Below are positions 1 through 34,225 of a stretch of 34,225 nt of DNA, piece after piece. Both the position numbers and the translations under genes were made by a program. Origin of the DNA: Methyloprofundus sp. (GTDB taxonomy: Bacteria; Pseudomonadota; Gammaproteobacteria; Methylococcales; Methylomonadaceae); contig JACUUF010000031.1 of assembly GCA_014859465.1 (NCBI GenBank), positions 1-34,225 of the forward strand, read 5' to 3'. Position 1 is the first letter of the stretch, and every line of letters starts with the position of its first letter. The notes under the pieces were generated by a model. It ran no database searches. It had not been told where the DNA came from and saw only the letters and a list, made by a program, of their open reading frames with translations.

Positions 1-520
1 AAAACATCCGTATTCCTCGACATAAAACGTTCAAAGAGCAAGCGCAACGCGGCAAGTCATCAACCCGGCTGGTTCTATGGGTTTAAGCTGCATATCATTG
101 TCGATGACCGAGGAGAAATACTGTCATTTGCCATTACTAGAGGGAATGTTGATGATCGAAAGCCCGTGCCGAAGCTAAGCAAAAACATCATAGGCAAGCT
201 TTTTGGTGATAGAGGATACATTTCTAAAAAGCTAACGGAGCTTTTAGCTGCGAATGATGTGGAGCTTATTACGACACTTAAGAAAAATATGCAGCCGAAA
301 GTTATCGCTGCTTTCGATGACCTTTTACTCAAAAAGCGCAGTATTATTGAGACTATTAATGCTCAAGCTGAAAAATGTTTTTCAGCTTGAGCACTCGAGG
401 CACCGCTCGCTTACCAATTATATGATCAATATTGTTGCCTGTTTGGTGGCTTACTCGTATCAGAATAAAAAGTCGACTCTCAAATTACGAAGAGAGGACT
501 TATTGCCGTTACTTGTATAA
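1..520 (+). pseudogene. IS982-type transposase remnant, 5' truncated by the window, two frameshifts
   Basis: The reading frame must be stitched from three frames. Frame 3 carries RIPRHKTFKEQAQRGKSS up to about base 65. Frame 1 then gives WFYGFKLH, the DDRGE and GNVDDRK segments, LFGDRGYIS and KKNM up to about base 366. Frame 2 continues with LKNVFQLEHSRHRS and AYSYQNKKS to a TAA at 518-520. These are hallmarks of IS982-family DDE transposases. Each junction is explained by one extra base, a C among 64-66 and a G near 367, so no intact protein can be made. The aspartate in GDRGY and the glutamate in SIIETIN are probably catalytic residues of the DDE triad, by family analogy. The left end lies outside the window, and I could not fix the right inverted repeat, which would be expected shortly after 520. 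Confidence 0.85.
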
Positions 521-763
521 TGGCTTATCCCTAACTGAGGCCATTTACTAAAAATAAGTTATATGACTTATTTTCAGCTACTTGAACGATAATTAAATTT
601 AAAATTCTATTTTTTAAAACGGCAATGATTGCAGTTGCATTAGTCCTGTATAAAATTTGTACAATCTAATGATAAACCTTTATTCACAAAGGCTTGAGTG
701 AGTTACGCAAAAATAACGCACACTGCTATCCACAGAAAATGTGGGTAACTGTCATTTAGCTGT

Positions 764-830
764 CAGGAGAGCGAGTAACTTGACTTTTTAATTCATGGCA
801 TTTAAAAGTATAAAAGTTGTGTAGAGACCT
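764..830 (+). repeat. Dispersed repeat, partial copy of the 10755-11071 element
   Basis: Aligned without gaps to 10994-11060, this segment matches at 61 of 67 positions by eye. The shared part includes TTTTTAATTCAT, TTTAAAAGTATAAAAG and TTGTGTAG. Only the right part of the element is present here: I found no matching left terminus between 520 and 764. It is therefore either a truncated copy or a fragment carried by another element. Confidence 0.8.
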
Positions 831-896
831 GTGCATTATATGAGGGATAAGGCCACTACTCCACTTTGTTTGCCGTGCTAAATTTTAGACAAAAAA

Positions 897-917
897 AAGG
901 CCTACTAAGTAGGCCTT
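897..917 (-). terminator. Rho-independent terminator after tal (bidirectional)
   Basis: A perfect 9-base stem, AAGGCCTAC (897-905) and GTAGGCCTT (909-917), closes a 3-base loop. It is flanked by an A run on the left and a T run on the right, so it can end transcription on either strand. It lies 25 bases beyond the tal stop codon. Confidence 0.9.
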
Positions 918-942
918 TTTTCTTAGTCGCTTAAAGTAGAAA

Positions 943-1926
943 TCAAGCCTCTAATTCAGCTAAACGATTAGCTAATACTTCTTCTAAAGTCACTAAAGCT
1001 TTTTCAAAGCCTTCAATACCTTCAGCAAGTTTATCTGTTGCCATACGATCAGCCGCATGCATTTTATCAAAAGTTGCTTTATCAACATTGATTTCTTCAA
1101 GATCCATTAATACCGCTTTCGCTGGATCAAGTTTACGCGGCAACTCACCTTCAGTCGCTTGCAATTCTGCCAATAAAGAAGGCGCAATAGTTAATAAATC
1201 ACAACCAGCTAACTCAGTGATTTCACCAAGGTTACGGAAACTTGCACCCATAACTTCAGTTTTGAAACCGAATTTTTTGTAATAATTGTAAATTTCAGTT
1301 ACAGAAACAACACCGGGGTCTTCAGCTGGCTCATAAGAATCACGGCCTGTATCTTTTTTGTACCAGTCAAGAATCCGACCAACAAAAGGAGAAATTAGGG
1401 TAATTCCATTTTGCGCACAAGCAATCGCTTGGTGCTTACCGAAAATCAAAGTTAAATTAGTATGAATACCTTCTTTTTCAAGAACTGAGGCTGCTTGAAT
1501 ACCTTCCCAAGTCGCTGCAACTTTAATTAAGATACGCTCACGGCTTACCCCTGCCGCTTCATACTGCGCAATTAAATCGCGACCTTTAGCAATAGTTGCA
1601 TCTGTATCATAAGAAAGACGTGCATCAACTTCTGTAGAAACACGCCCTGGTACGATCTCAAGAATTTTAAGCCCAAAAGAAACCGCCAAGCGATCAAAGG
1701 CAAGGCTTACAACCTCTGCAGCAGAAGCTGCAGCGCCTAATGTTGTCCGCGCCCCCTTTAAAGTATCATCAACAATACCTTGATACTGAGGCATTTGGGC
1801 CGCAGCAGTAATCAACGAAGGATTAGTTGTTGCATCACGGGGGGTAAATTTTTCAATTGCACCGATATCACCTGTATCAGCAACAGCAACAGTTACTGCT
1901 TTAAGTTGATCTAATAAATTAGCCAT
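943..1926 (-). CDS. tal: Transaldolase
   Basis: This 327-residue protein is a full-length TalB-type transaldolase. It exchanges a dihydroxyacetone unit between sedoheptulose 7-phosphate and glyceraldehyde 3-phosphate, in the cytoplasm. The Schiff-base lysine lies in [11 protein letters not shown] at residue 135, and the N-terminal [12 protein letters not shown] segment is also characteristic. An upstream in-frame start would add 14 residues, but [11 protein letters not shown] is preferred because AAAGGTG lies 7 bases before that ATG and family proteins start here. In a RuMP organism the enzyme belongs to the rearrangement phase that regenerates ribulose 5-phosphate. It is the last gene of the leftward RuMP block and is separated from the upstream repeat-protein gene by a 322-base leader containing two hairpins, so it probably has its own promoter. 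Confidence 0.96.
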
Positions 1927-2248
1927 ATATTGACACCTTTTATAATTAAAAATGAAAAAACAACGCACTAAATACGTCGATAAATTTGAGAGCTTATCAA
2001 ACCTATCTTTACGCCACTAAGCTAAATATTATTAAAGCTTAGTTTTTCTAGCTTTTAATCTTTTACTCAAAGAAGATTAAAAACAGGTTAATTTTTATTG
2101 AATAGATAAAAATAATAAATCCACTTTTCTTAATTCGTGTGCAATTAAGAAAAGTGGATTTGATTGATAGCCCTGTTTAGTTATTGTAACAAACATTATT
2201 ACCCCCGCCTATCAAGACTGAAAGTAATATAAGTACTAAATATTCAAA
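1927..2248. other. Spacer and probable tal leader
   Basis: There is no gene in these 322 AT-rich bases. Two perfect inverted repeats stand out: a 10-base stem at 2053-2062/2073-2082 and a 19-base stem at 2117-2135/2143-2161. The second is the probable terminator of the gene ending at 2249. Transcription of tal must either read through or begin in the stretch between these hairpins and 1926; I could not pick a convincing promoter. Confidence 0.6.
2117..2161 (-). terminator. Long perfect hairpin after the soluble GVxKYL gene
   Basis: The 19-base arm 2117-2135 pairs perfectly with 2143-2161 around a 7-base loop. On the minus strand it is followed by an ATTATTTTTAT stretch, so it can act as a terminator for the gene ending at 2249. 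The U tract is broken, and the stem is unusually long for a simple terminator. Confidence 0.65.
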
Positions 2249-2863
2249 CTAACGCGCTTGTTGACTCAAGTATTTTTCAACACCGGTTAAAGCAACAACT
2301 GGATCAGCTACCTCATTAATAGCTTCTGCAGCAACTTGCTTTGCAGCACTAGCCTGTTTTGCTAAATATTTAGCTACGCTGCTAGTGGTATGCTTTGGTC
2401 TGCTCTCTAAATACCGAGCAACGCCAGTCGGCTTACTACTCACAACTGCAGGTTTGTTTTTAGCTTCTAATGCCTGTTTAAGCATATATTTACTAACACT
2501 GGTAACTGTTGTTACTTTGCGAGTCGCCAAATATTTAGAAACACCACTTTTGACTGGCTTTGCATCAACATTATCCGCTAAGTATTTTGCTACACCTGTT
2601 GCGCCTTTAACATCAACTTGAGCTTGTTTAGCAGCAATAGCCTGTCTTGCGACATATTTAGCCACACCACTTTTTTGCGCTTGTCCTTGTAGGTATTTTT
2701 CAACACTGCTTGGGCCTCTAGAGATTGTGCTGTGCTCATTTAAATACTTAGCAACTCCAGTCAGCTGCCCATCGGAAGATGCACTTACGCTTTCATCACT
2801 ACGATAAACAGCTTGAGTGGATGATTTTTTACTGGAAAAAATATCTGATATAAAGCCAAACAT
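2249..2863 (-). CDS. Soluble GVxKYL-repeat protein, function unknown
   Basis: I do not recognise this 204-residue protein. It has no signal peptide. A hydrophobic start, MFGFISDIF, could form an amphipathic helix. The rest is nine copies of [GS]V[AES][KR]Y[LMV], starting at residues 36, 53, 66, 90, 107, 122, 147, 162 and 194. They are separated by 13-32 residues of Ala/Lys/Gln/Ser/Thr-rich linker, which looks flexible or helical. The C-terminus, GVEKYLSQQAR, resembles that of the protein encoded just upstream (GVEKYMRNQNRG). Only two bases separate the two genes, and GGGGGTAAGT, formed by the last codons of the upstream gene, can serve as ribosome binding site, so the pair should be translationally coupled. 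Multivalent short motifs suggest binding of a repeated partner or self-assembly; this is inference from architecture. Confidence 0.85.
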   Translation of the reverse strand: MFGFISDIFSSKKSSTQAVYRSDESVSASSDGQLTGVAKYLNEHSTISRGPSSVEKYLQGQAQKSGVAKYVARQAIAAKQAQVDVKGATGVAKYLADNVDAKPVKSGVSKYLATRKVTTVTSVSKYMLKQALEAKNKPAVVSSKPTGVARYLESRPKHTTSSVAKYLAKQASAAKQVAAEAINEVADPVVALTGVEKYLSQQAR

Positions 2864-2865
2864 AC

Positions 2866-3552
2866 TTACCCCCGGTTCTGGTTACGCATATACTTTTCTA
2901 CGCCTGTGGTTTTGTTTGCCGCAGCTTTTTTCTGTTCTACAATTTTTTGAGCAAGATATTTAGCAACACCTGACTTAGGTGTTGGTTGATTTGCCTCTAA
3001 GTATTTTGCTACCCCTGAAAGTTTAGGCGTTTTACTCTGTAAATATTTAGCTACACCAGTTAAACCGTTTGCACTTTCAGTGCTTGCTTTAGTTTTAGTT
3101 TTAGTTATTCCCTTAGATTTTTTAGAGTACAAGAATCCTGCAACCCCTAAAACCACGATAGCAAACAGTGGATTCATTGAAGATTCTGCTTCTGCTTCTG
3201 CTTCTGCTTCAGCTGCAGTCTCAGCGGCCTTTTCTTCTACTTTTTCTGTCCACACAGCTAAAGTAATTGACTCAGAGTTTATCTCTGCTTTTTTATGCTT
3301 ATATTCTGTATCATGATAAAGCACTTCTGGCTGAAAAGTAGCTGCGGGATAATTAGCATCCGGCTTTGTTTTTTCGCCTAAAGGCGCACTTGAACTGTGC
3401 GCCGAAGAAGAGCTTTCATGTTTATAGTCTGTATCTTGGAATAAAACTTTGGGTTGAAAATCCGATGCAGGATAATCATTCGCCGCCATTACAAGAGGAC
3501 TTGCAAGGAATAAGGCTGTAAATAGGCCTTTCTTGATATTATTTTTTTTCAC
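2866..3552 (-). CDS. Membrane-anchored GVxKYL-repeat protein, function unknown
   Basis: Not recognised. The chosen start is GTG at 3552, because AGGTG lies 6 bases upstream; a GTG at 3561 is in frame but has no ribosome binding site. The 228-residue product has these parts in order. A signal peptide (MKKNNIKKGL, then a hydrophobic core) probably cleaves near VMA/AND. Two tandem repeats of the form YPAxxFQPxVLxxDTxYKH lie at about residues 25-46 and 66-87. An acidic Glu/Ala run precedes a membrane segment, PLFAIVVLGVAGFLY, at about 128-142. A basic stretch, KKSKGITKTKTK, follows, and four GVxKY[LM] copies begin at about 166, 180, 195 and 217. The positive-inside rule places the N-terminal repeats in the periplasm and the GVxKYL tail in the cytoplasm, where it can meet the soluble partner encoded downstream. 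It sits directly after tkt in the RuMP block. Confidence 0.85.
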   Translation of the reverse strand: MKKNNIKKGLFTALFLASPLVMAANDYPASDFQPKVLFQDTDYKHESSSSAHSSSAPLGEKTKPDANYPAATFQPEVLYHDTEYKHKKAEINSESITLAVWTEKVEEKAAETAAEAEAEAEAESSMNPLFAIVVLGVAGFLYSKKSKGITKTKTKASTESANGLTGVAKYLQSKTPKLSGVAKYLEANQPTPKSGVAKYLAQKIVEQKKAAANKTTGVEKYMRNQNRG

Positions 3553-3585
3553 GCAATTCACCTATATGTCGTAAGAAACGAAAGA

Positions 3586-3645
3586 AGCCACTGATAGAGT
3601 ATAACTAATCAGTGGCTATTCGTAAATGAGGATAAAAATATCCTC
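3586..3645 (-). terminator. Two hairpins following tkt
   Basis: The first hairpin after the tkt stop pairs 3639-3645 with 3628-3634 (7 bases, AAAA loop). The second pairs AGCCACTGAT (3586-3595) with ATCAGTGGCT (3608-3617) around a 12-base loop. Neither is followed by a clean T run on the minus strand, so termination may be partial and let some tkt transcripts continue into the repeat-protein genes. Confidence 0.5.
3598..3626 (-). promoter_or_regulatory. Candidate sigma-70 promoter of the GVxKYL gene pair
   Basis: On the minus strand TTTACG (3626-3621) and TATACT (3603-3598) are 17 bases apart. They match the consensus boxes at 4 of 6 and 5 of 6 positions. Transcription would start about 40 bases before the GTG at 3552. 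The -10 box begins in the loop of the 3586-3617 hairpin, so promoter and hairpin overlap. Confidence 0.4.
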
Positions 3646-3660
3646 TATACGTTTTTTAGA

Positions 3661-5646
3661 CTATAAAACTTCTTTTACAGTTTTAACAACGTTTTCAACT
3701 GTGAAACCAAAGTGTTTCATCAATACGTCGCCTGGCGCAGATTCACCAAAGGTATCGATACCAACAACGCCACCCTCTAAGCCAACATATTTACGCCAGA
3801 AGTCAGTAACACCTGCTTCAATCGCAACACGTTTAACACCTGGAGTTAAGATGCTATCTTTATAAGCCTGATCTTGGCGATCAAACACATTAGTCGATGG
3901 CATAGAAACAACGCGAGCGTTAATACCTTCAGCAGCAAGTGCGTCTTGAGCTTTAGCCGCCAAGTCAACTTCAGAACCTGTTGCAATTAAGATAACTTGT
4001 GCATCACCTTTAGCGTCTGACAATACGTATGCACCTTTGCGCATCGCAGTAAAATCAGCAACATCATGTTTACGCCCCGGAATGCCTTGACGACTTAGCA
4101 CTAAGCTAGATGGCCCATCTAAACGCTCAACTGCCGCAGTCCAAGCAACAGCGACCTCAACAGAATCTGCAGGACGCCATACATCCATATTAGGAATGAA
4201 ACGCATTGCAGCAGTGTTTTCAATGGGCTGATGAGTAGGACCGTCTTCACCCTGACCGATAGAGTCATGAGTTAAAACGGCAACCGTACGAATTTTCATC
4301 AATGCAGCCATGCGGAACGCACTTTTCGCATAATCAGAAAACATGTGAAATGTTCCACCGAATGGCATTAAACCACCGTGTAGCGCCATACCATTCATGA
4401 TCGCATACATGCCAAATTCACGTACACCATAAGAGATGTAGTTACCAGGCTCTTTACCGCTCACATGCTTAAAACTTGAACAGCTGGTTAAGTTAGAACC
4501 CGTTAAATCAGCAGAGCCACCTAAAAATTCAGGTAATATCGGCGCTAATGCAGCAATAATTTTTTGTGATGCTTGACGAGAAGCTAATGATTCTGCTTTT
4601 TCGTTAGTATCAGCAATCATTGCATCTGTTGCTGCTTTCCAGTTTGCTGGTAATTCTTTCGCCATACGACGCTTGAATTCAGCCGCTAATTCTGGAAATT
4701 CTTTTGCATAAGCTGCAAACTTAGCATTCCAAGCAGATTCTTTTTCAGCGCCCGCAGCTTTAGCATCCCAACCAGCATAAATATCAGCAGGAATTTCAAA
4801 AGGAGCAGGAGTCCAACCTAACTCTTTACGTGTTAGCGCTACTTCTTCGTCGCCTAATGCAGCACCATGACAGTCATGACTACCAGATTTATTTGGTGAA
4901 CCGAAACCGATGATTGTTTTACAACAAATCATAGAAGGCTTATCTTTAACTGCTTTAGCTAGAACAATGGCTGCATTAATTGCATCGGCATCGTGCCCAT
5001 CCACAGAAATAACATGCCAACCGTAAGACTCAAAACGTCTAACAGTGTCATCTGTATACCAGCCATCGATGTGACCATCAATAGATATATTATTGTTATC
5101 CCAGAACGCAATTAAATTACCCAAGCCCCATGTTCCCGCTAAAGAGCAAGCCTCATGAGAAATGCCTTCCATCAAGCACCCATCACCTAAAAACACATAA
5201 GTGTGGTGATTAACTATATCATACCCAGGACGATTGAATTCGTTAGCTAATAACTTTTCAGCCATAGCAAAACCAACACCGTTAGTTATACCTTGGCCTA
5301 GAGGACCTGTTGTTGTTTCAATACCAGGCGCATAACCATACTCAGGGTGACCAGCACATTTTGAGTGTAATTGACGGAATGTTTTTAATTCATCCATAGG
5401 CAGGTCGTAACCTGACAAATGTAATAATGAATAAATTAACATAGATCCATGACCATTAGATAGCACGAAACGATCGCGATCAGACCATTCTGGATTCGTT
5501 GGATTATGTTTTAAATGATCATTCCATAATACTTCAGCGATATCCGCCATACCCATAGGTGCGCCAGGATGACCTGATTTTGCTTTTTGAACAGCATCCA
5601 TGCTCAAAGCGCGTATGGCGTTCGCAAGTTCTCTACGCGAAGACAT
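3661..5646 (-). CDS. tkt: Transketolase
   Basis: This 661-residue protein is a full-length TktA-type transketolase. It moves two-carbon ketol units between sugar phosphates using thiamine diphosphate and a divalent metal. The cofactor motif starts at GDGCLMEG (residues 154-161) and ends at NNN (184-186). SGHPGAPMG near the N-terminus and [16 protein letters not shown] in the central domain are family signatures. In the RuMP cycle it joins with transaldolase to rebuild ribulose 5-phosphate from fructose 6-phosphate and triose phosphate. The ATG at 5646 has AGGAGA 6 bases upstream. A strong terminator separates it from phi, so it is probably transcribed from its own promoter in the 5647-5738 interval. 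Confidence 0.97.
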
Positions 5647-5738
5647 ATTCTTCTCCTGAGTTATTTTATAAGTTATTAAACGTAAAAATAGACATGCATT
5701 AAAGGGTGTCTATTCTATAATTCTTTTAAGAAATAAAA

Positions 5739-5763
5739 AAACGAGTAGCAAAGCTACTCGTTT
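5739..5763 (-). terminator. Rho-independent terminator of the hps-phi operon
   Basis: An 11-base perfect stem pairs 5753-5763 with 5739-5749 around a 3-base loop. On the minus strand it runs straight into a T tract (TTTTTTTT, then ATTTC). It lies a few bases beyond the phi stop. Confidence 0.9.
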
Positions 5764-5768
5764 ATTTT

Positions 5769-6302
5769 CTATTCCATGTTAGCGTGTCTCTCTCTCATTA
5801 TCTCTTCTGGAATACCTTTCTCATGAATAATATGAGAAACAGTAGACTCTAGAAATAATAATGTTGACAATTCAAATACTGTTCCCATAGGCATACCCTT
5901 CACTTTAGCGTACATATCAGGAGTACCGATCTGGAACACACCATCAGCTAAATCAGCGATAGTTGACTCGCTTTTTGCAGAGATCAACACAATATCAGCG
6001 CCAACTTCTTTCGCTTTCTTTGTAAAGGCAATCAACTGTTCAGTCTCACCAGAGCCTGAAATAATAATTAATAAATCACCTTGTTTAATGCTTGGCGTGA
6101 CAATCTCACCTACAACACTAACATCGTAACCGCTGTGTACTAATCTCATGGCAAAAAAGTTACCCACAAGTTTAGAACGACCAGCACCCGCTAGAAAGAT
6201 ACGATTTGCTTTATCAAGCATTGCTGTCAACTTTTCATCATATGAATCATCAGTTGCAGCAAGAATACTTGTTAATTTATCTACGACAAGTTGTTGATGC
6301 AT
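5769..6302 (-). CDS. hxlB: 6-phospho-3-hexuloisomerase
   Basis: This enzyme, often called phi in methylotrophs, isomerises 3-hexulose 6-phosphate, the product of hps, to fructose 6-phosphate. The 177-residue protein is a single SIS (sugar isomerase) domain of normal family length. The phosphate-binding loops are GAGRSKLV (39-46) and ISGSGETE (81-88), and the C-terminal ERHANME segment is typical of the family. The gene starts 11 bases after the hps stop, with AGGA 8 bases before its ATG, so the two form an operon. It ends just before a strong terminator. The pairing with hps separates it from other SIS proteins such as the diaA product encoded at 7805. Confidence 0.95.
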   Translation of the reverse strand: MHQQLVVDKLTSILAATDDSYDEKLTAMLDKANRIFLAGAGRSKLVGNFFAMRLVHSGYDVSVVGEIVTPSIKQGDLLIIISGSGETEQLIAFTKKAKEVGADIVLISAKSESTIADLADGVFQIGTPDMYAKVKGMPMGTVFELSTLLFLESTVSHIIHEKGIPEEIMRERHANME

Positions 6303-6313
6303 AATATCAATCC

Positions 6314-6955
6314 TTATGCAGCGTCAACTAATTCACGAATTTCGCGAGCCGCTTGAGCAGGAGATGCTGCACCATAGATAGCTGCACCCACAACAATAAT
6401 GTCTGCACCAGCACGAACTACGTCTTGAACTGTCGCTTGGTTAATGCCGCCAGCAACAGAAACACGCACATTCAAGCCTAAGTCAGCAATTAATGCTAAG
6501 TCATTGAATGGTGTATGACCTGCTGCTTGTGCATCAAGACCTGTGTGCACACCAACGATCTGTGCGCCAGCTTCTACAGTTGCACGTGCACATGCTGCTT
6601 TATCGTCAACATTGATTAAATCAATTTGAGCTTCTGCACCATGAGCGTTTGCTGCTGCAATAACACCTTTACAAGTTGCTAATCCTGAAACACCCAATAC
6701 TGTACAGATATCTGCACCAGCAGCATAAAAAGGAGTTGCTTCGTATTCGCCAGCATCCATTGTTTTAAGGTCAACTAATAACAATTTGTTTGGAAATCTA
6801 GCTTTTAATTCTTTTACTAAGTTAATACCATTGTGTTTGATACATGGTGTACCGATTTCGAAGATATCAATTGATTCGGCTACTTGCTCAGCAAGTGCGA
6901 TAGTTGCGTCGAAATCTAAAGAATCTAATGCCATTTGAATTAATGGTGTTGCCAT
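6314..6955 (-). CDS. hxlA: 3-hexulose-6-phosphate synthase
   Basis: This enzyme, often called hps, condenses formaldehyde with ribulose 5-phosphate. It is the formaldehyde-fixing step of the RuMP pathway and the strongest metabolic marker in the window. The 213-residue protein is a TIM barrel of the orotidine-5'-phosphate decarboxylase superfamily. The superfamily's metal and catalytic D-x-K-x-x-D motif is seen as DLKTMD (62-67), and FEIGTPCIKHNG and VSVAGGIN are phosphate- and substrate-binding segments. The ATG has GGAG 8 bases upstream. phi follows after 11 bases. A good candidate promoter lies at 7016-7044, so the pair should be transcribed independently of the dolP cluster. Confidence 0.96.
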   Translation of the reverse strand: MATPLIQMALDSLDFDATIALAEQVAESIDIFEIGTPCIKHNGINLVKELKARFPNKLLLVDLKTMDAGEYEATPFYAAGADICTVLGVSGLATCKGVIAAANAHGAEAQIDLINVDDKAACARATVEAGAQIVGVHTGLDAQAAGHTPFNDLALIADLGLNVRVSVAGGINQATVQDVVRAGADIIVVGAAIYGAASPAQAAREIRELVDAA

Positions 6956-7014
6956 GTTATGTACTCCGATTTAGTTATAATTTTATTACATACTTTTATT
7001 TTTATGCGAACAGA

Positions 7015-7044
7015 ACTTTAAATCAGAAAGCAGGCTTATGTCAA
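7015..7044 (-). promoter_or_regulatory. Candidate sigma-70 promoter of hps-phi
   Basis: On the minus strand a perfect TTGACA (7044-7039) is followed, 18 bases on, by TAAAGT (7020-7015); TTTAAA at 16 bases spacing is an alternative. Both -10 candidates match consensus at 4 of 6 positions. This gives a leader of about 50-55 bases before the hps ATG. The spacer 6956-7214 is otherwise AT-rich and without genes. Confidence 0.5.
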
Positions 7045-7214
7045 ATCCTAATCTTCCGCTTAACTCATTAAAAACTTTCTGTTTATTCCATTCACACCCT
7101 ACCTTAAGCTTTGCTTAATTTCTTAATTGCGCAAACATCCTTTAATTAACAACAACTAACCTCGCCATTTTGAAGAGCTTTATTAATTTTTTAATTCAAA
7201 AAAAATCTTCTTTT

Positions 7215-7808
7215 TTAATTTTTTTTTCCTGCATAGTCAATGTATTCGAAAACAGCCACAATTTTACTAACATCAGCAACATTTTGCGCTGCTTTAGCCG
7301 CAGCAACCCCCTCTTCCTCATGCACAATACCCATCAAATACACTACTTTTCTTTCCGTAATAACTTTAACGCGCGTTGCATCAAAGCCCGGCTTTCCCTT
7401 TATCTTAGTTAATGCATCTTTAACTTTAATGGTTATTAAGACATCCTCACCACGCGCCTGCATAGTCGAAAGGGGAGCTACGACCATTTCGTTGTGCACC
7501 AATTTTACGCCAGAAATAATTCGTATATTGGCAATTATTTTTTCTCGTATGGCTTCAGATTCAGCCTCACCAGTCACCAGCACCTTGCCATTATAGGAAG
7601 TGATATTAAAGTGCGCACGCTCCTTTACATCATCCAAAGCATGCAGTTCAATGATTGCACTATCCTCAATATTCTCATCCAAGGCAATAACGACACTACT
7701 ACGCCTATCATGCAAGAACGAAAGTCCGGTTAATTCAGCAAGGCTATTTGCCAAACTGCTGCAAGCTGTCAAGCAAAAAATTAAAAACAACGCGAGGCTT
7801 AATTTCAT
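7215..7808 (-). CDS. dolP: BON-domain outer-membrane lipoprotein, DolP (YraP) type
   Basis: The 197-residue product begins with a short signal peptide and a lipobox, LTAC, placing the lipidated cysteine at residue 16. Two BON domains follow, at about residues 45-115 and 120-190. The second half contains segments such as VKVITERKVVYLMG and GVAAAKAAQNVADV. BON domains bind phospholipid or other envelope surfaces. In Escherichia coli DolP is an outer-membrane lipoprotein needed for envelope integrity and septal wall cleavage. The start codon overlaps the diaA stop by 4 bases (ATGA), indicating translational coupling. Synteny with lpoA-yraN-diaA-dolP of E. coli supports the name. Confidence 0.85.
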   Translation of the reverse strand: MKLSLALFLIFCLTACSSLANSLAELTGLSFLHDRRSSVVIALDENIEDSAIIELHALDDVKERAHFNITSYNGKVLVTGEAESEAIREKIIANIRIISGVKLVHNEMVVAPLSTMQARGEDVLITIKVKDALTKIKGKPGFDATRVKVITERKVVYLMGIVHEEEGVAAAKAAQNVADVSKIVAVFEYIDYAGKKN

Positions 7809-8401
7809 AATAATTGATTACCAAATAACTGTGTATCTATCAAATCACACAAGCAATGTGTAATTAAAAGATGCGCTTCATGAATCCTTACCGCTGACTG
7901 GCTAGGTACACAAAGACATACATCTAACTCATGTAATAGAGCAGACAAAGAGCCCTCATTTTCTCCGCTAAGCAATATTACCGTCATTTTCTTATCGTGC
8001 GCTGCATTAATTAACTTAACCAGATTCAAGCTACTTTCTTCAGTACTATAAAGCAATAGGACATCAGACGCTTGCCCTAAAGCGCGCAATTGTTTGGCAA
8101 ATACATCGTCATAATGCTGGGTACTTGCGATTGCCGTGATCATTTGCACATCATTTACCAACGAGATCGCAGGCAACGATGGTCTTTCTCGCTCATAGCG
8201 ATTAACCATTATTGATGCAAAATGCTGAGCATTGGCAACCGACGCGCCATTTCCGCAACTCAATACTTTTTTATCTGCCAGCAAGGCGTTAACAATTTGC
8301 TGTGCAGCAAATTCAATTAACTCGGCCAATTCACTCAAGATAAGCTGTTGTGTTTGAATACTTTCTGTAATCTGATGACTTATATTTGCTTGCAAACTCA
8401 T
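7805..8401 (-). CDS. diaA: SIS-domain protein, DiaA-like
   Basis: This 198-residue SIS-domain protein is related to phosphoheptose isomerase GmhA and to DiaA. CGNGASVANAQHFASIMVNR (49-68) is the typical family core, and LLYSTEESSLNLVKLI and MTVILLSGENEG form the second half of the fold. In E. coli DiaA is a tetramer that promotes binding of ATP-DnaA to the replication origin. I choose DiaA over GmhA because of the gene order (yraN upstream, dolP downstream), though sequence inspection alone does not settle it. The canonical GTS/SGNS phosphosugar loop is altered to YSTEESS. The gene starts 3 bases after yraN and overlaps dolP by 4 bases. Confidence 0.8.
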   Translation of the reverse strand: MSLQANISHQITESIQTQQLILSELAELIEFAAQQIVNALLADKKVLSCGNGASVANAQHFASIMVNRYERERPSLPAISLVNDVQMITAIASTQHYDDVFAKQLRALGQASDVLLLYSTEESSLNLVKLINAAHDKKMTVILLSGENEGSLSALLHELDVCLCVPSQSAVRIHEAHLLITHCLCDLIDTQLFGNQLL

Positions 8402-8404
8402 ATT

Positions 8405-8755
8405 TTAAAATGCATTTTTTACCCATTGAGGAGAAGTATCTCCTGTTATTGCGACAACATCAAACCTAATTGGCTGATCAATTTTTTTTGCCACTATATA
8501 ATGCTTGGCCGCGGCGATAATGCGCGCTTGCTTGGTCGAGGTAACGCTTTCCAATGCACTGCCATAACGATCATTTTTTCGGTACCTTACCTCGACAATG
8601 ACTAGAACTCCGTTTTCATCCATAAGCAAATCCAACTCACCCCATTTACACCAGTAATTACGCTCCACCAAGACTTGTCCTTGCCGCAAAAGAAAACTTA
8701 AAGCCCGATCTTCATACAAATTGCCTTTTTCTATTGACGTTACCTTAGTACGCAT
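8405..8755 (-). CDS. yraN: YraN family (UPF0102) nuclease-fold protein
   Basis: The product is a 116-residue protein of the UPF0102 family, which has an endonuclease-like fold and no settled function. The conserved core is G-E-[IL]-D-L-[IL] followed by V-[FE]-V-[KR]; here these appear as WGELDLLMDENG and IVEVRYRKN, with the acidic and basic residues in nuclease-like positions. RNYWCKWGELDL lies at about residues 33-44. Its start codon overlaps the 3' end of lpoA by 11 bases. The lpoA-yraN-diaA-dolP order matches E. coli. Confidence 0.85.
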   Translation of the reverse strand: MRTKVTSIEKGNLYEDRALSFLLRQGQVLVERNYWCKWGELDLLMDENGVLVIVEVRYRKNDRYGSALESVTSTKQARIIAAAKHYIVAKKIDQPIRFDVVAITGDTSPQWVKNAF

Positions 8756-10679
8756 TTAACCCTTCTTCAGGCTGTACAAGCCAATCTCTTTCTAACAAGG
8801 GTGCTGAAGTCTTATTATATTTAAAATCACCAGGAACAGTCTCTGCAGCATCAAGCAACAATACCTCGCCTTGCTTAAATTTAGCACAGACTAACCGACG
8901 CTCAATCCGATTAACTGTATTTAATGATAGTCCTCCAGTGGCACCTTGATACTGCATTGAATCCAGCTTATTAAGCTGCGCAACTACATTATACGCATCT
9001 ATACCAAACGCCATTAAACTTAAAAAACTATCTGGAAATTGCTCCCATGTTTTTTGCAGCGTGCGCTTATCTAAATCACCTTGATAAGCCTGCTCAAATA
9101 ACCAAGGAATACTACAAAAAGCCACCCCCTCCAAGTCTATATCTTTTTTCGGTGCAGACTGCCCACCATAAACCCTTGACAAGCCATAGACTGCGATTGC
9201 CTCAGCACGATTATGATAAAACTGTGGATTAATTAAACGCGCTACCTTATTGGGTGCAACCATAAATATAACATCGACATCTTGGCGCCGATAAGGGTTA
9301 GATTGAATATTTGCAATAAACTTGGACAACGCCTGAATACGATATTGACTTTCATTTATATTTAACATCTGCCTTACTGGAAAGCTAAAATCCTTGGCAT
9401 TCTGATCAAAAGTCTGAACACCCAGTACATTCCCCTCCAAATCGTTCCATGCATTTTTGAAATAGGTTGCTAAGCGCTCACCTTCCACTGTATTTGGAGC
9501 GAGAATTATGGCATTTTTATGCCCCTCAAACCGCGCTTGATTGGTCGTCTGTCGCACCTCATCAAGAGGACTTAATGCAAACTGGTACAAATTCACTTTA
9601 AACAAGTCTTCTACATAGTTCAAAGCCAAAACAGGCACCGCAAACTCCGCCCCTACCGCTAACTGAGTAATAAGCTGCTTATTAAGCGGGCCTATAATCA
9701 ACTGTGCCCCTCCCGCAATCGCCTCATGATAAAGCGCAACAATATCTTTACTTTGAGTATCATAAAAATGCAGATTCGGACGCTGCACATCTAACTCATA
9801 CTGATAGTAAGCAGCCATAATACCTTCCTTGACTGCTTGCGCATGAGTAACATAAGGACCTGATTCCGGCAAAAAAACGGCAATTTCATTAATATCATCA
9901 ATGCTCGCTATTGCAGTGAAAAAATAACCCGATGCAATTAGCGACAGCCCTGGATGCTGTTTATATTTGCGCATCCAATCATCTAATGCCAAATTAAATT
10001 CCGACGAGCCTTTATTAAATTTACGGATAATGCTTGCCAACTCAAGCCAACCCGAATAAATATCGTATTTTCGCAAACTTAACTGCGACTCCTGCACATG
10101 AGCAGGCAATAGACCCAGGATCTCTATAATAGATATATTATTTTGATTTTTTTCATCACCAAGCAGATAGGCGTCTAAGATAATGCGCTCACGCGCGCTG
10201 GCCTCCAACTGCCCCGTTAATGCAAAAGCAAATGCGCGCGCGCTACGATATTCAAGCTGCTTATCTCTAGTTAATGCAAAGGGCTGAATTAACTGCAGGT
10301 AATTAATTGCTTGCTCGGCATTCCCTGCACTTAAATCTATTTGTGCCATCAGTAAATACAACTGATTACGCTGCTCTAAACTCAAATCAGCGGAATTTAT
10401 TGACTCCACATAGCCTTTTGCCTGTCCATCAAACCCCATTTTAAATAAAGCATGCGCTGCTTGTAAGCGAAAAACATTCTGCTGCCCAGAAGGCTGTTCG
10501 GCTAACTTCTGATATAGACTGGCCGCTTTTGCATACTCGCCTATAGCGTACAATCGATCCGCTTGCCAACGAATACTTTGCGAGCTTGAGTCTAGCGGCC
10601 TGCCCCCCCTAGATTGAGACGTGCAACTGACCATTAAGATCACACATAAAATCAAACCCAGCTGAATATATCGCTTCAT
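8745..10679 (-). CDS. lpoA: LpoA-type lipoprotein activator of penicillin-binding protein 1A
   Basis: The start at 10679 gives a lipoprotein signal, MKRYIQLGLILCVILMVSC, with the lipidated cysteine at residue 19. An in-frame upstream start would add 16 residues before a poorer signal. No strong ribosome binding site marks either start. The 644-residue protein has an N-terminal helical TPR-like region (residues about 40-250) and a C-terminal LppC domain with a periplasmic-binding-protein fold, recognisable from FLPESGPYVTHAQAVKEGIM, GAQLIIGPLNKQLI and VPVLALNY. In E. coli LpoA spans from the outer membrane to activate the peptidoglycan synthase PBP1A. Its length is close to that of the E. coli protein. 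It heads the lpoA-yraN-diaA-dolP operon, opposite to rsmI. Confidence 0.88.
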   Translation of the reverse strand: MKRYIQLGLILCVILMVSCTSQSRGGRPLDSSSQSIRWQADRLYAIGEYAKAASLYQKLAEQPSGQQNVFRLQAAHALFKMGFDGQAKGYVESINSADLSLEQRNQLYLLMAQIDLSAGNAEQAINYLQLIQPFALTRDKQLEYRSARAFAFALTGQLEASARERIILDAYLLGDEKNQNNISIIEILGLLPAHVQESQLSLRKYDIYSGWLELASIIRKFNKGSSEFNLALDDWMRKYKQHPGLSLIASGYFFTAIASIDDINEIAVFLPESGPYVTHAQAVKEGIMAAYYQYELDVQRPNLHFYDTQSKDIVALYHEAIAGGAQLIIGPLNKQLITQLAVGAEFAVPVLALNYVEDLFKVNLYQFALSPLDEVRQTTNQARFEGHKNAIILAPNTVEGERLATYFKNAWNDLEGNVLGVQTFDQNAKDFSFPVRQMLNINESQYRIQALSKFIANIQSNPYRRQDVDVIFMVAPNKVARLINPQFYHNRAEAIAVYGLSRVYGGQSAPKKDIDLEGVAFCSIPWLFEQAYQGDLDKRTLQKTWEQFPDSFLSLMAFGIDAYNVVAQLNKLDSMQYQGATGGLSLNTVNRIERRLVCAKFKQGEVLLLDAAETVPGDFKYNKTSAPLLERDWLVQPEEGLNAY

Positions 10680-10754
10680 AAATAACACGCCCAAAATATC
10701 CCTGACATACACCACCATTACAGCCAACTACCGTTTTAATTGGCATCCTCCCCA

Positions 10755-11071
10755 CCTAAAGGCATAGGCATCTACACAAATCTTAAAGCCTTCTCCAAAG
10801 GGAGAAGGTTGGATGAAGGGAAATCAATTCACCCTATGTTTAACAACGCTGTTTAAACTCCACACGCGCAACAAAAAGCATGAATATTAATCTCCCCACC
10901 CAACCCTCCCCAGCAAGGGAGGGCTTTGTTTGTATATTCACTACGTTACCAATCACTACAGCAGACATTCGCCATAAGCATAGCCTTCTCCAGCAGGAGA
11001 GGGAGCAACTTCACTTTTTAATTCATTGTATTTAAAAGTATAAAAGTTGTGTAGATACCTATACCTAAAGG
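10755..11071. mobile_element. MITE-like element with imperfect 27-base terminal inverted repeats
   Basis: The left end 10755-10781 and right end 11045-11071 are inverted copies matching at 22 of 27 positions. Both contain the core AGG[CT]ATCTACACAA. Between them are three hairpins: CCTTCTCC/GGAGAAGG (10789-10808), CCCTCCC/GGGAGGG (10904-10923) and CCTTCTCC/GGAGAGGG (10984-11003). No open reading frame of note lies inside, so if mobile it is non-autonomous. Part of the right half is repeated at 764-830. I could not identify a target-site duplication. It fills most of the lpoA-rsmI intergenic space (10680-11189) and lies upstream of both genes. Confidence 0.65.
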
Positions 11072-11189
11072 AAGGGGCTTTACCGACCTTTAACTAAAAA
11101 CTATAGATAATCTGCTCCATTATTGAAACCCAAATACTAGACTAATGATACTATAAAGTTATATTTAACTTATACCCTAGGATTTTAAA

Positions 11190-12050
11190 ATGCCCGATCA
11201 ATATGGCAAGTTATATGTTGTCGCAACCCCTATTGGTAATTTAGCCGACTTCAGCCTAAGAGCAATCACAACATTACGACAAGTTGACCTTATCTGCGCA
11301 GAAGATACCCGACACGCTCGGACATTATTGCAACACCACGGCATTACAACACATTGCATTGCACTCCATCAACATAATGAAGACCATGCGGCGCAAGGAA
11401 TAATCGAGAAAATCCAGCAAGGTATGTCCATCGCCATCATTTCCGATGCAGGCACACCTTTAATTAGCGATCCAGGCATGCCTTTAGTTGCTTTAGCCCA
11501 TGCAGCCAACATCAAAGTAGCCCCTATTCCTGGCGCTTGTGCGTTAATCGCTGCATTATCAGCATCCGGGCTTCCTGTTACTCAATTTTCTTTTTTAGGC
11601 TTTATACCTCGGACTTCTAGCGCTCGCCGCCATGTATTTAACGAGAAAAAGAATGATACTGAAACATGGGTATTTTATGAATCCTGCCACCGCATTGCTG
11701 ACTGCATAAATGATTTGGCGAGCATTCTGCCGCCCGAGCGCGTCATTGCAGTTGCACGCGAAATAACTAAAATGCATGAAACAATTATAAAATCCAGCTT
11801 ACAAGACATGCTCGCGCTTATTGAGGCAGATAGCAATATGCGCCGTGGCGAGTTTGTCGTTATGATAGCTGGAGCGGTTATCGATAAGAAAGAAGAAGCA
11901 TTAACTGAGCAACAATTAAAAACGCTTAAAGCTCTACTGCAAGAATGCTCGATAAAAACAGCCGTCAGCTTAGCTGTAGAAATCACCGGAGTTCGCAAAA
12001 AACTACTCTATCAAACCGCCTTAGAATTATCATCAGACAATCAAAAATAA
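11190..12050 (+). CDS. rsmI: 16S rRNA 2'-O-ribose C1402 methyltransferase
   Basis: The 286-residue protein is a full-length RsmI (YraL), a SAM-dependent tetrapyrrole-methylase-fold enzyme that 2'-O-methylates C1402 of 16S rRNA in the decoding centre. LYVVATPIGNLADFSLRA at the N-terminus, CAEDTRHARTLL, SDAGTPLISDPG and the PIPGACALIAALSASGLP segment are the family signatures. The ATG is preceded by TAGGA at 9 bases. It is divergent from lpoA, as in E. coli. A MITE-like element occupies the intergenic space, so the promoter probably lies in the remaining 118 bases (11072-11189). rnpB follows 32 bases later. Confidence 0.95.
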   Translation: MPDQYGKLYVVATPIGNLADFSLRAITTLRQVDLICAEDTRHARTLLQHHGITTHCIALHQHNEDHAAQGIIEKIQQGMSIAIISDAGTPLISDPGMPLVALAHAANIKVAPIPGACALIAALSASGLPVTQFSFLGFIPRTSSARRHVFNEKKNDTETWVFYESCHRIADCINDLASILPPERVIAVAREITKMHETIIKSSLQDMLALIEADSNMRRGEFVVMIAGAVIDKKEEALTEQQLKTLKALLQECSIKTAVSLAVEITGVRKKLLYQTALELSSDNQK

Positions 12051-12070
12051 CGACTCCGTCACAAATCAGC

Positions 12071-12076
12071 TATAAT
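12071..12076 (+). promoter_or_regulatory. Promoter -10 box of rnpB
   Basis: A perfect TATAAT lies 6 bases before the predicted first base of RNase P RNA. The region 17 bases upstream (TAACGA) is a poor -35 match. The gene begins only 32 bases after the rsmI stop. Confidence 0.55.
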
Positions 12077-12082
12077 AAATAC

Positions 12083-12436
12083 AGAGTTGGTCAGGCAGTC
12101 GCTTTTTTACTTTGCAAGACAAGTAAAACAGAGGAAAGTCCGGGCTCCAAAGGGCAAGGTACCAGATAACACCTGGGGGGCGTGAGCCTACGGAAAGTGC
12201 AGCAGAAAATAAACCGCCTAATTCCTAGGAGTTAGGTAAGGGTGAAATGGTGCGGTAAGAGCGCACCGCGTGACTGGTAACAGAAACGGCATGGTAAACC
12301 CTACCTGGAGCAAGATCAAATAGAGGAGCTGACTCGTGGCCCGCGGGGCTCCTGGGTAGATTGCTTGAGCCATAAGGTGACTTATGACCTAGATGAATGA
12401 CTGTCCTCGACAAAACCCGGCTTATCGACCAACTCT
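12083..12436 (+). ncRNA. rnpB: RNase P RNA, bacterial class A
   Basis: This is the catalytic RNA that removes 5' leaders from pre-tRNA. The 5' end AGAGTTGGTC pairs with GACCAACTCT at the 3' end (helix P1), giving the limits used here, about 354 bases. Conserved blocks include GAGGAAAGTCCGGGCTCC (12131-12148), GGTGCGGTAAGAGCGCACCG, AGATGAATGACTGTCC and ACAAAACCCGGCTTATCG near the 3' end, which forms the pseudoknotted P4 helix with the first block. The exact mature ends are predicted from pairing. No strong terminator hairpin follows, only a TTTTT run at 12439-12443. Confidence 0.97.
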
Positions 12437-12621
12437 ACTTTTTATCAAGTCGAAATAAATTAACCCTAACCATGGTTTATTTTTCGATTCATAGACACAA
12501 GAAAAAACACGATTTAGGCGCTTGATCTATCAATAGTTTAAAAAACCTAGGATTCCAGCTCATTTCATTATTTCATGCCTATTGCTAAAACTGCCTTCAC
12601 TAGCGAAGAAACTCATTATCT

Positions 12622-13272
12622 ATGATGTCCACGACACCACCACCTAACAACAACGCGATTCTCGCCTTACTTCATTTATGCCACGTACGCAGCTACCTTG
12701 CTAAAACGACGATTATTCGTCCTGGCGATAAAGGAGATTGCTTACATTTCATTATAGAAGGCTCAGTCAGCATTTGTGCGGAAGATGAGGAGGGTCATGA
12801 GCTGATCTTAGCTTATCTAAATAAAGATCAATTTATTGGTGAAATAGGTATATTCAAAGGTGCAGAAATTCGGCATGTTACTGTTAAAACCCGCACACCT
12901 TGCAAGCTAGCTGAAATCGGCTACACTCGCTTGCACCATGCACTAAAAAATGAACTTGCAGATCAAGCGGTTGATTTACTAAATTTATTTGGTGAACAGC
13001 TTGCCGATCGCCTACTTACCACCAGTAGAAAATACTGCGACTTAGCTTTTATGGCGGTTGAAGGTCGCATTGCTCGCGCCTTATTAGACTTAACTAAAGA
13101 GCCAGACGCCATCACTCACCCGGATGGTATGCAATTACACATTACCCGCCAAGAAATTGGCCGTATTGTCGGCTGCTCTAGAGAAATGGTCGGTCGGGTA
13201 CTAAAAGAAATGGAAGATAAAGAGCTTATTTCAGCACATGGCAAAACTATCGTGGTCTTTGGTACCCGCTAA
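12622..13272 (+). CDS. crp: CRP/Vfr-family transcriptional regulator
   Basis: The 216-residue protein has the CRP layout: a cyclic-nucleotide-binding domain (about 20-115), the long C helix (about 115-140) and a winged helix-turn-helix, ITRQEIGRIVGCSREMVGRV (174-193). The recognition helix and the C-terminal HGKTIVVFGTR are almost those of CRP and Vfr, so the DNA site should be CRP-like. In the cAMP pocket GE (73-74), R84 and TS (134-135) are kept. However, the serine that follows the arginine in E. coli CRP is histidine here (H85), and the hinge aspartate of FLDV is alanine (A145). Ligand response may differ. Two adjacent ATGs (12622, 12625) are possible starts, with no clear ribosome binding site for either. 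Confidence 0.85.
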   Translation: MMSTTPPPNNNAILALLHLCHVRSYLAKTTIIRPGDKGDCLHFIIEGSVSICAEDEEGHELILAYLNKDQFIGEIGIFKGAEIRHVTVKTRTPCKLAEIGYTRLHHALKNELADQAVDLLNLFGEQLADRLLTTSRKYCDLAFMAVEGRIARALLDLTKEPDAITHPDGMQLHITRQEIGRIVGCSREMVGRVLKEMEDKELISAHGKTIVVFGTR

Positions 13273-13344
13273 ACAAATTGATTTGCCTATAGGCGGGTCG
13301 GTCGCGCGCCACTCAAGCCAGACGGCACAGCTAACTATCTGCTG

Positions 13345-14316
13345 TTATACCCCCCTTGCCAATAATTCTCGCGCTTGCTCATCAGCATGATAAGAAGAGC
13401 GCACCATCGGCCCACTGGCAACCTGCTTAAAGCCTAAGTTTTTAGCCAAAACAGCATATTCATCAAACTCTGCTGGTGTGATATAACGCTGAACGGCCAA
13501 ATGTTCGGCGCTCGGTTGCAAATATTGACCTAAGGTTAGAATTGAACAATTATGCGCACGTAAATCACTCATAACCTCAAGTACTTCTTCTTGCGTTTCC
13601 CCTATACCCAGCATCAATCCTGATTTTGTTGGTACGTGAGGCAAAATCTCATGATAAGCCTGTAATAAACCTAAAGACTGCTGATAGTCAGCTCCCGGCC
13701 TCGCTTGTTGATACAATCTTGGCGTAGTTTCTAGGTTATGATTAAATACATCCACAGGAGTCACTTGCAAAACATCCAGCGCGCGCTGCACTCGACCTCT
13801 AAAATCAGGCACTAAAACCTCGATTTTAGTTTGCGGAGATTGCTCACGAATAGCAGTCACGCAAGCGGCAAAATGTCCTGCCCCGCCATCTCTTAAATCA
13901 TCACGATCCACGGAAGTAATAACCACATATTTAAGCGCCAGCTCTTTAATGGTTTTAGCAAGATTAAGGGGCTCATCAGCATCTAATTGTAAGGGTTTCC
14001 CATGCGCTACATCACAAAAAGGGCAGCGCCTGGTACAGATATCTCCCATAATCATAAATGTCGCCGTACCCAAGCTAAAACATTCATTTAAATTAGGGCA
14101 GGCGGCCTCTTCACAGACACTATGCAATTTGTTTTTACGTAAGGTTTTTTTTATATGAGTAATATCTTCATTTGCCGTTAATTTAATACGAATCCATTCT
14201 GGTTTACGCAAAACCGTGACCGCTTTCTCGACTTTGATAGGAATTCTAGCAAGCTTTTCCGCATTGCGCTGATGTGTTTCTGGAGTGCCACGTGAGGGTG
14301 CTTGAATAGAAGACAT
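13345..14316 (-). CDS. lipA: Lipoyl synthase
   Basis: The product is a radical-SAM enzyme that inserts two sulfurs into protein-bound octanoyl groups to make lipoyl cofactor. The 323-residue protein carries the auxiliary iron-sulfur cluster cysteines as C68-x4-C73-x5-C79 ([12 protein letters not shown]) and the radical-SAM cysteines as C94-x3-C98-x2-C101 (CTRRCPFC). A conserved RSSY motif near the C-terminus ([11 protein letters not shown]) donates a cluster ligand in the family. It follows lipB by 78 bases on the same strand. The E2 subunit gene aceF, whose product is an obvious client, lies 6.7 kb away. Confidence 0.97.
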
Positions 14317-14394
14317 AAATATTGTTACCGATAAATTGTTTGACGTTTAAAGCTTAAAGTACGAAGCTTAAATGTAATAAAAATGACAGAGACA

Positions 14395-15012
14395 TTAGTC
14401 AGCTGATGAACTCAAAGCTTGAATAAGAGCATGAACCACAGGTAGCGCCAATTCGAAAGTATTGATATGCACCCCGTGATTAGCTAACTGAGTTACCTTA
14501 AGGCCTTGATAACCACAAGGATTAATATAATCAAAAGGAGATAAATCCATACAGTTATTGAGGCTTAAACCATGATAGCTAGCGCCTTTTTTAATACGCA
14601 AACCAACCGAACCAATTTTCTCACCCGCGATATAAACACCAGGAGCCTCTGGTTTTGCTTCAGATTGCAGACCATACTGCGCAAGTGCATCAATCATAGC
14701 TTGCTCCAACATACTCACTAACTGGCGCACGCCTAACTGCCGACGCTGAATATCAATTAAGGTATAAACCACTAATTGCCCAGGCCCATGGTAGGTGACC
14801 TGCCCTCCTCTATCGGTATTGACTAGCGGTATATCGGAAGTCTGCAATAAGTGTTCAGGCTTACCATTTAGGCCCTGAGTAAAAACCGGCTCATGCTCAA
14901 CAATCCATATTTCATCAGCCGTGCTGTGACCTCTGGATAAAGTAAAGTCCTGCATCGCCTGCCAACAGATTTTATACTCTTGACGCCCCAAGCGGCGTAG
15001 CTTAATACCCAT
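14395..15012 (-). CDS. lipB: Octanoyl-[acyl-carrier-protein]:protein octanoyltransferase
   Basis: The enzyme transfers octanoyl from acyl carrier protein to lysines of lipoyl domains, the step before LipA. The 205-residue protein has [20 protein letters not shown] (68-87), the catalytic lysine in [11 protein letters not shown] (K132) and the catalytic cysteine in NPCGYQG (C166), matching the E. coli Lys/Cys pair. Its length is normal. The ATG at 15012 has no strong ribosome binding site. The order ybeD-lipB-lipA is the usual gammaproteobacterial arrangement, here with an extra 230-base interval before lipB holding a doubtful small reading frame. Confidence 0.96.
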
Positions 15013-15044
15013 AACAATTCACTTGATTAATAACTGCATGGCAT

Positions 15045-15248
15045 TCATTTTGCTGTTCGACAAAATGACTTTACTAAATTATGCGCCTTAAGAAAGCTTT
15101 GCGCAGAAATCTGCATTTTTGCAGTTAAATCAGCCCCTGTCTCACCGCCCCAGGTTAATAAGCGAGCCGTCAAACCTTGCTGATGTAATGCCATTTTTGC
15201 GCGCGGCACACCTGAACCTATTGCCATTTCAGGATACGCCAGCTGCAA
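15045..15248 (-). CDS. Doubtful 67-residue reading frame between ybeD and lipB, possible gene remnant
   Basis: This reading frame is bounded by a TAA directly before a TTG codon at 15248. The first ATG is at residue 8 (15227), and neither start has a convincing ribosome binding site. The translation is protein-like, for example MAIGSGVPRAKMALHQQGL and LLTWGGETGADLTAKM, and ends 32 bases before lipB. I do not recognise the family. It may be the remnant of a lost gene, or chance. Confidence 0.2.
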   Translation of the reverse strand: MQLAYPEMAIGSGVPRAKMALHQQGLTARLLTWGGETGADLTAKMQISAQSFLKAHNLVKSFCRTAK

Positions 15249-15279
15249 TTAATTTCTTGTTGACCACAAAAGTATCCAA

Positions 15280-15552
15280 TTACATTGTGATCAAGACATC
15301 AGTGCAAGCGGTCAAATCCATATAAACAGCATCCAGCTGCGCTTTACTTTGAGCTTCGACCGTGACCGTTACAGAAATATATTTACCAGCTTTACTCTCA
15401 CGCGTTTTCATAGCCGCCTCACTCAAATCACTGACATGGCGACGCACTATTTCAAGCACAATAGCTTCAATATTAGGTATATTTTTACCCATCGCTTTAA
15501 TTGGAAACTGACAAGGAAATTCAAAAGGCGTATCGTGCTCTAGCTCTGTCAT
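15280..15552 (-). CDS. ybeD: YbeD family protein (UPF0250/DUF493)
   Basis: The 90-residue protein is of the YbeD family, a small ferredoxin-like fold resembling ACT-type regulatory domains, whose role is not settled. FEFPCQFPIKAMGKN, the GKYISVTVTVEAQSKAQLDA segment and a C-terminal ...DVLITM are typical, and the length matches E. coli YbeD. It overlaps the end of dat by 4 bases, so the two are probably translationally coupled. The family is usually found between the D,D-carboxypeptidase and lipB genes, as here. Confidence 0.9.
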   Translation of the reverse strand: MTELEHDTPFEFPCQFPIKAMGKNIPNIEAIVLEIVRRHVSDLSEAAMKTRESKAGKYISVTVTVEAQSKAQLDAVYMDLTACTDVLITM

Positions 15553-16388
15553 GCAACAACCTGCTTATATTCTTGAAACAATGTATTCATAGCTTGCCAT
15601 ACAGAACCTACCTGACCATTACCGACAGGCTCATGATCTAAAATAGTAACCGGCAGGATTTCCCGAGTTGAGCTGGTCAACCAAATCTCACTTGCCTGCT
15701 GCAAAGCCTCTAATGAAATAACATCCTCTTCGACCTGTATATGATTGGCTTTTGCCAAGTGAATAATCACATCACGGGTAATACCGGGCAGAATTTCATT
15801 GGTTTTTGGTGGCGTAATTAACACCCCATCAATAACCGCAAAAATATTACTGGCCGCTCCTTCAGTCGCATAACCTTGTTTAATCAAAATAGCTTCCGCA
15901 CTGCCTTCATCTATCGCTTTTTGGCGCAATAGAATATTAGCTAATAAAGTGGTCGCTTTAATATGACATAATTGCCAGCGCACATCATCCAAAGTAATTG
16001 CTTGCACACCCTGCTCGCGTGCAAACGGAGCAATTGCATTACACATAGCAAATATAGTTGGCGTACAATTCAACGGGAAACCATGATCTCTTTTATCAGC
16101 AACTCCACGGGTAATTTGCAAATAAATATATTGCGCATCGCCCTCAATTAGCAAAGGCTGCAAAATATCCAGCCATTGTTCAGTGGTATAAGATACTGGC
16201 AAACGTATTGCTTTTAAGCCATCATTTAAACGCTGTAAATGTGCCTCAAAACAAAACAAGTTACCGAAGTAAGCAGGGATCACCTCATACACGCTATCAC
16301 CAAACAAAAAACCACGATCTAATACTGAAATCTTTGCTTCCGCTAGGGGTAGGTATTCACCATTTAAATAAACATTTTTCTCGTGCAT
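15549..16388 (-). CDS. dat: D-amino-acid aminotransferase
   Basis: The product is a fold-type IV PLP enzyme of 279 residues, of the D-alanine/branched-chain aminotransferase family. LDRGFLFGDSVYEVIPAY (24-41), the PLP lysine in CHIKATTLLAN (K144), YATEGAASNIFAV and LPGITRDVI are the family landmarks. A D-alanine aminotransferase would supply D-glutamate or D-alanine to peptidoglycan. The neighbouring D,D-carboxypeptidase and lytic enzymes support that over the branched-chain or aminodeoxychorismate lyase alternatives, although these families cannot be fully separated by eye. It begins 4 bases after the dacA stop. Confidence 0.85.
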   Translation of the reverse strand: MHEKNVYLNGEYLPLAEAKISVLDRGFLFGDSVYEVIPAYFGNLFCFEAHLQRLNDGLKAIRLPVSYTTEQWLDILQPLLIEGDAQYIYLQITRGVADKRDHGFPLNCTPTIFAMCNAIAPFAREQGVQAITLDDVRWQLCHIKATTLLANILLRQKAIDEGSAEAILIKQGYATEGAASNIFAVIDGVLITPPKTNEILPGITRDVIIHLAKANHIQVEEDVISLEALQQASEIWLTSSTREILPVTILDHEPVGNGQVGSVWQAMNTLFQEYKQVVA

Positions 16389-16392
16389 TATC

Positions 16393-17565
16393 TTACTTGA
16401 GTAACATTAAGGCTGAATCATAAGCTCGTTGCAAAAAACTACCTTTTTCAATAGCATTTAGTGCAATTAACGGCTTAGAAGTAATTATTTTATCGCGCAA
16501 CATGACATTAACTGCGCCTAAATTATCACCTACTTTTATTGGCGCTAATAGCTTCAAATCAACGTTAGTGGTCGCTTTCATCTCCTTATAATGACGTCTG
16601 GAAATAGTGACATACATATCGTCCGCTAAACCTAAATTAACGACCTCGCTGGCACCTTTCCAAACTCTAGCTGTGGTTAAAATGGTATTTGCATCATAAA
16701 GCTTATGCGTTTCGAAAAAGCGGAAACCGTAATTCAATAAAGTCTGACTTTCATTGGCACGAGCATTTGTGCTCTTGGTGCCTAAAACCACAGAAATTAA
16801 ACGCATATCTTCTCGCTTCGCTGATGCAACCAAGCAATATCCAGCCGCTTCAGTATGCCCGGTTTTTACGCCATCAACAGACTCATCGCGCCATAATAAA
16901 GTATTACGATTTTTTTGCGTGATATTATTGAAAGTATATTCTTTTTCCTTATCCCAACGGTAATACTCAGGAAACTCACGAATTAATGTGCGCGTCAATA
17001 AAGCAAGATCCCGTGCCGTAGTATAATGTTCATTAGGCGCAGGCAATCCGGTCGCATTTACAAAACGGGTACTACTCATACCTAATCTTTGCGCTTGCTG
17101 GTTCATCATCTCAGCGAAAGTGCGCTCATCACCGGCAATATGCTCAGCAATAGCAACACTAGCATCATTACCCGATTGAATCACAATCCCCTTGAGCAAA
17201 TCTTCTACTTTCACTTGTTTATTCACTTCAATAAACATTTTTGACCCAGGTGTACGCCATGCTTTTTCACTTATGGTCACCATTTCATCGAGACTTAAGC
17301 GATTATTTTTTAATTCGCGAAAGGCAATATAAACTGTCATAATTTTAGTTAGACTAGCAGGCGGCAGAACTTCATCTGCATTTTTCTCCGCTAGAATGCG
17401 TTCACTATTCGCATCGAGTAAAATATAACTGCTTGCCGCTAAACTCGGTGGCGCAGGAATAAGAATCTCAGCTTCCGCGTTAACTTGCGTAAATGGGAAA
17501 CAGAAAAAAGCCAGTAAGGCAATTTTCAAGGCTAATGGATAATTAACAGGTATTTTCAAAAACAT
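16393..17565 (-). CDS. dacA: D-alanyl-D-alanine carboxypeptidase, PBP5/6 type
   Basis: This enzyme trims the terminal D-alanine from peptidoglycan stem peptides in the periplasm. With the ATG at 17565 the 390-residue product has a signal peptide ending at VNA (residue 30); an in-frame GTG 33 bases upstream would add residues without a better ribosome binding site. The active-site triad of penicillin-binding proteins is present: SLTK (71-74), SGN in IQSGNDASVAIAEH, and KTG in VDGVKTGHTEAAG. The C-terminal part is the all-beta PBP5 domain, and the last residues (SFLQRAYDSALMLLK) may form the membrane-anchoring amphipathic helix. The rlpA-dacA-dat-ybeD-lipB order is conserved in gammaproteobacteria. 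Confidence 0.93.
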   Translation of the reverse strand: MFLKIPVNYPLALKIALLAFFCFPFTQVNAEAEILIPAPPSLAASSYILLDANSERILAEKNADEVLPPASLTKIMTVYIAFRELKNNRLSLDEMVTISEKAWRTPGSKMFIEVNKQVKVEDLLKGIVIQSGNDASVAIAEHIAGDERTFAEMMNQQAQRLGMSSTRFVNATGLPAPNEHYTTARDLALLTRTLIREFPEYYRWDKEKEYTFNNITQKNRNTLLWRDESVDGVKTGHTEAAGYCLVASAKREDMRLISVVLGTKSTNARANESQTLLNYGFRFFETHKLYDANTILTTARVWKGASEVVNLGLADDMYVTISRRHYKEMKATTNVDLKLLAPIKVGDNLGAVNVMLRDKIITSKPLIALNAIEKGSFLQRAYDSALMLLK

Positions 17566-17672
17566 AAGCAAAAAATTTAAACAATAAGAAAAAAACACTA
17601 GAGTATCAAAGCGGCTAAATGCAAGTATATCATGCAGCCATTACTATTATTTCAGATATACCTTGAAAAGCA

Positions 17673-18464
17673 TTATTCTGAAATAAAGTGACTATTATAG
17701 ACACCTATATTTTTTATTTTTTCAACAATTTCATCAGCCTCAACAACTGATATGACAGGCCCTGCCTGTACCTTATAAACAATACGCTCCGGTGTTTGAG
17801 TGTCAACTATTCTGCTTGTTGTCAAGCGTAATTCAGCAAACCGCTGCTGTAAAGTAAGCGCATTTTTCTGCTCTCCAAAAGCACCTATTTGTAAGTAAAC
17901 ATGCTTAGCTTGAGCAGTAGGTAGCGCGCTGCTTACTTCACCCGGCTGAACGGCAACGACTTCAACAAATCCAGTCCCAGCTTTTTCTAAGCCTAATTTA
18001 ACCGCTGCCGCATAAGACAAATCAATAATTCTATGCTCATGAAAAGGCCCTCTATCATTAACCCTAACAATCACTGTTTGTTGATTATCTAGATTAGTGA
18101 CACGCACATAGCTTGGAATAGGTAAGGTTTTATGTGCTGCTGTCATGGCAAACATATCATAATCTTCACCTGTTGCTGTCTTATGCTGATGAAATTTAGT
18201 TCCATACCAAGAAGCAATCCCTTGTTTCATATAACCTTTATTAGTTGATAATACCTGATACTCTTTACCTAGCACCGTATATTTCTTAGGATTAACAGAA
18301 CTAGACCACGGCTCATACTGAGGAACGGCATCAGGTATCGTTGCAATATCAATACTAACTTGATGAGGCCGGCCATCAACAACATCAATAGCTACATCGG
18401 GCTTTTCTTGTAAGGAACAAGCCGTCAATACACTAACAGTTAATAATAAAACCAGCTTATTCAT
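17673..18464 (-). CDS. rlpA: RlpA, septal-ring lipoprotein with SPOR domain
   Basis: The start at 18464 gives MNKLVLLLTVSVLTAC, a lipoprotein signal with lipidated cysteine 16, preceded by GAGAG at 7 bases; longer upstream frames read into mltB. The 263-residue protein contains a double-psi beta-barrel (GIASWYGTKFHQHKTATGE to RIIDLSYAAAVKLG) with the RVNDRGPF motif. A C-terminal SPOR domain (KHVYLQIGAFGEQKNALTLQ onward) binds denuded glycan at the division site. In Pseudomonas RlpA is a lytic transglycosylase acting on denuded glycans. Its first 8 bases overlap the end of mltB. Confidence 0.93.
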   Translation of the reverse strand: MNKLVLLLTVSVLTACSLQEKPDVAIDVVDGRPHQVSIDIATIPDAVPQYEPWSSSVNPKKYTVLGKEYQVLSTNKGYMKQGIASWYGTKFHQHKTATGEDYDMFAMTAAHKTLPIPSYVRVTNLDNQQTVIVRVNDRGPFHEHRIIDLSYAAAVKLGLEKAGTGFVEVVAVQPGEVSSALPTAQAKHVYLQIGAFGEQKNALTLQQRFAELRLTTSRIVDTQTPERIVYKVQAGPVISVVEADEIVEKIKNIGVYNSHFISE

Positions 18465-19449
18465 GGTTAGCTCTCTTATATTGCTGCTTAATTGCCACAC
18501 TGAGTTGAAAGACAGCCATGGCATAAAGCGGACTATGATTATACCGAGTAATAACATAAAAATTATCCAAACCCACCCATAAATCATCGCCCTGTTCTTG
18601 TTCAAAATTCAACAACTTAACAAGCGCTTGCTCACTTACCTGCTTAGGAACTTGCACCCCTAAGTTATGTAATTGCTTAACGGTAATATCAGGACTCAAA
18701 CCCGGCGTCAGTGCTTGCTTATATTTATCTCCATTTGCTTGGACGACGAAAGCAATATCTTGCCCTGTCTGCCATTTATGTTTTGCAAAATAATTAGCCA
18801 CACTAGCAATAGCATCGGCAGGATTATGCCAAATATCGCGCTGCATATCGCCTTCAAAATCAGCCGCATAATGCCGATAACTGCTAGGCATAAACTGCGG
18901 CATGCCCATCGCTCCGGCATAAGAGCCAACGGGTTCCAATGGATTTATTTGCTCTTCACGACATAACAACAAAAATTGCTCCAACTCACTTAGAAAAAAC
19001 TTACTACGCTTAGAATAATTAAAAGCTAACGTAGCTAAAGCATCTATCACTCGATGCCCACCGACATGCTCTCCATAGAAAGTTTCCACACCAATAATGG
19101 CGACAATAATTTCTTCAGGCACACCATAGCGTTGCGCAGTAAGCTCTAAACTAGTTTGGTTACGCTGCCAAAATTTAACGCCACCTTGAATACGCGAATC
19201 ACGCATAAATATTTTTCTATATTGATGCCATGGCGTGCCTTCCGCTGGTTTAGTCATGGCCTCAATAATATTAGCTTTGATTTCTACAGATTGAAATAGC
19301 TTAACCAATGCATCGGACTCAAATTGATGCTGATCAACCATTTTGCTAATGAATTGCTGCACAGCGACTTGTTCATCTATCGCTGCCAATGTCAAAGGGC
19401 TTATCACTGAGAATAAAAAAATGAGACTAGCAATTAACAGCTTGTGCAT
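18457..19449 (-). CDS. mltB: Membrane-bound lytic murein transglycosylase B type
   Basis: This enzyme cleaves peptidoglycan glycan strands with formation of 1,6-anhydro ends. Starting at ATG 19449, the 331-residue protein has a signal peptide ending near LTLAA (residue 23) but no lipobox, so it is probably soluble in the periplasm, unlike lipidated E. coli MltB. The catalytic glutamate is in GVETFYGEHVGG (E122). The SYAGAMGMPQFMPSSYRHYA segment and the NPADAIASVANYFAKHKW segment are characteristic. The alternative GTG 78 bases upstream lacks a signal peptide at its start. It overlaps rlpA by 8 bases, so the two wall enzymes are coupled. Confidence 0.92.
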   Translation of the reverse strand: MHKLLIASLIFLFSVISPLTLAAIDEQVAVQQFISKMVDQHQFESDALVKLFQSVEIKANIIEAMTKPAEGTPWHQYRKIFMRDSRIQGGVKFWQRNQTSLELTAQRYGVPEEIIVAIIGVETFYGEHVGGHRVIDALATLAFNYSKRSKFFLSELEQFLLLCREEQINPLEPVGSYAGAMGMPQFMPSSYRHYAADFEGDMQRDIWHNPADAIASVANYFAKHKWQTGQDIAFVVQANGDKYKQALTPGLSPDITVKQLHNLGVQVPKQVSEQALVKLLNFEQEQGDDLWVGLDNFYVITRYNHSPLYAMAVFQLSVAIKQQYKRANHE

Positions 19450-19564
19450 AATGATTGAGAGAGGTTTGATAAAAATAAAGGAAGGCTTCTTACAGGAAAA
19501 TTGAATTAGCTTTTTTGGTGCTACCACAAAAATCTAGTGCAAAAAATATGATAAAGCACAATGC

Positions 19565-19605
19565 CGAATTAGCTTATCTGGCGAAGTACCGATAAAGCTA
19601 ATTCG
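19565..19605 (-). terminator. Hairpin after lpd
   Basis: CGAATTAGCTT (19565-19575) pairs with AAGCTAATTCG (19595-19605), and the stem extends inward past one bulged base. No T run follows directly on the minus strand, so it may be a weak terminator or a repeat. A further GAATTAGCTT lies at 19503-19512. Confidence 0.45.
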
Positions 19606-19613
19606 AGCTACGG

Positions 19614-21026
19614 CTATTTTTTTACATAAAGGTCAGTAATCGTACCAGTCACCATTTCCGCTGCGAACGCAAAAGTTTCCGATAACGTCGGATGCGCATG
19701 AATAGTCAATCCGACATCTTCAGCATCCGCGCCCATTTCTAGAGCTAACACGGCTTCGGCAACCAATTCACCGGCATTTGGGCCGACCATACCCGCACCT
19801 AAAATACGCCCTGTTTCTGGATCACACAGCATTTTAGTCAAGCCTTCATTACGACTTAAACTTAATGAGCGGCCACTTGCCGCCCAAGGGAATGCGCCTT
19901 TTTCATAAGCAATCCCCTGCTCTTTAGCTTGATTTTCAGTTAAACCCATCCATGCCACTTCTGGGTCAGTATAAGCCACCGATGGGATAGTCAACGCATC
20001 AAAGGCCGACTTATGACCCGCCGCCACTTCTGCGGCAATCTTACCTTCGTAAACGGCTTTATGCGCTAACATCGGCTGACCGACAATATCACCAATCGCA
20101 TAAATATGCGGGACATTGGTTTTTTGCTGCTTATCAACCGGAATAAAACCCCATTCATTTACCTGCACGCCTGCTTTATCAGCATCAATTAATGCACCAT
20201 TGGGTTTGCGTCCAACGGCTACCAAGACTTTATCAAACAGCTCTGGTTCAGGTGCTTTATCACCGCCAAAAGTCACCAGTAAACCATCGTCTTGCGCACC
20301 AATACTTTCTACTTTAGTTTTCAACCAAATATTTTTATATTGCTTTTTAATATGTCGATGCAATGGCGTGACTAAATCTTTATCGCAGCCCGGAATAATT
20401 TGATCCATTAATTCCACGATACTGATTTCAGAACCCATCGCATGATAAACCGTGGCCATTTCCAAGCCGATAATGCCACCGCCGACAACTAATAATTTCT
20501 TAGGTATATCAGTGATATTCAAGGCATCGGTTGAATCCATTAAGCGTGGATCATCATTTGGAAAAGGTGGTATTTTGCTTGCTGTAGAACCCGCTGCAAT
20601 AATCGCATTATCAAAGGTGATTGTTTGCGTGCCGCGCTCTGTAGCAACCGCTAAACTATTCGCACCGGTGAATTTACCTAAGCCTTGCACGACCGTCACT
20701 TTACGTTGCTTGGCTAAACGCGCCAAACCACCATTTAATGATTTAGTCACGCTTTCTTTCCAGCCCCTGATTTTATCTAAATCAAATTCAGGTTTGCTAA
20801 AGCTTAAGCCGTGCTGCTCAAAATGTTCAGCTTCATGCACGATTTGCGCAACATGCAATAAAGCTTTCGATGGAATACAACCGACATTCAAACAAACACC
20901 GCCTAATACCGGATACCTTTCCACCAGAACCACTTGCTTACCTAAATCAGCGGCACGAAAAGCAGCGGTATAACCACCAGGGCCGCCACCAAGAACTAAC
21001 ACTTCTGCGTGTATAACATCTGTCAT
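19614..21026 (-). CDS. lpd: Dihydrolipoamide dehydrogenase (E3)
   Basis: This FAD enzyme reoxidises dihydrolipoamide on the E2 subunit and passes electrons to NAD+. The 470-residue protein has the FAD-binding GGGPGGYTAA (13-22), the redox disulfide in GGVCLNVGCIPSK (C45, C50), the NAD-binding GGGIIGLEMA and the C-terminal HAHPTLSETF with the catalytic His-Glu pair. It begins 13 bases after aceF, so it is the E3 of this pyruvate dehydrogenase operon. It may also serve other 2-oxoacid complexes or the glycine cleavage system. Confidence 0.96.
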   Translation of the reverse strand: MTDVIHAEVLVLGGGPGGYTAAFRAADLGKQVVLVERYPVLGGVCLNVGCIPSKALLHVAQIVHEAEHFEQHGLSFSKPEFDLDKIRGWKESVTKSLNGGLARLAKQRKVTVVQGLGKFTGANSLAVATERGTQTITFDNAIIAAGSTASKIPPFPNDDPRLMDSTDALNITDIPKKLLVVGGGIIGLEMATVYHAMGSEISIVELMDQIIPGCDKDLVTPLHRHIKKQYKNIWLKTKVESIGAQDDGLLVTFGGDKAPEPELFDKVLVAVGRKPNGALIDADKAGVQVNEWGFIPVDKQQKTNVPHIYAIGDIVGQPMLAHKAVYEGKIAAEVAAGHKSAFDALTIPSVAYTDPEVAWMGLTENQAKEQGIAYEKGAFPWAASGRSLSLSRNEGLTKMLCDPETGRILGAGMVGPNAGELVAEAVLALEMGADAEDVGLTIHAHPTLSETFAFAAEMVTGTITDLYVKK

Positions 21027-21039
21027 TTTATTGCCCCGA

Positions 21040-22650
21040 TTACAGTAACAAGCGACGAATATCGCTGAGGTATTTAATTAATGTCGCCATAAACCGCGCC
21101 CCTTCAGCGCCATCAATCACCCGGTGATCGTAGGTTAAATCCAACGGTAACATTAATCTAGGTTCAAACTCAGAACCATTCCATACCGGCTTCATTTCCG
21201 AACGCGTCACCCCTAAAATAGCAACTTCAGGTGCATTAACAATCGGCGTAAACGCTTTGCCACCAATACCACCCAAACTAGAAATAGTAATACAGCCACC
21301 ACTCATATCAGCAGGCAATAACTTACCATCACGCGCTTTTTGGCTAAGGACATTTAAGTCACGCGTTAATTCTGCAATACCTTTTTTATCGACTTCTTTT
21401 AATACCGGCACAACCAAGCCATTGGGCGTATCAACCGCAATCCCGACATTAAAATACTTTTTCAGGATTAATGACTCACCATCAGGCGATAAAGAACTAT
21501 TGATGGTAGGAAATTGCTGCATCGCGGCAACCAAAGCTTTAACGATAAAAATCAGCCCGGTGGCTTTAATATCCGCTGATTTATCTGCATTTAATGCCTT
21601 ACGAAAAGCCTCCATTTCAGTAATATCGGCTTCATCATGATAGGTTACTAAAGGTAAATTCAACCAAACACGACTTAAGTTTTTACCGGTTAGGCGTTTA
21701 ATTTTACTTAGTTTCTGTTCTTCAATCTCACCAAATTTACTGAAATCTACCGCAGGAATAGGCGGAATACCTGCCCCACCCTGAACGACTCCTGTCGCAC
21801 CACCCGAACTCATGACTTGTTTAACGAAGTTTTTCACATCGTCTTTTAAGATACGCCCTTTGCGCCCACTACCTTGAGCTATCTGGCTAATATCCACACC
21901 CAATTCACGTGCGAATAAACGCACGCCCGGTGTGGCATGAGCTGATTTACCAGCAGTAGGATTACTGACAACCGGCGCACTTATTGGCGCTGTTTTTGTA
22001 ACTTCAGCGATTGGAGCAGGCATAGCAACAGACGAAGAAGGAGCAGCAGGCACGGCCGAGGCTTGCGTTGCTACGCGAATAATTAAATCGCCTTCATTGA
22101 CTTTATCGCCAACTTTAACCAAAACCTCTTTAACCACGCCATCATGTGTAGACGGCAAATCCATGCTCGCTTTATCCGTTTCTAAAACCGCTAAAGTCTG
22201 CTCTTTAGTGACCGTATCGCCCACTTGAATTAATACTTCAATAACATCAATATCATGCACATCCCCGACATCTGGCACAGCCACATCAATAAGGCTTGGC
22301 ACAGCCGCGTCGCTTGCTACTGGAGCGCTTGCGGCGGCTAACGGTGTTGCAACTGGCGTCTCTGGGGCTGGCGCAAGCGCTTCTGTGACCGGATCAACCA
22401 CTACCCCTGCATTCGATTCAATAGTAATCACTAAAGAACCTTCATTCACTTTATCACCTACACTGAGATGAACCTGCTTAACAATGCCCGCAGCAATAGC
22501 AGGCAAATCCATACTCGCTTTATCGGTTTCTAAAACAGCAACTGTTTGCTCTTTTTCAAGCACATCACCGACTTGAACCAAAACCTGAATGACATCAATA
22601 TCATGCACATCACCGACATCAGGCACTTTCATTTCTGTTAATAGCGTCAT
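21040..22650 (-). CDS. aceF: Dihydrolipoyl acetyltransferase (E2 of pyruvate dehydrogenase)
   Basis: This is the core of the complex: it carries acetyl groups on lipoyl arms and makes acetyl-CoA. The ATG at 22650 is chosen because AGAAGAG lies 6 bases upstream; an ATG at 22677 lies inside aceE and lacks such a site. The 536-residue protein has two lipoyl domains, each with ETDKASMDLP (lipoyl lysines K44 and K160), joined by Ala/Pro-rich linkers. A subunit-binding domain follows (TPGVRLFARELGVDISQIA, about 240-275), then the catalytic domain ending with DHRVIDGAEG (H509, D513). E. coli AceF has three lipoyl domains, so two is a shorter version. It starts 14 bases after the aceE stop. Confidence 0.95.
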   Translation of the reverse strand: MTLLTEMKVPDVGDVHDIDVIQVLVQVGDVLEKEQTVAVLETDKASMDLPAIAAGIVKQVHLSVGDKVNEGSLVITIESNAGVVVDPVTEALAPAPETPVATPLAAASAPVASDAAVPSLIDVAVPDVGDVHDIDVIEVLIQVGDTVTKEQTLAVLETDKASMDLPSTHDGVVKEVLVKVGDKVNEGDLIIRVATQASAVPAAPSSSVAMPAPIAEVTKTAPISAPVVSNPTAGKSAHATPGVRLFARELGVDISQIAQGSGRKGRILKDDVKNFVKQVMSSGGATGVVQGGAGIPPIPAVDFSKFGEIEEQKLSKIKRLTGKNLSRVWLNLPLVTYHDEADITEMEAFRKALNADKSADIKATGLIFIVKALVAAMQQFPTINSSLSPDGESLILKKYFNVGIAVDTPNGLVVPVLKEVDKKGIAELTRDLNVLSQKARDGKLLPADMSGGCITISSLGGIGGKAFTPIVNAPEVAILGVTRSEMKPVWNGSEFEPRLMLPLDLTYDHRVIDGAEGARFMATLIKYLSDIRRLLL

Positions 22651-22664
22651 AATTTGCTCTTCTG

Positions 22665-25346
22665 TTAGATTAGCCAAGGCGCAATGGCTTCTGGATCAAT
22701 ATTATATTTGGCGATGGCCACATCAATTTTCGCCGGCTCAAATTCACCTTTATCCGCTAATGCTTTCAATGCGGCAATGGTCACATGATAACGATCTACC
22801 TCAAAGAAGCTACGCAAGTTAGCGCGTGTATCCGAACGCCCAAAGCCGTCAGTACCTAATACGGTATAAGGAGCCAAGACATACGGCCGAATTTGCTCAG
22901 CAAAAGCACGAACATAATCGGTCGCTGCAATCACAGGAATATCCGCTTTAGGAAGACAGGTTTCTACATGAGATATACGAGCCTTTTTACTTGGATGTAG
23001 TCGATTCCAGCGCGCGCAGGACTGACCATCACGTGCTAACTCAGTAAAACTGGTACAGCTAAATAAATCAGCCTCTACACCCCAGTCATCACGCAACAAA
23101 TTCGCAGCTTCCACGACTTCACAGAAAATTGTACCTGAACCTAATAAATTAACTTTTGGCGCTTTCTTGCGGGTAATACCGGTATGAAATAAGTGCATAC
23201 CTTTCAGAATATCATTAGCCGCGCCTTCAGGCATAGGCGGTTGGTCGTAGTTTTCATTCATTACGGTAATGTAATAGAACACATCTTCTTGCTCAGCATA
23301 CATACGGCGCAAACCATCCTGAATAATAACCGCTAACTCATAACCATAGGTTGGATCGTAAGAAATACAGTTGGGCACTGTGGCAGACATCAAATGACTA
23401 TGGCCATCTTCATGCTGTAGGCCTTCGCCATTAAGCGTCGTCCGACCGGCCGTGCCACCTAATAAGAAGCCGCGTGTACGCTGATCTGCCGCCGCCCAAA
23501 TTAAATCGCCGACACGCTGAAAACCAAACATGGAGTAATAAATAAAGAAGGGGATCATTGGCACGCCATGTGTTGAATAGGCAGTACCCGCTGCAATCCA
23601 ATCACATAAACCACCCGCCTCATTAATACCTTCTTGTAAAACCTGGCCTTTTTTATCTTCCTTGTAATACATTAACTGATCAGCATCTTGCGGCGTATAC
23701 AACTGCCCCACTTGCGACCAAATACCCAATTGACGGAACATACCTTCCATACCGAAAGTACGCGATTCATCAGGGACAATCGGAACAATACGCTTACCAA
23801 TTTGCTTGTCTTTCACCAAGATATTTAGAATACGCACAAAAGCCATAGTGGTAGAAATACCATGGCCTACTTTAGTGCCATCTAAAACCCCTTGAAACGC
23901 ACTTAACTCAGGAATAGGCAATGCCTCAGCTTTTTGCCTGCGCACTGGAATAGCGCCCCCTAATTCCGCTCTACGCTGCTGCATATAACGGTACTCTTCA
24001 GAGTCTTCTGCAAACTTCAAGTAGGGTAGGTTTTCAATTTCAGAGTCTTTAACAGGTAACTGCCAACGATCACGTATATCGCTGATCGATTGCAGGCTCA
24101 TTTTTTTCTGCTGATGGCTGGTATTTTGTGCTTCACCTGAAGCCCCCATACCATAACCCTTAATAGTTTTCGCTAGAATAACGGTTGGCTGCCCCTTATG
24201 GTTTACCGCTGCATTATAAGCGGCAAATAATTTAATCGGATCATGCCCGCCACGATTTAACTCCCAAATATCCTTATCCGTATAATCTTTAACTAACGCC
24301 TTTAACTCAGGGGTATTAAAGAAATATTCGCGCACATAAGCACCATCTTTCGATTTAAAGGTTTGATATTCGCCGTCCACGCATTCCATCATGCGCTTCA
24401 TCACCAAGCCTTCTTTATCTTTGGCGAGAATTGCATCCCAGCGTCTACCCCAAATCACTTTAATCACATTCCAGCCGGCACCACGAAAGCTGCCCTCTAA
24501 TTCCTGGATAATTTTACCGTTACCACGCACCGGCCCATCTAAACGCTGCAAATTACAGTTGACCACAAAAATTAGATTATCTAATTTCTCACGACCAGCC
24601 ATGGTAATTGCACCTAATGTTTCTGGCTCATCCGTCTCGCCATCACCTAAGAATGCCCAAACCTTACGGCCTTCGGTCTTAGCCATACCACGATCTTGCA
24701 TATAATGCATAAAACGCGCTTGGTAAATCGCCATAATAGGCCCTAAGCCCATAGATACCGTTGGGAACTGCCAGAAATCAGGCATTAGCCAAGGATGCGG
24801 ATAGGAAGACAAACCATTACCGCCTACTTCTTGACGGAACTGATCCATTTTTTCTTCAGTAAAACGGCCTTGCATAAAAGCCCGCGCATAGTCGCCGGGG
24901 CACGAATGACCTTGCACGAAAACCATATCGCCACCATGCATATCAGACGGAGCATGCCAGAAATGATTATGCCCTACATCATATAAAGTAGCTGCCGAAG
25001 CAAAGCTGGCAATATGACCACCAACATTAGTATTTCTATTGGCTCTTAAAACCATCATCATCGCATTCCAGCGCACATAAGCACGGATATTACGCTCAAT
25101 GGTGGTCATACCAGGAAATTTAGGCTGTAACTCTACTGGTATGGTATTGACATAAGCTGTATTGGCACTAAAAGGAATATCTGCACCCGATTGTCTTGCC
25201 TTTTCGACCAGCTGTTCAATAATAAAATGGACTCGCTCATTACCATCTTGTTCTTGAATAGCGGCTAATGCCTCTAACCATTCTTGTGTTTCTGCCGGGT
25301 CTATATCAACCTGATCTAATTTATTGGCATTCAAACCATTACTCAT
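22665..25346 (-). CDS. aceE: Pyruvate dehydrogenase E1 component, homodimeric type
   Basis: The thiamine-diphosphate enzyme that decarboxylates pyruvate and acetylates the E2 lipoyl group. At 893 residues it matches the single-chain E1 of gammaproteobacteria. Landmarks are GGHIASFASAATLYDVGHNHF, the TPP motif beginning FLGDGETDEPE and ending NCNLQRLDG, the KTIKGYGMG loop, GEGLQHEDGHSH and the C-terminal TDGFGRSDTR. AAAGGAG lies 7 bases before the ATG. It heads the aceE-aceF-lpd operon; a long hairpin separates it from eda upstream. The order eda-aceE couples Entner-Doudoroff pyruvate to acetyl-CoA. Confidence 0.97.
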   Translation of the reverse strand: MSNGLNANKLDQVDIDPAETQEWLEALAAIQEQDGNERVHFIIEQLVEKARQSGADIPFSANTAYVNTIPVELQPKFPGMTTIERNIRAYVRWNAMMMVLRANRNTNVGGHIASFASAATLYDVGHNHFWHAPSDMHGGDMVFVQGHSCPGDYARAFMQGRFTEEKMDQFRQEVGGNGLSSYPHPWLMPDFWQFPTVSMGLGPIMAIYQARFMHYMQDRGMAKTEGRKVWAFLGDGETDEPETLGAITMAGREKLDNLIFVVNCNLQRLDGPVRGNGKIIQELEGSFRGAGWNVIKVIWGRRWDAILAKDKEGLVMKRMMECVDGEYQTFKSKDGAYVREYFFNTPELKALVKDYTDKDIWELNRGGHDPIKLFAAYNAAVNHKGQPTVILAKTIKGYGMGASGEAQNTSHQQKKMSLQSISDIRDRWQLPVKDSEIENLPYLKFAEDSEEYRYMQQRRAELGGAIPVRRQKAEALPIPELSAFQGVLDGTKVGHGISTTMAFVRILNILVKDKQIGKRIVPIVPDESRTFGMEGMFRQLGIWSQVGQLYTPQDADQLMYYKEDKKGQVLQEGINEAGGLCDWIAAGTAYSTHGVPMIPFFIYYSMFGFQRVGDLIWAAADQRTRGFLLGGTAGRTTLNGEGLQHEDGHSHLMSATVPNCISYDPTYGYELAVIIQDGLRRMYAEQEDVFYYITVMNENYDQPPMPEGAANDILKGMHLFHTGITRKKAPKVNLLGSGTIFCEVVEAANLLRDDWGVEADLFSCTSFTELARDGQSCARWNRLHPSKKARISHVETCLPKADIPVIAATDYVRAFAEQIRPYVLAPYTVLGTDGFGRSDTRANLRSFFEVDRYHVTIAALKALADKGEFEPAKIDVAIAKYNIDPEAIAPWLI

Positions 25347-25422
25347 CCGATACTCCTTTATGCATGCCGCTGTATTTATTCATCAGCCTTATACATAAAC
25401 CATTACATAGCTAAAATTAAGA

Positions 25423-25468
25423 AAGGATATGAGTAAAGATTGCGTCCGCTATCTTTACTCATATCCTT
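25423..25468 (-). terminator. Perfect 18-base hairpin between eda and aceE
   Basis: Arms 25423-25440 and 25451-25468 are perfect complements around a 10-base loop. On the minus strand the sequence continues TCTTAATTTTAG. It lies 80 bases beyond the eda stop and 76 bases before the aceE start, so it probably ends the edd-eda transcript. It could instead control read-through into aceE. Confidence 0.7.
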
Positions 25469-25548
25469 GAACATTTTTATGTTTTCTATTTATCAACATA
25501 AGACTTGTGCCTGACATGACCAAGCCACAAGCCCATTATCAATAGCAA

Positions 25549-26196
25549 TTAACGCTTGGCGTTAGCAACCGCAACACGAGCAAGCTCTGTGACAGTTGCC
25601 CAATCTTTATTTTTTACTGCCTCTACAGGCGCTAACCAAGAACCACCGACACAAGCGACATTTTTTAGCGCCAAATAATCATTGTAGTTTTCTGGTGAAA
25701 TACCGCCGGTAGGACAAAAAGTAATCTGAGGAATAGGACCTGCAATGCCTTTTAACATAGGAATACCACCAGCCGCTGCCGCCGGGAAAAATTTGAAATG
25801 ATCCAAGCCATATTCCATACCGAGCATCAATTCAGAAACGCTTGAAATTCCTGGAATTAAAGCGATTTCACTATGATTTGCCGCCTCTAAAAGTCTAGGT
25901 GTTAAGCCAGGGCTAATAGCAAATACTGCTCCGGCATCAGCGACTGCTTTTAATTCTTCTGGTGTGGTAATCGTACCCGCACCCACAATAGCACCTTCTA
26001 CTTCTTGGCTAATGGCACGAATCGCATCCATTGCCGCCGCAGTACGTAAAGTGATCTCCAATACGCTAATACCACCTGCCATTAAAGCACGCGCTAAAGG
26101 CACGGCATCTGCGGCATCCTGAATGACCATAACGGGCATAACAGGCGAAGCATTTAAAACGACAGAAGGTTGAATTTTCCAGTTATTGATTGTCAT
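25549..26196 (-). CDS. eda: KDPG aldolase (2-keto-3-deoxy-6-phosphogluconate aldolase)
   Basis: The product splits KDPG into pyruvate and glyceraldehyde 3-phosphate, the last step of the Entner-Doudoroff pathway. The 215-residue protein has the catalytic glutamate in VLEITLRT (E47), [19 protein letters not shown] and the Schiff-base lysine in DHFKFFPA (K135), aligned with E45 and K133 of the E. coli enzyme. It follows edd by 37 bases. The ribosome binding site before the ATG is weak (AAGA). Some family members also cleave 4-hydroxy-2-oxoglutarate or oxaloacetate. Confidence 0.96.
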
Positions 26197-26233
26197 AGTC
26201 TTAATTTATTTAATGTTAAGTAAAAGCGGACGT

Positions 26234-28078
26234 TTATTTTTTGACGCGGCAATAAAGATTGGTTTCATCAAATAAATTGGTCGCCCCTGTTTCTGCAGAA
26301 GAAGCCCCAACACGGAAAGCGCCGAACATTTCACGGCCCATACCCCAATGATGATCTTTCGCACTATTTGCTGCGGGTTTACGGGCATTAAATTCAGCCT
26401 CATCAACCAAAGCATTCACATCACCCGTCTGAGTATTTAAGACAATCCTATCGCCGTCGCGTACTTTTGCTAAGGGGCCACCATCCGCGCATTCAGGACA
26501 CATATGAATCGCCGAAGGTACTTTACCTGACGCACCAGACATGCGACCATCAGTGACAATAGCAACTTTAAAGCCTCTATCTTGTAACAAGCCCAATATT
26601 GGGGTTAATTTATGCAATTCAGGCATGCCATTCGATTTAGGCCCCTGAAAACGCAATACCACAATAAAATCACGCTCCAGCTCACCACGATGAAATGCAG
26701 CGAGTACATCATCCTGATCATCAAAGACGATAGCAGGCGCTTCAACCACTTGATGCTCTTCAGAAACTGCGGATACCTTAGAGATACCACGCCCTAAATT
26801 ACCGTGCATGACATGCAAGCCACCGCTCGCTGCGAATGGTTTTTCTAAAGAACCGATGACCGCCTCATCCAAGGATTTAGTCTGACCTTCTTGCCAAATT
26901 AATTTACCATCAACAATTTTAGGCTCTTGCGAGTAATCGCCCATGCCGCGATTATTAGCAACGGTCATGACATCATTATGCAAAAAGCCACCTCTTAATA
27001 ATTCAGCAATTAACACACCCATGCCACCTGCGGCTTGAAAATGATTAATATCCGCTTGACCGTTCGGATAAACACGCGTTAATAAGGGCACAGCGCGGGA
27101 CAACTCATTAAAATCATCCCAATTCACTTCAATCCCTGCCGCACGCGCAATAGCAACAATATGCATGGTATGGTTAGTTGAACCGCCCGTTGCCAACAAA
27201 CCAACAATCGCATTGACAATAGCTTTTTCATCAATCACACGACCTAATGGGCGGTAATCATCGCCTAGCTTGGTAAATTTAAGGATTTGGCGCGCCGCTT
27301 CTTTGGTTAGCTCATCACGTAAAGGCGTGTATGGATTGATAAATGAGCTACCAGGTAAATGTAGCCCCATAATTTCAACCATCATCTGGTTGCTGTTCGC
27401 TGTACCATAGAAAGTACAAGTACCAGGGCCATGATAAGATTTTGATTCTGATTCCAATAATTCTTTACGGCCGACTTTACCTTCAGCGTAAAGCTGGCGT
27501 GTCATGGCTTTTTCTTTATTGGTAATACCACTGGTCATAGGGCCAGACGGGACGAATACCGCAGGCAAATGCCCAAAACTTAACGCGCCTAACAATAAAC
27601 CCGGCACAATTTTGTCACACACACCTAAATATAAGCCACCATCAAACATATTATGACTTAAACTAATCGCCGTAGACATGGCAATTACATCCCGACTAAA
27701 CAAGGACAATTCCATGCCTGACTGGCCTTGCGTTACCCCATCACACATCGCCGGCACACCACCTGCAAATTGAGCGACACCACCCGCTTCTCTAATTGCC
27801 GCTTTAATCAAAGCCGGTGAATCTTTATACGGCTCATGCGCAGAAAGCATATCGTTATAAGAAGAAATAATAGCAATATTCGCTTTTTTATTATCGGTTA
27901 AATCGGCTTTTTCGCCAGTACCACAGGCAGCAAAACCATGCGCTAAATTGCCACACGCCAAAGTAGAACGATGTGGCCCGTCTTCGGCGGCCTTATCAAT
28001 ATGTTTTAAATATAAGCTACGTACAACATGACTGCGCTCTATGATTCGTTGAGTGACTTTTTCTACGACTGAATGCAT
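26234..28078 (-). CDS. edd: 6-phosphogluconate dehydratase
   Basis: This iron-sulfur dehydratase converts 6-phosphogluconate to KDPG. The 614-residue protein is of normal Edd length. It shows [59 protein letters not shown] and [14 protein letters not shown], whose cysteines are cluster-ligand candidates, and [16 protein letters not shown] near the C-terminus. These distinguish it from the related dihydroxyacid dehydratase IlvD. The ATG has AGGAAGA 5 bases upstream. It lies between zwf and eda in one direction, completing the Entner-Doudoroff route except for 6-phosphogluconolactonase, which is not in the window. Confidence 0.96.
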
Positions 28079-28145
28079 ATTAATCTTCCTATAAAGTTAC
28101 TGTAAAAGTAACAAATAAACTACATTATTATGTTTTACGTGCGCC

Positions 28146-28174
28146 ATTATACAGCAACACAGGCTTAACAAAAA
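28146..28174 (-). promoter_or_regulatory. Candidate promoter of edd-eda
   Basis: A perfect TATAAT on the minus strand (28151-28146) lies about 70 bases before the edd start. The element 17 bases upstream is only TTTTTG (28174-28169), a weak -35 box, so an activator would be needed or the match is accidental. Confidence 0.35.
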
Positions 28175-28184
28175 ACCCCGAGCA

Positions 28185-29675
28185 TTATAAGTAGCCACCT
28201 AAAACATCATTCTCCCATTCACGACCATCGCGCGCCAATAAAGTAGTCGCCGCTTCTGGCCCCCAGGTACCTGCTGGATAGGGTTGTGGTATATCTTGTG
28301 TTGCTTTCCAAGCATCTTGCATGGAATCAATCCAAGTCCAAGCTTGCTCTATTTCTTCACGACTAATAAATAAAGTCGAGTTGCCGCGCATCGCTTCCAG
28401 CAATAAGCGCTCATAAGCATCAACAATATGATGCCCTTTAAAGGCCTCTGAAAAACTCAAATCCAGCTTATTTTCCTGCACTTTAATTTGCTCATCGATG
28501 CCTGGAATTTTATTTAAAATCTCAACATCAACCCCCTCATCAGGCTGCAAACGAATACTTAATTTATTCGCCGGTAGTTTTTCAAAGCTATCTTTAAAAA
28601 TATTATGCGGCAGCTCTTTAAATTGGATAATAATTTCTGAATGCTTTGCCGGCATCCGCTTACCAGTGCGCAAATAAAAAGGCACGCCCGCCCAGCGCCA
28701 GTTATCAATATCAACTCGCACTGCAACAAAGGTTTCCGCGCCACTTTCTGTATTAGCCCCTTCCTCTTCAGTATAGCCAGGGACCGCAGTTCCTTTAATT
28801 TGTCCAGCTGCATATTGGCCGCGTACGGTTTTTTCAGCAACATTGTTTACCGTAATTGGACGTAAATCTTTTAAGACTTTAATTTTTTCATAATGAATAT
28901 TATCAGCATCCAGACTAACTGGCGGCTCCATGGCAATAAAGGTCAAAATCTGTAATAAATGATTTTGCATCATATCGCGCGTTTGCCCCGATTGATCAAA
29001 ATAACCCCAACGCCCTTCAATACCTATTTCTTCAGCGACGGTGATTTGAATATGATCGATAGTATTATGATCCCAATTAGTAATAAACAGTGAATTAGCA
29101 AAGCGTAAAGCCAATAAATTCAAAACGGTTTCTTTACCCAAATAATGATCAATGCGGCATACTTGGTCGCCGGTAAAGACATCCGCTACAGCCTCATTAA
29201 TTTCCTTAGAAGAGGCCAGATCATAACCAATCGGTTTTTCCATGACCATACGCGACTCTGGGGTTAACGCACCTGATAGTTTCAAGCCTTGGCAAATTGC
29301 TTTAAATAAAAAAGGCGGCACAGAAAAATAATTAATCATACGGCGCTTTTCTTTATCCACCACCGCACTCAGTTGCTTATATTCTTCAGGCTGAGTTAAA
29401 TCCATTTGCAAATAACTCATGCGCGCGGAAAATCGCTCCCAAACAGACAGATCACGCGCTTCTTTTAGAAAATTATCTAAGCAAGTATCGGCCGCTTTAA
29501 GCAATAAATTACCGTCATCGGCAAAGCGGTCCACGCCAATAATTTTGGTATCAGATTCTAGTAAATTTGCTTTATCTAGTTGATACAAACAGAGTAACAA
29601 TTTACGCGTTGACAAATCGCCAAGCGCGCCAAAAATCACGAGATCACAAGGTTTGAATGTTTTTTTATTCTTCAT
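28185..29675 (-). CDS. zwf: Glucose-6-phosphate 1-dehydrogenase
   Basis: The enzyme oxidises glucose 6-phosphate to 6-phosphogluconolactone with NAD(P)+, feeding both the Entner-Doudoroff pathway and, in RuMP methylotrophs, the oxidative cycle of formaldehyde dissimilation. The 496-residue protein has the N-terminal nucleotide-binding IFGALGDLSTRKLL, the EKPIGYD motif, the active-site RIDHYLGKE and the WAGVPFYLRTGKRMP segment. The ribosome binding site is weak. edd follows after 106 bases. It ends with the typical GTWGPEAATTLLARDGREW segment. Confidence 0.97.
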   Translation of the reverse strand: MKNKKTFKPCDLVIFGALGDLSTRKLLLCLYQLDKANLLESDTKIIGVDRFADDGNLLLKAADTCLDNFLKEARDLSVWERFSARMSYLQMDLTQPEEYKQLSAVVDKEKRRMINYFSVPPFLFKAICQGLKLSGALTPESRMVMEKPIGYDLASSKEINEAVADVFTGDQVCRIDHYLGKETVLNLLALRFANSLFITNWDHNTIDHIQITVAEEIGIEGRWGYFDQSGQTRDMMQNHLLQILTFIAMEPPVSLDADNIHYEKIKVLKDLRPITVNNVAEKTVRGQYAAGQIKGTAVPGYTEEEGANTESGAETFVAVRVDIDNWRWAGVPFYLRTGKRMPAKHSEIIIQFKELPHNIFKDSFEKLPANKLSIRLQPDEGVDVEILNKIPGIDEQIKVQENKLDLSFSEAFKGHHIVDAYERLLLEAMRGNSTLFISREEIEQAWTWIDSMQDAWKATQDIPQPYPAGTWGPEAATTLLARDGREWENDVLGGYL

Positions 29676-29748
29676 TAGTACATGGCCAAAAGTCTTTAAA
29701 CGACGAATTAGGGTTAATTAAAATGATTGCAGAGCAAGCCAGTAGGGT

Positions 29749-30834
29749 CTACTTTAAAGCCCTGGCAGTTAAAAAAGCCTGCTCAGATAAAGCACTCCAC
29801 TGCGAAACTTGCGTTCTAAATTGATTAAAGGATTGATAAATCTTTTGTGTCATCGGATCTTTATTCGCCAATTCCAACACCACTTCTTCAGAGAGTTGTT
29901 TTAACTTTCTCAGCACATCATCGGGCAACGGCATTAATTTAACACTGTGTTTATTGACTAAAGTATCCAAAGCCTGATTATTACGCGCCGTGTATTCGGA
30001 AATCATATCCATATTCACAGCCTTGCACGCCGCTAAAACAATGCTTTGCAAGTCAGCAGGCAAGTCATTAAAAGCCTGTTTATTGATCAAAGCTTCCATG
30101 GTTGAACCCGGCTCATGCCAGCCCGGATAATAATAAAACTTGGCCACCTTATGCAAGCCAAAGGCTAGGTCATTATAAGGTCCGACCCATTCAGTTGCAT
30201 CAATAGTGCCCGATTGCAAGGAAGTAAATAGTTCGCCCCCTGGTATATTAACCGTGGTGCCGCCCGCTCTGCGTAAAACCTCCCCGCCCAAACCGGGAAT
30301 ACGCATTTTTAAACCCTTCAAATCCTCTACTGTTTTAATCTCACGATTAAACCAGCCGGCCATTTGCACACCTGAATTACCCGCAGCCGCTGGAATTAAA
30401 TTAAACGGCGCATACAGTTCACTCCATAATTCCATGCCCCCACCATAATATAACCAGGCATTCATTTCTTGAGCGGTTAAACCAAAAGGTACCGCAGAAA
30501 AAAACTGTGTCGCCTCTGATTTACCTTTCCAATAATACGCGCCCGCATGGCCCATTTGCGCTGTGCCTTTCGAGACCGCATCAAATACTTCAAAGGCAGG
30601 CACTAACTCATTAGCACCATACACTTTAACTTTAATGCGCCCGCCGCTCATGTCATTAATCATTTCCGCCAGCAAGTTTGCACCCGCGCCTAAGCCCGGG
30701 AAATTCTTCGGCCAAGCCGTCACCATTTTCCATTTAAACTTAGCTCCAGCATGTGCCACACCAGGAGCTAGCACCGCACTACCTGCGACCAAAGCGCCAA
30801 CACTGGCCTTATTAATAAATTCACGTCTTTTCAT
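29749..30834 (-). CDS. TRAP transporter substrate-binding protein, Tat-exported
   Basis: The 361-residue protein starts with a twin-arginine signal (KRREFINKAS, hydrophobic core, cleavage at VAHA near residue 29) and is a DctP-family solute receptor of the periplasm. FEVFDAVSKGTAQMGHAGAY, LKGLKMRIPGLGGEVLRRAG and LQSGTIDATEWVGPYNDLAFGLH are typical of the subgroup that binds 2-oxo acids such as pyruvate (TakP type); the ligand is inferred from family resemblance only. No gene for the two TRAP membrane subunits is next to it, so it is an orphan receptor here. It lies 73 bases upstream of zwf on the same strand. A small hairpin covers the region of its ribosome binding site. Confidence 0.88.
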   Translation of the reverse strand: MKRREFINKASVGALVAGSAVLAPGVAHAGAKFKWKMVTAWPKNFPGLGAGANLLAEMINDMSGGRIKVKVYGANELVPAFEVFDAVSKGTAQMGHAGAYYWKGKSEATQFFSAVPFGLTAQEMNAWLYYGGGMELWSELYAPFNLIPAAAGNSGVQMAGWFNREIKTVEDLKGLKMRIPGLGGEVLRRAGGTTVNIPGGELFTSLQSGTIDATEWVGPYNDLAFGLHKVAKFYYYPGWHEPGSTMEALINKQAFNDLPADLQSIVLAACKAVNMDMISEYTARNNQALDTLVNKHSVKLMPLPDDVLRKLKQLSEEVVLELANKDPMTQKIYQSFNQFRTQVSQWSALSEQAFLTARALK

Positions 30835-30842
30835 ATTAATTA

Positions 30843-30859
30843 CCTAATCATCAATTAGG
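30843..30859 (-). promoter_or_regulatory. Hairpin overlapping the ribosome binding site of the TRAP receptor gene
   Basis: CCTAAT (30843-30848 read as its partner) and ATTAGG (30854-30859) form a 6-base stem with a 5-base loop. On the minus strand the downstream arm is ATTAGG, whose AGG is the likely Shine-Dalgarno core, 9 bases before the ATG. Pairing would hide it. The stem is short, so regulation is only a possibility. Confidence 0.3.
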
Positions 30860-31048
30860 CGTTATTCTACCTGAATCATAGCTTTTTATACATCGTCAGC
30901 ATTATCACTTATAATCAGAGCCAATTCTGCTATTTATAAACTACACTTTAAATGGCTATAAAGCCATGCACCTAGCAGCTAGTTTATTTTCCATTAAGAA
31001 AATACCCAACCTATTACCATCTGTTTTTTATAATCTAGGAGACTCATC

Positions 31049-31708
31049 ATGAAAAAAATAACCGGCATTCTTTTAGCAACCGCATTAACTACAGGCTGCG
31101 CTATCGACCCTTATACTGGCGAAGAAAAAGTATCTAACACTGCCTGGGGAACAGGCATAGGCGCTGGTGCTGGCGCTGCAACTGGCGCAGCAATTGGCGC
31201 CATTGCTGGCGGCGGCAAAGGCGCGGCACTTGGCGCAGCGATTGGTGCTGGTGTAGGAGCGACAGGGGGCGCTGGCGTAGGTTATTACATGGATACTCAA
31301 GAAAAGAAATTACGCTTACGCTTAGAAAGCACTGGCGTGCGAGTACAAAGAAATGGCGACAATTTACAATTGATCATGCCAGGCAATATTACCTTTGCAA
31401 CTAACTCTCAGACCCTCAATAGTAATTTCATCCCAGTTCTTGATTCAGTTGCTCTTATTTTTAAGGAATTTAAAGACACCAGCATCGACGTAGCTGGTTT
31501 CACCGATTCTACAGGTAGCGACCAATATAATCAGGAACTATCTGAACGCCGCGCCGCTAGCGTCGCTAATTATTTGATCAGCTCAGGTGTTAGCGGCAGC
31601 AGAATACAATCACGTGGATTTGGTAAACGTTATCCAGTAGCCTCAAATAGTAGCGCAGCAGGACGCGAACAAAACCGCCGCGTAGAAATTAATATCCGCC
31701 CTAAATAA
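31049..31708 (+). CDS. yiaD: OmpA-family lipoprotein with glycine zipper, YiaD type
   Basis: The 219-residue product is a lipoprotein: lipobox LTTGC with lipidated cysteine 17. A Gly/Ala-rich zipper follows (about 34-78, such as GIGAGAGAATGAAIGAIAGG), which can insert in a membrane, then a C-terminal OmpA-like peptidoglycan-binding domain (about 105-219). The domain has ITFATNSQTLN, VAGFTDSTGSDQYNQELSER and the C-terminal GREQNRRVEINI. It should tether the outer membrane to the wall. AGGAG lies 8 bases before the ATG. Codons in the zipper are unusually GC-rich only because of the glycine and alanine content. A convergent terminator separates it from htpG. Confidence 0.9.
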   Translation: MKKITGILLATALTTGCAIDPYTGEEKVSNTAWGTGIGAGAGAATGAAIGAIAGGGKGAALGAAIGAGVGATGGAGVGYYMDTQEKKLRLRLESTGVRVQRNGDNLQLIMPGNITFATNSQTLNSNFIPVLDSVALIFKEFKDTSIDVAGFTDSTGSDQYNQELSERRAASVANYLISSGVSGSRIQSRGFGKRYPVASNSSAAGREQNRRVEINIRPK

Positions 31709-31729
31709 TTCACTTTAATTTTAGACACA

Positions 31730-31756
31730 AAAAAGGCCGCATAGCGCGGCCTTTTT
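31730..31756. terminator. Bidirectional terminator between yiaD and htpG
   Basis: An A-flanked stem, AAAAAGGCCGC (31730-31740), pairs with GCGGCCTTTTT (31746-31756) around a 5-base loop. The A and T runs on either side let it serve both convergent genes. Confidence 0.92.
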
Positions 31757-31776
31757 CCGTAAAAAAGACTAAAAAA

Positions 31777-33705
31777 TTATTTTAATAAGCCTTGCAACAA
31801 ACCATTCAAATTGTGCACAAATTCAGCAGGATCATCTAATTGCCCACCTTCACTTAATACCGCTTGATCAAACAAGATACGTGTTAAATCAGAAAAACGC
31901 GTGTCGTCTTGCTCTTCTTTTAAACGTATCACTAAAGCATGCTCCGGATTGATTTCAAATACCGGCTTACTCGCGCCCATGCCGAACATATTCATATCCT
32001 GACCCGCTTCTTTCATGATGCGTTCCATATTTAAACTCATTGCATCTTGCTCAGTCACTAAACAAGAAGGCGATGCCGTCAAACGATGACTTAAACGCAC
32101 TGCGCTAACTTTATCTTTTAACACCTCTTTGATTTGCGTCAGCACTGACTCAAAATCTTTAGAGGCTTCTTCTTGCTCTTTTTTATCTTCTTCGGTCTCA
32201 AATTTATCTAAATCTAACTGACCTTTCGCAACGGATTGTAAAACCTTGCCATCAAAGTCATTTAAATTAGACACTAACCACTCATCGATACGGTCAGATA
32301 ATAATAAAACTTCGATCCCTTTCTTACGGAAAATTTCTAAATGCGGACTGTTTTTAGCTGCGGCAAAACTATCCGCCGTGACATAATAGATTTTATCCTG
32401 ACCTTCCTGCATACGGCCGATATAATCTTCAAAAGACACATCTTGTGCATCGGTATCGGTATGCGTTGAAGCAAAACGGAGCAACTTAGCAACGCGCTCT
32501 TTATTTTTATGATCTTCGATAGGACCTTCTTTGAGCACATTACCAAACTGTTTCCAGAAAGTAGCGTACTTTTCCTTATCGTTATTGGCAAGCCCTTCTA
32601 ATAAACCCAATACTTTTTTAACAGCACCGGATTTAATGGTGTTGATTTTTTTGCTTTGCTGCAGAATTTCGCGTGATACGTTTAAAGGTAATGAATCGGT
32701 ATCAATCACACCGCGAATAAAACGTAAATAACGTGGCATTAACTGTTCAGCATCATCCATAATAAAAACTTTACGCACATAAAGTTTTACGCCGTGTTTT
32801 GCATCTCTGTCCCACATATCAAAAGGCGCACGCGCAGGTACATACAATAATAGAGTATATTCGTTAGTACCTTCTACTTTACTATGTACATGCGCTAAAG
32901 GATCTTGAAAATCATGACCGACATGTTTATAGAACTCGTTATACGCTTCATCATCTAAATCTTCTTTCGATTTAGTCCATAATGCGGATGCGCTATTAAC
33001 CGTTTCTTCTTCAACTTTAGCAGGCTCTGTTTCATTACCCTCGTCATCAGTTACCGCAGGAATCTCTTTATCCATGATAATCGGTAAAGAAATATGATCA
33101 GAGAATTTTTTAACGATAGAGCTTAAGCGGTAACGATCTAAAAATTCTTTTTCATCATCTTTTAAATGTAAAATGATGTCCGTACCACGACCTACTTTTT
33201 CTACTGTTTCTAGTGTGTATTCACCTTCGCCAGTCGACTCCCAAAGTGTAGCATCCTGACTCCCTGCTTTACGCGTAATTAAAGTCACTTTATCAGCGAC
33301 GATAAATGCAGAATAAAATCCCACACCAAATTGGCCAATCAACTCACTATCTTTAGCTTGATCGCCCGTTAGCGCATCAAAAAACTGTTTTGTACCTGAT
33401 TTAGCAATCGTGCCGATATGCTCTTGCACTTCTGCACGTGTCATACCAATACCGTTATCACTAACAGTCAGCGTTTTTGCTTCTTTATCAAAAGCAATCT
33501 TAATTTTTAATTCACTATCCCCTTCGTACAAACTGTCATTAGATAGCGCTTCAAAACGCAGTTTATCCGATGCATCAGAAGCATTAGAAATCAATTCACG
33601 CAAAAAAATCTCTTTATTACTATATAAGGAGTGAATCATTAATTGTAGTAAATGCTTAACTTCAGTTTGAAATCCCAGCGTTTCTTTTTTAGCTTCAACA
33701 GTCAT
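31777..33705 (-). CDS. htpG: Hsp90-family chaperone HtpG
   Basis: This is a 642-residue, full-length bacterial Hsp90, an ATP-driven cytoplasmic chaperone. The N-terminal GHKL ATPase motifs are [41 protein letters not shown] and [12 protein letters not shown]. The middle domain carries the conserved arginine segment [15 protein letters not shown], and a C-terminal dimerisation domain follows. It lacks the charged linker of eukaryotic forms, although an acidic stretch ([16 protein letters not shown]) lies near residue 225. GAGGA lies 10 bases before the ATG. No CIRCE element or clear heat-shock promoter was recognised in the 146-base upstream spacer. Confidence 0.97.
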
Positions 33706-33851
33706 TTTTTAGTATTCCTCAAAATAAATAATCATTATCGGTTTCGATATTAGGGCAAAGATTGTGTTTTCAAGGGAAAAATATAGAATACAAAGAAATA
33801 CCTTGAATGATAATTCCTCGCCCTTACCCGTCAGCAATCAATTTCTGAGTA

Positions 33852-34225
33852 ATGCTAGACCTTAAAGCAAAAAAAATCTTATTGATTGAAGATTACCCTG
33901 TTATGCGTAAAGCAATCAGAGACATGCTTTATTCGTTAGATGTAATCACGCTTATTGAAGCTGAAAATGGTCAAAAAGCGATCAATGCGATGCAAACGCA
34001 TAAGTTTGATATTGTTCTCTGCGACTACAATTTAGGTGAAGGAAAGAATGGTTTACAGGTACTAGAGGAAGCAAGGTTCCGCAAGCTACTACCCAGCTCC
34101 GCCGCCTTTATTATGGTGACTGCCGAGCAATTACAAGACAGGGTGCTCAGCGCCATGGAGAACAAACCTGACGAATATTTAACCAAACCTTTTACGGCAC
34201 AACTCTTACTTACTCGCTTAGAGCG
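33852..34225 (+). CDS. Response regulator, receiver domain (3' end beyond window)
   Basis: An open frame of 124 codons runs off the right edge with no stop. The translation is a CheY-type receiver domain. The acidic pair is in LLIEDYPVM (E13, D14), the phospho-acceptor aspartate in IVLCDYNLG (D58), the switch threonine in MVTAEQ (T90) and the conserved lysine in YLTKPF (K112). The protein would be phosphorylated by a histidine kinase. Its output domain is outside the window, so whether it binds DNA, carries TPR repeats or is a stand-alone receiver cannot be seen. The ATG at 33852 lacks a strong ribosome binding site (TGAG at 3 bases). Confidence 0.9.
   Translation, partial: MLDLKAKKILLIEDYPVMRKAIRDMLYSLDVITLIEAENGQKAINAMQTHKFDIVLCDYNLGEGKNGLQVLEEARFRKLLPSSAAFIMVTAEQLQDRVLSAMENKPDEYLTKPFTAQLLLTRLE

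Follow-up and report, generated by a model that had tools for sequence, protein, structure and literature searches.

What do two adjacent genes that repeat one short motif many times do inside the RuMP gene block of Methyloprofundus sp.? The pair, here called A and B, lies in the window, that is, the whole stretch of 34,225 nucleotides analysed (contig JACUUF010000031.1). In many methane- and methanol-using bacteria, such motif-studded, floppy proteins encoded beside hps probably gather the formaldehyde-fixing enzymes at the membrane, by a binding that we infer.

Architecture of A and B

Gene A (2249–2863, minus strand) encoded a soluble protein of 204 aa, and gene B (2866–3561, minus strand) a protein of 231 aa. 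The start codon of B was GTG at 3561 or at 3552, the latter being used in the first-pass annotation. On the minus strand B ended at 2866 and A started at 2863, leaving a gap of two bases. The pattern [GS]V[AES][KR]Y[LMV] was found nine times in A, at residues 36, 53, 66, 90, 107, 122, 147, 162 and 194, the copies being 13–32 residues apart: GVAKYL (2741–2758), SVEKYL (2690–2707), GVAKYV (2651–2668), GVAKYL (2579–2596), GVSKYL (2528–2545), SVSKYM (2483–2500), GVARYL (2408–2425), SVAKYL (2363–2380) and GVEKYL (2267–2284), all on the minus strand. Four copies spaced by 14–22 residues were found in B, at residues 169, 183, 198 and 220: GVAKYL (3040–3057), GVAKYL (2998–3015), GVAKYL (2953–2970) and GVEKYM (2887–2904), again on the minus strand and all C-terminal to the single membrane segment. 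When each protein was shuffled 20,000 times with its composition preserved, the mean motif count was 0.0019 for A and 0.00065 for B, and the maximum was 1. Pattern search and shuffles thus agreed with the first-pass description of two genes, two bases apart, with the motif nine times in a soluble protein and four times in the tail of a membrane protein. The common C-terminal end GVEKY[LM]xxQxR described there was also present, as GVEKYLSQQAR in A and GVEKYMRNQNRG in B. The two proteins had been called otherwise dissimilar; this was correct outside the repeats, while the repeats let A find B at an E value of 1e-6.

From the N- to the C-terminus, B consisted of a signal-like stretch, two predicted periplasmic repeats, an acidic Ala/Ser/Glu-rich spacer, a membrane segment, a basic stretch and the four motifs. 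The N-terminus was hydrophobic and signal-peptide-like as judged by eye, and the membrane segment (3124–3180, minus strand; residues 128–146) had a Kyte-Doolittle value of 1.62 over 19 residues. Since acidic residues preceded the membrane segment and basic residues followed it, the motif tail should be cytoplasmic; the sequence predicts a topology with the periplasmic repeats outside and the motifs inside.

A opened with a hydrophobic/amphipathic stretch, MFGFISDIFSS (2831–2863, minus strand), with a hydrophobic moment of 0.41 and a mean hydrophobicity of 0.55. Among 18 N-terminal peptides tried, 12, including that of the window's A, had a moment of at least 0.35 together with a mean hydrophobicity of at least 0.3. 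The N-terminus of A may touch the membrane, and the amphipathic stretch was absent from some relatives.

Conservation in Methylomonadaceae and the periplasmic repeat of B

At E ≤ 0.001, matches to B were found in 148 of 151 genomes of the same family and matches to A in 131 of the 151, part of the latter being due to the repeats in common with B (own genome included in both counts). All 30 aligned B proteins, drawn from across the family, shared one layout: the N-terminus was hydrophobic, a single membrane segment followed, and the part behind this segment was more positively charged than the part in front and held all the motifs. In an alignment of 23 A proteins, 13 columns were invariant, every one of them a V or Y of a motif copy; eight further columns were nearly invariant, with A168 and V185 lying outside the core motif. 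The length of A ranged from about 200 to 540 residues across relatives, some of which have as many as 17 motif copies, against nine in the window.

The periplasmic part of B had a repeat of its own, YPA..FQPxVL(Y/F)xDxxYK, present twice (residues 30 and 71). Its copies, YPASDFQPKVLFQDTDYK (3421–3474, minus strand) and YPAATFQPEVLYHDTEYK (3298–3351, minus strand), were marked by column conservation in the aligned B proteins: of the eight invariant columns among the 30, four lay in the first repeat.

Two copies of this repeat (YPAANFQPKVIYxD) also made up a small secreted protein adjoining ABC transporter genes (L149:8677–8910, G000:C12). The same double-repeat protein, with neither membrane segment nor motif tail, was seen in L151, L152, L153, L156, L157 and L187. 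Its ABC neighbours were a permease and an ATPase (L149) and an NMT1/THI5-like binding protein (L152).

Periplasmic repeats with a membrane segment and no motif were observed in lineages f6 and f2 (L169:8276–9031, L179:8317–9054, L320:2668–3195, L171:1004–1648), the f6 form being read in three cases (L169, L179, L320). The tail end of the f6 protein was very basic, e.g. KTKRSRRR. It is possible that the motif-less protein of f6 and f2 is an older form of B.

Database and literature searches

Neither A nor B matched any Pfam or NCBIfam family over the cut-off, in keeping with the first-pass annotation, which had recognised no described family. Against PHROGs only weak matches were obtained, the best (E 0.0019) being phrog_37261, of unknown function. 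Pfam, NCBIfam and PHROGs thus yielded no annotated family that would give A or B an unrelated role. A had no match among PDB sequences up to E 10. When the own genome was searched with the A alignment at E ≤ 10, A and B were the only matches and no ChpA-like match was obtained. Viral contigs contained matches to the motif pattern, and tblastn found no relative in them. The A/B family is undescribed in the libraries searched.

DAPIT is subunit k of the mitochondrial ATP synthase, a single-copy membrane subunit, and resembles the motif in the short stretch TG[VI]xKY[LF]N. Membership in the corresponding family, PF14960 (ATP_synth_reg), was rejected: A scored 17.2 bits and the Methylophaga form described below 18.4 bits, against a gathering score of 25.

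Among published titles and the opening parts of abstracts, nothing was found on A/B-type proteins or on membrane-bound Hps. Passages of PMC9445010 and PMC6548844 likewise contained nothing on A/B-type proteins. A duplicated RuMP locus of Methylococcus is described in PMC517821 and PMC8527097, with no mention of A/B genes in the excerpts of these papers. The word "metabolon" in an excerpt of PMC5802761 referred to a company.

Gene order and linkage to hps

In the window the minus-strand order was hps, phi, tkt, B, A, tal. The gene for 3-hexulose-6-phosphate synthase, hps (6314–6955, minus strand), scored over the cut-off of TIGR03128. We take 5769–6302 to be phi (6-phospho-3-hexuloisomerase), 3661–5646 to be tkt (transketolase) and 943–1968 to be tal (transaldolase), all on the minus strand, from general knowledge of these families and, for phi, also from its position.

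Frames in 40 regions from across the own family were labelled by BLAST against the window's proteins; eight of these regions were cut by contig ends (L067, L068, L092–L095, L097, L098). The full order hps-phi-tkt-B-A-tal was found in 19 of the 40, and hps-phi-tkt-B-tal with no A between in 11 (L064, L071, L072, L077, L078, L084, L089, L090, L091, L096, L099), of which L096 had a second B-like gene within the stretch. A lay behind another hps set in seven regions, as hps-phi-tkt-A (L071, L096, L099), as hps-phi-A (L077, L078) or, in two of the 40, in second hps-tkt sets with A (L073, L079).

In L071 (G010), three hps-phi-tkt sets stood in line; behind two of them came A genes identical to each other, and behind the third came B. 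A frame of about 359 aa often followed tal, and the one tested (L069) was a class II fructose-bisphosphate aldolase. Beyond tal in the window (1–942) there were short frames only, one resembling a transposase remnant by eye, and no aldolase-like frame of the kind found after tal in numerous other genera. Three regions of the same genus (L087, L088, L101) had another long frame, not the aldolase-like one, directly beyond tal.

Neighbours were counted in regions chosen by motif or B-alignment match, around 107 distinct motif-rich frames that were no longer than 1,200 aa and had at least 4 kb on both sides. For this count 18 duplicate motif-rich frames were removed (160 to 142), five frames over 1,200 aa were set apart, and L235–L254 (picked around hps) and L315–L323 (retrieved afterwards) were excluded. 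hps lay within 5 kb of 105 of the 107, phi of 103, tal of 90 and tkt of 75, making hps the most constant neighbour and the other three conserved ones. The 107 are not independent events, because an operon with both genes enters the count twice and many of the species are closely related. Of the 137 shorter frames, the remaining 30 had less than 4 kb on one side; hps was within 5 kb of 14 of them and not of 16. L321, outside the count, had a motif protein beside hps.

In family f4 the gene order differs, but B was again close to hps: six of 13 motif genes stood directly before hps, and by position hps was no more than 5 kb away from 14 of the 15 motif-rich frames. The link to RuMP genes suggested by the first-pass annotation was thus seen in the family, in the order and in a separate lineage, and homologues consistently placed away from methylotrophy genes, which would have spoken against it, were not the rule (105 of 107 near hps).

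The Methylophaga lineage and co-occurrence with hps

In a class-wide sample, the B alignment matched six of 369 genomes, three from the own order and three from family f10, which comprises Methylophaga and kin. hps over the TIGR03128 cut-off was present in exactly these six, so that the co-occurrence with hps which the first-pass annotation had proposed to examine was observed. The chance of an identical six of 369 would be about 3e-13 if genomes were independent; because the six form only two lineages, the coincidence amounts to about two events.

The Methylophaga motif gene encoded a soluble protein of about 100 to 200 aa with no signal or membrane segment by eye, opening with a conserved MSxKGFFASICxFFKGLFSS (26 sequences). 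The gene order was hps, motif gene, tal, hps, phi; the motif gene was directly after hps in 10 of 11 cases and before tal in all 11. At E ≤ 0.01 a motif match was found in 52 of 57 f10 genomes, a number that includes G1065 (main match on a foreign-looking methanotroph contig, L225), G1070 (a 1,903-aa frame only) and G1108 (a 60-aa frame with a stop). hps was present in all 19 genomes with a motif match that were tested. Four of the five f10 genomes with no motif match had no hps (G1057, 100% complete; G1060, G1063 and G1072, 75–86%), and the fifth, 55% complete, had hps.

A scan of 84,980 species with two peptide patterns for the Methylophaga form picked out 56 stretches, and 40 loci were confirmed. 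These were assigned to Methylophaga, Methylophagaceae or Piscirickettsiaceae, Methylovulum, other Methylococcales, or only to Gammaproteobacteria/Pseudomonadota; the patterns are narrow, and wider motif forms in other taxa would escape them.

hps was also found without the motif. Family f206, possibly Methylophilaceae, had a motif match in none of 80 genomes, and hps in all 18 tested there and in G938. In f188, two genomes had hps over the cut-off and no motif match, and three f4 genomes (G171, G177, G191) likewise had hps and no motif match; another f4 genome, G186, had a short protein with a signal and a membrane segment and no motif. In f6, all six genomes tested had hps, and the B-like protein there was without the motif; the motif contig of one f6 genome (G166) was identical in protein to that of G152 and is probably foreign. 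In f7 and f8, of the same order, six genomes tested had no hps, and no motif-family match was found at E ≤ 1e-4 or better than E 0.04. Three f2 genomes tested had no hps. Across the samples covered, the motif thus accompanies hps, but hps, as in f206, f188, f4 and f6, does not need the motif.

ChpA-like kinases and unlinked motif proteins

The motif was also found in a Methylophaga kinase resembling the pilus chemosensory kinase ChpA, where it occupied the inter-domain linkers, with 4–6 copies in the four proteins read (L160, L222, L223, L224). With L294 included, such motif kinases had 3–6 copies. The motif-bearing ChpA-like protein of f10 was 1,800 to 2,050 aa long, and 28 of the 57 f10 genomes, counted by eye, had a match in a frame of at least 1,300 aa at E ≤ 0.01. 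Pfam identified Hpt, HATPase_c, CheW and receiver domains in L223, and this type of protein was named ChpA because of its domains and neighbours.

Four motif proteins (L178, L180, L315, L316) had no RuMP genes in the stretch examined; L178 and L180 are the two of the 107 with no hps within 5 kb. The one at L316:2734–3519 (G004), away from hps, had five motif copies and a Cys-containing C-terminal extension (STLKGTQCKNTT...), and it gave no Pfam match up to E 0.1. G203 encodes an hps-linked motif protein and, not linked to hps, a further one at L315:6980–7663, with seven copies and a membrane segment by eye.

From the placement between tkt and tal, the first-pass annotation had raised the possibility that the partner of the motif is a RuMP enzyme. 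The first-pass interpretation is partly supported, and the neighbour counts sharpen it: hps, with 105 of 107, was more constant than phi (103), tal (90) or tkt (75). A role restricted to RuMP enzymes is opposed by the ChpA repeats and the four unlinked motif proteins. ChpA is no RuMP protein, and nothing weighs more heavily against a RuMP-only use of the motif than its repeats, which equally offer another starting point in the search for the common partner.

The motif unit and its predicted structure

A unit T[GS]Vx[KR]Y[LI]xxQ recurred in the own family, in f4, in the small f10 proteins and in f10 ChpA. The own family supplied 444 distinct units for the profiles, f4 33, the small f10 proteins 47 and f10 ChpA 17. 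The profiles read T/S, G/S, V, x, K/R, Y, L/I/V/M, x, x and often Q, V and Y being fixed by the search pattern and the leading T/S and the Q not; the median distance between units was 17 to 20 residues.

AlphaFold was run on the Methylophaga form with 26 sequences. Helices were predicted at residues 5–18, 45–55, 62–72, 79–89 and 95–103, corresponding to the N-terminal helix and one helix for each of the four motifs. The pLDDT was 66–77 in the motif part, the pTM was 0.22 and the helices had no fixed arrangement. This model, made on the Methylophaga form, fits motif copies that would be short helices on a flexible string, like beads.

A single chain joining Hps and the motif protein of a Methylophaga relative was also modelled (L273, with 22 Hps rows; the stops separating the two genes were translated through). 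Hps was folded confidently, the pLDDT was below 50 at residues 218–380 and no confident docking of the motif on the Hps monomer was obtained. As a test of docking this is weak: the joining stretch does not exist as protein in the cell, Hps forms dimers and was modelled here as a monomer, and only Hps was tried.

Discussion

What was found in A and B is what a multivalent linker would have: many copies of a short motif on a flexible chain with no tertiary fold (the folding as modelled on the Methylophaga form), and co-occurrence and linkage with a candidate client enzyme (105 of 107 near hps, and the same six of 369 genomes). We propose that A and B are flexible multivalent tethers of the RuMP pathway, whose motif helices would dock on a RuMP enzyme, most likely Hps or Hps-Phi. 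We put the chances of this proposal at about even, with the partner, the clustering and the benefit all part of what is inferred. Each T/S-G/S-V-x-K/R-Y-L-x-x-Q copy would form a short helix, and the face bearing V, Y, L and Q would dock on a single site of the enzyme. B would cross the membrane once and keep its four copies in the cytoplasm; A would contribute many copies, and a short hydrophobic helix at its N-terminus may bring it into contact with the membrane. Between them, A and B would draw Hps and partner enzymes into a cluster on the cytoplasmic or intracytoplasmic membrane, close to where formaldehyde arises in the periplasm, so that formaldehyde would be fixed before spreading. The linkage to hps is unusually clean; the mechanism is the conjectural part.

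The occurrence of the motif in ChpA can be read in another way. The motif might dock on a general hub, such as a chaperone-like protein or an organiser of the cell pole or the membrane; A and B would then recruit the hub to the RuMP enzymes through a different contact, and ChpA would share it. The motif-bearing kinase, with long-frame matches in 28 of 57 f10 genomes, and the four motif proteins away from RuMP genes would suit such a hub, but it leaves unexplained why 105 of 107 motif genes lie by hps and why the same six of 369 genomes have both; we regard it as rather unlikely. The motifs might also bind each other, A and B forming a homotypic matrix at the membrane in which the enzymes are held otherwise or not at all. 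That one and the same motif, each copy a predicted helix, occurs in A, B and ChpA is in line with this, whereas the AlphaFold model of the four-motif protein, in which the helices had no fixed packing (pTM 0.22), speaks against it, and we consider a matrix of this kind quite improbable.

The periplasmic part of B raises the further idea of a transmembrane sensor, whose periplasmic repeats would detect methanol oxidation or a partner in the periplasm and whose motifs would relay this to the RuMP enzymes, with ChpA of Methylophaga coupling pili to the RuMP state. It would account for the concentration of four of the eight invariant B columns in the first periplasmic repeat, for the recurrence of this repeat in the small secreted protein encoded next to ABC transporter genes, and for the motif in a sensory kinase. 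Yet the hps-linked form of Methylophaga has no periplasmic part, so the motif is used there without it, and no enzymatic or signalling domain scored over the cut-off in A or B (Pfam, NCBIfam); a sensor is, in our judgement, very doubtful. Little probability is likewise given to A and B being physically unrelated to the RuMP enzymes, for example shaping or labelling membranes, and being in the operon for matched expression only. Binding to RuMP enzymes is putative, and membrane proteins with the periplasmic repeat and no motif exist in f6 and f2 (f2 being without hps in the three genomes tested), as such a view would have it, but the linkage to hps survives operon break-up, duplication and a separate lineage with another gene order.

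The proposal that A and B tether RuMP enzymes can be extended to a membrane-spanning RuMP metabolon. In it the periplasmic repeats of B would reach to where methanol is oxidised, in the periplasm or in the lumen of the intracytoplasmic membranes, while the motifs of B and the many copies in A would hold Hps, Phi, Tkt and Tal as a condensed layer on the inner face, and formaldehyde would be fixed at entry; in Methylophaga the motif would also tie in the pilus kinase ChpA, coupling movement to fixation. As a whole this extension is speculative and probably goes too far.

EPYC1 and CsoS2 are disordered multivalent linkers of Rubisco. Like A and B, they combine a low-complexity chain and many regularly spaced, helix-forming short motifs, and they go with an enzyme of C1 fixation; to this extent A and B would act in a similar manner. 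A and B differ from them in that the client would be a RuMP enzyme, that one member is a membrane protein and that no pyrenoid or shell is known. No sequence relation to them was seen in the searches of A against PDB to E 10 and of A and B against Pfam and NCBIfam. Formaldehyde-fixing enzymes have been held together by engineering, in Hps-Phi-Mdh fusions and assemblies that, according to an excerpt of PMC8879981, are meant to channel formaldehyde; those are man-made, and A and B are proposed as a natural and possibly equivalent device. The fused Hps-Phi of Methylococcus, as described in an excerpt of PMC8527097, is another way to keep the two enzymes together, by covalent fusion, unlike A and B. 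Long hps frames (from about 395 aa upwards), assumed from their length only to be such fusions, were found at a distance from the motif genes in each of three genomes compared (G180, G203, G153).

How methylotrophs handle toxic, freely diffusing formaldehyde is an old question, and in the 1970s the Hps of type I methanotrophs was reportedly partly particulate, in line with the tether proposal. A conserved, operon-encoded family of tethers would make the question of particulate Hps directly testable. If the proposal is true, A, B and their relatives would be a natural scaffold for RuMP enzymes, found across Methylophaga and many methane oxidisers of the order Methylococcales. Synthetic methylotrophy, in which artificial assemblies of these enzymes are already being made (excerpt of PMC8879981), would then have a tool ready for use.
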